From positions 271,203-335,202 of the forward strand of contig JALHPO010000003.1 in the NCBI GenBank assembly GCA_022842445.1: a stretch of DNA of 64,000 nucleotides, written 5' to 3'. The translations under genes were made by a program, and so were the position numbers. This document shows positions 1 through 64,000 of the stretch, piece by piece. A model generated the notes under the pieces. That model did no database searches, had not been told where the DNA came from, and saw only the letters and a list, made by a program, of their open reading frames with translations. Position 1 is the first letter of the stretch, and every line of letters starts with the position of its first letter. This stretch comes from Nitrospira sp. (lineage in GTDB: Bacteria; Nitrospirota; Nitrospiria; Nitrospirales; Nitrospiraceae).

Positions 1-1904
1 GTGGCCAGCACGAGATGGATGCCAGATGCCCGCGCCATCTGCGCGAGCCGTGCAATTTTGTCCTCCACGTCCTTGGGAGCCACCATCATCAAATCAGCTA
101 ATTCATCGATCATCACCACGATATAGGGCAGCGGCTCCGGCGGCGTCGGGGCAGGCCGCATGCAGCCAGGCTCACCCTCGGCAACGGCCGTCTCACCGGC
201 AGACAGCCGTTGCTCTTCTGAAAGAAACTGCATCGGCAGTTCCTGCTGCTCGACGAGCGGCACGGTCCGATCGGCAAATGCCTCGTGCAAACCGGCAACT
301 TTTCGATTATACGAATCAACATTCCGCACACCGGCCTCTGCCAAGAGCTTGTAGCGTCGTTCCATCTCAGCCACGACCCACCCCAGCCCCTTGGCCGCCG
401 ACTTGGGGTCCGTGATCACAGGCCGCAAGAGATGAGGGATGCCCTCGTACGACTGAAATTCCAGCATCTTCGGGTCGATGAGTAACAGCTTGACCTCGCT
501 CGGCTTTGCGGAAAAGAGAATGCTTAACAGCATCGTATTAAGGCTGACGCTCTTGCCGGCCCCGGTCGCGCCTGCAACGAGAAGATGCGGCATGGTTTTG
601 AGATCTGCGGTGACCGGTGCGCCGAAAATATCCTTCCCCAATGCCAGCGTCAGTCGTGAACGGGCCCGCGTGAAGGTCTCGCTCATCAAGACTTCCTTAA
701 GAGACACCGTTTCACGGAAACGATTCGGCACCTCGATACCCACCACCGACTTACCGGGCAACGGTGCAACGATGCGGAGACTCACGGCTTTGAGCGCCAG
801 CGCTAAATCGTCGGCAAGACTGACGATGCGCGCCACCTTAGTGCCGGGCGCCGGTTCAAACTCATACATCGTCACCACCGGACCCGGTCGCACTTCTGTC
901 ACCCTGCCGTCAATGCCGAAACTGGCCAGAGCCTTTGATAGGACCTCCGACTGAGCCTTCAGCTCCTCATCGTCCATGCGGCTTATGGGACCAGAGGGAT
1001 CGCTGAGTATGGCTTCGGCATCAGGCAAGCGGTACTCACCAGCCTCAACCGGTGCAGCCACAATTTCCGGCTCGAGTTCTTCTTCCTCCACCGCAGCGGA
1101 CGGAGGCATGATAGCCTGCTGAATAACGGGCGGTGCTGAAACAAAGACCGGCTCTCTCTCTTCTTCCGGCTCAGCGCTCGGATCCGTGTCCCTACCGGCC
1201 TGAATCCGTTTGGGCCTCTTCGTCGGCTCACTCCGTTTACTACTCTCTTCCGGTTCCTCCGCCGAGCGCTCCGGAATCGCCGCGGCCAACCGTTCTCGGA
1301 GCCCGGCCCAACGTTGTGGTATTCGACGAACCGCTTCCCCGATCGACAACGGGGTGGTAAACAAGAGGGAGACAAGAAATCCTGCGATAATGAGAATGTG
1401 CGCGCCGGTGCCGGCAAACACAGCCCGAAGCCCATCCCCAACTAATTGGCCCACCGCTCCGCCAGGCATACCACGAGAAATCATTCCACTCGCCAATGTC
1501 GGAATTGCCGTCGTTTCAAGATGAAGAAATGCACTCAGAAAGAACACAGCAGCCAGGGAGCTCCCGGCCGTCCTGATGCGGATACTGGCGGGGGTCTGCG
1601 AGAAACAGCGAATTCCAAGCCGGCCCAACAAGAGGGGAAATAGATAGGCCGCCCCGCCAATCAGGTAAAATAACCCGCCAGCCAAAAGTGCGCCGAAGGA
1701 ACCGATGAGATTGCGTGGCGGTCTGGACGCCGGATCCCCCGCTGCGACGGTTTGTGCCTCACCCGGTACGAACGAGAGGAGACTCAGCAGCATCAGCAGG
1801 CTGATCGCAATCAAGACCACGCCGATCACTTCGCGCTGAAGATGAGAAGGCGGAGAAGGGGCCTGGCGGGCTTCACGCCGCTTGACCGAGGCAGTAACAC
1901 CCAT
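1..1904 (-). CDS. ftsK: DNA translocase FtsK, N-terminal part (cut by window start)
   Basis: This is a minus-strand reading frame absent from the ORF track because it runs off the left edge. From the ATG at 1904 it encodes hydrophobic segments (roughly residues 25-190), typical of the FtsK membrane anchor. An acidic/proline-rich linker follows, then the motor domain with Walker A GATGAGKSVSL (around 540-600) and the motif LIDPKMLEF. Farther on come the Walker B-like VMIDELADLM and the start of the RecA-like core. FtsK pumps chromosomal DNA through the division septum. About 634 codons are visible; the end of the motor and the gamma domain lie outside. The start is moderately sure, because no strong ribosome binding site precedes it. 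The plus-strand ORFs here are shadows. Confidence 0.9.
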   Translation of the reverse strand, partial: MGVTASVKRREARQAPSPPSHLQREVIGVVLIAISLLMLLSLLSFVPGEAQTVAAGDPASRPPRNLIGSFGALLAGGLFYLIGGAAYLFPLLLGRLGIRCFSQTPASIRIRTAGSSLAAVFFLSAFLHLETTAIPTLASGMISRGMPGGAVGQLVGDGLRAVFAGTGAHILIIAGFLVSLLFTTPLSIGEAVRRIPQRWAGLRERLAAAIPERSAEEPEESSKRSEPTKRPKRIQAGRDTDPSAEPEEEREPVFVSAPPVIQQAIMPPSAAVEEEELEPEIVAAPVEAGEYRLPDAEAILSDPSGPISRMDDEELKAQSEVLSKALASFGIDGRVTEVRPGPVVTMYEFEPAPGTKVARIVSLADDLALALKAVSLRIVAPLPGKSVVGIEVPNRFRETVSLKEVLMSETFTRARSRLTLALGKDIFGAPVTADLKTMPHLLVAGATGAGKSVSLNTMLLSILFSAKPSEVKLLLIDPKMLEFQSYEGIPHLLRPVITDPKSAAKGLGWVVAEMERRYKLLAEAGVRNVDSYNRKVAGLHEAFADRTVPLVEQQELPMQFLSEEQRLSAGETAVAEGEPGCMRPAPTPPEPLPYIVVMIDELADLMMVAPKDVEDKIARLAQMARASGIHLVLA

Positions 1905-2013
1905 ACCGCGGATGCTAACACAGGGGAAAAGTCATTTCAAACAAGGAGGGTCCGATTACGAAAAGAACCGGCCGACGATTTGAGCAGGATCCTTCGTCAC
2001 TAATGGCTACAGG

Positions 2014-2685
2014 CTACGAGGAGACGGGAGGCGAGGTATGGCGGATGATCTTTCCTTCAACGAGGTATACCACTAATTCGGCAATGTTCGTGGCATGATC
2101 AGCCACTCGCTCGATGTACTTGGCGATGAAGCTCAAGCGAATCGCGCGTGAGATCGTATGGGGGTCCTCGATCATGAAGGACAATAGCTCTCGAAATATC
2201 TGTTCCATCAGTTCATCCACGAGATCATCGTGCGCGAGTACCTTTCTGGCCAATGCCGAGTCGTCTTTGACGAAGGCGTCGATACTCTCCTTCACCATAA
2301 TCCGAGCTAAGTTCCCCATCCGCGGGATGTCGATATAGGGTTTGAGTTGCGGCTCTTCGTTCAACTCGATCGTCCGCTCGCAGACATTTTCGGCCAGGTC
2401 GCTGATACGCTCGAGTTCGGTGGAGATCTTCATCCCCGTCGTCACCAGCCGCAAATCTCTTGCGGCTGGCTGATGCAGCGCCAGCAACCGGATGCAATCT
2501 TCGTCGATCTCCACATCCAGCGCGTTTACCTCGTGATCCCGTTCGATAACACGGTAGGCCAAGGCCGAATCGCGCTTCACCAGCGCAGCCAAGGCCTTAT
2601 CGATCTGGTCTTCAGCCAGGCTGGCCATGTGCACAAGTTTAGTCTTCAGCTCGGCGAGTTCTTCGTCTAAGTGGCGGTGTGACAT
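2014..2685 (-). CDS. phoU: Phosphate transport regulator PhoU
   Basis: The 223-residue protein has the two-fold helical PhoU architecture. Each half carries the expected acidic metal-binding pattern (ERISDLAENV near residue 95, and the YIERVADHATNIAE motif near 195). PhoU restrains the PhoR/PhoB response and limits phosphate uptake through PstSCAB. It is the last gene of the pst operon and starts five bases after the pstB stop, so co-transcription is very likely. The length is normal for the family. Confidence 0.95.
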   Translation of the reverse strand: MSHRHLDEELAELKTKLVHMASLAEDQIDKALAALVKRDSALAYRVIERDHEVNALDVEIDEDCIRLLALHQPAARDLRLVTTGMKISTELERISDLAENVCERTIELNEEPQLKPYIDIPRMGNLARIMVKESIDAFVKDDSALARKVLAHDDLVDELMEQIFRELLSFMIEDPHTISRAIRLSFIAKYIERVADHATNIAELVVYLVEGKIIRHTSPPVSS

Positions 2686-2690
2686 CGCGT

Positions 2691-3560
2691 CTACCCGAAT
2701 CGTCCGGTGATATAGTCTTCCGTCTGTTTTTTTGCGGGCGTGGTGAACATCTGTTTCGTAAGACCGAATTCCACCAGTTCACCGAGATACATGAAGGCCG
2801 TCCAATCGGAAACCCGTGCCGCTTGCTGCATATTATGTGTCACAATAATGACCGTCAGCTCTTGCTTCAAGGAAAAAAGCAATTCTTCAATCTTTGCGGT
2901 GGCCACAGGATCCAACGCCGAGCAGGGCTCATCCATCAGCAAGACATCCGGCTTGACTGCAAGCGCGCGGGCGATGCACAGCCGCTGTTGCTGGCCTCCT
3001 GACAGACCGAACGCACTGGCATGAAGACGATCCTTCACTTCATCCCACAATCCGGCGCCTTTGAGCCCTTGCTCAACAATTTGATCCAGCTGAGTGCGCT
3101 GCCGCATACCGTGAAGGCGCGGCCCATAGGCCACATTCTCATAGATCGATTTGGGAAACGGGTTCGACTTTTGGAATACCATCCCCACGCGCTTTCTCAG
3201 ATCGGTCACATCCACATCGGGACCTAGAATATTGACCCCGTCGATCAGGACCGTTCCCTCCAAACGAGCGCCTTCGATCAGATCGTTCAGACGGTTGAGA
3301 CAACGCAGCAAGGTAGATTTCCCACAACCGGACGGCCCAATGAACGACGTGACCTGATTTTTTATGATCTGCGCATTAATATTGAAGAGCGACTGGTGCG
3401 CACCATAATAGAAATTGATCTGATTCAAGCTGAGCTTGGCCTCTTGAATACCGGCATTCTTGTCAGGCGGCTGCGCATGCCGGTTCGGCCCATCAGGGAC
3501 CTGTGAATGGAGTGTCGGCGCTGACGATGGCTCGTGTGCCGACAGAGGAGACGGATACAT
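2691..3560 (-). CDS. pstB: Phosphate ABC transporter ATP-binding protein PstB
   Basis: This is the cytoplasmic ATPase that powers phosphate import with PstS, PstC and PstA. Walker A is [16 protein letters not shown], the ABC signature is [15 protein letters not shown], and Walker B is [13 protein letters not shown]; the C-terminal [18 protein letters not shown] is typical of PstB. The roughly 40-residue proline/serine-rich N-terminus before [12 protein letters not shown] is longer than usual. A ribosome binding site (AGGAGAT) precedes the ATG. pstA ends 8 bases upstream and phoU follows. Confidence 0.96.
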
Positions 3561-3568
3561 GGGATCTC

Positions 3569-5200
3569 CTATAAAACTGAACCGGCGTACTTCTTACGCA
3601 AGTGATTGCGAAGAACGATCGCAGTTAAATTCAAAAGAATCACGACCGTAATAAGGACCAACGTTGTGATATAGACCATCGGCTTGGCAGCTTCTACATT
3701 TGGGGACTGAAAGCCGACATCGTAAATGTGAAACCCCAGATGCATAAACTTTCGATCGAAGTGAAAAAACGGCCAGGAACCGTCCAGGGGAAGCGCAGGC
3801 GCTAACTTCACGACTCCCGTAAGCATGAGCGGCGCCACCTCGCCCGCAGCGCGGGCCATTGCCAGAATCAATCCGGTCAGAATGCCGGGCAGCGCAGAGG
3901 GTATCACGACCTTGAGCATTGTTTCCAACTTGGTTGCGCCAAGCGCCAACGATCCTTCCCGAAACTCGCGCGGCACGGCCGCCAGTCCCTCTTCGGTCGA
4001 GACAATGACCACCGGAACCGTGAGCAGAGCCAGCGTCAACGAAGCCCAGAGAATTCCACCGGTCCCGAAGGTCGGCGTCGGAAGTCGCTCCGGGTAAAAC
4101 AATGTATCGAGAGTTCCGCCGATCGCATAAATAAAAAACCCCAACCCGAAGACACCGAATACGATGGAGGGTACGCCGGCGAGATTATTGACGGCAATTC
4201 TCACCAGGCGGACCATAGCCCCTTGGCGGGCATATTCGCGAAGATACAGCGCGGCGAGTACCCCGAATGGAACGACAGCGAGACTCATAATGATGACCAT
4301 CAACACAGTCCCGAAAATGGCCGGAAAAATGCCGCCCTCGGTATTGGCTTCTCGCGGTTCAGTGCTGAGGGCAGCCCATACGTTCACAAGATAAATCCAG
4401 CTTTTCTGCCACACACCCATTTCATTCGGGCGCAAGGCGCGAACAATCTGCCCGACCGCGATCTGCTTTTCCCGCCCATTCGCATCCACCATGACGACGG
4501 AGTATTCATCAAACCGTGCGCGCAAGGTTTCCAATTCTGCTGTTTTTTCACGATACCGAGTTTCAGTGTCGGCAACCTGGGCCTTCATTTCAGACGAAAC
4601 GGGCGAGGCAGGGTGTTCCATTTCGATCGCGCGGATCTTCAGCCTCAACCGTTCGATATCCGCATTGATGGCGCCGATCTCGAATTGCTCAATCTGCTTG
4701 ATCTGTCTGTGGAGGTCGTCAGCGCTGCTGATCAATGGGCCCAAGGCTGTCCAGCCTGCTTCATTCCCTTCTGCCAGGAGCTTCTCCCCGCTATAGACCG
4801 CTTGAATCCTGGCATACATGTTGCCCCATTCACGACGCTCTAGCAGGACGACATCAGCCGGATAAGCCTGCGACACGATTTGATCGTCGTTGACCCATTT
4901 GAAATCAAGCCCGGACAAGTCGCGATTGCCGATCTTGACTCGAACACGGCTTTTTCCTTCAGGCCGATCCGGCGTGATCGTACGCGGGATGACTTCACGC
5001 CCCGCCAATTGCCCCATGACATGCTGCCCGTCTTTGAGGGTGAGGTCGACGATGTCAGAAATCCAAAAGTACCCCAATCCGTTGATCATGATCAGCAGCA
5101 ACAACCCGAATACCATGAGCAACGACAGCGACACCCCGGCGGCGCAGCCCCAAATAAAGACATTCCCGGTCGCGAGCATCTGTTTGAATGGAGTACGCAT
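3569..5200 (-). CDS. pstA: Phosphate ABC transporter permease PstA with large extracytoplasmic insertion
   Basis: The C-terminal half is a standard PstA permease: several membrane helices and the EAA loop that contacts PstB ([19 protein letters not shown]). The protein is 543 residues instead of about 280-300. After the first membrane helix (about residues 18-45) there is a soluble insertion of about 240 residues. It includes a heptad-like, charged stretch predicted to be coiled coil (around [20 protein letters not shown] and the following segment). The insertion should lie in the periplasm. The ATG at 5200 overlaps the pstC stop (TGATG); the ORF track starts one codon earlier at TTG. The enlargement parallels that of PstC. 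Confidence 0.92.
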
Positions 5201-7488
5201 CAATACTGGCTATATTTGGTACGCAACCGTTGCCGGATCATCTCCGCAACGGTATTGATCAGAAATGTAAATGCGAATAACACCAAGGCCGCCAAAAACA
5301 GGGTGCGGTACAGGGTGCCACCATGGGGCGCCTCTGGAATCTCTACCGCGATATTGGCTGACAGCGTGCGAAAACCGTTGAACACACTCCACTCCATGAT
5401 CGGGGTGTTCCCTGTCGCCATGAGCACGATCATGGTTTCACCGATCGCCCGGCCAAACCCGATCATCAGCGCGGAAAAGATCCCCGGGCTGGCCGAGACA
5501 AGCACCAGTTTGACCAAGGTCTGCCAGCGGGTGGCTCCCAGGGCGAGAGACCCGGCGATCAAATGTCGCGGGACATTGGTCAACGCCTCCTCGGAAATAC
5601 TGTAAATGATCGGCACGATCGCAAAACCCATTGCGAATCCGACCACGAGGGCATTGCGCTGATCGTATCGGAGCCCCCAATGGGTCGCAAACCAGGTCTT
5701 GTAGCTGCCGCCGAAGAGAAGTGACTCCACCGGTTGATTCAAGGCCAGACAAGCCCAGACGACCCCGATGATGACAGGAATCAGGATGAACGCCTCCATC
5801 CCGGGACGCAAACGGCGCGTGACTGTTGCCGGGAAATACTGCCACAGCACCGAAGTGACAATGACGCCGGCTGGCACTGCTATCATCATGGCCACCATCG
5901 CGGGAAAGATCCGTTCAAGCATCGGAGCGATCCACAAACCGGCCAAAAATCCAAGAATGACTGTGGGAAGCGCGGCCATAATCTCGATGGTCGGCTTGAT
6001 CTTGGCACGAAGATGCGGGGCCATGAACATCGCCGTATAGATGGCGCCTAACAGGGCCAGGGGCACCGCGACCAGCATGGCGTAGAAGGTTCCCTTGAGC
6101 GTACCGAAGATCAGCGGCATGAGACCGAACTTCGCTTCGAAGTCGTCGGCACCGCTGGAGGATTGCCAGACATGTTCCGGTCTGTCATAGCCCTCGTACC
6201 ACACAGGGGCAAGCAATGTCGCAACTGTCGTTTCCGGATGGGGATTGCGAATTGCATAGGTCCGCAGTTCTCCCTGATCGGAAAGGATAACCGCGCCATC
6301 GGCCTTGGGAGAAAACGCAAGAGCACGAATCGCCTGGCCATCGCCCGACAATTTCAACACCGTCTGCGAGGAAGTCGCGTAGTGGACAAAAAGATTGCCC
6401 TGCGCGTCGCCGGTGATAAATCCCTTGTTGCGAAGCGAGGGGGAAATGCCTGTCACAGAAGCAGGATGTGTGTCCAATCGATGAATCAGACGAAAGCGTG
6501 TCACTGAACTTTCTTGAGCCTCACGCACCGGCATCCATACCGACACCTCACCTGCGCCGCTGCCGATCACCAGTGATCGATCTCCTATCAAATAAGACAG
6601 GGCAGTGACTGCGGTGCCGGCTGGAGCCACCGGGATAGTTTCGGAGAGACTCGGCTGAACGCCCTCCCGTAGCTCGTAGCGATACAGCTTCCCGCCAACC
6701 GTGCCGACCGACAGTGTTTCGCCCCGGCTGTCAAAGATGAACGATGTCACGGACTCATTCCCATGATTCGTCAGAGCAACGGGCGAAGAACCCAATGCCC
6801 CGGCTGTGTACCAGAGCCGCCCTTGATCCGTAAGGGCCGCCGTCAGTGGCCCTTGATCCGTCGGCTGGTAGGCCAGGCGAAGAATGCGCTCGGTGGCAGG
6901 GGTCGCCTGCATCGGAGATCCAATCGTGATCGTCGGCGTGATCCGGCGCTCTCCTTGATCAAAACCGGACGTAAATTCGATCGTCACCGGAATGAGGCGG
7001 CCGTCCTTCGTCGCAAAGGCGAAACGATGGCCGCTCCCCGCTGCGCGAGCGATGGACACGATGTACGCATCGGCGAGACCTGCCGGAAGTTCCACAGCGA
7101 TAGGCGCGCCGGATTGCGCGTTAAAAAAACGAATCTGCCGCTCGGCCCCTCCACTGAGCAGATAGATGATCTCTTGATATTCATCCAACCCGACCAGGCT
7201 GGATTGCGAAGGCTCCCCGCGATCAAGATCGCCGGCAAAGTGCCCGCTCTGCGTCCCATGAGGAGAAAGAAACAGGGGAACCACTTCTTTGACCAAGAAC
7301 ACGAACATGCCGATGATGCTCAGGATGACTGCGGCCCCGCCCAGTGTGACGATGATTTGGGCAAGTCGATCGAAGGCTCGACGCCGCAGGGCACTTGTCG
7401 AGCGTTTCAACGGCAACTGGGGGGGCGTATCGTCATACGCCCCCCCAGAGGGAGAGAGATCTAGAACGTGATCGGAGTCGCTATTCAA
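5200..7488 (-). CDS. pstC: Phosphate ABC transporter permease PstC with periplasmic beta-propeller-like domain
   Basis: The 762-residue protein is about 450 residues longer than usual PstC. It has one membrane helix at about residues 45-75. A soluble region of about 330 residues follows, with WD40-like repeats ([60 protein letters not shown]). The canonical permease comes last, with the EAA-type motif [20 protein letters not shown]. Family knowledge places the permease with PstA in the inner membrane. That the insertion forms a propeller in the periplasm is inference from repeat spacing and topology. The start appears to be TTG at 7488, overlapping the end of pstS by eight bases. Confidence 0.92.
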
Positions 7489-8473
7489 GCTTCGGCAGTT
7501 CTTTCTCGATCGTGCTGGTGTTCAACGGGAAAAATCCATCCTTGATCACGACCTGCTGTCCTTCTTTGCTATAGATGAACTTGATGAACTCCTTGACGAT
7601 CGGATCGAGTGGCTTATTGGGCGCCTTGTTCACATACAGGTAGAGATGCCGCCAAAGCGGGTAGGACCCATTATCCGCGTTCTGTTGAGTGGCCTCTTTA
7701 AATGGCATGCCATCTTTTTCGGCGAGAGGGACCGGCCGCACGTTCGAGGTGAGATACCCGATGCCACTGTAGCCAATACCGGCTTGATCTTCGCTCACAC
7801 TTTGGACCACAGAAGCGGACCCGGGCTGTTCCTTGACTTCATCCTTGAAATCCCCGTTCTTGAGGGCATGCTCCTTGAAAAATCCGTAGGTGCCGGAGGC
7901 TGAGTTCCGGCCATAGATGCTGATGGGATTGCCGCCCAATTCACCATCCACACCGGCCTGATTCCATGACTGAATATTTTCCTTATAGCCGACACGTCGG
8001 CTCTTGGAAAAAATCGCATCGACTTGTCCCATCGTGAGTCCCTGGACAGGGTTGTCCTTATTGACATAGACGGCAAGCGCGTCGATAGCGACCGGGATTG
8101 CGGTGGGTTTGTATCTGAATTTTCTTTCGAAGGCATCGATCTCAGTATTTTTCATCGTGCGAGACATCGGCCCGAGCTGCGCCGTGCCTTCGATCAAGGC
8201 CGGAGGTGCGGTGCTCGATCCCTTGCCTTCGATCTGGATTTTGACATTCGGGTACTGTTTGCGAAACCCTTCGGCCCAAAGCGTCATCAGATTGTTGAGT
8301 GTGTCCGAACCAATGCTATTGAGATTGCCGGATACTCCACTGACCTTGACGTAGCCTTTCAAGGTTGGATCAAGCGTAATCGGGGTCTCGGCATAGGCAG
8401 ATGGGAGTCCCGTAGCAAGAGCCCCAAGAAGGGCGACGCAACCTAGATTGGACCTGGCAGCTGATATGTTCAT
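7481..8473 (-). CDS. pstS: Periplasmic phosphate-binding protein PstS
   Basis: The signal peptide ends near [10 protein letters not shown]. The mature protein has the PstS features: [11 protein letters not shown] near the N-terminus, the phosphate-loop region [20 protein letters not shown], and the family-typical [15 protein letters not shown]. PstS captures phosphate in the periplasm and hands it to PstCA. I chose the ATG at 8473 because AAAGGAG lies just upstream; the track start is a GTG two codons earlier. pstC overlaps its 3' end. A Pho-box-like repeat array lies about 60 bases upstream. Confidence 0.94.
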
Positions 8474-8530
8474 TGACACTCCTTTCCCAAGTTCCTCATC
8501 GTAAGAATGACCGCATCCTATTACCAGAGC

Positions 8531-8563
8531 GTTACGCCAATGTTACATCGGTGTTACGCCGAG
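8531..8563. promoter_or_regulatory. Pho-box-like array: three 11-bp direct repeats upstream of pstS
   Basis: Three units follow each other with an exact 11-bp period: GTTACGCCAAT, GTTACATCGGT, GTTACGCCGAG. PhoB-type operators are 11-bp-spaced direct repeats, so position and geometry fit a PhoB site for the pst operon, although the hexamer is not the E. coli consensus. A near-copy lies upstream of the porin gene (10073-10094). Confidence 0.6.
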
Positions 8564-8635
8564 CTAATTCCAGGACTTTCCCATGCCTTCTGGTAAAGAA
8601 GACAGGCTTCGCCTCTTCCGTTACATCGATCACCG

Positions 8636-9979
8636 CTAAAAATTCCACTGCAACTGCGTACGGACAATATCCCCCTCCCGGATTGCATAGGGCGCGGTCT
8701 GCGTATCGGTGCGTCTGCTCCTGGCGTAGGCAATCGTGAGCTCCAGGGCCTTGCCGAATTGCCACTCAGCCCCGACTTCCCATTCCCGAACGACATTGAA
8801 TGGTGAATTGGTGCGATGCTTCTTTCCGCCGCTATACTCCTGGTAACGTACATAGGGGATCACGCTGGTCAACCACGGCTGATTCACGTCCCACTTATAC
8901 ATTCCCTGGACGTAGCCGCCCTGGACGTTCCCCTCTTCCACGCGTGTTTGGGTCGCGTTCAACTGAGGACCATGGCCCCAGTTCCACTCAGCTTGAAACC
9001 CGATCGGTTGAGGAAACAGCACAAAATGTACCCCGACTCGCTCGTCGAGAATATTCCCGTTATTTTCGCGTAAGGGAGTCCCTGGGAGACCGGTCGCTGA
9101 GACAGTCCCAACATTGAACGTCCCACGGTACGCATCCACTCCAAACTGGATAATCTGCCCGTATGGCAGTTCCATGGGATAGGTCGCATGCAGGACGATA
9201 TGCTTGTTGTCATTGCGTTCCGAGACATTGAGAGTCTGACCGTTATAGACGCCGACGCCTAAGAGGCCGTAGTCTCCAGACCCCTTGAGACCCGAATCGA
9301 TCAGCCTTCTGAATAATTTCCTGGTCTCATTCGGCGTGTAATAGACGAAGAAGCCGAGGTCGCGCTCGCCATTCGCCGAGCTGTTGATTCCGTCGCTTCG
9401 GTCGAAGGCAAGCCGCTGTTGACTGGACTGAAGGTTTTCGAACCCAAACGGAACTTTAGATTGCCCGACTCGAACACGTAAATCCTTTTCTTCAAAGAAC
9501 AGGAAGGGCACGGGCATAAAAACATCGGCATACGCATCACGAAGCTGGACAAAGTTATTGCTCTGATCTCCCGTCGTGCCAGGAACAGATCCTGCGAATT
9601 CCGGCTGAATATAGAAGGACAGCCAATCCGTCACATCGCCAGAAATGACGAGGCGAACACGGCGGAATGCAAAGCCGGTATTATCCCGAATGGTGTTATC
9701 GTACTCACTCCGTATCGATTTATCTCCGGGAAGATAGCTATAGCGGGCTTGCACATAACCTCGTAAACTGATCTTGTCGTACCATCTTTTGATCGCCGAC
9801 CGTTGTTGAACGATCGCGTCTTCTCTTTCATGCTCGGCTTTGAGCTTGAGCCATTCCTCTTTCGTAATCTGGCCCTTTTCGTATAGGAGATCCTCGACGC
9901 TCGCTTGAGCCGGACTGGCCAGAACCATCAACCCAAGACCGATCACACATGCTGTCATTGCTAACCGCCATCGCTTCAT
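8636..9979 (-). CDS. Phosphate/polyphosphate-selective porin (OprP/OprO-like)
   Basis: The 447-residue outer-membrane protein has a signal peptide (MVLASPAQA) and a short helical N-terminus (EDLLYEKGQITKEEWLKL) of the type seen in phosphate-selective porins. Alternating beta-strand sequence follows and ends in the aromatic terminus LQWNF, which favours barrel assembly. It lies directly upstream of pstS in the same orientation, which supports a role in phosphate entry across the outer membrane. A ribosome binding site (GAGGAGG) precedes the ATG. It probably has its own phosphate-controlled promoter; see the repeat at 10073. Confidence 0.85.
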   Translation of the reverse strand: MKRWRLAMTACVIGLGLMVLASPAQASVEDLLYEKGQITKEEWLKLKAEHEREDAIVQQRSAIKRWYDKISLRGYVQARYSYLPGDKSIRSEYDNTIRDNTGFAFRRVRLVISGDVTDWLSFYIQPEFAGSVPGTTGDQSNNFVQLRDAYADVFMPVPFLFFEEKDLRVRVGQSKVPFGFENLQSSQQRLAFDRSDGINSSANGERDLGFFVYYTPNETRKLFRRLIDSGLKGSGDYGLLGVGVYNGQTLNVSERNDNKHIVLHATYPMELPYGQIIQFGVDAYRGTFNVGTVSATGLPGTPLRENNGNILDERVGVHFVLFPQPIGFQAEWNWGHGPQLNATQTRVEEGNVQGGYVQGMYKWDVNQPWLTSVIPYVRYQEYSGGKKHRTNSPFNVVREWEVGAEWQFGKALELTIAYARSRRTDTQTAPYAIREGDIVRTQLQWNF

Positions 9980-10072
9980 TTAACTACCTCCTCAATAAAG
10001 AACCTATACCGTTCCTGCCCTATTAACTGTGGCGAGGATAGTTACGAAGAATTAAGGTGGTGCTATCGGCGG

Positions 10073-10094
10073 GTTACGGAAATGTTAAATGTCG
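10073..10094. promoter_or_regulatory. Pho-box-like repeat between porin gene and divergent membrane-protein gene
   Basis: Two 11-bp units, GTTACGGAAAT and GTTAAATGTCG, resemble the pstS-upstream array: GTTACG-AATGTTA-AT is shared in register. The site could serve the porin promoter (minus) and the divergent gene at 10142 (plus). A weaker match (GTTACGAAGAA) lies at 10041. Confidence 0.45.
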
Positions 10095-10141
10095 TTGTGC
10101 TAGCCTGCATGCTGTGGGCTTCGAGAAATTCGGCTACTGAG

Positions 10142-10579
10142 ATGATGAGTGGACCATTACATTCTAACGAGCCTGGTTATGCCGAGCCTCCTCTGTGGTC
10201 AATTGGGCTGGCGGTAGCCGTCATACTGGGCACTCCTCTTGTGTTGTACTCCCTCGCCCCAACCGGTCCGCTTCGCGAAGGTGACACGGCATTTTCTGAC
10301 GGCCAACAACGCGTGCACCTCACGACTCACACCGCAGAACCGCGTCTACAGCCAGGAGACACCTGCCTGCTCGACCCCAATAGCCCTCTGATCATCGTTC
10401 ACACTCCGAATGGCCAACCGGACGGTTCGATTACCGTGCTGGTACAGGGCAATCCGGCGACAGAATGGCCTTTCTGTCCGCTGCATGCAGAGGTCTTGAT
10501 GAAGGCGCACCAACTATTCCAGAAGCCTGCGCTCCTGACGGAGATCCAGAGGATGCTGGTCGGATTATTGAGTCGATAA
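10142..10579 (+). CDS. Small single-pass membrane protein, unknown function
   Basis: Product not recognised. About 145 residues from the ATG at 10142. One membrane helix (WSIGLAVAVILGTPLVLYSL) is followed by a soluble domain rich in turns, with two cysteines (GDTCLLDP and EWPFCPLH). The track start at 10082 lies inside the Pho-box-like repeat, so I prefer the later ATG-ATG pair. It is divergent from the porin gene and converges on msrA. Membership of the phosphate response is only suggested by the shared intergenic region. Confidence 0.6.
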   Translation: MMSGPLHSNEPGYAEPPLWSIGLAVAVILGTPLVLYSLAPTGPLREGDTAFSDGQQRVHLTTHTAEPRLQPGDTCLLDPNSPLIIVHTPNGQPDGSITVLVQGNPATEWPFCPLHAEVLMKAHQLFQKPALLTEIQRMLVGLLSR

Positions 10580-10589
10580 CGGAGGACGG

Positions 10590-11141
10590 CTAGACTTTCA
10601 ACCGTGAGGTAAACTTCTGCCGGAACTTTGCAACCTTAGGACCGACGACGAACTGACAGTAGCCCTGGAGGGGATTTCGAGCAAAATACTCTTGATGATA
10701 GGCTTCAGCTTCGTACCATTGCGCGGCCGGCACAACCTCAGTAACGATGGGAGCAGGATACAACTGTTCCTCTTCCAACTTTTTGATCAGTGTGTCGGCG
10801 ATTTGGCACTGAACGGGCGTGTGATAAAAGATCGCCGAGCGGTATTGAGTCCCGATATCGTTGCCTTGACGATTACGCGTGGTGGGATCGTGGATCAGGA
10901 AGAAGATTTCAAGCAGCTCACCATACGAGATGACCTGCGGATCGAAGGTGATTCGAACTGCTTCCGCATGACCGGTACGGCCGCTACAGACCGCTTCATA
11001 CGAGGGATTGTCGACAACACCGCCCATATACCCTGATTCGACGGATTCAACCCCCCGAACCTGGTCGTAGACTGCCTCAAGACACCAAAAGCAACCGCCT
11101 GCAACAGTGCCGACCTCCCGTTCGAGTTGAGCCGATGGCAT
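10590..11141 (-). CDS. msrA: Peptide methionine sulfoxide reductase MsrA
   Basis: MsrA reduces methionine-S-sulfoxide in oxidised proteins with thioredoxin. The catalytic motif GGCFWCLEAVYDQ is near residue 15. The family motifs SGYMGG, GHAEAVRITFDP, FFLIHDPTTRNRQGNDIGTQYRS and YHQEYF follow in order. At 183 residues it is normal length and cytoplasmic, since no signal peptide is seen. I chose the ATG at 11141 because AGGAG lies seven bases upstream; the first ATG in the track is too close to that site. Confidence 0.95.
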   Translation of the reverse strand: MPSAQLEREVGTVAGGCFWCLEAVYDQVRGVESVESGYMGGVVDNPSYEAVCSGRTGHAEAVRITFDPQVISYGELLEIFFLIHDPTTRNRQGNDIGTQYRSAIFYHTPVQCQIADTLIKKLEEEQLYPAPIVTEVVPAAQWYEAEAYHQEYFARNPLQGYCQFVVGPKVAKFRQKFTSRLKV

Positions 11142-11185
11142 CACCATTCTCCTCGCACCATCTACGTCCTACTCTAGGCGACGAA

Positions 11186-11347
11186 TTACTCGTCCTCTTC
11201 TTCCTCGATATCCTCAATCCCCTCATAACTCATCTCTGGAAATGCGGCCGCTGCCTTTTCGCAGGCCGTTTCGACCATTTCTTCAGCATCTTCTGCCGAA
11301 TCCGCGTCTACCAAAAACTTCACCGTAATTGCATACCGTTGTTCCAC
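11186..11347 (-). CDS. Small acidic protein (53 aa), unknown function
   Basis: The track lists a longer ORF, but AGGAG followed six bases later by GTG at 11347 gives a convincing start. The product reads as one compact alpha/beta unit (RYAITVKFLVDADSAEDAEE) ending in a strongly acidic tail (EDIEEEEDE). The function is unknown. It lies 44 bases upstream of msrA in the same direction and may be co-transcribed with it. Confidence 0.6.
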   Translation of the reverse strand: MEQRYAITVKFLVDADSAEDAEEMVETACEKAAAAFPEMSYEGIEDIEEEEDE

Positions 11348-11608
11348 CGCTAACTCCTTTCTCTGCCTGCTTCCCCGGAATCGCTCAGGCGAATATTCCG
11401 AGCGTCTTTGTAAAGTCTCATCGTGAATGAAGGCACCCACGCAGGTGACTCTGTCATGGAGCGCCGTACTTTCTGACAGATGCAACCGCTGTGTCAACTA
11501 TGGCAAACAGAAAGTGGATCAAGGAAGCAATCGGAGCGGTATGAATCTCCGTCGAGAGCACGGACTCAGTGGAAAGGCGGCGAGGCGGTTACGGGAACGG
11601 ACGAACGA

Positions 11609-12004
11609 TTATTCCTCACATTCTAGATCTTTGAGGATGGCCTCGATCTTTGAGACCTCTTTTGGAGAAATCCGTGTAAAGGCAAGCCCGAAGGTATTGC
11701 CTTCAACCCAGCGGACCGTGGCTTCATCGATCCGTAGCGGCCAATCGAATCCGGGCACATGGAGGCGACATTCGAATGTCGCCCCTTGCACAACCTTCAT
11801 GTCGCTTTCAATCTTGCACCCGCCGGAGGAAATGTCGAGCGTCCGGCCTTGCCCCTCTTTATTCTGGCCGGAAAAACTACTGCGGAATTGGGTTGTGAAA
11901 CGTGGCTGAATACGCCGCTCATGCGACGATGACTTGGCAGGAACCTGCTCGACAGCCTCAGACTTGAAGAGGGAGCTGAGTTTTCTTAGCGCGTGTGCCG
12001 CCAT
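11609..12004 (-). CDS. PilZ-domain protein
   Basis: This is a single PilZ domain of about 131 residues. The cyclic-di-GMP binding signature is present: RRIQPRF (RxxxR-like) followed about 25 residues later by DISSGGCKI (D/NxSxxG). PilZ proteins bind c-di-GMP and adjust motility, adhesion or envelope functions; the target here is unknown. I chose the ATG at 12004 (GGAGG upstream) over the ATG four codons earlier. It lies downstream of pal in the same direction. Confidence 0.85.
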   Translation of the reverse strand: MAAHALRKLSSLFKSEAVEQVPAKSSSHERRIQPRFTTQFRSSFSGQNKEGQGRTLDISSGGCKIESDMKVVQGATFECRLHVPGFDWPLRIDEATVRWVEGNTFGLAFTRISPKEVSKIEAILKDLECEE

Positions 12005-12120
12005 CTCTCCCTCCATGCTCCGAATACGCTATCGAAACGGATCGGCAGACCTCTCTCCAATCGTTGTCCCCGAGAGAAGTCTACCGAAACAATTGCAACA
12101 ACCATCACGTGCGATGCTGC

Positions 12121-12738
12121 TCACTTCTTAATGTTGAGCAACATATGCCCGCGACGGTTCTGTTGATAGCACGATTCATCGTGATCGGAACAGAAGGGCC
12201 GTTCCTTGCCGAAGGACACGATCGCAACCTGTTTCTCGCTCACACCTGACTCAATAAGGTAACTACGGGCGGCCTTAGCCCGTTTGTCGCCCAGCACCAA
12301 ATTATAATCGCTGGTGCCTCGCTCATCACAATGCCCTTCGACCCGCATGACGGCCCCCGGATGTTCCTTGAGGTAGGCGGCGTCATGATTGAGCGCCTCC
12401 ATTGCAGCATCTGCCACAGCCCATTGGTCGTATCCGAAGAACACATCCTGAAGGCCTGCCTCCATCGCCGCTTTTTCCGCTGCTTTCTCTTCTTTGGTGA
12501 GTTCGACCCGCCGTTGAGCGTTTCGATTCATCGACGTGGAAAATCCCCCTTGCCCCAGACGCTCTTCGGATGGATTCTTGGAGAAACCACTCAACTCGCC
12601 GCTGGAACCGCCACGAGAGATTTTGGGGATATCCCCGTCACCGTCGGACTGGAGCCACTTCGTCCCGCACCCTTGACTCGACAGGACAATAATCCCCATG
12701 ATGACCATGGCTCCGGACTTCGCAATCATTCTATTCAT
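12121..12738 (-). CDS. pal: Peptidoglycan-associated lipoprotein Pal
   Basis: The N-terminal signal ends in a lipobox (LSSQGC). A glycine/serine-rich linker follows, then an OmpA-like peptidoglycan-binding domain with VEGHCDERGTSDYNLVLGDK and SFGKERP. Pal anchors the outer membrane to peptidoglycan and works with Tol proteins in envelope constriction. The rest of the tol cluster is not in this window. Length is 205 residues. A ribosome binding site (GAGAG) precedes the ATG. Confidence 0.92.
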   Translation of the reverse strand: MNRMIAKSGAMVIMGIIVLSSQGCGTKWLQSDGDGDIPKISRGGSSGELSGFSKNPSEERLGQGGFSTSMNRNAQRRVELTKEEKAAEKAAMEAGLQDVFFGYDQWAVADAAMEALNHDAAYLKEHPGAVMRVEGHCDERGTSDYNLVLGDKRAKAARSYLIESGVSEKQVAIVSFGKERPFCSDHDESCYQQNRRGHMLLNIKK

Positions 12739-13153
12739 GACTTCTCTCCTCTGAATGAAGTGATCAACTAGCCGTTCAATTTGTTCACGAGCCTGCGACC
12801 TCTATGATCGGCACTTCGCGCGCCCCCAGAGGACACAACAAATATAGCACCGATGCTGAAATCCGCCTGATCCGGTGGATTCTCTATGCACGAACGGAGC
12901 AACCCCGTAGTTTCAACGACTTACGAGGTTGCCACAACAGGGGGGGGGAGTGTGTGTGATGAGGTCGTGCCCATCGTATCGTTTTCACGGGTCAAACGAT
13001 GGTACAGGCTGGCTCAGAAAAATACGAAGAACTCTACAGCAGCGGCCTTCCTGAAGAATACGCAAGACAGCAGCGCGTGCGAGAACATGAGCGCACAGCC
13101 GCCAAAGAAGAAACCGCAAGGCATCGCCCCAAAAACGTCACGATCGACAATAT
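12739..13153. other. Intergenic region without a supported gene; G9 tract
   Basis: Overlapping ORFs on both strands lack ribosome binding sites and recognisable motifs. A run of nine G (12940-12948) followed by TGTGTGTG is the only notable low-complexity feature. The promoter of pal should lie just above 12740. Confidence 0.5.
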
Positions 13154-13300
13154 TCAATGGCTGGCGATTCGCTTCCGGTCAGACCAACGGATCGGTTGCA
13201 AGACAGTTCCCAATGCCGCGATTGCGCAAATGAACAGCAGCATCGCCAGAACAACCATCAAAAAAAATCCTGCTTTCATGTCGTGCATCACAGGGATCAT
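13154..13300 (-). CDS. Small membrane protein (48 aa)
   Basis: Too short for the ORF track. A very strong ribosome binding site (GAGGAGGGAGG) stands just upstream of the ATG at 13300. The product has one clear membrane helix (FFLMVVLAMLLFICAIAALG) followed by a basic cytoplasmic-type tail (RWSDRKRIASH). The function is unknown. The plus-strand ORFs overlapping it have no comparable start signal. Confidence 0.55.
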   Translation of the reverse strand: MIPVMHDMKAGFFLMVVLAMLLFICAIAALGTVLQPIRWSDRKRIASH

Positions 13301-13548
13301 ACCGCCTCCCTCCTCTTGCTCGACTCACCCACTCCGCTAAACTGAGCCTGGAAACTATCTCGGCAGATGCCTCTGCCCACTAAACGCCTTTGCTTGAGTG
13401 TACACCTAGAATGTACCTCGTACCGAACAAAAGGTCTATGCCGCTTTGGAGGAGGAACCCCGTTACAATAGGGGCAGGAAGATCTTTCGGGACCTAGAGC
13501 CAGATCACAGATAACTCATTGATACCATGGCATAAATTGAATTCATCC

Positions 13549-13627
<79 letters not shown>

Positions 13628-13643
13628 ACGATATGCTATAATA

Positions 13644-13655
13644 TCAACAACTTAT
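13644..13655. repeat. Left arm site of the island (12-bp inverted repeat partner)
   Basis: TCAACAACTTAT here is the exact reverse complement of ATAAGTTGTTGA at 29631-29642. It begins 17 bases inside attL, and its partner ends 19 bases before attR, so in the excised circle the two would flank the core almost symmetrically, as integrase binding sites do. Confidence 0.6.
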
Positions 13656-13717
13656 GTCTTTATATAGCTGTATAAAAGTATTATAATCCGAAATAATTGC
13701 GTCACGTGCAGCGCACT

Positions 13718-14887
13718 ATGAGTAACGAGATTATCAAACTTCGTGATGGACGACTGCACATTTTTAAACAACCTGGTTGCCAGAATTACTTTTACCGCTT
13801 CTTTGACAACGGAAAGTACATTACCCGAACAGCGCAGACTAGCAATCTTTCTCTTGCCAAATCAACCGCAGAGAAAGCCTATGACTCCTACCGCTTCAAC
13901 AATCTAAAGCCCGATGGCAAATTCAGTCGCTCCTGGGATGACGCAGAGAAAGGTGTCCTGGCTTCTCTTTCTCTTGAGGAGGAAACGCGGGCATCACGAC
14001 TGAAAACTTACAAGATCAAACTCGGCGTGTTGAGAAAGTTTTTTGGGTCAATGCCGTTGCAGCAGATCAACAAGACAAAAACTATCGAAGAGTACGTGAA
14101 GTGGCGACGGACGGAATATCGGACGCATGTCCATCATGAGGTCGTCACCAACAAGACGCTGCGGCGTGACTTTGATGTGCTACGAGCGGTTCTCAAGTAT
14201 GCGCTACGTGAAGGATGGATTGAAAAGTTGTGTCAGTTGCCGATGTTGAGTGTTACTCCAAAGGCAGGTGGGTGGTTTACGCTGGCAGAATGGAAGCATT
14301 TACAAAAAGTTGCCCGCGAATGGATCGAGCGATCACCAAACGACAAAGAACGCGGGCTCCGAGAATATATTTACGACTACATGATGTTTCTTGTCCACAC
14401 GGGGTTGCGTGTCGATGAAGCCTTTCACGTTCACTATCGAGACATTTCACCCGATGAGAAAGATCCACGGTTCTGCTACATCACGGTTCACGGCGGCAAA
14501 CTCGCATATACCATGAAACCGACTGAGTGTATTGGACTGGTGGGGGCTGTCAGTGCCATCGAGCGACGAAAGAAGGCAAACCCAGAACACAAGCCGAACG
14601 ATTTGCTGTTCCCCTACAATCCGCGAGTGAAATTACATGAATTGCTGGTTGCTGCTGGTCTGGAAAGAGACGAACGAGGAGAGCGACGAACCGCAAAGAA
14701 CTTCCGTCACACCTTCATCATGCTCAGATTGCTCCAAGGGGTCGATGTGTACAAATTGGCAAAGAACTGTCGAACCAGCGTCTCTCAAATCGAGCGCCAC
14801 TATGGTTCCTATATCAGTGCTCGCATGAGTCGAGATGAATTGACTAAGTTCAGCACCCCACCACGCGAGAAAGGAACAACAAGATGA
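13718..14887 (+). CDS. int: Tyrosine-type site-specific integrase
   Basis: The phage-integrase family protein has about 389 residues. The N-terminal half has the arm-binding and core-binding type domains. The C-terminal catalytic domain shows the first arginine in HTGLRVDEAFH, the second catalytic block in AKNFRHTFIMLRL, and the nucleophile tyrosine in IERHYGSY. It should integrate and excise the island at the adjacent attL. I chose the ATG at 13718; the track start is a TTG seven codons earlier. Its stop overlaps the next gene's ATG (ATGA), so the two recombinases are translationally coupled. Confidence 0.92.
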   Translation: MSNEIIKLRDGRLHIFKQPGCQNYFYRFFDNGKYITRTAQTSNLSLAKSTAEKAYDSYRFNNLKPDGKFSRSWDDAEKGVLASLSLEEETRASRLKTYKIKLGVLRKFFGSMPLQQINKTKTIEEYVKWRRTEYRTHVHHEVVTNKTLRRDFDVLRAVLKYALREGWIEKLCQLPMLSVTPKAGGWFTLAEWKHLQKVAREWIERSPNDKERGLREYIYDYMMFLVHTGLRVDEAFHVHYRDISPDEKDPRFCYITVHGGKLAYTMKPTECIGLVGAVSAIERRKKANPEHKPNDLLFPYNPRVKLHELLVAAGLERDERGERRTAKNFRHTFIMLRLLQGVDVYKLAKNCRTSVSQIERHYGSYISARMSRDELTKFSTPPREKGTTR

Positions 14888-15474
14888 CAAAGCGAGTTGC
14901 AATCTACGGGCGAGTCTCAACGTCGGGGCAATCAACGGATATCCAAATTCAGGAATGCCGTCAGTATGCAGGACGCTGCGGCTATGAAGTTGTCGCAGAA
15001 TACACCGACACGATCTCAGGCACCACGAGTAAAGATGACCGCGAGGCACTGACTCGGTTATTGAACGATGCGTTTGCCAGGAAATTTGATACCGTGGTCG
15101 TTTTCTCGATAGATCGCGTAGGGCGCAGCCTGAAACATTGCTTAGACATTTTAGAATCACTCAAAGCACATCGCTGCGATTTCATTTCTATCAAGCAACA
15201 GATCGACACCAGTTCTCCCACAGGGCAATTGATCTTCAACATTTTCGCGTGTCTGGCGAACTACGAACGGACCATGATTCTTGAACGAACAGCATTGGGA
15301 CGTGAGAGAGCGAAGGCACGGGGCGTAAAATTCGGGCGACCCTCGAAGATGAACTCCTCAGTCGCGGAAGCTGTGCGTTTACTCCGAGAGAAGGGGGCTG
15401 GGATCAAGGAGATTGCCAAATCCTTAGAAATCGGTGTTGGCTCCGTCTATAAAGCCCTCAAGAGTGCTGCCTGA
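14884..15474 (+). CDS. Serine recombinase (resolvase/invertase family)
   Basis: A small serine recombinase of 196 residues. The N-terminal catalytic domain has IYGRVSTSGQ with the nucleophile serine, then FSIDRVGRSL and the conserved ERTALGRERAKARG before the E helix. A C-terminal helix-turn-helix (GIKEIAKSLEIGVGSVYKAL) binds DNA. It may resolve multimers, invert a segment or assist excision; no inverted gix-like sites were recognised. It overlaps the integrase stop by four bases. Confidence 0.92.
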   Translation: MTKRVAIYGRVSTSGQSTDIQIQECRQYAGRCGYEVVAEYTDTISGTTSKDDREALTRLLNDAFARKFDTVVVFSIDRVGRSLKHCLDILESLKAHRCDFISIKQQIDTSSPTGQLIFNIFACLANYERTMILERTALGRERAKARGVKFGRPSKMNSSVAEAVRLLREKGAGIKEIAKSLEIGVGSVYKALKSAA

Positions 15475-15569
15475 GGGGTCAGAACGGGGTTCCAAAGTCG
15501 TTCAACGATGCATCCAGACTCCATCTAGTCTTGACACTCTCCCACGAACAACCTAGCCTTTGCCCGACC

Positions 15570-15926
15570 ATGGCTGATCCACTCGACCCCCAGGACGTTG
15601 CCACTATCGAAAAGCTCGCTGCGTCTGGGCTATGGGAACAGGCGGGACTGGTCGAAGCACTGCGGCTCAAGGAGGGACTCGGAAAGCAGGAGATCCTCGA
15701 TGCCCTCGCAGCATTACGCCGAGAAAATCCAGAGGTCGCGCAAACCCAGGAACACTTCCCGGAATCCTCACCCGTGACCGAGATCGAGCGGGAACTTATT
15801 GAGGATATTTTGACGCTGTTCGATGAACAGGGGCTCACCAGAGAGCAAACTCTCCCCCTGTTGGGACAGGTGACGGTCTTGCTTGACCTGGTCAAGCAGA
15901 GGCAGGCTCACAGGAATTCGCAGTAG
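15570..15926 (+). CDS. Hypothetical protein (118 aa)
   Basis: Product not recognised. The sequence reads as two helical units (ATIEKLAASGLWEQAGLVEA and EIERELIEDILTLFDEQGLT) linked by a polar stretch, with no membrane segment. The ATG at 15570 is preferred over the TTG at 15531, but neither has a strong ribosome binding site. It follows the recombinase genes and may be a small accessory DNA-binding or regulatory protein; that is a guess from position only. Confidence 0.5.
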   Translation: MADPLDPQDVATIEKLAASGLWEQAGLVEALRLKEGLGKQEILDALAALRRENPEVAQTQEHFPESSPVTEIERELIEDILTLFDEQGLTREQTLPLLGQVTVLLDLVKQRQAHRNSQ

Positions 15927-16339
15927 AGGCTGGATACCTTCCCACGGTTGGTCTTGCGCCCTCTTTGCCTCGCTCCTAGAATACGCTTCCCAAAGAGGTT
16001 CCGATGTCTTTCTCTATTCGACCCTACCGTCGCTTCCCTGTGCAATGTTCTGTCATCTATCAGACTGGTCCATTCCAAGGACGGGGCACGGTGTGAAACC
16101 ATGCGGTATGAGATTGTCGATTCTCCAATGCTTTACCTCTGAGGCAAGGATAAACCTGTTCGTTCACAATCTCGCCCCCCTAATCAGCAAAGTATATTTA
16201 TTGCTGAAGCAACGGTGTGATGGGTAGAAGGGAATGAGTATCGGGGCAAAACGAGAAGCCTCGATCGTTATGCCTATGCCAATGTGAGGCTGGAAAATTA
16301 CATCAAACGAATGGTGCAGATTCATCAAGAGAATACCAG
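15927..16339. other. Intergenic stretch, possible gene remnant
   Basis: No supported gene. The last part, about 16230-16342, has an open frame reading RSLDRYAYANVRLENYIKRM without a start codon; it ends in a stop overlapping the next gene. It may be the 3' end of a decayed gene. Confidence 0.3.
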
Positions 16340-17035
16340 ATGCTAAAGAAGTTTAGGTCCTTTCTTAGAGAGAAGACATGGGAGTATGTATTCTCCAAAG
16401 CTGTTTGGAGTTGGTTCCTTGGAACTGGTGTCCTTCAAGCCATTCATCCGTGTGAAAACTTTCGTCTATTTCAATACCTTGTTGACTCCTATCAGAAGTG
16501 CTCATCAGTAATATGTTACTTGCGCCAACTTTTGCCTTGTGATGGCGCAAAATCGTATTTCCTCCTCCTCAAATCCGAGGAAACATGGCTCGCCATACTG
16601 TTCATTGCATACATTCCTGCTCTAAACAAAAGAACCGGAAGAACCTATCTTTTTTGGGGAGGTTGGTTGAGTGACATGTTCGTCGCAGCTTCCAGTTGTG
16701 CATTCTTCTTGAGTCTAGGCTATGTGATTAGTGACTGGCAGGCGAATATTCCATTGGCATACGGCAGTCTAATTCTGTTCTCAGTATTTACTTTCGCCAG
16801 TGACCTCAACTTGAGAACCGATAACAAAGACGCTAATACGGCATGTTTTATTTTTTCGGCTTTAATGGGAGGTACGGTTTCATACTTTGAAGGTTCTTGG
16901 TTTCTCAGTGCTCTCGCGCTGGGCTCACTCTACTGCATAATGGCGATCTCCTACATAGACCAATACCGAAATCCTTTTTATAAATTACCGCCGGGCTGGA
17001 AACCATCATTCCCATTAAACAGTCGAAAGCCGTAG
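16340..17035 (+). CDS. Multi-pass membrane protein, unknown function
   Basis: Product not recognised. The 231-residue protein has about five hydrophobic segments (for example TWLAILFIAYIPAL, SDMFVAASSCAFFLSLGYVI, AYGSLILFSVFTFASDL, SWFLSALALGSLYCIMAISY) and a proline-rich C-terminus. It has no signature of a transporter or of a known toxin. Membrane proteins of this kind are often effectors in defence islands, which is inference from context only. The gene downstream is destroyed, so a former partner may be lost. Confidence 0.55.
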   Translation: MLKKFRSFLREKTWEYVFSKAVWSWFLGTGVLQAIHPCENFRLFQYLVDSYQKCSSVICYLRQLLPCDGAKSYFLLLKSEETWLAILFIAYIPALNKRTGRTYLFWGGWLSDMFVAASSCAFFLSLGYVISDWQANIPLAYGSLILFSVFTFASDLNLRTDNKDANTACFIFSALMGGTVSYFEGSWFLSALALGSLYCIMAISYIDQYRNPFYKLPPGWKPSFPLNSRKP

Positions 17036-17085
17036 GCAAGCGACATTAGAGTGGGAAGGAATAGTAAACAGGAAGCGACATAAGT

Positions 17086-17230
17086 AATGTCTTTAAGGAT
17101 TCAATATACTACGGGAACGAAAATGGTCCAATTCTCAATGACTATAATTTTGATGTTCCAAACGGCTATTCGGTTTGTATTGGGAAAAACGACGCTGGGA
17201 AATCGCACCTACTGCAACTCATTTGCAGGG
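17086..17230 (+). pseudogene. Remnant of an AAA/ABC-type ATPase gene (N-terminal piece)
   Basis: One frame reads FKDSIYYGNENGPILNDYNF and then the P-loop GKNDAGKSHLLQL, which is the beginning of an AAA15/OLD-like ATPase. A stop lies upstream (17065), no start codon is in frame, and the homologous text ends near 17230. There it runs into a methyltransferase remnant in another frame. The rest of the gene is absent. Confidence 0.65.
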
Positions 17231-17435
17231 AACTTTTCCGTTCGGGATCAACCACCCGCTTGAACATCGCAAGTTCACAATTGCTGAACTCAAGCAAATC
17301 ACCTCGCTCCCTGATGACGTTTAGTTCAGCGACACATGGGAACAACGAGCCGAAAGAATCGGGCGAATGGTGCCACCACTTCTCACAAAGGCGGTCGCAC
17401 AGGCTGTCTATGAGAAAGTGTTGAAACTAGACTAA
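17226..17435 (+). pseudogene. Remnant of a C5 cytosine methyltransferase gene (C-terminal piece)
   Basis: One frame reads INHPLEHRKFTIAELKQI then LPDDV, an in-frame TAG (17322), and FSDTWEQRAERIGRMVPPLL to a stop at 17435. This matches the C-terminal conserved region of DNA cytosine methyltransferases (RKFTxxEL ... ERIGRxVPP). The premature TAG (probably from CAG) and the missing front two thirds show it is dead. It differs from the intact methyltransferase at 27593. Confidence 0.75.
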
Positions 17436-17572
17436 TTCAGATGATTCTATTTGCCTCGTGACTTGATGAAGAAATTGTAGTTGCCTATATTTCCTCTTGC
17501 TACTCGACCGACAATTCAGCAGCATATACGGACCGCTTCGTAGCGTAAGTCACCTTATGAAGTGAGGCATCA

Positions 17573-18448
17573 ATGGCAGCCACCGACGGGCTCCTTTTTA
17601 TAGACACCACTCAATATCTCAATTTCTACCAAGTTATAAAAGCCAAGAAGTTGCTCAACCTTCTGATCGAACAGAAGGCACAGGTCTTTGTCACTATCCA
17701 AATTGCTGAAGAAGTAGCACGGAATAAGTTGCGAATAGCGGAAAGGTTTCTGGCTGGACATTTCAAAATGCTAGATGTGAACAAATTCAATGTTCCAGAC
17801 CATCTTTTTGACGTATCAGCTTCTACTGCTCAAAAACTGCACCAACTGCTCGATCCAATTGTTCCTCAAATAAATGAAATAAAAGAGACCCTGAAGAACG
17901 CCACTCTTGAGACTCTCGACAGAATCAGCCGTTCGGAGGATGAGGTTACGAAGGCTCTGAATGAAGTATTCCGCAATGCAGTCAGGGAGACAGCAGATGA
18001 ACTGGAGCGGGCTAAGACACGCAAGGAAAGAGGCAAGCCACCAGGTAAGCAAGCAGACCCCCTGGGAGACCAGCTTACTTGGGAGCAGTTGCTAGCCCAA
18101 TGCAAATCACATAACAAGAAAAGGGTTTGGATTATCAGTAGTGATGAAGATTATTACACGAAGCATGATGGCAACCTGTTTTTGAATCCGGTCCTCCGTC
18201 AGGAACTAATGGAGATTGCCGGAACCGAAGCATTCTGCTTTGATAACCTTGACAAGGGCATCAACGACTTCGTGGATAAGATGGGAGTCACAACTGACAA
18301 GCTACCTACCCGCGAGGAATCGAAAGCGATTCAAGATGAACTCGATTCCTTGTCTTCTTATTCTGGGGTACATGCAAGCACAACGGCAGAACTCTCGATA
18401 ACAGGTTACCCTCCTGTCCTGTCGGTGCGTGTCAGCGACACGGTCTAA
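17573..18448 (+). CDS. PIN-like domain protein (DUF4935-type), probable RNase-like effector
   Basis: The 291-residue protein begins with LLFIDTTQYLNFYQV, the first acidic strand of a PIN-like fold. AEEVARNK, a helical insert and WIISSDEDYY supply further conserved acidic residues. PIN domains are metal-dependent ribonucleases, and this large single-gene variant occurs in defence-type islands (family knowledge). No antitoxin-like small gene is adjacent. A ribosome binding site (GTGAGG) precedes the ATG. The 3' end is followed by a 150-base gap, so it is probably its own unit. Confidence 0.65.
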   Translation: MAATDGLLFIDTTQYLNFYQVIKAKKLLNLLIEQKAQVFVTIQIAEEVARNKLRIAERFLAGHFKMLDVNKFNVPDHLFDVSASTAQKLHQLLDPIVPQINEIKETLKNATLETLDRISRSEDEVTKALNEVFRNAVRETADELERAKTRKERGKPPGKQADPLGDQLTWEQLLAQCKSHNKKRVWIISSDEDYYTKHDGNLFLNPVLRQELMEIAGTEAFCFDNLDKGINDFVDKMGVTTDKLPTREESKAIQDELDSLSSYSGVHASTTAELSITGYPPVLSVRVSDTV

Positions 18449-18599
18449 GGGTCTGTCGCGGTTTCACTCGTTCCCTTTATCGATTTTCACACACTCAAGC
18501 AGCATATTTTGGAACTGCTTTTTGAATTGTAGGGTGAGGACTACATTCTTCGAGTAGGCACCCAAGCTAATCCGCTACGATCAGGAGGTTTCTGTTGCA

Positions 18600-19517
18600 A
18601 TGGTTAAGCCAGCTTCAGAATGGACAGAGCAAGATTTACTTTCCCTTATTACAAATGGCGTCGAGGAAAGTAGCGATCTCGAATACAAGCGTAGTGCTGC
18701 ACTGACGGATACCGAGGGTGTGAAGAATGAGATTAGCAAAGATGTTTCATCTCTTGCGAACTCAAATGGTGGGACGATTATTTACGGAATGATCGAGGAA
18801 CAGCATCTTCCTCGGCAGTTAGACGGTATTGATCCTGCCAGGATCACCAAAGAGTGGCTTGAACAAGTTATCAATGGGCGCATTCGCCCTCGGCTGAATG
18901 GTCTGCATATTAACCCCGTCCCTCTAACAACTTCGGCGGTAGGCAAGGTGGTCTACGTCATCAGTGTCCCCCAAAGCGGTACTGCCCATCAGGCAGGGAG
19001 CAAGAGGTACTACAAACGGTTCAATTTTGAATCCGTTCCGATGGAGGATTATGAGATTCGTGACATTATGAATCGCACGAAACATCCTCTTATCGTGCCG
19101 CAATTTTCAAAGAGATTCATTGATCGTCAAGGAGGAGTGCTTGAATATGCCTTGAACATCCATCTTGTGAACAAAGGCTCAGTATCCGCGCATGACCTTA
19201 AGGTCGTGCTTTCTGTACCAAGACAAACATCGAAAGCCGTGAAAGGTTTCAAGCAACATATGATAGAGATTCCTTCACATCTATTTGGTAATCAGTGGTT
19301 GGAAAACTCTTTGAGTGTGAGCAATCAGGTCATTTTCCCTGAGGATGAATGGGAGGTTACTGGAAAGGATCGTGAATTCGTTCTCATCATAGACTCGCGG
19401 TATATCGATCGTGATGAAATGAGAGTTCCCATTCTGTTCTGGAAGACCTATGCGGACGATATGCCACCACAGTCTGGGCAGGTGAGGCTTGGGGAAATAC
19501 CAGATATAGCTGTGTAG
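18600..19517 (+). CDS. AlbA_2/Schlafen-type putative DNA-binding protein
   Basis: Residues about 10-150 match the AlbA_2 (divergent AAA-4, Schlafen-like) domain: ESSDLEYKRSAAL, then FVSSLANS-type sequence (VSSLANSNGGTIIYGM) and a basic TAHQAGSKRYYKRFNFES. The C-terminal half is beta-rich, resembles an Ig-like fold and was not recognised. Proteins with this domain are found as regulators and in anti-phage operons. A strong AGGAGG stands nine bases before the ATG. The next gene follows after 13 bases, suggesting a two-gene operon. Confidence 0.7.
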   Translation: MVKPASEWTEQDLLSLITNGVEESSDLEYKRSAALTDTEGVKNEISKDVSSLANSNGGTIIYGMIEEQHLPRQLDGIDPARITKEWLEQVINGRIRPRLNGLHINPVPLTTSAVGKVVYVISVPQSGTAHQAGSKRYYKRFNFESVPMEDYEIRDIMNRTKHPLIVPQFSKRFIDRQGGVLEYALNIHLVNKGSVSAHDLKVVLSVPRQTSKAVKGFKQHMIEIPSHLFGNQWLENSLSVSNQVIFPEDEWEVTGKDREFVLIIDSRYIDRDEMRVPILFWKTYADDMPPQSGQVRLGEIPDIAV

Positions 19518-19530
19518 GATTTTCTGGATT

Positions 19531-20184
19531 ATGTCCTCTACTTTAGGGGAGTCTAAGAAGGTACTAGCTGCCTTATTTGTTGTTGATATGGGCAACTACG
19601 ATCGAAACTCTCTTTCCCTACCTGAAACTTTACTAAGCCTTCGTAAAGCGACTCAGGATGTTGAGTTTGTGGGTTATCACAGGCGGCGATCAGGGAACTT
19701 TGTCTTTGTCGATAGTGGAGATAGCTCTCTCGGCACGGCACAACTCATCGGTCAGCGGGTCACACAGCTTCCATGTCTGGTCCGTCGTTACGCTGACTTG
19801 AGAAATGTGAGGCAGGCTGTTCCATCGAAGGCATACACTACTCCACAAGGATCAATTGAAATTGCTACATCAAATGGTCCTCGAAAAATAATCTGGGTAG
19901 GACTCTCTGAGGATGTTCAACAACTCGCACAATTTACGGGATCACTCAACTCCCGAGTCTCTGTTTGTGGGTGGACGAGTGTTCGAGATGTTCTGTGCTT
20001 CTATGATCGACCATCTTCTGGTGGAAATGTGGGGCAGGTTACCAGAGCGATCGAAAAGTCTCTCCGACAGCGCGGCATGAATGATCATATCGTTGCTACA
20101 GGTCGTGCTCTCTCAGTCCTTGGCGATCTCTTGGAAGGGAAAGGTATCACCTGGGTTGCTGGTTTCGATCCAGTAGGTAGCTGA
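19531..20184 (+). CDS. Hypothetical protein (217 aa), partner of the AlbA_2 protein
   Basis: Product not recognised. It reads as an alternating alpha/beta protein with no membrane segment: LAALFVVDMGNYDRN near the start could be an acidic active-site strand, and RKIIWVGLSEDVQQL and DHIVATGRALSVLGDLLEG follow. It lies 13 bases downstream of the AlbA_2-type gene and was probably translated with it. It could be a nuclease or nucleotide-binding effector; this is speculation. Confidence 0.55.
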   Translation: MSSTLGESKKVLAALFVVDMGNYDRNSLSLPETLLSLRKATQDVEFVGYHRRRSGNFVFVDSGDSSLGTAQLIGQRVTQLPCLVRRYADLRNVRQAVPSKAYTTPQGSIEIATSNGPRKIIWVGLSEDVQQLAQFTGSLNSRVSVCGWTSVRDVLCFYDRPSSGGNVGQVTRAIEKSLRQRGMNDHIVATGRALSVLGDLLEGKGITWVAGFDPVGS

Positions 20185-20216
20185 CTGGGAATGGGCACCT
20201 GACTGTACCTGCCCTA

Positions 20217-20438
20217 TCAATCCTGGCACCCATCCTCTTCTTTTTGGAATACCATCCAGATTTTCCCTTGTTCCTCACGGTTCACCATGAAGTCCACTGT
20301 ATTGTCTGACCAATTTCCCAGATCACTTTTGAGTTCTGCCATAAGCCACGACAAATGTGTGATCCGTGGCTCCTGCTGATCTGTTGGGGCTTCGGGGCTC
20401 TCCACCGTCACAATATCCAGGCGCATAGGGCTGTTCAC
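20217..20438 (-). CDS. Hypothetical small protein (73 aa), last gene of small-gene cassette
   Basis: Not recognised. Acidic, with HLSWLMAELKSDLGNWSDNT and KIWMVFQKEEDG. It starts with GTG that overlaps the previous stop (GTGA), which supports real translation as part of the five-gene minus-strand cassette 21325 to 20217. Confidence 0.5.
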   Translation of the reverse strand: MNSPMRLDIVTVESPEAPTDQQEPRITHLSWLMAELKSDLGNWSDNTVDFMVNREEQGKIWMVFQKEEDGCQD

Positions 20439-20638
20439 GGCTCCGTCTCCTCTGCTGGCTTGAACTTCACTGAGATGCTGTCGGGTTCAGGTGCATCCAA
20501 GGTCACTTCTGCAACCCATCCGTCCGAATAATTGGCTTCAATCACACGAAGAAGATCACGGACCGTCACCACCAGGACTTCCTGATATTCCGGCACCTGG
20601 GGTTGGCGAATGAATTGCTGGAGGGACATGATTTTCAT
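20435..20638 (-). CDS. Hypothetical small protein (67 aa) in small-gene cassette
   Basis: Not recognised. Pattern of a small alpha/beta protein (EVLVVTVRDLLRVIEANYSD, then EVTLDAPEPDSISVKF). Its ATG overlaps the preceding stop (ATGA), as do its neighbours. Confidence 0.5.
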   Translation of the reverse strand: MKIMSLQQFIRQPQVPEYQEVLVVTVRDLLRVIEANYSDGWVAEVTLDAPEPDSISVKFKPAEETEP

Positions 20639-20829
20639 GATTCCTCCCCCTCCAAGACCACAATGATGGCGTTTTTGATTCGTTTATTGCGGCGTAGAGT
20701 GGTTTGAACATCCTTCGCAAAGACGTTCAGGGTTTTCGTGAGGATCGTGGGCTGTAGATCAGGTGACACTTGTTGTTCCAGTAGAGCATTCTGTCGGATG
20801 CGTTTGATCTCTTGGGGTAGTAGTTTCAT
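20635..20829 (-). CDS. Hypothetical small basic protein (64 aa) in small-gene cassette
   Basis: The track gives a 235-aa ORF here, but the frame becomes protein-like only from the ATG at 20829, which overlaps the previous stop (ATGA) and has GGAAG-type signal upstream. The product begins MKLLPQEIKRIRQN and contains TLRRNKRIKNAIIVVLEGEE. It is basic and helical; function unknown. Confidence 0.5.
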   Translation of the reverse strand: MKLLPQEIKRIRQNALLEQQVSPDLQPTILTKTLNVFAKDVQTTLRRNKRIKNAIIVVLEGEES

Positions 20830-21116
20830 GGTTGCTTCCTTTCTGTCGTCGTACAGGCATTCGTCTGTGGATGCGGGGTGAATGAATTCGCGGTCTTGTT
20901 GATCGCACTGTTCCACTTGTTCACTTGAAGCAAGATCGTCAAGGCTTCGACATTGTCGGCGACAACGGTTGCGGAAATGCTGTGTACCTGGGGCGCGGTG
21001 AGTTCGTCCAGAAGTTCCGACGCACTCAATTCCATTCCTTCGTGGAGGGTCTGCTTGGATTTCTTGATGGTAAATGGTGAGGATCGGGTTTTGAGGCATT
21101 CTTGGAATGTCGGCAT
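20826..21116 (-). CDS. Hypothetical protein (96 aa) in small-gene cassette
   Basis: Not recognised. The first half is helical (EGMELSASELLDELTAP), the second polar. It starts 14 bases after the ribbon-helix-helix gene and overlaps the next start. It may be part of a replication-control or maintenance cassette, judged by position only. Confidence 0.45.
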   Translation of the reverse strand: MPTFQECLKTRSSPFTIKKSKQTLHEGMELSASELLDELTAPQVHSISATVVADNVEALTILLQVNKWNSAINKTANSFTPHPQTNACTTTERKQP

Positions 21117-21130
21117 GGTGTGTCCTTTCG

Positions 21131-21325
21131 TTATAGGTTTTGAATGTTGGGGAGTCTCTTGCGGTAGAAATCCAGAATAGCAGGGCGCTCGACCAGGCGA
21201 ATGATCTCGGCGTGGCGAAGCATGGCTTGGCGGATGAATTGACTGCGCGACACATAAATCTCCTCACAGAGCCTATCGGTTTCTTCCAAGAGTTTGGTGG
21301 GGATTCTGAGTAGAATACTCGGCAT
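21131..21325 (-). CDS. Ribbon-helix-helix (CopG/Arc-type) DNA-binding protein
   Basis: The 64-residue protein opens with a beta strand SILLRIPTKLLEETDRLCEE and a helix pair with SRSQFIRQAMLRHAE, the usual pattern of ribbon-helix-helix repressors. Such proteins control plasmid copy number, toxin-antitoxin operons or transfer. It is the first gene of the minus-strand cassette and is divergent from the possible Rep gene at 21641, so it may repress one or both promoters between them. Confidence 0.7.
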   Translation of the reverse strand: MPSILLRIPTKLLEETDRLCEEIYVSRSQFIRQAMLRHAEIIRLVERPAILDFYRKRLPNIQNL

Positions 21326-21640
21326 ATAAACGGTGTCCTCAATTGCGCATATCGTTTGTATTTAGGTTTCTCGGCATCTCAGGTGCCTGAAGACCTGGTG
21401 TTCGCGGTATTCGCTTTGTGAAGGTAGGCTTCATTCAGTGGAGTTCGGTCTGGGTGTTTAGGAAGCGGTAACAATTTTCTCACGATGATCGTGATACCCA
21501 AGACCTGGAGTGTTCCGTGCCTTCACGGAATTCTAGATTTCATGGCTACAGACGTGATGTTCTGGGACGATGGGTCTGCTGAACGCCAGGGTTCTTGGGC
21601 GATATCAAACGCCTATAAATATTCGCAGGGAGATGACGCC
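21326..21640. other. Divergent intergenic region between RHH cassette and putative Rep gene
   Basis: No gene is supported: the track extends the Rep ORF back to 21485, but that part lacks a ribosome binding site. The region should hold both promoters and possibly an operator. No clear iteron array or nick-site hairpin was recognised by eye. Confidence 0.35.
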
Positions 21641-22705
21641 ATGGAACAGAAAGCAATCAGTCTGCAAGACCTTCGTAGGCGGTCAACAAAGGAGATTGAA
21701 CGGCTACGGAAAGTAACGTCGTTCAAGGTCGGCGACTGGAAACGAACGCGATTGGAGAAAGCACTCGGTAAACGATTGGCAACAGCCACTTTGCTGGATG
21801 ATGGTACGCACCAGGAACACACGGAACTCATGGTTCGGCGATTCCAGAAACACTGGGGCGCTCTCACGAAGGACGAAGCCACAGAGCGGCTCAGATTTCT
21901 CACGATACTGGACAGATTAGTAGAGGTCGATGCCGACGCAATGGTGGACGCCTGTGACCATCTGATGGTGTGGATCAAACATGCACTCAACACCGAATTG
22001 CGCCACATCGGGATTATTGGCTGTGTGGAAATGGAAATTGTGAACCTCAGTCACAGTGAGAAGAAAACCATGGGGTCAAAGAAGATTACTCATGCACTAC
22101 GTGGTTCACGGGCAACGTCGTCACTCTCGATCCCTTCACTGGACGAGAATGAACATCGCAAACTGAATGTCTTGCGGGCGATGCGAGATCACGTGGCTCC
22201 CAACACCCTCTGGAGTCCAACTGACAACACGAAGAGTTGGGTCTTGATACATTTTCACGGTGTGGTTCATCTCGGCGGGACGGCTGACGAGATTGATACC
22301 CTTCATGAGCGGGTTGCCAAGAAACTCAGGCGACATTGGAATCTTCCTTATGCCGTGGAACTGAAGAAAACATTTGATAAACAACAGTCACGGACAAAGT
22401 TTGCGAAAATCGCTGATTACATCACGAAATGTGGCAACGAGCGGTTGCGGTATGAGACTCGGTTTGGTCGCGGTATGTCTCAGATCGATGTGACTGAACG
22501 CGCCATGTGGAAGCAGGGGTACCGCGGTATTGACGAAGTGGAGGGAGAAGAGAGTGCGATGGAGGATAGCGTCGGATTGACTCTGGGTGAAGTCGAAGCG
22601 TTAGGCAAAGCGATTGATCGCCTGATGAAACGGAACCGTCGCAGGGATGGGTATGTGCTGCAAATCGGTCGTTTCAACGGTCTCTCTCGGCAGTATTCCC
22701 GCTGA
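21641..22705 (+). CDS. Putative HUH-endonuclease-like replication or mobilisation protein
   Basis: The protein has 354 residues from the ATG at 21641, preceded by AGGGAG. In the centre it has VLIHFHGVVHL, where His-Phe-His fits the metal-binding HUH motif. It is preceded by RHIGIIGCVEMEIVN with a conserved acidic residue and followed about 60 residues later by KIADYITKCGN, a candidate for the tyrosine motif YxxK. This order is that of rolling-circle Rep proteins and relaxases. Overall similarity to a named family was not recognised, so the call is tentative. The C-terminus is basic (RLMKRNRRRDG). It is divergent from a ribbon-helix-helix cassette, as replication genes often are. Confidence 0.5.
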   Translation: MEQKAISLQDLRRRSTKEIERLRKVTSFKVGDWKRTRLEKALGKRLATATLLDDGTHQEHTELMVRRFQKHWGALTKDEATERLRFLTILDRLVEVDADAMVDACDHLMVWIKHALNTELRHIGIIGCVEMEIVNLSHSEKKTMGSKKITHALRGSRATSSLSIPSLDENEHRKLNVLRAMRDHVAPNTLWSPTDNTKSWVLIHFHGVVHLGGTADEIDTLHERVAKKLRRHWNLPYAVELKKTFDKQQSRTKFAKIADYITKCGNERLRYETRFGRGMSQIDVTERAMWKQGYRGIDEVEGEESAMEDSVGLTLGEVEALGKAIDRLMKRNRRRDGYVLQIGRFNGLSRQYSR

Positions 22706-22820
22706 ATTACTCATACACTACGTGCGGATCAACCCAGTTCAGAGTATGGTCCAAATAGGGACAACGGTTCTGGTGGAATCAGGGGTTTCTGGCGAGTCCC
22801 AGTGTCTGGAAGGTGGTAAA

Positions 22821-23018
22821 TCAGTAGACTGCCGTGAGTTCAACAAGTCGGTAGCGAGCGACCTGTAAAATCTCAATGAAATCAATCGATTGCTGTTGAG
22901 TGTGAATTTTATGAAAAAGTGCAATAAATTCATGTGCTTGCGTGACGTGGATACTTGATGGGGGATTAGCTTTTAGAATGTTTTGAATTTCAGCAATCCC
23001 TAAACTTCCCTGATACAA
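22821..23018 (-). CDS. Hypothetical small protein (65 aa) overlapping the 420-aa gene
   Basis: Product not recognised. The frame starts at TTG 23018, with GGGAAG just upstream, and overlaps the end of the larger gene by 19 bases. The product looks like real helical protein (SLGIAEIQNILKANPPSSIH, then QSIDFIEILQVARYRLVEL). It may be a coupled third gene of the Mrr cassette, or the remains of a longer C-terminus of the 420-aa protein after a frameshift. Confidence 0.4.
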   Translation of the reverse strand: MYQGSLGIAEIQNILKANPPSSIHVTQAHEFIALFHKIHTQQQSIDFIEILQVARYRLVELTAVY

Positions 23019-24262
23019 GATGCTTCCCTAAGCCATCGGAAGATCCATCCGTCTGGCTTGGCTAGTTCCACTTCCTGAGCGAACTTGATTAATCGCTTTT
23101 TGGAGTAGACTTTACCGCCTAAACTCCCATGCCGAGCATCTGAACTATCCTTTTCTAGAACCTTGAGCTTTGGAATGGTGCTTAGTATTGTTGCAGCACT
23201 CTTAATCAAGCTATCGATCCGCCACCCTTGGATTAAAGCACGGTTAGTCGAACTCTTTATTTCTTTGGGGTTCAGAACATCATAGATCTGATTGATCGAT
23301 AGGTCGTGCTTATAATGTCCCAAGTTTATAGTGCCCACCTTGTTTTTCACTAAAGCCCAAACCTTGCTGTTAAATTCAGCCTCAATCGCTTTTTGACAAG
23401 CGACAGGAATGCACCAAAAGAAACTATCTCTCAGAGCGGGCGTTCTCATAAAGACCACGGCATCAACGAGTGCACTCCACGCCTCATCACACAGCTTGTT
23501 CCGCAAGCTGTTGTTTTGAGGATGTAGCCATTCTTCAGCCTGTAACCTTTCTTCTCGAATATTGACCCCAGCCCTTAATCGATCAACCTCAAACTTGGCA
23601 TTCTCTAAATCATTGACGGTCTCGCGTAACTCATTCTTCAGAAGAACTACCACTTCGGGCAAATCTATGGTTGTAACCTCGCCACTGTCTCGCGTGATGG
23701 TTTCAGCAAGTATTTGCGTCGCACATCGGAATAATTCACCATCGACCTCACTCGTTGAGCAGAATCTCCTAACATCAGCAAAGAGATCCCGCACCCGACT
23801 ATACTCGCCAAGATCGCTATACACATCCATCATCTCAAGCAAGTAATCATAGCCAAGTCCGCAATCATCCTTGTGAGCTTCGATATCCAATGCCTCATAC
23901 ACGGCGGCGGCGTGGTGGAGTTGACCACGTTCTTGGTACCACCGTGCAATAGCCCATGTTGCGAGGGTCGTCATCCCTACCTTCTTCTCTTCCAGAAAGT
24001 CACTCCATGACTTCATTCTCGTCTCTGGCGACACGGATCGAGAGGTGAAGGATAACCGTTCCATGAGGTCGTCACATTCACGGGGAAGGCAGTCCTCGGA
24101 CAAATCTTCAAGGATCTGCTTCAGCACGTTCAGAATTTGGTCGTCTCCCTGCGCACTTGCTATATCAGATAGACCTATTCGGGGCGGGGGGAACTGACCC
24201 GTCTGTATTAAATCCAAAATATTCAGAACAGTATATTGCCGATCCTCTTCTTCGCCAGCCAT
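23000..24262 (-). CDS. Unknown helical protein (420 aa) paired with Mrr-like nuclease
   Basis: Product not recognised. The N-terminal third is acidic. Residues about 95-180 look like tetratricopeptide-type helical pairs (WAIARWYQERGQLHHAAAVY, EMMDVYSDLGEYSRVRDLF). A charged coiled-coil-like segment follows (LENAKFEVDRLRAGVNI), then a long helical C-terminal domain with ACQKAIEAEFNSKVWALVKN. No nuclease or ATPase motif was seen. I chose the ATG at 24262 with AGGTGG upstream. It begins nine bases after the stop of the Mrr-like gene, so the two form an operon and may be sensor and effector. Confidence 0.6.
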   Translation of the reverse strand: MAGEEEDRQYTVLNILDLIQTGQFPPPRIGLSDIASAQGDDQILNVLKQILEDLSEDCLPRECDDLMERLSFTSRSVSPETRMKSWSDFLEEKKVGMTTLATWAIARWYQERGQLHHAAAVYEALDIEAHKDDCGLGYDYLLEMMDVYSDLGEYSRVRDLFADVRRFCSTSEVDGELFRCATQILAETITRDSGEVTTIDLPEVVVLLKNELRETVNDLENAKFEVDRLRAGVNIREERLQAEEWLHPQNNSLRNKLCDEAWSALVDAVVFMRTPALRDSFFWCIPVACQKAIEAEFNSKVWALVKNKVGTINLGHYKHDLSINQIYDVLNPKEIKSSTNRALIQGWRIDSLIKSAATILSTIPKLKVLEKDSSDARHGSLGGKVYSKKRLIKFAQEVELAKPDGWIFRWLREASCIREV

Positions 24263-24271
24263 AATACCCAC

Positions 24272-25168
24272 CTAATCTTCTGCAAAATAATCGGAGTCGA
24301 TCCGTTTTACTTGGAAAGTTGCTGTTGTGGTCGTCCCCAATCCGTGATCGATCATCAATTCAGCGAGCATACGTCCATCGATCAGAATAACCTTGGGGTC
24401 GATTGTCTCAACATAATTCTTGGCGTCCTCCGAAAACTTGCCCGTGGTGATGAACACACCTTTCTTGGCTCGCTTGCCATGGAGGGCTCCGACAAACTTT
24501 TGAACTTCAGGTCTACCGACTGTGCCTTCCCAACGCTTCGCTTGCAGGTAAACCAAATCCAGTCCAAGGCGATCTTCCTTGATAATACCGTCGATTCCTT
24601 CATCTCCTGTGCCACCAATAGATTTTCCTGCATCAGCGCGTGACCCTCCATACCCCATGGCGACCATCAGATCAACGACTAATCGTTCAAAAAACTGAGG
24701 CGAATTGCTCGCAATGCGTTGCACGACCTGACTGGCGAGATCACCTCGAATGCTCTCATAGGATTTCTGAAGCGTTTCCTCTGGCGTCTCCTTGGAGGGT
24801 TCTTGTTCTTCTTCCTTGGGGGATTTTGCTTTATGGAACTCAAGAAACTCTGGATATTGATTGAGGATTCTTATGTCGATTCGCTTGTGACCTGCCTTGT
24901 GTAGGTCCATACCCCGTTGAGTAATGCGAAACATACTACGCCGTGGTGACTCCAAGACTTTCGCCTGGATGAAATAACTCTTCGCCCACGCCACTCGATT
25001 TTCAAATTTCGTCTGAATTCCGCTTGGAAGAGGCTCTTTCAAGTCCGCTTCGGGCAACGCCATAACCTTGGCGATCACCTCTCTCGCTTCCTGGATGGAA
25101 TGCTCTTTCCCGTCTGCGGCAAGATCAAGCAGCGGCTTGAAGAAACTCTGAAAGTCCGGAACTGCCAT
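24272..25168 (-). CDS. mrr: Mrr-like type IV restriction endonuclease
   Basis: The N-terminal Mrr_N winged-helix region (about residues 1-90, with NRVAWAKSYFIQAKVLE and RRSMFRITQRGMDLH) is followed by a linker. The Mrr catalytic domain comes next: GTGDEGIDGIIKED then DLVYLQAKRW supply the D-QxK nuclease motif, and KKGVFITTGKFSEDAKNYVE completes it. Mrr proteins cut methylated DNA in the cytoplasm. The ATG at 25168 has GGAAAGGAA upstream; the track start is 15 codons earlier. It is followed at once by the unknown 420-aa gene. Confidence 0.88.
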   Translation of the reverse strand: MAVPDFQSFFKPLLDLAADGKEHSIQEAREVIAKVMALPEADLKEPLPSGIQTKFENRVAWAKSYFIQAKVLESPRRSMFRITQRGMDLHKAGHKRIDIRILNQYPEFLEFHKAKSPKEEEQEPSKETPEETLQKSYESIRGDLASQVVQRIASNSPQFFERLVVDLMVAMGYGGSRADAGKSIGGTGDEGIDGIIKEDRLGLDLVYLQAKRWEGTVGRPEVQKFVGALHGKRAKKGVFITTGKFSEDAKNYVETIDPKVILIDGRMLAELMIDHGLGTTTTATFQVKRIDSDYFAED

Positions 25169-25459
25169 CGGGTGATTCCTTTCCCAAGAGCGAGAAGAAA
25201 TGTTGCACCACACGACCTTCCTGTAGGAACTGCGGGAGTGTGCCCCCGCTTGTGGAAAAGGTCAAATTAAACTTGGACCAGATTCGCGGCATCTATTATT
25301 GGGTACATGGGCTGGTCGTTATGGATGATTACGAAGCGTCTGTGTGGATATTGCGAGCGAGGTGAGGGCGTCATTGACAACAAGGAACCCTTCGACAATG
25401 ACTCTCACTTTCCCGAGGCAATTGACGTGAGTAGCCAGCTTGGTATTGTATTGGGTTTG

Positions 25460-25978
25460 TCAGGCTCGGTTGTTCCAATGACACTCAGTAATTTCCCAAC
25501 CTTCAGCGAACAGCCGAAGAACAACCCATTTCGTGGCGCTCATTGGTGGGCTAGAGGGGGCTTTCAATGGGTCTCTCCCAGAACATACTAGACGGATCGT
25601 TCTAATGCTGGAACCCTGATGCGTCAAACTCTTTTTTATGGCAGCAGTTGGCTTCCCCTGATTACCGTTGTGTTTGGGAGCCCGATTGATGTGCGTTGCC
25701 ACGTCAAGAAGTATTGCCTCCGCTAGTTCGGCATACGACTTTTGTCGAGTTTTCGATTTTATCTTGGTTTCTATCAAGGCAATAACGCCATCAATTGGGC
25801 GAGCCGCCCACGGCTTTCTCATATGATCAGCGAACCGTTGCAGCACGTTTCCCTCGCCCAGATACGATGGAACTACCTTTGCCTTACCACTCCACAAGAC
25901 ATATACGCCGATTTCATCATAGATATCAGTCAACGTAATCTCAGATAGACGAATGAAGTGAAGTTTTATCGTGAGCAT
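25460..25978 (-). CDS. GIY-YIG-type nuclease domain protein
   Basis: The approximately 172-residue protein shows the GIY-like strand in IGVYVLWSG, the YIG-like strand with basic residue in SYLGEGNVLQRFADH, and a candidate metal-binding glutamate in AELAEAILLDVA. GIY-YIG nucleases include restriction enzymes, repair enzymes and homing endonucleases. The C-terminal half was not recognised. The ATG at 25978 is preferred to the TTG at 26002. It lies between Mrr and HNH nuclease genes. Confidence 0.65.
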   Translation of the reverse strand: MLTIKLHFIRLSEITLTDIYDEIGVYVLWSGKAKVVPSYLGEGNVLQRFADHMRKPWAARPIDGVIALIETKIKSKTRQKSYAELAEAILLDVATHINRAPKHNGNQGKPTAAIKKSLTHQGSSIRTIRLVCSGRDPLKAPSSPPMSATKWVVLRLFAEGWEITECHWNNRA

Positions 25979-26002
25979 GTTTGTACCATCCAGGAAGCCC
26001 AA

Positions 26003-26347
26003 GCAGCAGAACTGCTAATCTCGTTCGTAAGAGTATGTCCCCAAGAGAGATGGGGCAAATCATTTCGCTTCTTCTGTGGGTATGCGGTGGAGATCACTTC
26101 AGATTGAAGGACACTGAACGACTAATTGGGCAGGATGGCTTCGCGGCGCCTTGAGGGGAATGCGCAGGTCGCCAGGGATGATTTCGAAGAACGTCGGCGT
26201 GTCTACTGCGAGCGTGGCGTAGTTGCTATACGAGACTGTGAGAGGGGCTATCGTCAGACAACTATCCCAATCTTTTAAGACTGGCGTCATTCAAGGATTA
26301 GTGGTAAGTACGCCTCCCATACAAGCATCTAGGAAGGGAGGCTGATA
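26003..26347. other. Intergenic region between GIY-YIG gene and HNH operon
   Basis: Should hold both divergent promoters. A minus-strand ORF of 63 codons (26290-26099) lacks a convincing ribosome binding site and is not called. Nothing else was seen. Confidence 0.4.
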
Positions 26348-27196
26348 ATGGGATCTGCTTTTAATGCTCTGCACAAATTTGTATTCCAGGCAAAGAATGG
26401 TGCGTATTCCGTTATCACTTCAAAAGATGAAGCCAAGAAGGGACAAATCACACTGACTGGATATGAGACTAAACTTGTAGAAGATTATTTTGGGAAGGAG
26501 AAGATTCATAAAGGATCTGCCAAATCCGACCCCGCCAAGTCCACAAAAGCATTTTTTATTTATAACAAGAAATCTGAAGGTCAACTTAAGCTAACTTATC
26601 CGAAGCCAAACAAAGAGGAACTACGCTTATACATGAACGCTCATCAGGGGTTTCGCCCTGAGGCGGGTGACATATGGTTTGTATACAAACCTGAGGACCA
26701 ACATAAGCCACTTGTAGTTGGTTCAATGAAACCTGGTGAATGGGAATCACTCGGGTCAAAAGATGAGGGCGATGAGGAGTATCAAGGCATCATAAATTCA
26801 CCGCCCGCAGCGGCTCCCCCTAAAACTAAAACCACCACTGGGTATGAGAGGAAGAGAGAGATAGCTTTAGGTAAAATGAAACAAGCATCTTATAGGTGCC
26901 AAGCAGACGATACTCACATAACTTTTATATCCCCCGTTACAGGAAATAACTTTGTAGAGCCACATCACCTTATTCCGATGAAAGCACAATCCGATTTCAC
27001 CAATAGTCTCGATGTAAAAGAAAACATTGTTGTGCTGTGCCCAAATTGCCACAGAAAGATTCATTTAGCTGGGCACAGTGAAAAGGAAGAAATGCTGAAT
27101 TACTTTTACCAAGATTTGTCCGCTGGTCTACAAAAGCAGGGACTAGAGATAACATTTGACGGGCTGAAGACCTATTACAACCTCCTCAAGACATAA
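26348..27196 (+). CDS. HNH endonuclease, probable restriction enzyme
   Basis: The 282-residue protein has a C-terminal HNH/McrA-type nuclease: VEPHHLIPMKAQSDF, ENIVVLCPNCHRKIH. The second half provides the asparagine, the CxxC-type zinc partner and the last histidine. The N-terminal 150 residues are lysine-rich and contain GDIWFVYKPEDQHKPLVVGS; they probably recognise DNA but were not matched to a family. A strong AGGAAGGGAGG precedes the ATG. vsr starts three bases after its stop, and a cytosine methyltransferase faces the pair, so it is probably the cognate type II nuclease. Confidence 0.75.
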   Translation: MGSAFNALHKFVFQAKNGAYSVITSKDEAKKGQITLTGYETKLVEDYFGKEKIHKGSAKSDPAKSTKAFFIYNKKSEGQLKLTYPKPNKEELRLYMNAHQGFRPEAGDIWFVYKPEDQHKPLVVGSMKPGEWESLGSKDEGDEEYQGIINSPPAAAPPKTKTTTGYERKREIALGKMKQASYRCQADDTHITFISPVTGNNFVEPHHLIPMKAQSDFTNSLDVKENIVVLCPNCHRKIHLAGHSEKEEMLNYFYQDLSAGLQKQGLEITFDGLKTYYNLLKT

Positions 27197-27199
27197 GAA

Positions 27200-27622
27200 A
27201 TGGACATTGTAGATAAGGACAAGCGAAGTCTAATTATGTCGCGTATCAGAGGAACTGATACCGCTCCAGAGAAGACGGTCCGATCAATTTTGCACCGCTT
27301 GGGGTTCAGGTATAGGCTCCATGTGAAAGACCTTCCCGGCAAGCCAGATATAGTAATGCGTAAATACACGACCGCAATATTCGTTCACGGCTGCTTCTGG
27401 CATCAGCATAAGGATTGTATAGATGGGGCGTTACCCAAGAGCAATACAGCATTTTGGAAAGGTAAGTTGAATGGTAACGTGGAAAGGGATCTGAAGAATC
27501 TGGCGCTTCTTCGCAATGGAGGATGGAAAGTTTGTGTTGTATGGGAATGTGAGTTGAAAGACAGGGGGAGGTTGACTCAAAAACTTAAAGATCTATTTAG
27601 GGCTAAGCTTTCGACCAGCTAG
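27200..27622 (+). CDS. vsr: Very short patch repair endonuclease Vsr
   Basis: Vsr nicks DNA 5' of T:G mismatches that arise when 5-methylcytosine deaminates. The 140-residue protein has the full family pattern: SLIMSRIRGTDTAPEKTVRS, LPGKPDIVMRKY with the catalytic aspartate, and FVHGCFWHQHKDC with metal and catalytic histidines. It follows the HNH gene by three bases. Its last 30 bases overlap the 3' end of the convergent methyltransferase gene, which keeps the modification, repair and nuclease functions in one block. Confidence 0.95.
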   Translation: MDIVDKDKRSLIMSRIRGTDTAPEKTVRSILHRLGFRYRLHVKDLPGKPDIVMRKYTTAIFVHGCFWHQHKDCIDGALPKSNTAFWKGKLNGNVERDLKNLALLRNGGWKVCVVWECELKDRGRLTQKLKDLFRAKLSTS

Positions 27623-28891
27623 GCTTTTCCCAAAACGAGCCGCAAGCAGCTTCGCTATCTTGGTTACTACCGGAACGACAACGGAATTGCCAAACTGCTT
27701 GTAAGCGGGAGTGTCCGTGTCTGGCAATCTAAACTCCTCCGGGAATCCTAGTAATCGCGCACATTCTCTTGGTGTCAACTTACGCGGGTTTTTACCCTTC
27801 TGTGGAATCAGACATTCTTTTCCATCCTTCCCATAGCGGGCGACCAAAGTATTGGAGGGCTTGTCAAGGATTGCCGTGTGAGCGGTAAAGCCTGTACCCC
27901 TCGCCAAGTTTCTCTCGGTTCGCCTTTGATGCCCGAGCCACAGGCGGCGCGATATTGTATAGGAACGCGGTGGCTCCGGTTCCAGAATCGACCTTAATGG
28001 CAACGGATTACCCTTGAATTCAGGAATGTCGAATTCCTTTTCCCCATGCAAAGCGACCATAAAGCACCGTGCCCTATTTTGAGGAACAACCGTCTTTGCA
28101 TTAATAATCTTGTATGAAAAGGAATAGCCGAGGTCTCTGACCGTCTGCTCAATTACGGAGAAGGTTTTCCCCTTATCATGGAGGACCAGATTTTTTACAT
28201 TTTCCAATATCATGACCGCGGGTTTCTTGACTGCCGCGACCCTCACAATATTGAAGAATAGAGTGCCTTGTGTTTCGCAAGCAAATCCGTGCTTAAGACC
28301 AATAGAGTTTCTGGCTGAAACTCCAGCACGACTAAACGGCTGACAAGGAAAGCCAGCGCAAAGAATGTCGTGATTGGGAATAAAGTCACGGACTTGATCG
28401 TCAGCTAGGTGTTCGCCACTAAAAATATTAATGTCACCAAAAGGGAACTCTCCAAAGTTTCGATAATAGGTTTCCTTGGCGGATTTATCCCATTCGCTTG
28501 AGAAAACGCATTGTCCTCCGACAGATTGGAGGGCTAAGCGGAACCCTCCTATTCCGGCAAATAAGTCTATAAATCGGAAAGAGCCGACACTGGTGGGAGG
28601 AAAGGGAATGCGTTCGTAGAGTATAAAGAGTTCATGTCGCCCATCGACAAGCTTAGTTGATTCTCTGCGTCTGCCCAATGCGGGATAGGACTGCTCAAAT
28701 AGTCTTGCCACCCATTTGTCTCGAAGTTCTTTGTCACCGAATAACGGTATGGTTAATGGATGCTGGAGCCAACTACTGATAGATGCATTCCTTTCGGAAT
28801 GATGCGCGAGCGGATGACCTAGTTCTCTTGTCAAAATCTTCAATGCCGTAACAGCCTCGTCGAAATGAATCTGTCTGATAGTTGACTTCAC
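27593..28891 (-). CDS. dcm: DNA (cytosine-5) methyltransferase
   Basis: The 432-residue type II modification methyltransferase has motif I FIDLFAGIGGFRLAL, motif IV GFPCQPFS with the catalytic cysteine, motif VI ENVKN, motif VIII QNRARCF and motif X KQFGNSVVVPVV. About 105 extra residues precede motif I and were not recognised. The target sequence cannot be read from the protein. The start is GTG at 28891. It converges on vsr with a 30-base overlap. It protects host DNA from the adjacent nuclease, by inference. Confidence 0.94.
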   Translation of the reverse strand: MKSTIRQIHFDEAVTALKILTRELGHPLAHHSERNASISSWLQHPLTIPLFGDKELRDKWVARLFEQSYPALGRRRESTKLVDGRHELFILYERIPFPPTSVGSFRFIDLFAGIGGFRLALQSVGGQCVFSSEWDKSAKETYYRNFGEFPFGDINIFSGEHLADDQVRDFIPNHDILCAGFPCQPFSRAGVSARNSIGLKHGFACETQGTLFFNIVRVAAVKKPAVMILENVKNLVLHDKGKTFSVIEQTVRDLGYSFSYKIINAKTVVPQNRARCFMVALHGEKEFDIPEFKGNPLPLRSILEPEPPRSYTISRRLWLGHQRRTERNLARGTGFTAHTAILDKPSNTLVARYGKDGKECLIPQKGKNPRKLTPRECARLLGFPEEFRLPDTDTPAYKQFGNSVVVPVVTKIAKLLAARFGKSLAGRKLSPK

Positions 28892-29084
28892 TCTGCTATC
28901 TCTTGGCTTATAAGATTAAGCTGCCTGTCTAATCGTAGACATTCTGCCGTTTGTTGGCAATGGCGTCGTGATGCAAGTTATTCTTCATAGAACATAACTG
29001 TCTTCCCTCACCAGGATACTGTCCTGTTTGCGGTGGCGCATTGGAAGAGAAAGCGAGTATAAGCAGGTAAGTTTTTAGTGTAGT

Positions 29085-29327
29085 TCATGCTCGTCTTTCT
29101 GCTTTGGCGACCGCGTATCGTGCCAAGTCACAGATGGATGCCCCGCTGAGTTCTCCGTTATCCTCCAAGTCATCGTCTCCGAGTAAATCCACCATCGATT
29201 TCAAGGCGACATAGAGGATTGGCGCTGCTTCTTTATCACTGTCCCCGATCAAGTCAAGCATTGCTTTCAGCGCCTCGTGAAGGACGGGGGCGGCTTCTTT
29301 GTCTATATCTGCATCCAGTTGCTCCAT
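29085..29327 (-). CDS. Small acidic protein with internal duplication (80 aa)
   Basis: Not recognised. Two copies of a roughly 22-residue unit are adjacent: DKEAAPVLHEALKAMLDLIG and DKEAAPILYVALKSMVDLLG. GGGAGG stands six bases before the ATG, so translation is likely. It is strongly acidic and helical. It lies near the right end of the island, alone. An anti-restriction (DNA-mimic) or antitoxin role is possible on charge alone but unsupported. Confidence 0.55.
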   Translation of the reverse strand: MEQLDADIDKEAAPVLHEALKAMLDLIGDSDKEAAPILYVALKSMVDLLGDDDLEDNGELSGASICDLARYAVAKAERRA

Positions 29328-29660
29328 GACGTACCTCCCAAAGATTTTGCGATGCTAACACTACCCCCCCCACCATGCAATCTGCCTTGCCCCACCAGAA
29401 TAGTGCCTTGTTCGCGGCACCAAGCTGTCTCAATCAACGACTGAAAGTTTGACAGAGAGAAATGAAGGAAAGTTCTCTTCGTGTAGAGGGAGATGAAAGA
29501 CGAGCCAGAGAAACCCAAGGGAGAGCAGTCTTATGTAGTTTGGGGAGAAAATGAGGGGAAAAAAGAACGGATACTTACATAACCGAGTTACATAAAATAT
29601 TTGGTCGTACTGAATACATGATTATTATCAATAAGTTGTTGAGTATTTTCAAATATTTTG
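29328..29660. other. AT-rich right end of the island
   Basis: No gene seen. The stretch becomes very AT-rich toward attR and contains two TTACATAA copies (about 29574 and 29590) and the right arm site. It probably forms part of the attachment complex bound by the integrase and possible accessory factors. Confidence 0.5.
29631..29642. repeat. Right arm site of the island (12-bp inverted repeat partner)
   Basis: ATAAGTTGTTGA is the exact reverse complement of 13644-13655. It ends 19 bases before attR. Confidence 0.6.
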
Positions 29661-29678
29661 ACTGAGCTACGGGCGCAC
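29661..29678. repeat. attR: 18-bp direct repeat, truncated tRNA-Arg 5' end
   Basis: Exact copy of 13610-13627. It corresponds to tRNA nucleotides 1-16 plus two upstream bases; no further tRNA sequence follows toward the island, so this copy is not a functional tRNA. Confidence 0.88.
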
Positions 29679-29687
29679 GTGTGCTAC

Positions 29688-29716
29688 ATGAATCATGTTA
29701 TGCGAAGGCTTGTCAA
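29688..29716 (-). promoter_or_regulatory. Possible original tRNA-Arg promoter, stranded outside attR
   Basis: On the minus strand a perfect TTGACA (29716-29711) lies 34 bases before the position equivalent to the tRNA 5' end, where a -35 box for the tRNA would be expected. A good -10 hexamer is not evident (ATTCAT at 17-bp spacing). It now points at the truncated tRNA copy and into the island. Confidence 0.4.
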
Positions 29717-29751
29717 GAATACGATCCGATACCACAGGCAGCACTCACGGG

Positions 29752-30252
29752 TTACAGCCGGGCAAGAATTTCGTCTGCAATCTGCACGATCGGCCGCCCA
29801 TCGGTTGCAATGACATGATCAGCCGCAGCCTCATACTTCGGGGTTCGCTCACGCAAAACATCCTGCACTTCGTCGATGAACGACTTGGTGCCCGTCAGTG
29901 AAGGGCGTTGCGTATCTCGTCCGATGCGTTTCATGATTGTTTCCACCGAGGCCGTCAGCCAGAAAATGGTGCCTGCAGTTTTCAGCCTGTCGACATTTTC
30001 CGGTCGAAGGATTGCACCTCCCCCTGTATCGATAACCAGTCCATCCTCATGTGCCATATCCCGGCAAACCTGAGATTCAAGATCACGAAAATAGTCCCAC
30101 CCATGCTGCGCGACAATCTCAGGTATGCTCTGACCGGCTCGTTTCACAACCTCCGCATCAGTCGATACCATGGTTCGGCCAAGGCGCGAGGCCACCATCT
30201 TCCCTACGGTGCTCTTCCCGGTCCCACGGTACCCGATGAGCACGACGTTCAT
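29752..30252 (-). CDS. aroK: Shikimate kinase
   Basis: Shikimate kinase phosphorylates shikimate at the 3-hydroxyl with ATP. The 166-residue P-loop protein has GYRGTGKSTVGKMVA, the shikimate-binding STDAE and FRDLESQV, then DTGGGAIL and the lid arginine in RPSLTG. Length is normal. Its ATG overlaps the aroE stop (ATGA). It is the last gene before the island's attR. Confidence 0.95.
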   Translation of the reverse strand: MNVVLIGYRGTGKSTVGKMVASRLGRTMVSTDAEVVKRAGQSIPEIVAQHGWDYFRDLESQVCRDMAHEDGLVIDTGGGAILRPENVDRLKTAGTIFWLTASVETIMKRIGRDTQRPSLTGTKSFIDEVQDVLRERTPKYEAAADHVIATDGRPIVQIADEILARL

Positions 30253-31112
30253 TGGAAGCGAGACTCCAGCACGGCACGCATCACGTCAACCGGAGCGGGC
30301 CTGTTCGTCCACAGTTCAAACTGGGTCACCGCCTGGTGGAGAAACATTTCGAGGCCAGGAATCGTCTTGCACCCGGCGCCCTTGGCTTCCATGAGCAATC
30401 GCGTTGCCCTTGGATTGTAGACAATGTCCATAACAGCAAGGTCTGGATGAAACAGCGAGGCCGGCACGCAGGTCGCGTCGACCTTGGGAGACATACCGAC
30501 AGGGGTGCAGTGAATCAGGATCTGCGCGTCAGGTACCGTCCGGCCAAGAGTGCTGTCGTCGAGAAAGGCATCCTCAATGGCCACATTCGACTTGGACCGG
30601 AGATCGCTTGCCAATGCCGTACGTTCTTTGTCATCGACTCCGAGCAGGGTCAACTTCTCTGCTCCGGAATCCGCCGCCAGTGCGAACGCGATAGCCCGCG
30701 CGGCACCTCCTGATCCCAGCATAACGATGCGCCGGCCCGTGAGCTTGATCCCGCCCTCACGCAACGCCCGCAAGGCGCCCGTGGCGTCGGTATTGTAGCC
30801 GATCAGCCGACCGTTCTCAGCCACGATAGTATTGATCGCGCCGATGTGCTGCGCCGTCGGTTCCAGATCGTCCAGAAACGGGACCGCAGATACCTTGTGC
30901 GGGATAGTCACACTGGCACCGCGAAAGTTCCCCAACGCGCGGAGGCCCTGGATCGCTTCTCCAATCATCACCACTTTCCACGCCAGATATACACAGTCAA
31001 TGCCAAGCGCCTGAAAGGCCGCATTGTGGATGGCTGGAGAGAGCGAATGCTCGACAGGATTTCCGATAACCCCACAAAACTGAGTGTGAGCGCCAATATC
31101 CATCTGCTTCAT
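30249..31112 (-). CDS. aroE: Shikimate 5-dehydrogenase
   Basis: NADPH-dependent reduction of 3-dehydroshikimate to shikimate. The substrate motif GNPVEHSLSPAIHNAAF is near the N-terminus. IPHK with the catalytic lysine, NTDATGALRAL and the nucleotide-binding MLGSGGAARAIAFALA follow. The C-terminal QAVTQFELWT is typical. I chose the ATG at 31112; a GTG three codons earlier is possible. It overlaps aroK by four bases and lies downstream of an SDR gene. Confidence 0.95.
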   Translation of the reverse strand: MKQMDIGAHTQFCGVIGNPVEHSLSPAIHNAAFQALGIDCVYLAWKVVMIGEAIQGLRALGNFRGASVTIPHKVSAVPFLDDLEPTAQHIGAINTIVAENGRLIGYNTDATGALRALREGGIKLTGRRIVMLGSGGAARAIAFALAADSGAEKLTLLGVDDKERTALASDLRSKSNVAIEDAFLDDSTLGRTVPDAQILIHCTPVGMSPKVDATCVPASLFHPDLAVMDIVYNPRATRLLMEAKGAGCKTIPGLEMFLHQAVTQFELWTNRPAPVDVMRAVLESRFQ

Positions 31113-31140
31113 GTCACACACCCTACTGGGAAGCTTTGAA

Positions 31141-31902
31141 CTACCCCTTATAGACGGTCATCCCTCCATCGATCGTGAACGTTCCGCCGGTCACCCATGT
31201 CGCTTCATCGGATGCCAGGTACAACACCATGCCGGCGACCTCCTCGGGAGTCCCCGCACGACGAATGGCATACTGGGCAAGAATCGACTGAAGCATCTCC
31301 GGGTTTGCCATAAGCGGTGCCGCCATTGGTGTATCGATCAGAGCGGGATTCACGACGTTGCAGCGAATCCCGTCTTTGGCGTAATCGATGGCAACTGCTC
31401 GAGTAAGCGCATCGAGACCACCTTTTGAGGCGGAATAGGCGGATAACCCTGGAATACCGACCACACTGGCGACAGATGAGATGTTCACAATGGAACCGCA
31501 TCCTTGTGTCAGCATCTGAGGAACAACGGCCCTCGTCATTCGGAACACGCCGGTGAGATTGATGTCGAAGATCTTGTCCCACGTTGCATCATCGATTTCA
31601 TGCAATCGCTTGCCGAAGTCGCCGATCCCGGCATTGTTGACCAATACGTCAATCCGGCCGAAGCTGTCGAGGGTTTTCCGGACAACGTCCTGGGCATGCA
31701 CCTCATCCGTCACGGAACCGGAAACAGCCAGGGCTCTCCCATTGCTCTGCCGAACGATCTTCACCACCCGGTCCAATTCCTGTTGGCGGCGTCCAGTGAC
31801 AACCACCGACGCGCCTTCCAGGGCAAAACGCTTGGCCACCGCCTCTCCAATCCCGGCATTCCCCCCCGTAATGACAGCAACTTTTCCTTCAAGCCGCTTC
31901 AT
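31141..31902 (-). CDS. Short-chain dehydrogenase/reductase (SDR), substrate unknown
   Basis: A classical SDR of 253 residues. Cofactor motif TGGNAGIGEAVA, NNAG, catalytic serine in NISSVAS, and YSASKGG with the catalytic tyrosine and lysine. The GRR after the second strand suggests NADP(H) preference. The C-terminal TGGTFTIDGGMTVYKG is typical. The substrate cannot be told. The ATG at 31902 starts five bases after the trmI stop, in an operon with aroE-aroK. Confidence 0.9.
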   Translation of the reverse strand: MKRLEGKVAVITGGNAGIGEAVAKRFALEGASVVVTGRRQQELDRVVKIVRQSNGRALAVSGSVTDEVHAQDVVRKTLDSFGRIDVLVNNAGIGDFGKRLHEIDDATWDKIFDINLTGVFRMTRAVVPQMLTQGCGSIVNISSVASVVGIPGLSAYSASKGGLDALTRAVAIDYAKDGIRCNVVNPALIDTPMAAPLMANPEMLQSILAQYAIRRAGTPEEVAGMVLYLASDEATWVTGGTFTIDGGMTVYKG

Positions 31903-31907
31903 TCCAG

Positions 31908-32774
31908 TCAACCCCTTTCTTCACTCTCCAGCCTTGTGCCGAAAGTGTCGTCGCCTATTTCCCGCCCCTGGCCTGCAGTCAGCAAACCCGGTTCCACTTT
32001 CCTTGCCACCGTGAGAAAGCCCGAATGGGCAACCATGCGGTGATCGGGCCGCACACTTCGACCTTGAACCGACCAGGTCCTCAGCAACGTCTCAAATGTT
32101 TCCACCATGGCAAAGACTGCCGTACGCTCAAGTGCCTCGACCGTTTGCATAACTTGAGGAACAGTGGGAACGAAACTCACATAGATCCCGCCGGACCGAA
32201 GAGCACTGGCGGCATGAGGAATCACCTGCCATGGCTCCGGAAGATCGAGGACCACGCGATCGAACGGGATGCCATCATCAAGCAACTCAATACCCTCATA
32301 GGCATTCTTGCGCAATGACACCAGGTTGGAGACAGGCCCCATATAGCGTTCGATGTTGAGCAACGCAGTGCGCGCAAAGTCGTCCCGCACGTCATAGGTC
32401 ACCACCAAGCCTCTTAGCCCGACGGCGCGCAATAGTGCCATGGTCAGAGCCCCTGACCCGGTTCCGGCCTCAAATACCCGAGCCCCCGGATAGACATCCG
32501 CCCACATCGGAATAAGCGCAAGATCCTTTGGGTAAAGCACTTGCGCGCCACGTGGCATCTTGAGCACATAGTCCCCAAACGTCGGCCTGATCGCCAACAT
32601 CTTCTTCCCGCGGGACAACGTCACCATGGTCGCATCAAGGCGTCCTATAAGCGCATCGTGTGCGATAGTCTGCCCACTGAATTGATATATTTCCCCGGCC
32701 TTCAGTGTCAGCGCATAGTGACGCCCCTTCTGATCGACGAGATGAATCCGTTCACCATTGGCAAGCTGCAACAT
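31908..32774 (-). CDS. trmI: tRNA (adenine-58-N1)-methyltransferase TrmI
   Basis: The 288-residue protein has the TrmI N-terminal beta-rich domain followed by a SAM-dependent Rossmann domain. Motif I is FEAGTGSGALTMALL and the family motif IV is DLPEPWQVI; the upstream YPKDLALIPM is characteristic of the family. TrmI methylates A58 in the T loop of tRNA. This copy is somewhat longer at the C-terminus than usual. It heads the minus-strand block with the SDR and shikimate genes. Confidence 0.92.
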   Translation of the reverse strand: MLQLANGERIHLVDQKGRHYALTLKAGEIYQFSGQTIAHDALIGRLDATMVTLSRGKKMLAIRPTFGDYVLKMPRGAQVLYPKDLALIPMWADVYPGARVFEAGTGSGALTMALLRAVGLRGLVVTYDVRDDFARTALLNIERYMGPVSNLVSLRKNAYEGIELLDDGIPFDRVVLDLPEPWQVIPHAASALRSGGIYVSFVPTVPQVMQTVEALERTAVFAMVETFETLLRTWSVQGRSVRPDHRMVAHSGFLTVARKVEPGLLTAGQGREIGDDTFGTRLESEERG

Positions 32775-33032
32775 GGCGGCATTCTAGGGGGTTCATTCTG
32801 TGGTTTGCAACCGAGCCCCCGTCCTTCGGCCAGATGTTTCATGACCGTTCGTCGAGGAATTATATGGAGAGACAAAGCCTGAAAACCAACCGTCCATCGC
32901 ACGCAGTCGGATCAGGATATCAAGCATTGGTCATCTTGATCCCGCGCCCGGTCCCGCACCATAAGCCATACGCCCTGGACTTTATAACCGGATGATATCT
33001 CAGTTGGTAGATCCACTGATGAATCATGCCGG
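32775..33032. other. Intergenic region upstream of trmI
   Basis: No supported gene. It should hold the trmI promoter. A short stretch near 32990-33020 (GATGATATCTCAGTTGGTAG) resembles a tRNA D arm, but no tRNA cloverleaf could be completed. Confidence 0.35.
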
Positions 33033-33191
33033 TTAATAAGCCGTCACTCGGATGGTGTGGCGATTCAGCCCTAGGACTGTAGGCAATTCTGCATAGTTGC
33101 CGCACAACTGAGACAGAACGGTCTCCTCTTCTTCATTAAGCCTCTCTAATAGTCTTGCAATTTCGAGGTGATCGCACCGACCCGTTCTCAT
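33033..33191 (-). CDS. Hypothetical small protein (52 aa)
   Basis: Not recognised. AAGGAG lies upstream of TTG 33197 and ATG 33191; the product contains LEIARLLERLNEEEETVLSQ and PTVLGLNRHTIRVTAY. The helical text looks like protein, but the short length keeps confidence low. Confidence 0.35.
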   Translation of the reverse strand: MRTGRCDHLEIARLLERLNEEEETVLSQLCGNYAELPTVLGLNRHTIRVTAY

Positions 33192-33319
33192 CTTCAATCC
33201 AGCACTCCTTTTGCTTGATAGAGCGATACACAAAGGAGCAGCCAGAATGAATCCTCTTGCTTCCATCACGCTCTAACAGAAGTAGACGGATCGGCAACCA
33301 CAAGATGAAAGGTGATGCC

Positions 33320-34579
33320 ATGCATGATGAAGGACTTCGGACGGCGGATGAAGTTGACAGCAAGGAGACTGTCGATACCGACGTGGACGCGGATGACCAG
33401 CAGGCAAGCGGCTTGCTTGGGGTGATCGGCCGTAACGACACACAGAGAGCCGCTCAAGAGGAACAATCTGCACCAGCCATGCGTACGAGCCATGGTGCAA
33501 GTCCGTTCTTATTGGAGTCCCTGTACTTCCGCTCGTTCGGTCAGAGGGAGCTGCTCACACGCGAAGAAGAAGTGGCTGTTGCAAAGCAGGTCGATCAGGG
33601 CACACGTCGAATTCGAGTTGCCTTGCGCCATGTCCTCAAGATACTCGCCCGCTCGAAACACACGCCGGCTTTGTCAGACTCCGTCAAAAACCTTCAACTC
33701 ATCAAGCAACTAAGCGGACTCTCAGCCAAGGCGCTGGATGATGTGGAGCAGACGCTCCTTGCCATACTGAAACCGCCGGTTCGCACGATGAAACCTGCCG
33801 CCACGACGGGAAAACGGCTGAAGGTCCTGCTCGACGAAATTCGGTCCGCGCGAGTCGTCCTCGAACGAGGCAAAGACGAACTGGTGCGGCGAAACCTGCG
33901 ATTGGTGGTTGATGTTGCGAAACACTATACCGGCCGAGGGCTCGCCTTGCTCGACCTCGTCCAAGAAGGCAACATCGGCCTGATGAAAGCCGCCGAACGC
34001 TACCAGTACCGAAAAGGGTTCAAGTTCAGCACCTATGCCACGTGGTGGATTAGGCAAGGTATTACGCGGGCTATTGCGGATCAATCACGAACCATCCGCA
34101 TTCCGGTCCACCAGACCGAAGCCTCCCATCGCATTGTTCGGGTGACGCGCCGCCTTGGACAGCAGTTCGGACGTCCTGCTCGCATAGAAGAGATCGCCCA
34201 CGTGCTTCGCATGAGACCCGATCGGCTCCATGACACTGTTCAGGCATTCCAAGAACCAGTGGCGCTGGAAACGCCGATTGGCGATGGGGAGACGCAGTTC
34301 GGGGACATGATTCCGGATCAACTCGCAGTGCCCCCCGATGCCCACGTACACCGAACTGAGATGACGACGCAGTTGGATCGAATTCTCGGAATTCTCACAC
34401 CGAGGGAACAAACAGTAATCCGCCTCCGCTTCGGGATTGGTTACGAGGAGGCTCGCACCTTGGAACAAGTCGGCCAGAACCTGTCGGTCACGCGCGAGCG
34501 CATCCGCCAAATCGAGGCGAAGGCGCTCAAAAAGCTCAAGACGCCTGAAATCCGTGAACTCTTCGCTGCCATCAAGTAA
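33320..34579 (+). CDS. RNA polymerase sigma-70 family factor (RpoD/RpoS-like)
   Basis: A group 1/2 sigma factor without the large region 1.1 of a primary sigma. Region 1.2 is YFRSFGQRELLTREEEVAVA. An insert of about 90 residues follows. Region 2 then reads NLRLVVDVAKHYTGRGLALL, KGFKFSTYATWWIRQGITRA and RTIRIPVH. Region 3 is near ASHRIVRVTRRLGQQFGRPA and region 4 has LRFGIGYEEARTLEQVGQNL with the helix-turn-helix ERIRQIEAKALKKL. I chose the ATG at 33320 with AAAGGTG upstream; ATGs at 33305 and an earlier one in the track are alternatives. Probably an alternative, stress-type sigma factor. It stands alone and ends in a strong hairpin. Confidence 0.9.
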   Translation: MHDEGLRTADEVDSKETVDTDVDADDQQASGLLGVIGRNDTQRAAQEEQSAPAMRTSHGASPFLLESLYFRSFGQRELLTREEEVAVAKQVDQGTRRIRVALRHVLKILARSKHTPALSDSVKNLQLIKQLSGLSAKALDDVEQTLLAILKPPVRTMKPAATTGKRLKVLLDEIRSARVVLERGKDELVRRNLRLVVDVAKHYTGRGLALLDLVQEGNIGLMKAAERYQYRKGFKFSTYATWWIRQGITRAIADQSRTIRIPVHQTEASHRIVRVTRRLGQQFGRPARIEEIAHVLRMRPDRLHDTVQAFQEPVALETPIGDGETQFGDMIPDQLAVPPDAHVHRTEMTTQLDRILGILTPREQTVIRLRFGIGYEEARTLEQVGQNLSVTRERIRQIEAKALKKLKTPEIRELFAAIK

Positions 34580-34601
34580 GCACTCTGGTTATTCGCAAAC
34601 C

Positions 34602-34629
34602 CGCAGGCCGGGCGAATGCCCGGCCTGCG
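34602..34629 (+). terminator. Hairpin terminator after the sigma factor gene
   Basis: A perfect 12-bp stem with a GAAT loop (CGCAGGCCGGGC / GCCCGGCCTGCG) starts 22 bases after the stop. No T-run follows, so it may act with Rho or mainly protect the 3' end. Confidence 0.6.
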
Positions 34630-34750
34630 AGATCCCGCTTTCCCCCCGATAACAAGTTATGCGACAATGTTTCCTCTATGGATGTGCGCGACATCGCCAC
34701 AAGAGACTCTCTCCTTACCACACATCGCTTATTCCGATGCCTAGAAACCT

Positions 34751-35572
34751 ATGCAGACCGCCCTTTATTCCAAAGATAAATCAGTGACTGAGTTCTGTGC
34801 CTTGGAGCGTCCGGTCCGCGCAACGGATCCTGTGTTTCCAACTGCCACCGCTGGATCACTCCTTGTCTTCCCCACACCCGTCCCCTATTCCGTTGCATGG
34901 GACCTACAGTCACGCCTCCACCATGAGCGCCTCTCTGATGTGAGACCGGATACAGTCGTCATCCTTGAACACCAGCCTGTCTATACACTCGGACGCAGCA
35001 CCCAGGCATCCGATTGGGGCGGGGATGAAACCCTCTTGCGCGTCAATGGAACGGCATTGCATCGGGTGAATCGCGGAGGATCAGCCACCTACCATGGCCC
35101 CGGACAAATCGTCGTGTATCCGATCCTCAAGTTGGCTCAGCACGCTCCAGGCCCGAGACGACTCGTCCAGCTGCTTGAAGACGTGATCATTCGCCTGCTG
35201 AAACACTGGGATATCGACGGCCATCGAATCGAGAAGAGGCCGGGGATCTGGGTGCTGACGCCTCAACCGGCAAAGATCGCGTCTATCGGAATCCGCATTG
35301 AACGAGGCATTACCCTGCACGGATTTGCGCTCAACGTCGATATGGACCTGACGCCCTTTCAACGGATCCGTCCATGCGGATTTGCCGATTGCCTGGTCAG
35401 CTCCATGAACGCGCTCTGCAGCAAGACCGTCCCTCTCGATGAGGTCAAGTCTGATCTTGCCCGGATATTCGGTGAGGTGTTTTCGATTGAGTGGACCAGC
35501 GTAGCAACGCATCCCGGCACACGCGTTACTGCAGCCGATGAGTTCGTGCCGATCAACCGATTCAACCTGTAA
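34751..35572 (+). CDS. lipB: Lipoyl(octanoyl) transferase LipB
   Basis: LipB moves octanoate from acyl carrier protein to the lipoyl domains of 2-oxoacid dehydrogenases and GcvH. Family motifs are RGGSATYHGPGQIVVYP, KIASIGIRIERGITLHGFAL with the catalytic lysine, and RIRPCGFADCLVSSM with the catalytic cysteine. The product has 273 residues with an N-terminal extension of about 35 residues before SLLVFPTPVPYS, so the start could be internal. gdhA follows 14 bases downstream. Confidence 0.92.
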   Translation: MQTALYSKDKSVTEFCALERPVRATDPVFPTATAGSLLVFPTPVPYSVAWDLQSRLHHERLSDVRPDTVVILEHQPVYTLGRSTQASDWGGDETLLRVNGTALHRVNRGGSATYHGPGQIVVYPILKLAQHAPGPRRLVQLLEDVIIRLLKHWDIDGHRIEKRPGIWVLTPQPAKIASIGIRIERGITLHGFALNVDMDLTPFQRIRPCGFADCLVSSMNALCSKTVPLDEVKSDLARIFGEVFSIEWTSVATHPGTRVTAADEFVPINRFNL

Positions 35573-35586
35573 CGGATCGAGAGCTT

Positions 35587-36843
35587 ATGCAGGAGCTTGA
35601 CACCCACACCTTTCGTTTGGCAGTTGCGCAATTCGATCGAGCGGCTGAGGCGATGCAGTTGGACCCGAACCTGCGTGAACGGTTGAAGCTGCCCCAACGT
35701 TCGCTCATCGTCAGCCTGCCGGTGCGCATGGATGATGGACGGGTGGAAGTCTTTACCGGCTATCGGGTGCAACACGACTCCTCGCGCGGCCCCTGCAAAG
35801 GAGGCATTCGGTATCATCAGGACGTGAGCCTCGGAGAGGTTTCGGCCCTTGCAATGTGGATGACGTGGAAATGCGCCTTGGCGGGCTTGCCCTATGGCGG
35901 AGCAAAAGGCGGCATTCAGGTTTCTCCGAAGAAGTTATCCCCCGCTGAATTACAGCGACTCACTCGGCGCTATGCCGCTGAAATTTTCCCCCTCATCGGC
36001 CCCGACAAAGACGTGCCCGCCCCCGACGTGGGAACCGACGCGCAAGTCATGTCATGGATCATGGATACCTATAGCCAACAGGTCGGCTATGCGGTTCCAG
36101 GCGTGGTGACCGGCAAACCGCTCTCGCTTGGCGGCAGCCTCGGGCGCGAAGAAGCCACCGGACGAGGGGTCGTCTATGTCACACTGGAAGCGCTCCGCCA
36201 CCTCAAGCTATCGATCGAGAATTCGACGGTAGCCATCCAAGGCTTCGGGAATGTCGGTTCCCACACCGCGCTCATCATGCAGCAAGAAGGCGCGCGAGTC
36301 GTCGCCATCAGCGATGTGACCGGGGGCATCTACAATGCCAAGGGGCTGGACATCCCTGAACTGATCAGGCGTTACCGGAACTCAGGACAATCGCTCGCTG
36401 ACACGAAGATGGGGGAGTTCATTACGAACGAAGAATTACTGCAGCTAGACTGTACGGTACTCGTTCCCGCAGCCCTCTCGGAGCAGATTACTGAAACCAA
36501 TGCCGACCGCCTTCGCTGTCGCATTCTATCGGAAGGGGCAAACGGCCCTACGACCCTGGAAGCCGACCGCATACTCGTAGAGAAAGGCATTTTTATTATT
36601 CCTGATATTCTGGCAAATTCAGGCGGGGTGATCGTGTCTTATTTCGAATGGGTGCAAGATCTTCAACGATTCTTTTGGAGCGCGAGCGATATTCAGCAGC
36701 GGTTGCACAATATCATCACGTCGGCCTTTCATCGTACTCTTCAGTTCTCAAACGAACGACGCACATCGATGCGCATGGCAGCGCTCATGAGCGGAATCGA
36801 TCAAGTCGCCCAAGCGCATCTCCAACGCGGACTCTATCCGTAA
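35587..36843 (+). CDS. gdhA: Glutamate dehydrogenase (Glu/Leu/Phe/Val family)
   Basis: Reversible oxidative deamination of glutamate to 2-oxoglutarate and ammonia. The 418-residue protein shows GPCKGGIRYHQDVSLGEV, the substrate site LPYGGAKGGI with the catalytic lysine, and the aspartate region APDVGTDAQVMSW. The Rossmann motif is IQGFGNVGSHTALI, followed by ANSGGVIVSYFEWVQ. The length fits the hexameric bacterial type. Cofactor preference cannot be stated safely. It is close behind lipB and likely co-transcribed. Confidence 0.95.
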   Translation: MQELDTHTFRLAVAQFDRAAEAMQLDPNLRERLKLPQRSLIVSLPVRMDDGRVEVFTGYRVQHDSSRGPCKGGIRYHQDVSLGEVSALAMWMTWKCALAGLPYGGAKGGIQVSPKKLSPAELQRLTRRYAAEIFPLIGPDKDVPAPDVGTDAQVMSWIMDTYSQQVGYAVPGVVTGKPLSLGGSLGREEATGRGVVYVTLEALRHLKLSIENSTVAIQGFGNVGSHTALIMQQEGARVVAISDVTGGIYNAKGLDIPELIRRYRNSGQSLADTKMGEFITNEELLQLDCTVLVPAALSEQITETNADRLRCRILSEGANGPTTLEADRILVEKGIFIIPDILANSGGVIVSYFEWVQDLQRFFWSASDIQQRLHNIITSAFHRTLQFSNERRTSMRMAALMSGIDQVAQAHLQRGLYP

Positions 36844-36857
36844 CGGAGCGGTAGACA

Positions 36858-37151
36858 GTGGCACGAGACGAAGTATCAACAGCGTGGAAACACCATTGTG
36901 GTGTGGGCTGGCCCCATTTCTCAAGCCCACACCAAGGCCAGTTGATGACCCTCGATACTGTCATCAGCGGGTGTGTGGTGTTCTTTCTGGACAGTCCAGA
37001 AGGACTCGACCACCAACGGATGGCCCTTGTGCGAGACTGTTTGGACGAGCTGACCGAGCTGACTGCAGAACTGGATGCAGACTCCCAGACTTACTTTCTC
37101 CGCCTGCGACAGCTCGGAGAAATGCTGCTGACCACAACACCACAGCCATAA
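36858..37151 (+). CDS. Hypothetical protein (97 aa)
   Basis: Not recognised. The start is GTG at 36858 with GGAG upstream; an ATG at 36945 is an alternative. The C-terminal half is helical and acidic (LVRDCLDELTELTAELDADS). It lies 14 bases after gdhA and 28 before the next gene. Confidence 0.5.
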   Translation: MARDEVSTAWKHHCGVGWPHFSSPHQGQLMTLDTVISGCVVFFLDSPEGLDHQRMALVRDCLDELTELTAELDADSQTYFLRLRQLGEMLLTTTPQP

Positions 37152-37179
37152 TCGCAGTTCAGGAGTAAAGGAGAAGAGA

Positions 37180-37713
37180 ATGGGGAAGTATCGTGCGGCA
37201 CTCATATTGGTCTTGGCTGTTGTAGCCCCCCTCGCCAGCCTTATCCCTTCGGCTCACGCCGAACCGTATGAGCTGAGTAAGCACGACATAACAGAGTCCG
37301 CATCGATTTCGAGCGCCGCCATCTCACTCTTCGGCATCAAACTCGGTGACTCAGAGACCGCCGCCATCGAGACCCTGGTCAACGGATCAATACCGGGTGT
37401 CAAGGCCGAGCAGGAAGCGGCCTTCATCTTCCTGCTCGATCAACGAAAACCAACCGGCCCCATGGCCGGCGTGCGCATCCAGGATGGGAAAGTCGATCTG
37501 ATTTTTATCAACAACCGATTCGCGCACAAGACCAGAGGCATATTCCGCAACGTACTGAACAGCGAGAGCCCGGATGACATCCGTAAATTGCTGGGCAAGG
37601 AAGACTACGGCGATGAAAACGTGCTGGGCGCCGTCATGGCCTATGATAAGCAGGGCTTTCAGGTGAACTATCTGGGGAAAGACATCAACATCGAATTCGT
37701 CCTGCCGCGTTAA
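37180..37713 (+). CDS. Secreted hypothetical protein (177 aa)
   Basis: A signal peptide (ALILVLAVVAPLASLIPSAHA) is followed by a soluble periplasmic-type domain with SLFGIKLGDSETAAIETLVN near the start and NAVLGAVMAYDKQGFQVNYL-like sequence near the end. That pattern recalls small periplasmic proteins with a repeated beta-alpha unit, but no family was identified. A strong AGGAGTAAAGGAGAAG precedes the ATG. Confidence 0.7.
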   Translation: MGKYRAALILVLAVVAPLASLIPSAHAEPYELSKHDITESASISSAAISLFGIKLGDSETAAIETLVNGSIPGVKAEQEAAFIFLLDQRKPTGPMAGVRIQDGKVDLIFINNRFAHKTRGIFRNVLNSESPDDIRKLLGKEDYGDENVLGAVMAYDKQGFQVNYLGKDINIEFVLPR

Positions 37714-37786
37714 CTCACCGTACCCCCCACACTCGGCGACCCCACCCCCTCGGATGGAGTCGCTCGAACGTGCGGAGTTCCGCTGT

Positions 37787-38170
37787 TCAGTACATAGTGC
37801 TACCCGATGCTGACACGCCAGAGTTTTCTCCGGTTGCCGCCTTCGAACGCCCTTTTGCGCTGATTCGATCACGAATCTTGTCATAGATGCCATTCGATAC
37901 AACCTTGCGGGCTTTCAATTCATCAACGGACGAGTACGGCCGGCCCTCCACAATCTTCTTCGCGTGCGCGGCCCCTACGCCTGGGAGTGACTTCAGGTCC
38001 GTGAGCGTGGCCGAATTGATATCGATCAACTTCATGTCACCGCTGCTTGCCCCCCCAGCCTTTACGGTTTCTGATTGGGGCAGTAGCTTCGGCGGCGTGC
38101 CAGCTGTGGCGGTTGAAGTCAGGGCGAGCAGGGCGATTGAAAGGGCCAGGAATCGGACAGAGTAGTTCAT
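37787..38170 (-). CDS. ComEA-like helix-hairpin-helix protein
   Basis: A signal peptide (FLALSIALLALTSTATAG) precedes a ComEA-type helix-hairpin-helix: DINSATLTDLKSLPGVGAAH, AKKIVEGRPYSSVDEL. Such secreted HhH proteins bind DNA; ComEA is the DNA receptor of competence systems. No other competence gene is near. The ATG at 38170 has AGGAGG six bases upstream; the track start is earlier. The polar C-terminus (GENSGVSASGST) is probably unstructured. It converges on the gene at 37180. Confidence 0.82.
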   Translation of the reverse strand: MNYSVRFLALSIALLALTSTATAGTPPKLLPQSETVKAGGASSGDMKLIDINSATLTDLKSLPGVGAAHAKKIVEGRPYSSVDELKARKVVSNGIYDKIRDRISAKGRSKAATGENSGVSASGSTMY

Positions 38171-39027
38171 GGCATTCCTCCTTGATTGCAAAAACCGTTG
38201 GATAGTTGTGTGGATCTCAACCGTGCGCCTCGGTTGCTGGTGATCCGTTTCTTGCCGGCCCTAGCCTTACTGCGAGATTCGTTCCACTATCGAAGACAAG
38301 GGAAAACCAGATGATTGACCGATTTGGCTAGTCCGAGCCGTATCTCGCAGGAGGGGTTCGTATCGGGAGGGATACACCCAAGGCTGATTGGATGGATCAG
38401 GTGGAGGAAAATAGAACCGGTTACTGCACCCTCTCACTCGCGCGTAACCCGCAGTCGACCAGGCACTTGGCGATGACCGACGGGCAGTTGGTTAAGGATT
38501 CAACGCCTGACTCCATCTATTGCCCCTCCTTTATTTGACCTTGGGAGATGACGTCCTCGACCACGCAGTTTATCCACCAACCTCCACATGTGGGCGATGC
38601 CCTCATTTGGGTGAGTACTCCTTCCGGCCGGATGGTCGCGCTTCCTGGAAAGCCTCCAACTCGGTAAGCGCATCGAGATCTTTGGGGCGGCTGGCATTGC
38701 ATCTTTGAGAATGGACACAACCTGCGTCTCGGTGAACTTCGACTGGCACATGGGGACCTCCATCTCGGGTGGCTATTCTGCCAGAAAGTTCTTCTTCTGA
38801 CCTGTCTACTTTTCGGGGGAGCTTACGCCGTTGGGCCGGGGCTGCCCGGTAATAGACGGTCTGGATAGGGGACTATGCTGGTCTGGTTACGTCCCGATGG
38901 TCAATCCCGTGGTTCTCAGACGCAGAGATGGGCGGTGCAACGAAGGAGGCGAAGGAGCCGGCGGACTTCAGACCACCGCCGTAACACCCAACCGTCTATC
39001 GGATGACAGAAAACGGCCGGAGATGGG
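38171..39027. other. Gene-poor region containing an IS remnant
   Basis: Apart from the IS3-like fragment (38500-38824), no gene could be supported. The part 38825-39027 holds only a weak plus-strand ORF with low-complexity GGA/GGC codons. Confidence 0.4.
38500..38824 (-). mobile_element. Decayed IS3-family insertion sequence remnant
   Basis: At 38751 an ATG starts MCQSKFTETQVVSILKDA, matching the beginning of IS3-family OrfA proteins; the homology stops after about 18 codons. About 50 bases upstream, 38801-38820 reads on the minus strand as TCCCCCGAAAAGTAGACAGG, resembling an IS3-family terminal repeat. The transposase body is missing. Confidence 0.55.
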
Positions 39028-39966
39028 CTACTGAGTGGTTTCCGAGAGTTTCAGGCCGTAGTCGATGAGGCTTTTGGCGGTGTTCCAGCGGCGCTTGGAG
39101 TTGAGAATGACGAGCAACAGATCGCTCCCGTTGTGAGAGACTTTGGCGATCAAACATCGTCCGGCTTTTGACGTAAATCCTGTCTTTACCCCCTCGACGC
39201 CGGGGATGCGCCCCAACAGACGATTGGTGTTGTGCAGCAGATAGGGCCGATGGCCGCTCACGGGCGTGATCATCTCCCGTTCTTCACGGACAAGTTCACG
39301 GAACACCGGATTCTGCATCGCCGCTTCACTAAGCCGAGCCAGATCCTCAGCTGTTGAATAGTGCTCCGCTCCATCGAATCCACACCCATTGCTGAAATGG
39401 GTGTCATTCAGCCCGAGCTCAAACGCCTTGGCATTCATCAGCGCAACAAACTGTGGCTCATCGCCGCCGACATGTTCGACGGCCGCCAGACACGCATCAT
39501 TTGCAGACACAATCAGCATCGCCTTGAGCAGATCTCCCAAACGAAACACCTCACCGGTTTTCAATCGTAAATGCGTCTTGGGCGCGCGCGCGGCATTCTT
39601 GCTGATCGTAGCCTGTTCATCCAAATGCCCTCGCTCGAGAATGACTAGCGCCGACATGATTTTCGTCAAGCTCGCCGGCGACATCCGTTTCTCAGACTCA
39701 TACTCGTAGAGAACACGGCCAGAGCGAAGCTCCTTCAGCAGCACGCTATGGGCTGGGACGGTTCTCCAGGGCAGCGCCCTATCCGACATACCAGGATCCT
39801 GAACCGTCTCTCCATTATGCCGGTTGTGATGTACGGCTTTCGCAGACACGGTGGATGGAGATCCAGCCACCAAGCATGCACACAGCAGTATCCCGACTCC
39901 GCATGACCCAAAGAAGTGACACGCAGACCATGGCATTCTGTAATACTGGCTTGGATTACTCTGCAT
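39028..39966 (-). CDS. dacA: D-alanyl-D-alanine carboxypeptidase (penicillin-binding protein 5/6 family)
   Basis: Removes the terminal D-alanine from peptidoglycan stem peptides in the periplasm. Active-site motifs are all present: SLTK (SxxK), SAND (SxN) and KTGFT (KTG). A hydrophobic signal segment (GSCGVGILLCACLVAG) precedes the mature part. At 312 residues it is short because the usual C-terminal domain and amphipathic anchor are missing; the protein ends soon after the catalytic domain. The start could be the internal ATG at MPWSAC. Confidence 0.93.
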   Translation of the reverse strand: MQSNPSQYYRMPWSACHFFGSCGVGILLCACLVAGSPSTVSAKAVHHNRHNGETVQDPGMSDRALPWRTVPAHSVLLKELRSGRVLYEYESEKRMSPASLTKIMSALVILERGHLDEQATISKNAARAPKTHLRLKTGEVFRLGDLLKAMLIVSANDACLAAVEHVGGDEPQFVALMNAKAFELGLNDTHFSNGCGFDGAEHYSTAEDLARLSEAAMQNPVFRELVREEREMITPVSGHRPYLLHNTNRLLGRIPGVEGVKTGFTSKAGRCLIAKVSHNGSDLLLVILNSKRRWNTAKSLIDYGLKLSETTQ

Positions 39967-39984
39967 AACGATGAACGCCGCCCT

Positions 39985-40173
39985 TTACAGTGAGAACGTC
40001 TCCCGCACCTTATCACCTTTCAGTCCACTATCAATCACTTTATGAAAAAACCGGAGCAGGTCGGCCAGATCAATCCAGAATCCGCAGTTGAGGCAACGGG
40101 CATAGATTCGCCTGTTGATGAGGGTATAGTGCCGTTCGACCATCATAAACCCCTTGCACTTGAGACACTGCAT
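39985..40173 (-). CDS. Small zinc-ribbon protein (62 aa)
   Basis: Two CxxC pairs (MQCLKCKG and YARCLNCGFW) indicate a zinc ribbon. The C-terminal helix DLADLLRFFHKVIDSGLKGD is basic. The ATG at 40173 is preferred; the track ORF begins farther upstream in a neighbouring gene. Function unknown. It lies between dacA and a small membrane protein gene. Confidence 0.65.
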   Translation of the reverse strand: MQCLKCKGFMMVERHYTLINRRIYARCLNCGFWIDLADLLRFFHKVIDSGLKGDKVRETFSL

Positions 40174-40193
40174 ACATGCCCTGTTCTTTCTGC

Positions 40194-40400
40194 TTATCGA
40201 AGGCGGTTCATCACCAGCGCCACACATCCGGCGAGCAATCCGCCGCCGATGAGCGTGGTGCCGAAATAGACGAAGACATTGGTATCCCCGGCCGGCTGAG
40301 TCCCCTCCCACAAGTCGCGCACACCGCCCTGGACCATGAGGACCGACAAGGTCATCAGCGCCCCCATAAGAAACCACCATGCAAAGGATCGAAGCGCCAT
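40194..40400 (-). CDS. Small two-helix membrane protein (68 aa)
   Basis: Not recognised. Two membrane helices: WWFLMGALMTLSVLMVQGG and FGTTLIGGGLLAGCVALVM, with a short loop between. It ends 20 bases before the zinc-ribbon gene, so the two are probably co-transcribed. Confidence 0.6.
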   Translation of the reverse strand: MALRSFAWWFLMGALMTLSVLMVQGGVRDLWEGTQPAGDTNVFVYFGTTLIGGGLLAGCVALVMNRLR

Positions 40401-40535
40401 TGTTAGTCTCGCATCGTGTACGGGAACTTGCTTGTGGCCACTCTAGCGAAGGGCCCCAGGGCTGTCAAGAATTGCAGCCATTGCTCTAACACTTCTGAGC
40501 CGCCACCGCCCCCTGCAGTGTTCCAAGCTGCAATC

Positions 40536-41729
40536 CTACTCTTTCGCATCCGGTTTCAGAGCCGTTTTCACGCCACGATGAAGAAAGATGGAGACACTGC
40601 CGCTTCCGTTGTCGGCAATGACCAGGCCCGGCTCTTCCGTCCCCGTGGTCGTTACACGAAAAGAAGAGATGGCGAAAGGGCCGGCCTTCGTCCGGTAATT
40701 TCGAGGCGGGTAGTGGAACGTCCCATCCCCTTTCCCAAACAAAATCGACAAATCACTCGATTGGAGATTGACGATAGCCACATCCATCCAGCGGTCTCCG
40801 TTGAAATCCCGTGCCAGCCCGAAATTAGGCCCCGCATTGGCGCCGGAATCCTTTCCGGGGCGAAATGTGGCATTGCCGTTGCCGAGCAGCGTCGTGAAAC
40901 TGTCTCGTTCCCCATTGATCACTAACAGATCACTGTTCTGATCGTTGTCGAAATCTGCCAAGCTGACTCCCAGCGGCCGCTTTCCCGCCGAATAGTCCTT
41001 GGGGCCGCGAAACGAGCCATCGCCATTACCCAGCCAAATCGACACTGCATTCGACATAGGCCCTCCGTTCGTCACAACCAAATCCAGCCTCCCATCCCGA
41101 TCGAGATCGGACAGGGCCACAGAAGTTGGAGTGTCACCGTACTCATATTGGGCACCATGCCGAAACTCCCCCGTCCCCGTACCCAGGAAAATTTTGACCT
41201 TGTCGTTACGAAGCGCCACGACCAAGTCAGAATGACGGTCGCCATTCACATCGCCGATCGCCAATGCGACCGGGGTCCGATACACCGGATAGTGGGGCCC
41301 TTCGGCAAATTTCCCATTCCCATGTCCGAGCAAGATCGCGATTTCGTCCCCGCCCGGACAGGCCAACGCCACATCGGCATGCCCATCATGATTAAAGTCA
41401 TCCATCGCAAGCGCACGCGGCTCCTGACAGACATGCACTTGCACTTGATCCTGAAACGTTCCGTCGCCGTTACCTAATAGGACTGAAAGCGTGTTGCTTG
41501 CGATATTCGTGGTAACCAGATCAGTGAGGGAATCGTGATTGAGATCACCGGTTGTAATGGTAGTGGGATTCTTGCCGACCTTATAGCTGGCAAAGTAATA
41601 AAAGAGGTCCGGAGGATTATACGGTTCGGTTTTGGAGCAGGCGATGACACCGCCCACTACCAAACAGACCGACAGGATCCCGAGCACATGCGTTCTGGAA
41701 TGGGATTCTCTGAATATTGACACACCCAC
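40536..41729 (-). CDS. FG-GAP/VCBS repeat lipoprotein
   Basis: From GTG 41729 (AGGAAG upstream) the product has 397 residues. An N-terminal signal ends in a lipobox (GVIAC). At least six FG-GAP/VCBS repeats follow, each with a calcium-type loop: GDLNHDSLTDLV, DDFNHDGHADVAL, GDVNGDRHSDLVV, SDLDRDGRLDLVV, ADFDNDQNSDLLV, RDFNGDRWMDVAI. This predicts a seven-bladed propeller on the outer membrane or in the periplasm. The ligand is unknown. The track start at 41858 is too far upstream. Confidence 0.85.
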   Translation of the reverse strand: MGVSIFRESHSRTHVLGILSVCLVVGGVIACSKTEPYNPPDLFYYFASYKVGKNPTTITTGDLNHDSLTDLVTTNIASNTLSVLLGNGDGTFQDQVQVHVCQEPRALAMDDFNHDGHADVALACPGGDEIAILLGHGNGKFAEGPHYPVYRTPVALAIGDVNGDRHSDLVVALRNDKVKIFLGTGTGEFRHGAQYEYGDTPTSVALSDLDRDGRLDLVVTNGGPMSNAVSIWLGNGDGSFRGPKDYSAGKRPLGVSLADFDNDQNSDLLVINGERDSFTTLLGNGNATFRPGKDSGANAGPNFGLARDFNGDRWMDVAIVNLQSSDLSILFGKGDGTFHYPPRNYRTKAGPFAISSFRVTTTGTEEPGLVIADNGSGSVSIFLHRGVKTALKPDAKE

Positions 41730-41904
41730 GCTGTCTTCCTGTATCGACAAAGACGTACCGATAGGCCTATTGCCGCACTGCCCAGAATGCCCAGTATACA
41801 GAGGCGTTCTTTTCTCTGGCAATGTTGCAGAACATATACAGGAACCTTTGAATTTCACTCTCTGCTTGCGCTAGAATGCATCCTCTTTTTTGAGGAGGGC
41901 TCCA

Positions 41905-42225
41905 ATGAGTAAGATTGTGAACGTTGATATCACGATGTACGGAATTGCTGAAGTGCTGCACTGGTGCCATACTCGCAATAAGGGGCGCGTCGGAGGTGTG
42001 GACACGGCCGGCTTCGAGAAGATGAAGGCCTACTTGGCTGAAAAACCCCAATCGGGTGATTACTTTACGCTGGACCAATTCTGGAAGAAAAAAGTGACGC
42101 TCCCGTTGACCGAGGAAGAAGTGGAAACGATCGACCGCTGCCTCTACGACATCCCGAACTTCGACAACGATCCCTTGCCGCAAATTCGTCACAAGTTCTG
42201 GCCTCAGGAGAAAGCAGCTCACTGA
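41905..42225 (+). CDS. Hypothetical protein (106 aa)
   Basis: Not recognised. A strong GAGGAGGG precedes the ATG at 41905, and the text is highly protein-like (MYGIAEVLHWCHTRNKGRVG, PNFDNDPLPQIRHKFWPQ). No cysteine pairs or membrane segments were seen. It is a single gene, divergent from the FG-GAP lipoprotein. Confidence 0.65.
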   Translation: MSKIVNVDITMYGIAEVLHWCHTRNKGRVGGVDTAGFEKMKAYLAEKPQSGDYFTLDQFWKKKVTLPLTEEEVETIDRCLYDIPNFDNDPLPQIRHKFWPQEKAAH

Positions 42226-42412
42226 CGATCGTACTCATCTGCGCTTCGCAATGAGTACCGCGTGAGTTGCAAGGCTGGATCGGCCCGTTGTGGATGGAGA
42301 GGGGTGAGCTATGTCTTGTCACTCACCACGCAGCACTCATAACTGAAAACAGAACGGCGGTCGGCTTGAAGAGAGGGACGAGCAGAGAAGAAGCACATCA
42401 CAATAATGCGGG

Positions 42413-43414
42413 TCACAGAGAGCCTTCGCCCTTCAGATACTTGCGAAATCGATCCATTAACTCAGCTCCCAATGTGCCGCCCTCGGGCTTCTTCGTCGCA
42501 GGGTTGGCAAAGTGGCTGCGAATTTCCTGAAGACGTTTTTCCGCTTGATCGTTTCCTTGCAGCCGCTTGGTTTTCTCGAGCGCAGTCCCGAACGCATCGA
42601 ACGTTAACTCCTGATACCCGAACGAACGAATGCGCTTGACTGCTTTCATCATCGCTTGATTTCTAAATTTCGTGAGATTTTCCTCGTCGATTTGGGATAG
42701 CCCGAGCTTCCGCGCCCTCCGCTCCGCAGCCTTTCGAATCCCGCTTCGCACAAATTCAGGAGCCGTTTGCAGCCGCTTCCAGGCTTCGTCAGTCCAGGCA
42801 ACACGCTCGTGGGGCGTCTCCCACAACTCACGAAGGACGGCTTCATCGATGCGGACAAGGCGCTTCTGCTTGGCCAGATCCTCGGCATCCCGTTTCATCA
42901 TGTCGGTGACGAAGTCCAGCGCGATGGACGGCGATTGTTTGATTTTCTCCTGAAGCTGCGCCAATGCGCCTTCCGTCCATTCCATCGGAGATCCGGCGGC
43001 TTCTTGAAGATCACCGAGCGCTTCCACCTTCTCGTAGAGCTCGATATTCACTTCGAGATGGCCCCGCTCTTTCGCGACCTCCTCAGCAATTTGTTTAATC
43101 ATGGCCCGCATGAACTCAGGAACGTTTGCGAGGCGCTCCTTGGCGGCCGCGGTCCACGGCAGGTGTCCCTGCGCCATATCCTCGGCAGCCGCCGCCAGCT
43201 CGGATTCTCCGCCCATGCCGCCCATCATCTGCCCCTTGAATCGATCCAGAATCTCCTCCGTAATCTCTTCATAGCCCAGCTCCCGCGCCTTTTTCTCGGC
43301 TACACGGCGGACCATGCCACGCAGGAATATGGGCGCACGTTCCATACGCTTGAGTGCGCCGGCAGTCCAGCGAAGTTCTGTTGCGGCGGATTCCGGTGAA
43401 TCTGAAGTCGGCAT
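42413..43414 (-). CDS. Protein with four tandem PCP_red-type domains
   Basis: The 333-residue protein consists of repeats of the domain known from the C-terminus of the light-independent protochlorophyllide reductase B subunit (PCP_red). Copies: WTAGALKRMERAPIFLRGMV; WTAAAKERLANVPEFMRAMI; a degenerate WTEGALAQLQEKIKQSP; WTDEAWKRLQTAPEFVRSGI. Each continues with a helix like AEEVAKERG. No nitrogenase-like catalytic part is present, so it is not itself a chlorophyll enzyme. The ATG at 43414 has AAGG upstream. A two-copy relative lies at 56762. The HU-like gene lies just below its transcription start. Confidence 0.75.
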   Translation of the reverse strand: MPTSDSPESAATELRWTAGALKRMERAPIFLRGMVRRVAEKKARELGYEEITEEILDRFKGQMMGGMGGESELAAAAEDMAQGHLPWTAAAKERLANVPEFMRAMIKQIAEEVAKERGHLEVNIELYEKVEALGDLQEAAGSPMEWTEGALAQLQEKIKQSPSIALDFVTDMMKRDAEDLAKQKRLVRIDEAVLRELWETPHERVAWTDEAWKRLQTAPEFVRSGIRKAAERRARKLGLSQIDEENLTKFRNQAMMKAVKRIRSFGYQELTFDAFGTALEKTKRLQGNDQAEKRLQEIRSHFANPATKKPEGGTLGAELMDRFRKYLKGEGSL

Positions 43415-43433
43415 GACGATCCTTTTCAAAGGG

Positions 43434-43712
43434 CTATTGATTCAACAGCTCTTTCAATTCCTTGCCGGCCTTGAAGAACGGCACTCGCTTGGCCGGCACA
43501 GCCACCGTCGCCCCGGTCTTCGGATTACGGCCTTCCTTCATGCGGCGCGCCCGCAGACGGAAACTGCCGAATCCGCGAATCTCCGTCTTATCGCCGTTTT
43601 TCAACGAATCCCTCACACAGTCAAAAATCGTGTTGACGACCACCTCGGCTTGCCGTTTCGTCAACGTCGTGACTTGCTCGGAAACCCGCTCAATGATCTG
43701 CGCCTTCGTCAT
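43434..43712 (-). CDS. HU/IHF-family DNA-binding protein
   Basis: A complete 92-residue histone-like protein: TKAQIIERVSEQVTTLTKRQ dimerisation helices, GFGSFRLRARRMKEGRNPKT with the DNA-bending arm, and VPAKRVPFFKAGKELKEL. It bends DNA and compacts the nucleoid; sequence alone does not separate HU from IHF subunits, though the arm looks IHF-like. The track start is 20 codons too long. It is co-directional with sppA and the PCP_red gene. Confidence 0.93.
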   Translation of the reverse strand: MTKAQIIERVSEQVTTLTKRQAEVVVNTIFDCVRDSLKNGDKTEIRGFGSFRLRARRMKEGRNPKTGATVAVPAKRVPFFKAGKELKELLNQ

Positions 43713-43780
43713 GCCTTGCTCCCTTCGCTCCGTTGATCCAAGCTCATTTCCTTGGAACCTGCCGGCACACACTGCCGCCG

Positions 43781-44683
43781 CTAAAAGGCCATCAGATACT
43801 TCATGCTCACACCCGGATGAAAGTCCAGCTTGGGAAACAGCCCTGCAAACTGGGACTCCAGCAAGTCGCGAACGGAAAAACGCCGGCGCGGCTCGACGAC
43901 TTTCGGTTCGCCTTCGATACCGACGATATCCGCAGCCAATTGAATGGCGTCGTCCAAGTTACCAAGCTCATCGACAAGCTTCGCCTCCTTCGCTTGACGT
44001 CCCGTGAAAATTCGTCCATCCGCCAACGCCTGGGCCTCGGCCAGCTCCATCGCCCGCCCTTCCGCCACCGCCTCGATGAATTGCTTGTGCACATCGTCCA
44101 TGACGGCTTGCATCAAGCCCCGCTCTTCCTCGCTCATCTTGCGGAGCGGAGACCCGACATCCTTGAATTTCCCGCTCTTGATGACCACGCCCTCGATGCC
44201 GATCTTTTGAAGCAACCCCTCGACGTTGGCCGTCTCCATGATGACGCCGATACTACCGGTCAGCGTCCCGGGATTCGCGACGATCCGATCCGTGGCCGCG
44301 GCAATATAATAGCCTCCGGAAGCCGCGACGTTCCCCATTGAGGCAATCACTGTTTTACTGGTTTTGCTCCGAACCTGTCTGACTGCATCGTAAATTTCTT
44401 GCGATGGCACGACTCCGCCGCCGGGACTGTCGATGCGCAGCACGATTGCCTTGACGGAAGGATTCTCGCTGAACCGCTTCAACTCTCCAACCGTCACCTG
44501 CGAATCCATGATCACCCCTTCAATACGGATCACGGCGATCCGGTCCCCGGACGACAAATCGAGATCCGGAAACAAGACATTCAGTAGAACCATCACCCCA
44601 AGTCCGGCCGCCAGCACCCAGAACAGAGTGCGTAACGGCCGGCGCTTGGGAGCGCTCTCTTCCCTGATCAATTCATCCGCCAT
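43781..44683 (-). CDS. sppA: Signal peptide peptidase SppA (short form)
   Basis: A single-domain SppA of 300 residues. An N-terminal membrane helix (TLFWVLAAGLGVMVLLNVLF) is followed by the protease domain with RIDSPGGGVVPSQEIYDAVR, GNVAASGGYYIAAATDRIVA containing the catalytic serine, and the lysine region PLRKMSEEERGLMQ. SppA degrades signal peptides in the inner membrane. It lies between rpsA and the HU gene. Confidence 0.93.
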   Translation of the reverse strand: MADELIREESAPKRRPLRTLFWVLAAGLGVMVLLNVLFPDLDLSSGDRIAVIRIEGVIMDSQVTVGELKRFSENPSVKAIVLRIDSPGGGVVPSQEIYDAVRQVRSKTSKTVIASMGNVAASGGYYIAAATDRIVANPGTLTGSIGVIMETANVEGLLQKIGIEGVVIKSGKFKDVGSPLRKMSEEERGLMQAVMDDVHKQFIEAVAEGRAMELAEAQALADGRIFTGRQAKEAKLVDELGNLDDAIQLAADIVGIEGEPKVVEPRRRFSVRDLLESQFAGLFPKLDFHPGVSMKYLMAF

Positions 44684-44725
44684 GATACGTCACCCGCTTC
44701 AAGATCAGCGTCAATGGGTTCGGGC

Positions 44726-46435
44726 TTAGTCGTCCGACTGCGATCGCTTCCGGTTCTGCTTGGCCGCACGACCAAAGCTTTGGTCCGGAACCCCCTGCGA
44801 GGAATGATATTCGTCTACCTGTTTGCGATCAGAATCCAGCTGATGGTCGCGAAGGCTGAGCGCGATCTTGCGTTCTTCCCGATCAACCTTAATGATCTTG
44901 GCGGTCACGCTGTCTTGAAGCTTGAACTTCTCTTCAAGTTTGGCTTGCGGCTCAACGCCGGTCTCACTAATGTGGATCAACCCTTCGACTCCGCCCTCCA
45001 GCTCAATAAAAATTCCAAAATCAGCGATCTTGCTGATTTTGCCGGCGACCGAGTCACCAACATGGTATTGCGCAGGGATCGCATCTTCCCACGGATCACG
45101 GATCAGCTGTTTATACCCCAGCGACAACCGTTCTTTCTCCTTGTCGATGCGCAACACAATGGCTTCAACCTTCTGCGCCTTTTTGAAGAGTTCAGAAGGA
45201 TGCTTGATATGTTTCGTCCATGACATGTCTGAAATATGGATCAGCCCGTCGATGCCTTCTTCGAGTCCGATGAAAGCCCCGAAATCGGTCAGGCTCTTCA
45301 CCTTCCCTTCGATGCGTGTCCCGATGGGGTACTTGCTTTCAATCATGTCCCAAGGATTAGGGGCCGTCTGCTTCATCCCGAGCGAGATTTTCCGGCTCGC
45401 CGGATCGACGTTCAACACCGCCGCTTCCACCTGATCGCCCACCGCCACCACTCTCGACGGATGCCGCACCTCATGGGTCCAGGACATTTCCGAAACGTGG
45501 ACCAGACCTTCAACGCCCGGCTCAAGTTCGACAAATGCTCCATAATCCGTGAGACTGACAACGCGTCCGCGCACCCTCGTGCCGATCGGATACTTGCCCG
45601 CAACGTTGGTCCAGGGGTCCGCACTTTTCTGCTTGAGTCCCAACGAGATGCGGCCTGTTTCCCGATCGTACTTCAATACCGTCACTTCAACCTTATCGCC
45701 GACGGTAAACAATTCGGAGGGATGCCCCACGCGCCCCCAGGACATATCCGTGATATGCAGCAACCCGTCGATGCCGCCAAGGTCAATGAAAGACCCATAG
45801 TCCGTAATGTTCTTGACCGTGCCCTGAATGAGCTGCCCCTCCTTGAGGTTGGCCAGCGTGGTCTGCCGCTTCTTGTCTCTGGTTTCCTCCAGGAGAACCC
45901 GGCGGGACACAACGACATTGCCTCGGCGGTGATTGATCTTGATGATCTTCAGAGGGAAGGTCTTGCCGACAAGCCCGTCGAGATCGCGCACAGGATGGAG
46001 ATCGATTTGGGAGCCCGGCAGAAACGCTTTGACCCCGATATCCACCATCATCCCGCCCTTGATGCGCGAGATGATCTTACCCTCGATGCTCTTTTCGTCC
46101 TTGTAGAGTTTTTCCAGCTCTTCCCAAATCTTCATCTTGTCCGCTTTTTCTTTGGACAAAACAAGATTGCCGTCCGAATCTTCACATTCTTCGATGTAGA
46201 CTTGGAGTCGATCGCCGACCTTGAGATTTTGAAGTTCTTCGGCCGAGAACTGATCGCCCAGAATCACCCCTTCCGATTTGTAACCGATATCGACGACCAC
46301 CTTGTCCTTGGTGAGCGCCACCACACGGCCCTCGGTAATCGTTCCCTCTTCGAGGTTCCGGAATGTTTCTTCGTACAACGCGGCTAACGTCTCGCGGTCT
46401 AACTGCACTTCACTGTCTTTGGACACTGTACTCAT
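44726..46435 (-). CDS. rpsA: 30S ribosomal protein S1
   Basis: Six S1 RNA-binding domains in 569 residues. The first two are diverged, and domains 3-6 carry the motif of the kind DYGSFIDLGGIDGLLHITDM, DYGAFVELEPGVEGLVHVSE and DFGAFIGLEEGIDGLIHISD. S1 feeds structured mRNA to the ribosome. The order cmk-(plsC)-rpsA is widely conserved. It lies downstream of plsC. Confidence 0.97.
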   Translation of the reverse strand: MSTVSKDSEVQLDRETLAALYEETFRNLEEGTITEGRVVALTKDKVVVDIGYKSEGVILGDQFSAEELQNLKVGDRLQVYIEECEDSDGNLVLSKEKADKMKIWEELEKLYKDEKSIEGKIISRIKGGMMVDIGVKAFLPGSQIDLHPVRDLDGLVGKTFPLKIIKINHRRGNVVVSRRVLLEETRDKKRQTTLANLKEGQLIQGTVKNITDYGSFIDLGGIDGLLHITDMSWGRVGHPSELFTVGDKVEVTVLKYDRETGRISLGLKQKSADPWTNVAGKYPIGTRVRGRVVSLTDYGAFVELEPGVEGLVHVSEMSWTHEVRHPSRVVAVGDQVEAAVLNVDPASRKISLGMKQTAPNPWDMIESKYPIGTRIEGKVKSLTDFGAFIGLEEGIDGLIHISDMSWTKHIKHPSELFKKAQKVEAIVLRIDKEKERLSLGYKQLIRDPWEDAIPAQYHVGDSVAGKISKIADFGIFIELEGGVEGLIHISETGVEPQAKLEEKFKLQDSVTAKIIKVDREERKIALSLRDHQLDSDRKQVDEYHSSQGVPDQSFGRAAKQNRKRSQSDD

Positions 46436-46492
46436 TGTAAACGTCCTACCCTTCCGACTCGCGTCGGGTGCTGATGGTGAATGCCACCGGGC

Positions 46493-47185
46493 TCACTCAG
46501 CGTTGCGAGCACCGGCGATCGGTCCCTGCGGTGTTGCCTGCGGCTGGTCCTCTTTCCCTGCGGGAGGAGGCACGTCACCCAGCACTGCAATCTGTTCAAT
46601 CACCGTCCGGCTGACCAGCTGATAAAACTGTTTGGTCTCAGCTTTCTCTTTCCGCTCTCCTGCTTCAAATGTAATCGGAGCTCCGAATCGCACGGTAATT
46701 TGGCGCCATCGAGGCCACCGGGCTCCGGTCGGCAGCACATCGAATGTCCCTTTCAGATAGGCCGGAACCACCGGGCATCCTGTCTGTGAAACAATCACCC
46801 CGATGCCGGCCTTGGGCGGCTTGAGATGCCCATCCCGGCTTCGCCCGCCTTCCGGGAAAATGACCACCACTTTGCCGTCTCGAATCAAACTGATGGCCTT
46901 TCCGAACGCCTCTCGATCCAGCCGGCCCATCCGTACGGGAATCCACCCCAGCGACTGCAGAATTCCATTCAGCACCGGAATGGGAAACAGATCGTTGCGC
47001 CCAAGATACCAGGCCCTCCGGTTCATCCCGCAACCGAGCATCGGAATGTCCAGGTAGCTGGCATGATTCGCAGCAACCAGCACTCCTCCCGTGGCGGGAA
47101 TCTGCCCTATGACCCGATATCGAAACCATAGTATGCCGATCGCCCTTGCCAGAATCCAGAGAATACCGTACGCGATGTTTGTCAC
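46493..47185 (-). CDS. plsC: 1-acyl-sn-glycerol-3-phosphate acyltransferase PlsC
   Basis: Transfers a second acyl chain to lysophosphatidic acid. The acyltransferase motifs are NHASYLD (HxxxxD), FPEGGRSRDG and VVPAYLKGT. A hydrophobic N-terminus (GILWILARAIGILWFRYRVI) anchors it to the membrane. Its ATG overlaps the cmk stop (ATGA). Confidence 0.94.
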   Translation of the reverse strand: MTNIAYGILWILARAIGILWFRYRVIGQIPATGGVLVAANHASYLDIPMLGCGMNRRAWYLGRNDLFPIPVLNGILQSLGWIPVRMGRLDREAFGKAISLIRDGKVVVIFPEGGRSRDGHLKPPKAGIGVIVSQTGCPVVPAYLKGTFDVLPTGARWPRWRQITVRFGAPITFEAGERKEKAETKQFYQLVSRTVIEQIAVLGDVPPPAGKEDQPQATPQGPIAGARNAE

Positions 47186-47841
47186 AACGCAGCCGAGACC
47201 GCTGCCATCATCTGTTCCACCACCTGATCGACATTGAGCGCTGACGTGTCGATGGGCCTTGCATCGGCGGCGGGAATCAGCGGCGCAATTGAACGGTTCC
47301 GATCCCGCATATCTCGACCCGAGAGATCCTGATAGGTCTCTTCAATCGCTCTCCCGTGGCCTGCAGCAACCAGCTCACGATGGCGGCGCTCCGCTCGTAC
47401 AGTCGCATCCGCCTCCAAGAAAAATTTCAGCGGAGCGGAGGGGAACACCTTCGTGCCAACATCGCGTCCTTCTGCGACGACCGAGCCCCGCTGCCCGATT
47501 TGGCGTTGGATCGGCAGCAACCACTCTCGAACCGCCGGAATAGCAGATACGATGGACGCCGCCCCCGTCACCTCCGGGGTGCGAAGCTCGCCGGTGACCT
47601 CATGCCCATCAACGAGGACCTGCATTGCGCCGTTGTGACACTGCATATGCACCGAGGTGCTGTCGAGCAGTGCCGTCACTTGTTCATGGTCCGTCGGCTG
47701 CACTTTCGATTGAAGCACCTTCCACGCAATGGCACGATACAGTGCGCCGGTATCGAGATAGAGATACCCGAGCCGGGCTGCCAGCAACTTGGCCACCGTG
47801 CTCTTGCCCACTCCAGCCGGCCCGTCAATCGCGATGATCAC
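47182..47841 (-). CDS. cmk: Cytidylate kinase
   Basis: Phosphorylates CMP and dCMP. P-loop GPAGVGKSTVAKLLA, the YLDTGALYRAIAW substrate motif, VVAEGRDVGTKVFPSAPLKF and the lid region RHRELVAAGHGRAIEETYQD. 219 residues, the normal length. It lies between aroA and plsC in the operon. Confidence 0.96.
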   Translation of the reverse strand: MIIAIDGPAGVGKSTVAKLLAARLGYLYLDTGALYRAIAWKVLQSKVQPTDHEQVTALLDSTSVHMQCHNGAMQVLVDGHEVTGELRTPEVTGAASIVSAIPAVREWLLPIQRQIGQRGSVVAEGRDVGTKVFPSAPLKFFLEADATVRAERRHRELVAAGHGRAIEETYQDLSGRDMRDRNRSIAPLIPAADARPIDTSALNVDQVVEQMMAAVSAAL

Positions 47842-47885
47842 GCAACGCCCCCATCCACATCATGGTGCCTTCAAGACAGAAGGCG

Positions 47886-49217
47886 TTACCGCCCTCTCGC
47901 CTCATGCGTCAACAATTCGGAAAGCACGGCCTCGAACTTCGGGAAAGAGGTTTCCACGCAGCCACAGTCGGCAATCGTCATGCTGGTGGCAGCAGTCAAC
48001 CCTCCAATGGCCAACGACATCGCGACCCGATGATCTCCATGGCTTTTCGCCCTGCCGGCGGCGCTCAGGCGGCCGTTCTCTCCGGCTCTACCAAGCCCAC
48101 GAATAACCATACCGTCCGGCTTTTCAGTAATCTGCGCCCCCATATCCCTCAGTTCGGCGCTCATCGTTGCAATGCGGTCGCTTTCCTTGACCCGCAACTC
48201 TTCCGCCCCGGAAATAACGGTGTCACCCTCCGCGACCGCTGCGGCCACACAGAGGATAGGGAACTCATCGATCGTTTGCGGAATAAGTTCGGGGCCGATT
48301 TCGATGCCTTTGAGTAAAGCGGACTTGACCCGCAGATCAGCCACCGGTTCTCCCGCTTCCTCTCGTTGACCGAGGATCTGGATATCGGCGCCCATCCGGT
48401 TCATGACATCGATCAATCCGGTCCTGGTCGGATTGATACCGACGTTCCGGATCATGATATCCGAACCGGCCACGATCGTGGCGCCGACGATAAAAAATGC
48501 GGCGGCTGAAAAGTCTCCGGGAACGACGACACGGCGCCCGGCCCATCCAACAGCAGGCCGCCCCTGCATGATCAACTCACCGCTGTCGCGCGCGAGGGAA
48601 ATTCCAAAAAACTGAAACATGCGTTCGGTATGGTCGCGCGAGAGCCGCGGCTCCCGCACCCTGGTCGTCCCTTCCGCAAACAACGCAGCAAGCAAGAGTG
48701 ACGATTTGATCTGCGCACTGGCAACCGGCGAACGATACTCGATACCATGAAGCCGCTTACCCGTAAGAGCCAACGGAGCCAGTTCTCCACCCTTGCGTCC
48801 TGCGATGACCGCCCCCATCTCACGCAAGGGTTTCACCACCCGCCCCATAGGACGTCGGCGAATCGACTCGTCGCCGGTCAGCACAGTGAAGAAATCCTGG
48901 CCGGCCAGCAGCCCCGACAGCAGCCTGATGCCCGTGCCTGAGTTGCCGCAGTCGATCGGCCCATTCGGCTCACTCAGCCCCCACAACCCTTTGCCGTGCA
49001 CGGTCAAGAGATCGGGAGTCTCATCGATCCGGATACCGAGCGACTGAAGAGCCCGCATCGTATTCAGGCAATCTTCACCCCGACAATAGGCCGACACCGT
49101 ACTCATTCCTTCCGCCAGGGCTGTCAGGATGATGGCACGATGGGTAACGGATTTGTCTCCTGGAACCAGGATCGTTCCCTGGAGTGGCCGGCCTGGATTG
49201 ATGGTGAACGTCGTCAT
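47886..49217 (-). CDS. aroA: 3-phosphoshikimate 1-carboxyvinyltransferase (EPSP synthase)
   Basis: Adds enolpyruvyl to shikimate-3-phosphate. The sequence shows PGDKSVTHRAIILTALA, the PEP-binding-loop GNSGTGIRLLSGLLAGQ, GDESIRRRPMGRVV, SAQIKSSLLLAALFAEG, and RVKESDRIATM with SHGDHRVAMSLAI. The start is ATG 49217 or GTG 49223. It lies directly after tyrA. Confidence 0.96.
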   Translation of the reverse strand: MTTFTINPGRPLQGTILVPGDKSVTHRAIILTALAEGMSTVSAYCRGEDCLNTMRALQSLGIRIDETPDLLTVHGKGLWGLSEPNGPIDCGNSGTGIRLLSGLLAGQDFFTVLTGDESIRRRPMGRVVKPLREMGAVIAGRKGGELAPLALTGKRLHGIEYRSPVASAQIKSSLLLAALFAEGTTRVREPRLSRDHTERMFQFFGISLARDSGELIMQGRPAVGWAGRRVVVPGDFSAAAFFIVGATIVAGSDIMIRNVGINPTRTGLIDVMNRMGADIQILGQREEAGEPVADLRVKSALLKGIEIGPELIPQTIDEFPILCVAAAVAEGDTVISGAEELRVKESDRIATMSAELRDMGAQITEKPDGMVIRGLGRAGENGRLSAAGRAKSHGDHRVAMSLAIGGLTAATSMTIADCGCVETSFPKFEAVLSELLTHEARGR

Positions 49218-49224
49218 GGTCACG

Positions 49225-50118
49225 TCACGCTTTGACCGGAGCAGGCACGCTCAATTTCTCACGCTCGCCTTTTGCCCGTTCGAGCGCCTTTTCTATTCCG
49301 GCCGCATCGCCGGTCTTGATCAGCCGCTTGAGATCTTCCAACGCCCTTTGATACTCGTCGATGTAGGACACCAGATTATCTCGATTCCACAAGAAAATAT
49401 CGCGCCACATCTCCGGTGAACTGGCGGCGATTCTGGTCGTATCCCGCAACCCCCCGCCGGAGTGGCCGGCAAGATCCAAGGCGGACAGCCTGTGATCGCG
49501 AAGATCCGCCAACGCGTTCATCAGCGCAAAGGCGGCGATATGAGGCAGGTGGCTGACGGCGCCGAGAATCTGATCGTGCAAATGGGGGTCCATGGTCAAC
49601 ACGATCGACCCGGTTTCTTCCCATAATTGTTTGGTTCGTTCCAGCGCCTGCGGATCGGTCCGCTTCGTCGGCGTCACAATACACCGCGCGCCTTTGAATA
49701 GCTGATCGGATCCGGCAGCCACTCCGGTCTTTTCCTTTCCCGCGATAGGGTGCGCCCCGACAAAATGCACACCCGCCGGCATGGCCGCTTCCGACTGCTC
49801 AACCAGCGTTCCTTTTACACTTCCGACATCGCTCACAATCGCTCCGGGCGCCAGACAGTGCGCCCATTCTTTGAGATGGCGGTCGTAGGTGTCGACAGGA
49901 GTCGCCAGAACCACAAGATCCGCCCCCTGCACACCTTCTTTCGGATCGGCCACATACCGATCGATCGCTCCCAATTCAACGGCGGTCTTGAGATTTTCCA
50001 CACGCCGGCCAATGCCCACGATGTGGTCCGCCAAAGCTTTGCGCCGGAGAATCATCCCCAGCGATCCGCCGATCAACCCCACACCGATGATTGCGACCTG
50101 CTTGAAATGAACCGTCAT
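49225..50118 (-). CDS. tyrA: Prephenate dehydrogenase (TyrA)
   Basis: Oxidative decarboxylation of prephenate (or arogenate) toward tyrosine. GVGLIGGSLGMILRRK is the NAD(P)-binding motif; ATPVDTYDRHL, SDVGSVKG, HFVGAHPIAGKEKTGVAA and HLPHIAAFALMNAL follow, all family signatures. I chose the ATG at 50118 (MTVHFK), since the track start would overlap aroF by 44 bases. About 297 residues. Confidence 0.94.
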   Translation of the reverse strand: MTVHFKQVAIIGVGLIGGSLGMILRRKALADHIVGIGRRVENLKTAVELGAIDRYVADPKEGVQGADLVVLATPVDTYDRHLKEWAHCLAPGAIVSDVGSVKGTLVEQSEAAMPAGVHFVGAHPIAGKEKTGVAAGSDQLFKGARCIVTPTKRTDPQALERTKQLWEETGSIVLTMDPHLHDQILGAVSHLPHIAAFALMNALADLRDHRLSALDLAGHSGGGLRDTTRIAASSPEMWRDIFLWNRDNLVSYIDEYQRALEDLKRLIKTGDAAGIEKALERAKGEREKLSVPAPVKA

Positions 50119-50128
50119 AGGTATCCGG

Positions 50129-51142
50129 CTAAATTTCCCGCCCCACGGCCTTCGCGATAAGCCCGAGATCACGCATCAGCGCCTTGAACTTCGAGGGCTT
50201 GATCGATTCTTCTCCGTCGCAGAGCGCGCACTCGGGGTTTGAATGGACCTCGATGAGCAGGCCGTCAGCGCCGGCCGCAACCGCCGCTTTGGACATGGGC
50301 GCGACGAGATCCCACTTCCCCGTAGCATGGCTGGGGTCCACGATGACGGGGAGGTGCGACAGTTCCTTCAACGTCGGGATGGCCGCAAGATCGAGCGTGT
50401 TGCGATACTGGGTTTCAAAGGTGCGGATGCCCCGCTCACAGAGCATGACATTACGATTCCCCCGCGACATGATGTACTCCGCAGACAGAAGAAATTCCTT
50501 GATGGTCGCCGACAGTCCTCGCTTCAACAGCACCGGCTTGTCGTATGCCCCGACTTCCTTCAGCAGCTCGAAGTTCTGCATATTCCTCGCGCCGATTTGA
50601 ATGATGTCCGCCTTTTCAAGAAAGAGTTCGATATCTCGCGTGTCCAGGATTTCGCTGACCACCGGCAGCCCGGTTTGCTTTTTCGCTTCGACCAGGTAAT
50701 CCAGCCCTTCGCGTCCCAAGCCCTGGAAGGAATAGGGCGAGGTCCTGGGCTTGTACGCGCCCCCGCGAAGAATTGCGGCGCCGGAAGCTTTCACCTCATG
50801 CGCGATCCCGACAGTGAGCTCAAGCCGTTCGACCGCGCAGGGCCCCGCCATGATGGCCAACTTCTGGCCGCCGATCTTCACCCCGCCGACATCAATGATA
50901 GTCCCTTCCTTCTTGAACTCGCGGCTCACCAGTTTCCATGGAGCCAGGATCGGCAACACGCTCTCCACGCCGGGAAGCGCCGTCAGCGGCTGATTGTGAA
51001 GAATCCGGTCATCTCCAATGACACCGATAATGGTGCGCTCCTGGCCGGTCGAAATCTGCGACTTCAGGCCGAGATCACGCAGCCGGTCGATAATATGATC
51101 GACCTCGCTCTCGGACGCCTCTGGTTTCAATACGATAATCAT
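50129..51142 (-). CDS. aroF: DAHP synthase, type I-beta with N-terminal ferredoxin-like domain
   Basis: 3-deoxy-7-phosphoheptulonate synthase makes the first intermediate of aromatic synthesis from PEP and erythrose 4-phosphate. An approximately 70-residue ferredoxin-like regulatory domain ([20 protein letters not shown]) precedes the barrel: [61 protein letters not shown] and [14 protein letters not shown]. The domain binds tyrosine or phenylalanine in related enzymes, so feedback inhibition is expected. Confidence 0.95.
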
Positions 51143-51163
51143 GGTTCCCTCGCTGTGCTGTTC

Positions 51164-52240
51164 CTACAACAGGACTTTACCGAGCGCATGGAGGAAGGCG
51201 GCATTTTCTTCAGCTTGCCCGATGGTGACTCGGAGCATAGTCCCCTGAATATGCCGCACGATGATCCCTTCACGGAGCAACGATTCGAACACCTGCCGCC
51301 CGTCCCGTTTAACATCGAAGTAGATAAAATTTGCTTCGCTTGGAATCGGGTGAAAACCAAGCCCCTTCAGTCCCTGTCCGACTTGCTCCATCCCCGCAGC
51401 ATTGACGGCCCGGCTCTTGGCCAGATGCTCATCGTCCCCCAACGCGGCCAGCGCCGCCCGCTGAGCCAGGCTATTTGCGTTGAAGGGAGGCCGCACCCGA
51501 TTGAGCACATCGTTAATCTCAGGAGTGGTGATGCCATACCCAATCCGCAATCCCGCCAACCCATAGATTTTGGAAAACGTCCTGAGCACAATTGCCTGTC
51601 GCCCCTCTTTCACATACGCGATCGTGTCGGGAAATTGAGGATGACGGACATATTCGAAGTAGGCTTCGTCGAACACGACGATCACATCCCTGGGCACCTC
51701 AGCCATAAGCCGGCTGATCGCCTCGGCCGGCACCATCGTCCCCGTCGGGTTGTTGGGATTGCAGATGATGAGCAGCCTGGTCCGTGGGGTGATGGCTCGA
51801 ACCATAGCGTCCAGATCGTGCGTCCAATTGACGAGAGGAACCATGACCGCCTTCCCGTGCGCAGCGGTCACCTCCATCTTGTAGATAACGAACGTATGAT
51901 CAGCCATGACGGCTTCGTCGCCGGGAGCCAGGAATGCCCTGGCCAGTAGTCCGAGAATCTCATCAGACCCATTGCCTAACACAATCTCATCGATCGAGAC
52001 CTTCCACCGCTCAGCAATGGCCTGCCTGATCCGATAGCCGCCCCCGTCCGGATAACGATGGAGGGTATTGAATTCTCCGGCAAGCGCCGCCACGGCCTTG
52101 GGCGAAGGCCCCAGCGGATTTTCATTGGAGGCCAGCTTGATCACCCGGGTGAGTCCAAGTTCCCGCTGCAACTCGTCGATCGGTTTCCCGGGGACATAGG
52201 GACTGAGCGAGAGGATATCTGGATGGATGTGGAGCGCCAT
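51164..52240 (-). CDS. hisC: Histidinol-phosphate/aromatic aminotransferase
   Basis: A class-I/II PLP-dependent aminotransferase of the HisC subgroup (358 residues): LASNENPLGPSPKAV, RYPDGGGYRIRQAI, GNGSDEIL, ICNPNNPTGTMV, DEAYFEYV, and RTFSKIYGLAGLRIGYG with the cofactor lysine. It stands among phenylalanine/tyrosine genes, so it may mainly transaminate prephenate, phenylpyruvate or hydroxyphenylpyruvate; a histidine role is not excluded. Confidence 0.9.
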   Translation of the reverse strand: MALHIHPDILSLSPYVPGKPIDELQRELGLTRVIKLASNENPLGPSPKAVAALAGEFNTLHRYPDGGGYRIRQAIAERWKVSIDEIVLGNGSDEILGLLARAFLAPGDEAVMADHTFVIYKMEVTAAHGKAVMVPLVNWTHDLDAMVRAITPRTRLLIICNPNNPTGTMVPAEAISRLMAEVPRDVIVVFDEAYFEYVRHPQFPDTIAYVKEGRQAIVLRTFSKIYGLAGLRIGYGITTPEINDVLNRVRPPFNANSLAQRAALAALGDDEHLAKSRAVNAAGMEQVGQGLKGLGFHPIPSEANFIYFDVKRDGRQVFESLLREGIIVRHIQGTMLRVTIGQAEENAAFLHALGKVLL

Positions 52241-52248
52241 GGGTCTAA

Positions 52249-53325
52249 CTAACTGTAGATAGGATAAGAACCCAAAATTTTCATAAAGAGACAGCGGCCC
52301 TTCACTTCTTCAACCGCCCTGCTGACCCGTTCCTCCGTGATGTGCCCCTCGACATCGACGAAAAAGATGTATTCCCAGGCCTTCCGCTGCGAGGGCCTGG
52401 ATTCGATCTTGGTCATGCTGATGCCATGCGACGCAAAGGGGCGCAGCAAATCGTAGAGAGCGCCGACCTTATCCTTGATAGACAACATCAGCGACGTCTT
52501 GTCTTTCCCTGTCCGCTCCGACGGTTTCTGAGACAGCACCAGAAATCTGGTCACATTGTTCAAGTTATCTTCGATGCGAGGCTTGATGACTTTCAGCCCG
52601 TACAATTGGCCCGCTAGCTCAGAGGCAATCGCAGCCGACGACGGCTCATCAATGCAGAGTTCGGCTGCCCGCGCCGTGCTGGCCACTTCCATTGCCGGCA
52701 CATGCGGAAGGTGGGTTTCCAGCCAATTCCGGCATTGCGCGATCGCATGCGGGTGAGAATACACTTTCTTCACCTCTTCGATCAGACCGGACTTCGACAG
52801 CAAGTGATGTGAGACCTCCTGGAGAACCTCGCCGTAGATCAGCAAATTCGAGTCAATGAACATGTCGAGCGTATGGTTCACCACGCCTTCCGTCGTGTTT
52901 TCGATCGGCACCACGCCGAAATTAGCCCGCCCCCGTTCAACCTCGCTGAACACTTCCTTGATGCTATGGACCGGCACATACTGAGCCGAAGAGCCGAACT
53001 TCTGCATGCAGGCCATATGGGTAAATGTGGCTCGTGGCCCCAGATAAGCCACTTTCTGCGGTGCTTCCAAAGATAAGGAGGCGGACATGATCTCTCGATA
53101 GACCGATCGAATGGCTTCGCTGGGGAACGGACCCGTGTTGAGCCTGGTCAGCCGTTCGATAATGGCCGTTTCCCGTCCTTGGGTATGCAGATTGGCCGCC
53201 GCATCCTTTTCCTTCTTGATTTTTCCGATCTCGATCACGCTCTTGGAGCGCTCGTTCAGCAGACGGATGATTTCATCGTCGATCCGATCGATTTCTTGAC
53301 GATATTCGAGCATGTCTTTGGGCAT
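52249..53325 (-). CDS. pheA: Chorismate mutase/prephenate dehydratase (P-protein)
   Basis: A bifunctional enzyme. An AroQ-type chorismate mutase (about 1-90: YRQEIDRIDDEIIRLLNERS, IGKIKKEKD) is followed by prephenate dehydratase (YLGPRATFTHMACMQKFG, VPIENTTEGVVNHTLDMF, and NNVTRFLVLSQK). The C-terminal ACT domain is TSLMLSIKDKVGALYDLLRP, ending ESRPSQRKAWEYIFFVD. I start it at ATG 53325; the track adds 18 codons. It heads the aromatic operon. The ACT domain suggests phenylalanine feedback control. Confidence 0.95.
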   Translation of the reverse strand: MPKDMLEYRQEIDRIDDEIIRLLNERSKSVIEIGKIKKEKDAAANLHTQGRETAIIERLTRLNTGPFPSEAIRSVYREIMSASLSLEAPQKVAYLGPRATFTHMACMQKFGSSAQYVPVHSIKEVFSEVERGRANFGVVPIENTTEGVVNHTLDMFIDSNLLIYGEVLQEVSHHLLSKSGLIEEVKKVYSHPHAIAQCRNWLETHLPHVPAMEVASTARAAELCIDEPSSAAIASELAGQLYGLKVIKPRIEDNLNNVTRFLVLSQKPSERTGKDKTSLMLSIKDKVGALYDLLRPFASHGISMTKIESRPSQRKAWEYIFFVDVEGHITEERVSRAVEEVKGRCLFMKILGSYPIYS

Positions 53326-53506
53326 AGAGAGTACGCCTCGGACTTGAAGCCTAAAGAACCCGATAGGCAAAAGCCCCAACTGGGCAAGTGGTGAAGTTTA
53401 CAGGAACTCTCAAATATTTTGCAAGGATCGCCCGGTGGTTTCGGGGAAGGCAAACTGAACGTTCGAGACACTGGCAGTTTCATCTGGCGCTACGATCGTA
53501 GCCGGA

Positions 53507-54511
53507 CTATATGAGCACGGTGGGCGGTTTCTTGAAATGGTCGAACGTCAACTTCGTCACCTGCCGACCCCGACCAGTCCGATCCAAGAAACCGGCCTGA
53601 ATCAAGTACGGCTCATAGACGTCTTCGAGCGTACCTTTGTCTTCCTGCACCGCCGCAGCCAAAGCTTCCACGCCGACAGGACCGCCATTGAACTTATCGA
53701 TGATCGTGAGAAGGATCTTGCGATCCATCTCATCAAAACCGGCCTCATCGATACCTATCCAGGCCAAACCGTCCTGGGCGACCTGCTTGGTGATATGCCC
53801 ATCGGCTTTGATTTGCGCATAGTCCCTGAGCCGCTTAATCAATCGATTGACGATCCGTGGCGTTCCACGCGCCCGGCGTGAAATCTCCGCCGCCCCTTCT
53901 TGGTCGATCCCGACTCCCAAGACCTCCGCGGACCGGGTCACGATAGCCTCCAGCTGAGGTGGCGAATAGAATTCAAGCCGATACACCAGGCCGAACCGGT
54001 CCCGGAGGGGTGACGTCAGAGCACCAGCCCTTGTCGTTGCGCCCACAAGCGTAAACCGCGGCAGGTCAAGCTTGACCGTTCTAATCGTTGGCCCTTGACC
54101 GATGACCAGATCCAGCTGGTAATCCTCCATCGCGGGATAGAGGGCCTCCTCCACGGAAGCCGGCAGACGATGGATCTCATCAATGAACAGCACATCATGT
54201 TCCTGCAGGTTGGTGAGAATCGCCGCAAGATCGCCGGCATGGGCTAACACCAGACCGGAGGTCGAACGCAAGGACGCCCCCATCTCCCTGGCAATAATAT
54301 GGGCGATTGTGGTCTTCCCGAGTCCCGGCGGTCCATAGAAGATTGCATGGTCGAGGGATTCGCTCCGCCGCTTGGCCGCTTCGATGCACACTCGAAGCGA
54401 CTCCTTCATTTTCTCCTGCCCGATATAGGCGTCAAGCGTCTGAGGGCGCAGGACATTCTCCAAGCCTCGCTCGTCATCCATCGCTCGATTCGTCATGAGT
54501 CGTTCTGTCAT
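53507..54511 (-). CDS. ruvB: Holliday junction branch migration helicase RuvB
   Basis: AAA+ motor that drives branch migration with Ruv[19 protein letters not shown], Walker [16 protein letters not shown], Walker [10 protein letters not shown], sensor [17 protein letters not shown] and the arginine-finger region, [17 protein letters not shown], then the winged-helix end RTGRGRQVT. The ORF track extends it by 117 codons into poor sequence; the ATG at 54511 gives the normal 334 residues. Confidence 0.95.
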
Positions 54512-54527
54512 CGTGCCGCTCGCAGGA

Positions 54528-55019
54528 TTATTTGTTATCAGGTATGTGCTGATACTTGGGAGGAGGCGGCAAGGCTCCCTGCCCTGGTGTCGCTGTACTG
54601 CCGCAATCGGGCGGACAGGTTTTGTACCCTTGAGCCGGGTCGGGCAGGTTCTGCTCCATTTTCCCCAACTGACATTGTGAGAATCGCCCGCCATCCTTGT
54701 TGCCGCAACGCGCAGGGACCGAAGACCCGCCGATTTCATTGTAGCCTTCAGGACAGGAGCCGCACACGCCCAGCATGTTCGCCCCCAGCGGCACACATTG
54801 CACCAGAGTCGGATCGCCCTCTTTGCAAATTTCCGGCGATTGCGTGACCCCGGTGGTGGCATATCCCTCCGGACAAGATCCGCAGGTCATTCTTATGCTC
54901 TTGGGTTCCGCCGCTCCTTCGGCAAACCCCGTGCCCGGGAAGGCTCCGAAAATCAGAGACACTCCCATGCAGGTCATGGCCGCAAACCTACTGATCGCGC
55001 CCGCTTTGTCTATGCGCAT
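54528..55019 (-). CDS. Cysteine-rich secreted protein inserted between ruvA and ruvB
   Basis: Product not recognised. The 163-residue protein has a signal peptide ([18 protein letters not shown]) and a duplicated motif [17 protein letters not shown] and [17 protein letters not shown], with further paired cysteines ([18 protein letters not shown]) and a proline-rich tail. It is probably disulfide-bonded in the periplasm. It starts three bases before the ruvA stop region and ends 17 bases before ruvB, so it sits in the ruv operon though unrelated to recombination. Confidence 0.7.
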
Positions 55020-55021
55020 GT

Positions 55022-55630
55022 TTACCCCCTTGCAAGCTCCTTGAGCCCTTCGCGAATCAGATTCTTCAGGACAACGGGACCTGTGTCTCCCTTCGTGACT
55101 CGCCGCAAGGCTTCTTTGGCATCTTGCGGTCGATACCCCAAATTCACCAATGCGGACAGCGCATCTTCAAAAGGACCATCGAGTCCGGCCCCTTCAGATG
55201 CAGAGACCTGAACAGTGGCCGGTTGAATCTTGCCTACCTTGTCCTTGAGTTCTAGCGCGATACGGCTTGCGGACTTTTTCCCGATACCTGGCACCGTCGA
55301 GAGCTTGTCAATGTCTTCGGCTTGAACCGCACGAACCAGTTCCGTGACCGGCAAGCTGGACAGAGCACTGAGCGCCAGCTTCGGACCAATGCCGGACACG
55401 GTCGTCAGCAACAGAAAGAGCTCTTTTTCACTGTGTGACAGAAATCCGAACAGCTGGATGGCATCTTCCCGAAGATGCGTATGGATATTCAGTGCGGTGA
55501 CTTCGTCAAGATTCGGAAGAGCGTAATAGGTGCTCAGAGGGATATGAACTTCGTACCCGACCCCCTGCACATCAAGCGTGAGGTGGGTCGGCGCTTTGAA
55601 TGCCAACCGCCCCGTGAGAAAGGCGATCAT
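55022..55630 (-). CDS. ruvA: Holliday junction DNA helicase subunit RuvA
   Basis: Binds Holliday junctions as a tetramer and recruits RuvB. N-terminal OB fold (MIAFLTGRLAFKAPTHLTLD, GYEVHIPLSTYYAL), tandem helix-hairpin-helix motifs (TVSGIGPKLALSALS, TVPGIGKKSASRIALELKDK), and a C-terminal domain (DALSALVNLGYRPQDAKEAL) that touches RuvB. 202 residues, normal. It lies between yebC and the cysteine-rich gene. Confidence 0.96.
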   Translation of the reverse strand: MIAFLTGRLAFKAPTHLTLDVQGVGYEVHIPLSTYYALPNLDEVTALNIHTHLREDAIQLFGFLSHSEKELFLLLTTVSGIGPKLALSALSSLPVTELVRAVQAEDIDKLSTVPGIGKKSASRIALELKDKVGKIQPATVQVSASEGAGLDGPFEDALSALVNLGYRPQDAKEALRRVTKGDTGPVVLKNLIREGLKELARG

Positions 55631-55678
55631 CTCGTCTCGTCACTCTGGTGGGAATGCGGAACCCGATCGGCGGCCCTG

Positions 55679-56434
55679 TCACCCTGCTGCGACAGCAACC
55701 TTCTCCATCACTTCGTCCGGGATATCAAAATTGGCATGGACTTTCTGAACGTCGTCATGCTCATCCATGATTTCCATCAATTTGAGCATCTGTTCAGCGG
55801 GCTTCTCTTCCAGGCGCACGGTATTCTGCGGAATATACGTGATTTCAGCAAGCACTGTTTCGATCTTCGCGTCTACAAGCGCTTTTTTTACGGCTTCAAA
55901 ATCGTGAGGGCTGGTGATGACCTCAAAGCTTTTGGTGCCGACTTTGACATCTTCTGCGCCGGCATCGAGCGCCAGGGAGAGGAGCGTGTCCTCGTCGACC
56001 TTGCCCTTCTCAATCGCGATCAGCCCCTTCTTGTGAAACTGCCAGGCTACGGCGCCGGCTTCGGCCATATTCGCGTGATTCTTGGTGAGCAGGCTGCGTA
56101 TCTCGGCGACTGTTCGATTCCGGTTGTCGCTCGTGATTTCGAGCAGCAGCGCCGTCCCTCCGGGCCCATACCCTTCCAGAGAAAATTCTTCGTACGTGAC
56201 ACCCGGGAGTTCCCCGGTCCCCCGCTGAATAGCTTTCTTCAGGGTATCGCCGGGCATATTCGCTTCCTTGGCCTTGGCAATGGCCAGCCGAAGACGTGGA
56301 TTCCCGTCCGGATCGCCGCCTGAACGGGCCGCGATCGTGACCTCGCGAATGATTCTCGTGAAGACCTTTCCGCGCTTGGCGTCCTGGGCCCCCTTGTGCC
56401 GCTTGATAGTCGCCCAATGGCTATGCCCGCCCAT
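55679..56434 (-). CDS. yebC: YebC/PmpR-family transcription and translation regulator
   Basis: MGGHSHWATIKRHKGAQDAK, GDPDGNPRLRLAIAKAKEAN and YEGYGPGGTALLLEITSDNR-like segments identify the YebC family, 251 residues. Members regulate transcription or relieve ribosome stalling, depending on the subgroup. Here yebC heads the ruv region. The usual intervening ruvC is absent; 48 bases separate yebC from ruvA. Confidence 0.95.
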   Translation of the reverse strand: MGGHSHWATIKRHKGAQDAKRGKVFTRIIREVTIAARSGGDPDGNPRLRLAIAKAKEANMPGDTLKKAIQRGTGELPGVTYEEFSLEGYGPGGTALLLEITSDNRNRTVAEIRSLLTKNHANMAEAGAVAWQFHKKGLIAIEKGKVDEDTLLSLALDAGAEDVKVGTKSFEVITSPHDFEAVKKALVDAKIETVLAEITYIPQNTVRLEEKPAEQMLKLMEIMDEHDDVQKVHANFDIPDEVMEKVAVAAG

Positions 56435-56566
56435 GGATCCCTCCTCAGTGCCGGCCTGTCTATTCCGCCAACTTAAGGATAACGACGAATCGGATTCACC
56501 TCTGGGTGTAGACCTAGCACAGGCCTCAGAAAGGTGTCAATTACGCAAGATCCTGACAGCGCCCGC

Positions 56567-56671
56567 CTATTCAAAACACACCAGAAGCTGTTGCGCAGAT
56601 ACATCCAATGGAGCGGCGAACGACCCAATGGCCAGAACAAGGAGAACGAACGCGTACCACCACCGTTTCAT
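56567..56671 (-). CDS. Very small secreted or membrane peptide (34 aa)
   Basis: Too short for the track. The frame from ATG 56671 reads MKRWWYAFVLLVLAIGSFAA then a short hydrophilic end. It looks like a signal peptide or single membrane helix. No ribosome binding site of note was seen; confidence is low. Confidence 0.3.
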   Translation of the reverse strand: MKRWWYAFVLLVLAIGSFAAPLDVSAQQLLVCFE

Positions 56672-56704
56672 ACAAGAATCATCCATAGATAACCCAGACA
56701 ATGG

Positions 56705-56736
56705 AAAGGCCCATCCGGATCGCCGGATAGGCCTTT
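56705..56736 (-). terminator. Hairpin terminator after the PCP_red gene
   Basis: AAAGGCC pairs with GGCCTTT, with an inner ATCCGG/CCGGAT extension and a small loop. It lies 26 bases after the stop of the minus-strand gene at 56762. The following T-run is short. Confidence 0.6.
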
Positions 56737-56761
56737 GAATAATCTGCTATGAACCAGTTCC

Positions 56762-57493
56762 TCACATGAACTTCAGAAACTTGTCTTTGGCTTCATCCAT
56801 CACCTGAGCGGTGATCGTCGACACCCCTCGCTCCTTGGCCATCCGTTCGACCTCTTTCCGGGCCATGGGGCGGATGAAATCCGGAATATTTTCCAGACGC
56901 TGTTCAGCTTCGCGCGACCAGGCCATGCCGTTCGCCGTGTCATTTTTTGAGTCATCCATCACTTGCAGGGTAATGGTCTTGAAGCCCTGTTTGCGGGCAT
57001 AGGTTTCTACGCTGCCCTGCACCATCGGCTTCACAAACGCAGGCAGGCGGTCGAGTTTTTCCTGAGCGTCCGGCGTCCAGGTGAAATCGGACGGGGAAGA
57101 CCCGCCGTCGGCCGGTTTGCCTGAGCTCGTGAGGCCCATCTCGGCCACCATAGCGGAGAACGGACAGCCGCTCGCTTTTTCAGGCGCCTTGGCGGGCGCT
57201 GTAGAGGAAGCAGCCACAGCCGGCGTCGATGCCACCGGTTGAGTTGCAGGGGACGCAGTTTGACCATTTCCGGCGAGTGTGCGCAATCCCTCCATCGACG
57301 CGTCCGGCGCGGACTTCGGGCTCAGCTTCAACCCTAAGGCATTCATCATACTGGTCTCGCCCGTATTGGTGACCATCGAAAACTTCGCATTGCAGGACGG
57401 ACAGCCGAAGAAGACACCGAGGGAGCCCTCAGCGGGTTTTTCGACCTTCTCGAGGCTCATGTAGGTTTCGCAGTTGAGACAGACAAATTTCAT
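56762..57493 (-). CDS. Zinc-ribbon protein with two PCP_red-type domains
   Basis: An N-terminal zinc ribbon (CLNCETYMSLE, CPSCNAKF) is followed by an alanine/proline-rich linker, a GCPF segment, and two PCP_red-type repeats: WTPDAQEKLDRLPAFVKPMV and WSREAEQRLENIPDFIRPMA, each with a helix like ARKQGFKTITLQVMDD. About 243 residues from the ATG at 57493 with AGAGGAG upstream. Together with the four-domain protein at 42413 it shows this domain used repeatedly. Function unknown. Confidence 0.75.
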   Translation of the reverse strand: MKFVCLNCETYMSLEKVEKPAEGSLGVFFGCPSCNAKFSMVTNTGETSMMNALGLKLSPKSAPDASMEGLRTLAGNGQTASPATQPVASTPAVAASSTAPAKAPEKASGCPFSAMVAEMGLTSSGKPADGGSSPSDFTWTPDAQEKLDRLPAFVKPMVQGSVETYARKQGFKTITLQVMDDSKNDTANGMAWSREAEQRLENIPDFIRPMARKEVERMAKERGVSTITAQVMDEAKDKFLKFM

Positions 57494-57660
57494 GTTCACT
57501 CCTCTCGCAACAGCCTGAAGACGGCTGTCGGATCCTCATTGCAGAACCATTAAGAGGCTACGGTATCACGCGCATTTCAAATGAGTCAAACCGCCGGTGA
57601 GCGCCGCCCTCCGACTCACGCAGAACACGACCGACGCTCCAAATCGAACGAGAATACCGG

Positions 57661-59505
57661 CTAAATGGAATACTGGAATGTCGGCTTGGACCCGATGGCC
57701 TCGGCTAGTACGCCGCGACGTTTCAGTTCGTCCATAACCCGCTTGACCGCCAGATCGACATCCATTGGGCCGCTCAACACCACATCAGTGTTGGGAGGAA
57801 GCTCCTCGTCTGTCTTGCACATATGGACGGCAATGACCGGCGCGGGATGGACCAGCGTCCGAATCGGCTGCACGGCATCCCGATAGGCCAGTCCGAACGG
57901 ATTCGTGGTGGAGACGACGATCAGCCCCGTATCGATCAGCACCCGCGCGACTTCGCCATACCGGCGGGCCATCTCCGCGGTCTGGCCCCGTTCTTCCTCG
58001 CTCAAATCGGCATCGAGGCCGCGGCGCAGGTTTTCGCCGTCCAAGAGGTAGGCATGGCGCCCATCCGCCACGAGACGTCCTTCCAGCTTTCTCGCCAAGA
58101 ATGATTTTCCGGTATGCCGCCCCCCGGTAAACAGTACCACTGCCGCCCGATGGCCATACTGTTTGGCGCGATCTTCGATGCCGACCTCGCCTTTCACCCA
58201 GGCGAAGTCCCGGCGCCGCGCTTCTTCCCGCAAGAATTCCTGCTCGTCGCGCACCAGTTCCGTAATGATGCCGCCCCCGGCGATATCGTACTCGTCGACG
58301 AGGACAAACCGGCCGGTGGCTTCAAACGACGAGGAGAGGTCGAACGCCAGCGGCATCTTCGTGCGCACGGTCAATTCTGCCACTTGATTCTTGCCGACCG
58401 TATTACTGCCCTGCTGTTGGGCCAAATCCATCGTGTCGATGATGCGATGGATGGCCGCGACTTCGCAGTCCACCTCTTTGGTCGCCACGCGAAGCAGGTA
58501 CTTGCGCCCCTTTTCAAGAGCCCTCTTCCCCAGCCAAAACACATTCGCGCGAAACGCCGTCGACACCGACGGCAGTTGCTCCTGGTGCGACGCGATTTCG
58601 CCGCGCTCCACGAAAATCTGCTCGTCCAACGTGATGCCGATCGACTGACCCGCCTCGCCCATCATGGGCTGCGGCTCGATATTGAAGGCTTCGACAGACT
58701 TGACGTTGGCCCGCTTGTTCGACGGCGAAAAGACGAGATGGTCCCCGACCTTCACGCGGCCCGCCGTAATGCGGCCGGTGATGATGCGGCGCGCGTCGAA
58801 CTTGTACACGTCCTGCACCGGCAGCCTGAGCGGCTGCTCCGACCGGGCCGCTTCTTTCTTAAACAGGCTCAACGTATCCAACACCGTCGGTCCGGTGTAC
58901 CAGGACATGGCCTCGCTGCGATTGGCGATATTGTCCCCGAGCTTGGCGCTGACAGGAATAAAGTGCGTCGGGGCGGCCTTGAACTGCCCCAGGAATTCCC
59001 GATACTCCTTCTCGATCCCGTTGAACACATCCTGCCGATAGCCGATTAAATCCATCTTATTGACGACAACGGCGAACTGCCGGACGCCCAGCAAGGACAG
59101 CAGGTAGCCGTGTTTCTTCGACTGTTCTTTCACGCCTTCCAACGCATCGATCAGCAAAATCGCCGCCTCGGCGCGCGCGGCGCCGGAGATCATATTTTTG
59201 AGAAATTCTTTGTGGCCCGGCGCATCGATGATGATGAATTGGCGTCCTTTCCAGATGAAGAACGTGCGAGCCGTATCGATCGTGATGCCCTGCTCCTGCT
59301 CTTCCAGAAACGCATCGAACAGAAACGCATACTCAAATTCTTTTCCCTGCTGCCGACAAATCGCCTGCACCTTTTCGAGCTTGCCGTCCGGCAACGAGCC
59401 GGTATCGGCATAAAGCCGCCCCAGCAACGTAGACTTGCCGTGATCCACATGGCCCACGATCACGATGTTCAGACTCTCAGAAGGTTTGCTGACCACCATA
59501 TTCAT
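57661..59505 (-). CDS. cysNC: Bifunctional sulfate adenylyltransferase large subunit/APS kinase-like (CysNC)
   Basis: The N-terminal GTPase is Cys[35 protein letters not shown] and NKMDL; with CysD it makes adenosine 5'-phosphosulfate. The C-terminal third (from about residue 445) is CysC-like, but the nucleotide loop reads [16 protein letters not shown] and the usual 'SxxSPFR' region is STTNPFG. Kinase activity is therefore uncertain. The last gene of the operon, after cysD, 614 residues. Confidence 0.93.
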
Positions 59506-59604
59506 TGCTTCACTCCTCAGAATGCTCGAACGGGCTGACCAGCAAAACCGCAGGTGTGACTTGCGCGACTCGCCCCTCGCGCTTATCCCGCCGGTCTCGC
59601 AGTT

Positions 59605-60402
59605 TCACATGTACCCGTCTTTCCGCAACATCTCCATGCCGCGGCCTTCATCTTGCGCGCGGCCCGACCGCTCCGCCACCGTCGTGTGGCGAAGCTCTTC
59701 GATAATGTCGTCCACAGATTTCGCCGTCGACTTGATCGGCGTCGTACAGGGGGCACAGCCCAGGCTTCGATAGCGGGTGCCGTCGCCCTTGTCGAGATAG
59801 AGATCGATGAACGGAATGTTTTCGAGCTTGATGTATTCCCAAATATTGATTTCAGTCCAATCCAGCAGCGGATGGATACGGATGTGCGTGCCCGGAGGGA
59901 ACGTCGTCTTATACTGATCCCAGAGTTCCGGCGGCTGATCACGAAAATCCCAATCCCCATGCTTGTCACGGGGAGAGAAATAGCGTTCTTTCGCCCTCGT
60001 CCCTTCTTCGTCCGCCCGCACCCCCAGAATGACGCCCGTGTACCCTTTATGTTCCAACAATTGTTTCAGCCCATTTGTCTTCAGCGCGGTACAGCACACG
60101 ACGCGGCCCAGGGTGTGATTCATGCCGGCGGCCAGCGCCTCTTTGTTTTGACCGACGACCAAATCCAGCCCCCATTCACGAGCCAGCCTGTCGCGGTACT
60201 CGATCATGGCCGGAATCTTGTAGCTCGTATCGACGTGGAGCAACGGGAACGGCACGTGGCCGAAGAACGCCTTCCGGGCCAGCCATAACAGCACGGTGGA
60301 ATCTTTGCCCATCGACCAGAGCATGCCGAGATGGTCGAAATGCTTGTAGGCCTCCCTCAAGATATAGACACTTTGATCTTCGAGTTGCCGGAGATGTTTC
60401 AT
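59605..60402 (-). CDS. cysD: Sulfate adenylyltransferase small subunit CysD
   Basis: PP-loop ATP pyrophosphatase: [80 protein letters not shown]. With CysN it adenylates sulfate. 265 residues, somewhat shorter than the 300-residue type. The ATG is followed by [11 protein letters not shown]. It lies between the TrpD-like gene and cysNC. Confidence 0.95.
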
Positions 60403-60459
60403 GATTGCACTCTTTGGTTTTCGGTGTTCAGTTCACAGATTCGACTCATCACTCATTGC

Positions 60460-61509
60460 TTATACCTTGGCCGCAGCTACCGGTTCCTGCACCAGCTCAT
60501 CCAGCTTACGCGCCGCCGCACCCTCTTCGATCGCCAACCGCGCCGTGAGATAGCCGGCGGCAAGCGAGTCGCTTTTCCCCGCCGCATAGAGCACCATCGC
60601 AGCATTCATGAGCACCCAATCTCTTGGCCCGCCCTGCGTCTTATTCTGAAGAATCCTCCGGAGCAGGTCCGCTTCCTTATCCCGCTGTGCCGGAGGAAAC
60701 CCCGCCATCTCTCGCGTCGAGCCTGACGGCACGCCAAAATCCTTCGGGGCCACGCCCAGCGGCGCGATACGCTCATTCCGTAATTCGAGCACTCGCGTGA
60801 CCGCCGAAAGAGACAATTCGGGATCACCCTCGACGCCACGAATCACCAGCCCGCGCGGACAACCGAGCATGCGCAAGGCTTCGACCGTTTTCTCAAAGTG
60901 CGGCGGATGCGACAATCCGACCACCTGAGAGGCGGCTCGAGCCGGATTCAGCAGCCTCGCAATCGGATGAAACACATTTCTGACTCCAAGCTCCTGACGC
61001 ATTTCCAAAAATCGATAGACCGGGGGGTGGTAGAGGCCGATATCCAAATAGGCAAAGCCCTTTCTATTCAGTTCCTCGGTCGCCATCCTGGGCTCAAAGT
61101 CGATGGGAATGCCCAGCGCCTTGAGTACCCCGGCGCTGCCGGGCCGTCCAGGCACACCGTCATATCCATGCATCAGCACCGTGGCCCCGGCCGACGCCGC
61201 AACGATCGACGCGGCGATCAACGCATGGAACGTATCCTGTTTGCCGGCATAACTGGGGATATCGACCAAGGCGGCATCCCGCGACACAGCAAGCGGCGGC
61301 ACATATTGCCGGGCGGCAGCGGCCATGGCGGCCAATTCCGTAACCGACTCCGACTTGAACCGCATGGCGATCAAGAACGCCCCCACCTGCGCCGGGGTCG
61401 CGGCCCCTTCGATCAACGCCTTGATGGCCTGCTTGGACTCTTCCCACGTCAAATCCTTGGATACTTTGGGGCCCTTCGCAATTTTGGCAATGATGTCTTG
61501 AATGGGCAT
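60460..61509 (-). CDS. TrpD-like (TrpD2/YbiB-type) phosphoribosyltransferase-family protein
   Basis: An anthranilate phosphoribosyltransferase fold protein of 349 residues. An N-terminal helical domain (LTWEESKQAIKALIEGAATP) and a nucleoside-phosphorylase-like domain with VLMHGYDGVPGRPGSAGVLK and YHPPVYRFLEMRQELGVRNV are visible. The key GTGGD motif of genuine TrpD is not seen (IPSYAGKQDTFHALI instead), so tryptophan synthesis is unlikely. It starts at ATG 61509, two bases from the cysH stop. Its place in a sulfate assimilation operon suggests a role there; unproven. Confidence 0.8.
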   Translation of the reverse strand: MPIQDIIAKIAKGPKVSKDLTWEESKQAIKALIEGAATPAQVGAFLIAMRFKSESVTELAAMAAAARQYVPPLAVSRDAALVDIPSYAGKQDTFHALIAASIVAASAGATVLMHGYDGVPGRPGSAGVLKALGIPIDFEPRMATEELNRKGFAYLDIGLYHPPVYRFLEMRQELGVRNVFHPIARLLNPARAASQVVGLSHPPHFEKTVEALRMLGCPRGLVIRGVEGDPELSLSAVTRVLELRNERIAPLGVAPKDFGVPSGSTREMAGFPPAQRDKEADLLRRILQNKTQGGPRDWVLMNAAMVLYAAGKSDSLAAGYLTARLAIEEGAAARKLDELVQEPVAAAKV

Positions 61510-61511
61510 TG

Positions 61512-62246
61512 TTACGCCTTGTGCAACCCGCACTCCGTCTTGGTGAAGTTTTTCCAGCGGCCAGCTCGTGGATCGTCGCCGTCTGCAACCGGTGCAGTGC
61601 AATGGGTACAACCGATACTGGGATAATTCCGATCGTGCAGCGGATTATAGGGAACTTCATAGACCTTGATGTAGGTCCAGACATCAGTCCACGTCCAGCG
61701 CGCCAGGGGATTCACTTTCACAAGACCAAACTTGCCGTCCCACTCAATCAACCCGGCGTCGGCCCTGGAGGGGGCTTGGTCGCGCCGGATGCCGGTGATC
61801 CAGGCTTCGTACCCTTGTAACACACGGGTCAACGGCTCGACCTTCCGTAATTGGCAGCAGCGGTCGGGCTCTTTCGTCCACAAGGCATCGCCGTATTGGG
61901 CCGCCTGACGTTCCGGCGTGAGCAGTGAGGTGACTTGTATCACCTGTGTCGGCTTCAAGTGATAGCGCTCGATGATGCGGTCTCTTGTCGCATACGTCTC
62001 CGCAAACAAAAAGTCCGTATCCAGGTAGAACAGGGGTACGGACGGGTCCAGGCGATGAATCATATCGACCAAGACGACATCTTCCGCACCGAAGCTGCAT
62101 GCAAGGATAAGCCTGCCCGCATAGCGCGGGAGCACAGCCGCCAACACATCCTGGGGCTGCTGTGATTCGAGTGAATCACTCCATCCCTTGAGATCGGCCT
62201 TGCGGTCGGCCATCGACCCGGCTCCGTCGTGTGACACCATCATCAC
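61512..62246 (-). CDS. cysH: Adenylylsulfate (APS) reductase, assimilatory
   Basis: CysH-family protein with the iron-sulfur cysteine pairs CCQLRK and GCTHCT, which mark the APS-reducing type rather than the PAPS-only type. Other motifs: ILACSFGAEDVVLVDMIHR, DTDFLFAET, ITGIRRDQAPSRA, and the C-terminal TECGLHK with the catalytic cysteine. It reduces activated sulfate to sulfite. The start could be ATG 62246 or the ATG at MADRK. It follows the sulfite reductase gene by 12 bases. Confidence 0.94.
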   Translation of the reverse strand: MMMVSHDGAGSMADRKADLKGWSDSLESQQPQDVLAAVLPRYAGRLILACSFGAEDVVLVDMIHRLDPSVPLFYLDTDFLFAETYATRDRIIERYHLKPTQVIQVTSLLTPERQAAQYGDALWTKEPDRCCQLRKVEPLTRVLQGYEAWITGIRRDQAPSRADAGLIEWDGKFGLVKVNPLARWTWTDVWTYIKVYEVPYNPLHDRNYPSIGCTHCTAPVADGDDPRAGRWKNFTKTECGLHKA

Positions 62247-62258
62247 CCTGACTTCCTC

Positions 62259-64000
62259 TTACTCACCGACCTTCTCGACCAGTACTCGATAATGACTCGC
62301 TTCCGATTCCAGCGCCTCTTGGAGCAACACTTTGTGGCCATCGTTCTTGAGGCTCATCGGCACATTCTTGATCGGCTCACCCGCATCCAGCCAGACTTCC
62401 AGCTGCTCGCCGGCATCCATCATTTCCAATTTCAGCTTCGTCTTCACGTAATTGAGCGGACAGGCCACGCCACGCAGGTCGTACACCGGCGCGCCGGCCT
62501 GAGCCGGAACAGCCGTGGTCACCTCGGCTGGCGCCGGCGGGGCCGGCGCTTGTACTTCCTGCACCGGGGCCAATTTCAGATCCTTGCCCATCTGTTCGGT
62601 CGCCGCCCGACAGGCATCGACGAATCCCTTTGCAAAGGCCATCTTTTCGCGCGCCGATTGCTCCGTCGTCTCCTTCGGACCGAGATCACCAACGGTCTGA
62701 TTCAAATTCCTGTAGATCGGAGACACCATGCCCTTTTGGGCAATCCGGCTGTCGAATTCAATGAAGGTTTCGGAATCGGTCGATGGCTCAAGCCCCTCCG
62801 TCACCAGCAATGCTTTGGCCGCCGCCAGCACCGCACGGTACGACTTGTTCACGGAGACGGAATACTGGTGATTGTCCACCAGGAGTTTCGCCTGGTAGAG
62901 CTCCTGATCGGCTTCGAGAATGCCGTTTTCGATCATTTCAAGGGCACCTCCGGCGCATTCGCCCGGCCCAAGATCTTCGAGAATAAACTCGTCTTCCCCC
63001 TCCCAATCATAATAATAGGTCGAGTCCTCCTCATAGGCCGGAACGATCGTGTAGGGGATCAATTCATCCTTCAATTTGTTTTTCCCCACACGGACGATGA
63101 AGCCCGGAAGGCCTTCGTTCGCCAGGCGGTCGCGGCGATAGACATCGATTAAATGAGTGAGCGCAGCCGGCACCGCTTTGGCCGGCAGTTTGACCGTCAT
63201 CTGGCCGATACGGGGCGTGCCGTTGACGGAACCGCCCAGATGCAATTCATAGTGCGGGGCGACATGGTTCCCCAGGCGTTTGCCGACCCCGTGCAGGCCG
63301 ATCGTAGAAATGTGGTGCTGCGCGCAGGAATTGTGGCAACCGCTGATTTTCACATCGACGCCCGCCAGGTCCTCCGGCACCCGGCCTGCCGGAAACACCT
63401 CGGCCAGCGCACGTGCCAGTCCCTTGGAGGATGTAATGCCCAATCCGCAAGTATCGGTGCCGGGACAGGCAATAATATCCTCGACCAATTCGGCTCCCGG
63501 GTCGGCCAAGCCGTGCAGGGACAGATCGTCGTAGAGAGCCTCGACCTGACTCTCGGGAATCCATCGGATTACGAGATTCTGATTGATCGTGGTCCGGAGA
63601 TTGCCATTGGAATAGCGCTCCGCAAGATCCGCCACAACGAGCAGCTGCTCCGACGTAATGTCGCCCATGAACAATTTGACGGCTGCAGTGGCGTATCCAG
63701 CTTGCTTTTGCGGCACCACGTTTGTCCGTTTCCACATCTGAAACGGTGTCTCATGCCCGATGTGACCGGCATGTCCATTTCCATTCGTTGCAGCAGGGCT
63801 CGATCCGCTTTTAGCCGGCATGATCAGCGCCGTCGGTTCATCCTGATGTTGGAGGAGCCGAATCCCCTGATCCTTGGGAAGACTGTGACCCATCGAGGCA
63901 TAGGCCGCTTCCCATCGACGCTTGAATTCCTCGAACCCCAATTTATCGATGACGAACTTCAGACGGGCCTTATTCCGGTTCTTCCGATTACCCAACGTAT
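62259..64000 (-). CDS. Ferredoxin-type sulfite reductase fused to TusA domain (N-terminal part cut by window end)
   Basis: The frame is open to the right edge: the listed start is an internal TTG. The visible part holds the half-repeat of siroheme sulfite/nitrite reductases with both cysteine motifs: ACPGTDTCGLGITSSKG (C-x5-C) and ISGCHNSCAQHH (C-x3-C), which bind siroheme and an iron-sulfur cluster. After an alanine/proline-rich linker a TusA/SirA-type domain follows: YDLRGVACPLNYVKTKLKLE. The operon context favours reduction of sulfite to sulfide over nitrite. It is the first visible gene of the operon. Confidence 0.9.
   Translation of the reverse strand, partial: TLGNRKNRNKARLKFVIDKLGFEEFKRRWEAAYASMGHSLPKDQGIRLLQHQDEPTALIMPAKSGSSPAATNGNGHAGHIGHETPFQMWKRTNVVPQKQAGYATAAVKLFMGDITSEQLLVVADLAERYSNGNLRTTINQNLVIRWIPESQVEALYDDLSLHGLADPGAELVEDIIACPGTDTCGLGITSSKGLARALAEVFPAGRVPEDLAGVDVKISGCHNSCAQHHISTIGLHGVGKRLGNHVAPHYELHLGGSVNGTPRIGQMTVKLPAKAVPAALTHLIDVYRRDRLANEGLPGFIVRVGKNKLKDELIPYTIVPAYEEDSTYYYDWEGEDEFILEDLGPGECAGGALEMIENGILEADQELYQAKLLVDNHQYSVSVNKSYRAVLAAAKALLVTEGLEPSTDSETFIEFDSRIAQKGMVSPIYRNLNQTVGDLGPKETTEQSAREKMAFAKGFVDACRAATEQMGKDLKLAPVQEVQAPAPPAPAEVTTAVPAQAGAPVYDLRGVACPLNYVKTKLKLEMMDAGEQLEVWLDAGEPIKNVPMSLKNDGHKVLLQEALESEASHYRVLVEKVGE

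Follow-up and report, generated by a model that had tools for sequence, protein, structure and literature searches.

Insertion of a tyrosine-recombinase island at the 5' end of tRNA-Arg(TCG) in Nitrospira and the probable takeover of tRNA transcription by island DNA

A tyrosine-recombinase island inserted at the 5' end of the gene for tRNA-Arg(TCG) has been identified in Nitrospira sp. (GenBank assembly GCA_022842445.1, contig JALHPO010000003.1). The insertion has left the -35 element of the native tRNA promoter at the far end of the island, and the intact tRNA gene is probably transcribed from a promoter within the 92 bp of island DNA that now precede it. Taken jointly, the 5' insertion, the stranded promoter and a tRNA driven from the island end form a reading in which we have high confidence. 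The window, which is the whole stretch of DNA analysed, comprises 64,000 nucleotides. The features that define the insertion are the following.

13549-13625, minus strand: intact tRNA-Arg(TCG), identified by ARAGORN, with its 5' end toward the island
13610-13627, minus strand: attL identity block GTGCGCCCGTAGCTCAGT, consisting of tRNA nucleotides 1-16 and 2 nt upstream
13718-14887, plus strand: tyrosine recombinase (integrase) of 389 aa, Phage_int_SAM_5, with a conserved C-terminus of the R..HT.IM..Y type
29661-29678, minus strand: attR identity block, including the 16-nt 5' stub of the tRNA (29661-29676)
29752-30252, minus strand: aroK (shikimate kinase), the ancestral upstream neighbour of the tRNA and on its strand
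13644-13655, plus strand: TCAACAACTTAT, one of two inverted copies that flank the att cores
29631-29642, minus strand: TCAACAACTTAT, the other half of the inverted arm-like pair

An exact 18-bp repeat, ACTGAGCTACGGGCGCAC, at 13610-13627 and 29661-29678 bounds the island of ~16 kb, and the GC content drops to ~0.47 between the two copies (~0.44-0.54 along 13.6-29.7 kb) from ~0.56. Three characteristics of a tyrosine-recombinase tRNA island are found here, namely an integrase beside the intact tRNA, a partial-tRNA repeat at the far end and an empty site in relatives. Between the tRNA and the start of the divergently oriented integrase gene lie 92 bp. The empty site is exemplified by locus L005 of genome G020, in which the pal-side flank, an intact tRNA, the TTGACA element and aroK are contiguous. 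Since the 5' end of the tRNA faces the island, the DNA upstream of the intact gene is now island DNA. The initial annotation had proposed that the insertion took place at the 5' end of the tRNA and cost it the original upstream DNA, and the repeat, the stub and the empty-site relatives bear this out. TCAACAACTTAT matches the window twice against 0.15 expected, and the inverted pair is probably an integrase arm site. It is extremely improbable that the two repeats reflect an old rearrangement or an assembly join in place of a site-specific insertion. The contigs of G022 and G101 break at or in tRNA-Arg(TCG), which indicates that the repeat can confuse assembly; the adjoining integrase, the fall in GC and the inverted arm-like motifs nevertheless speak for insertion, as does the equivalent structure found at three different tRNA genes that is described below.

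The promoter abandoned at attR lies outside the identity block.

29688-29716, minus strand: stranded native tRNA promoter, with TTGACA at 29711-29716, 17 nt and ATTCAT at 29688-29693

Its TTGACA is situated at -40 relative to the first base of the stub (29676). The hexamer alone is unremarkable, with 23 occurrences in the window against 32 expected by chance. Its conservation has been counted in the same-genus loci that have an intact tRNA immediately downstream of aroK and in the same orientation (n=52), and TTGACA is present 39-42 nt upstream of the tRNA in every one of them (at -39 in 17, at -40 in 26 and at -42 in 9). It had earlier been noticed that this hexamer occupies the expected -35 position outside attR and is aimed at the truncated copy of the tRNA; the conservation in 52/52 relatives confirms that observation. 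Most of these loci also have a TG 15 nt past TTGACA, followed by a TTCATG-like sequence, and the TG of the TGATTCATG-like extended -10 of the attR promoter has the same fixed spacing. The native promoter thus looks like a strong -35 element combined with an extended but weak -10 element. The weakness of the -10 (ATTCAT, TTGAAA and similar hexamers, none of them the consensus TATAAT) could be taken to mean that the conserved TTGACA is not a tRNA promoter at all but has another role behind aroK, within a terminator or as a site for an integrase. We regard this as highly unlikely. The gap between aroK and the tRNA ranges from 55 to 104 nt across the 52 intact loci while the spacing of TTGACA to the tRNA is fixed, so the position of the element follows the tRNA and not aroK. 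Furthermore, TTGACA is the textbook -35 sequence, and several other tRNA genes of the genome have TTGACN at similar places. The -35 element of the native promoter has therefore been left behind at attR by the insertion. A promoter-like TTGAAA-N17-GATAAT sequence (10/12) is also found at 29652-29624 on the minus strand, just inside attR, and reads into the island like the stranded promoter.

The new upstream region of the intact tRNA contains the following elements.

13626-13717, minus strand: island end of 92 bp between the tRNA 5' end and the integrase start, presumably holding the promoter that now serves the tRNA
13638-13643, minus strand: candidate -10 element TATTAT, preceded by TGA (13644-13646) and ending 12 nt upstream of the 5' end of the mature tRNA
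13661-13666, minus strand: weak candidate -35 element TATATA (3/6), with a 17-nt spacer
13659-13687, plus strand: promoter-like TTTATA-N17-TATAAT (10/12) reading to the integrase; a regional scan expects 1.2 such sites by chance

Of the suggestion that TATTAT at 13638-13643 on the minus strand supplies the new promoter, the sequence part holds, in that the hexamer is present and has the form of an extended -10 element, but it scores no better than shuffled sequence. Under a simple sigma-70 model with E. coli frequencies, TATTAT together with TATATA scores 8.18, which is higher than 25 of the 39 tRNA upstream regions of the genome, and 30% of dinucleotide shuffles of the AT-rich stretch reach the same value. 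Homologous island ends have TATTAT, TTTATA, TGTATG or TACATT at this position, always after TG and one further base. This TG lies within TCAACAACTTAT, the copy of which at 13644-13655 falls wholly inside the spacer of the candidate promoter, so the conservation of the TG is only suggestive and could reflect integrase binding. Comparison by eye of the island ends of G012 and G017 (and also G085) did not reveal clearly better conservation than in the decayed integrase, and no convincing promoter motif is shared by the island ends at the Arg, Ala and Lys tRNAs. The TATTAT-bearing extended -10 near 13638-13646 is the most likely candidate for the promoter that would now drive the tRNA.

That some promoter serves the tRNA from the island is better argued from the need of the cell for this tRNA. 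Among the 39 tRNA genes of the assembly tRNA-Arg(TCG) is single-copy, and the arginine tRNAs are TCT, ACG, TCG and CCT; a CCG anticodon is absent among the 39 tRNAs found, in an assembly that is ~90% complete and so may lack such a tRNA. In the host ORFs of the window CGG ranks second in frequency among the arginine codons (236 of 11,986 codons, ~20 per 1000). By the wobble rules CGG is not among the codons of the ACG (inosine) tRNA. As the sole CGG reader found, and with CGG a common codon, tRNA-Arg(TCG) must be expressed and is probably essential. The earlier view that the island now provides the promoter thus holds by way of inference, because only 92 bp separate this sole reader from the divergent integrase gene. 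The tRNA might alternatively be processed from a longer transcript initiated on the far side of the integrase gene, with no local promoter. It is common for tRNAs to be processed from longer transcripts, and the ancestral tRNA followed aroK in the same orientation at a distance of 55-104 nt, where read-through from aroK is possible. On the other hand, the integrase and the resolvase that follows it (13718-15474) are on the opposite strand, so a longer transcript would run antisense to them for ~1.8 kb, and we consider this explanation unlikely.

The preferred reading, with a promoter in the island end, can be put together as follows. The island inserted by a crossover within nucleotides 1-16 of tRNA-Arg(TCG). 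A crossover at the 5' end rebuilds the intact tRNA at the integrase end of the island and puts 92 bp of island DNA in front of it. The native promoter with its TTGACA was left 16 kb away and aimed through the 16-nt stub into the island, and the tRNA would be transcribed from a promoter within the island end, divergently from the integrase gene. The displaced host promoter probably reads through the stub toward the right-hand cargo. From the arrangement of these elements both promoters are probably active, and the island may affect the level of the tRNA.

The second recombinase of the island and its cargo genes are the following.

14884-15474, plus strand: serine recombinase of the resolvase/invertase type (Pfam Resolvase 6e-42)
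24272-25213, minus strand: Mrr-type (type IV) restriction enzyme
26348-27196, plus strand: HNH endonuclease
27200-27622, plus strand: Vsr endonuclease
27593-28891, minus strand: C5-cytosine DNA methyltransferase, downstream of the stranded promoter

Further products of the island are a Schlafen/AlbA-type protein and a PIN-like protein. Judged by its predicted products, the element is a small defence island. The last bases of the tyrosine integrase gene are also the first of the serine resolvase-type gene, so that both kinds of recombinase stand side by side. A small ORF and the methyltransferase are encoded on the strand read by the stranded host promoter, and a search for a terminator-like site between this promoter and the methyltransferase gene found none. 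One could extend the mechanism by supposing that the integrase, on binding its arm site in the promoter spacer, shuts off the tRNA before excision, which would link recombination to translation, and that the displaced promoter drives the methyltransferase side; jointly, these two propositions are quite unlikely to hold.

The same tRNA has been targeted in related genomes. G005, G012, G017 and G085 each have either a copy of the integrase or a remnant of one in divergent orientation beside tRNA-Arg(TCG), along with AT-rich DNA upstream of the tRNA, and the pal-side flank is kept in G005, G017 and G085. The integrase is broken in G012 and G017, while tRNA-Arg(TCG) is intact and single-copy in both. 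The abandoned side is found in various states. In G017 the hexamer reads GTGACA and the stub is mutated, G030 and G085 have kept TTGACA next to a mutated stub, and in G012 the promoter element and the stub are all lost. As read from these sequences, the stub side decays in old insertions in some of these genomes. In G012 (L048/L235, G012:C1:1706774-1717698) tRNA-Arg(TCG) has the island remnant on its 5' side and also a copy of its 3' half 11 kb downstream, which suggests that this tRNA has been targeted at either end.

The nearest named relatives of the integrase are encoded in Nitrospira MAGs. Within the genus, intact relatives of 46-57% identity read away from a neighbouring tRNA, which is tRNA-Ala(CGC) in two genomes and tRNA-Lys(TTT) in one, and each of these three cases has a 16-nt 5' stub of its own tRNA at the far end (~6, 7 and 16 kb away). 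The occurrence of 16-nt 5' stubs at the Arg, Ala and Lys tRNAs indicates a small Nitrospira subfamily of integrases that targets nucleotides 1-16 of several tRNAs. A tRNA-Lys(TTT) has also been observed between two different integrase genes, one on its 5' side and one on its 3' side (L033/L090, G087:C144).

The distant relatives of the integrase are more varied in their location. Twenty of the 80 loci lie behind the 3' side of a tRNA, and in 16 of the 80 a tRNA-Leu or tRNA-Ser is situated downstream of the integrase. In several alphaproteobacterial MAGs of this Leu/Ser class, TTGAAA-N17/18-TATAAA is found between the integrase stop codon and tRNA-Ser. Here, more clearly than at the Nitrospira island, an element appears to bring along the promoter of a tRNA.

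Four loci of alphaproteobacterial MAGs (L250, L253, L257 and L263) have elements of ~1.47 kb, with seemingly one gene only. In order, they consist of a 5' tRNA-Ser stub of ~39 nt, one integrase ORF (412 and 420 aa in the two that were checked), the TTGAAA-N17/18-TATAAA motif and the intact tRNA-Ser, and the own promoter of the stub would read into the integrase. The source genome itself has a tRNA-Arg(TCT) with a 39-nt 5' stub 24.5 kb off (L038, G000:C1:174200-175800, and L039, 198700-200300), where an integrase-like frame reads toward the tRNA and ends 19 nt before it. This layout implies that tRNA-Arg(TCT) has likewise been cut off from the DNA that originally preceded it.

Islands inserted in tRNA genes are mostly regarded as harmless, since the tRNA retains its own promoter. 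In this case a tRNA that the cell can probably not spare would depend on island DNA, and the integrase subfamily repeats the pattern at the Arg, Ala and Lys tRNAs within one genus. The insertion would amount to a natural promoter swap, and island-bearing strains should differ from island-free ones in how a single tRNA is transcribed, so that an effect of the island on translation is directly testable. The presence of a tRNA stub with TTGACA outside attR could serve as a rule for spotting islands of this kind, and nucleotides 1-16 extend the usual list of target regions.

In bacteria, tRNAs are reported to keep the original promoter at tRNA insertions with very few exceptions (PMC8371274). Three bacterial target regions are recognised, namely the anticodon loop, the T loop and the 3' end (Williams 2002, as described in PMC8371274). 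Archaeal integrases of the pTN3 type insert in the 5' half of the tRNA, which is then expressed from the integrase promoter, an arrangement seldom seen in bacteria (PMC8371274); they belong to the Thermococcales and target the 5' half of tRNA-Leu (PMC5495485; PMC8371274). In the literature searched for bacterial 5'-end tRNA insertions only archaeal papers were found, and none was found on such islands in Nitrospira. The principle of promoter loss through 5' insertion is thus already known and is reported as rare in bacteria. The target region of nucleotides 1-16, the divergent layout and a subfamily using three tRNAs appear to be new, as compared with the bacterial classification in the description given by the review.

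The Nitrospira island resembles pTN3 in having a 5' target in the tRNA and in parting the rebuilt tRNA from its original promoter. The pTN3 system is archaeal and suicidal, its integrase gene being split, and has a 41-bp att that reaches the anticodon; the Nitrospira integrase, unlike it, is whole (the 389-aa frame is intact) and divergent from the tRNA, with an identity block that ends at nucleotide 16. The island shares with the usual bacterial tRNA-targeting tyrosine recombinases the integrase beside the intact tRNA and, at the opposite end, a direct repeat that copies part of the tRNA. It differs from the three bacterial regions listed in the review in that the block corresponds to nucleotides 1-16 of the tRNA (Arg, Ala and Lys) and the tRNA promoter is lost. 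The islands at tRNA-Arg(TCT) in the genus and the alphaproteobacterial integrases at tRNA-Leu and tRNA-Ser are similar in having the intact tRNA at the integrase end with island DNA upstream, whereas in those systems the integrase reads toward the tRNA and the stub, where seen, reaches the anticodon loop (~39 nt).
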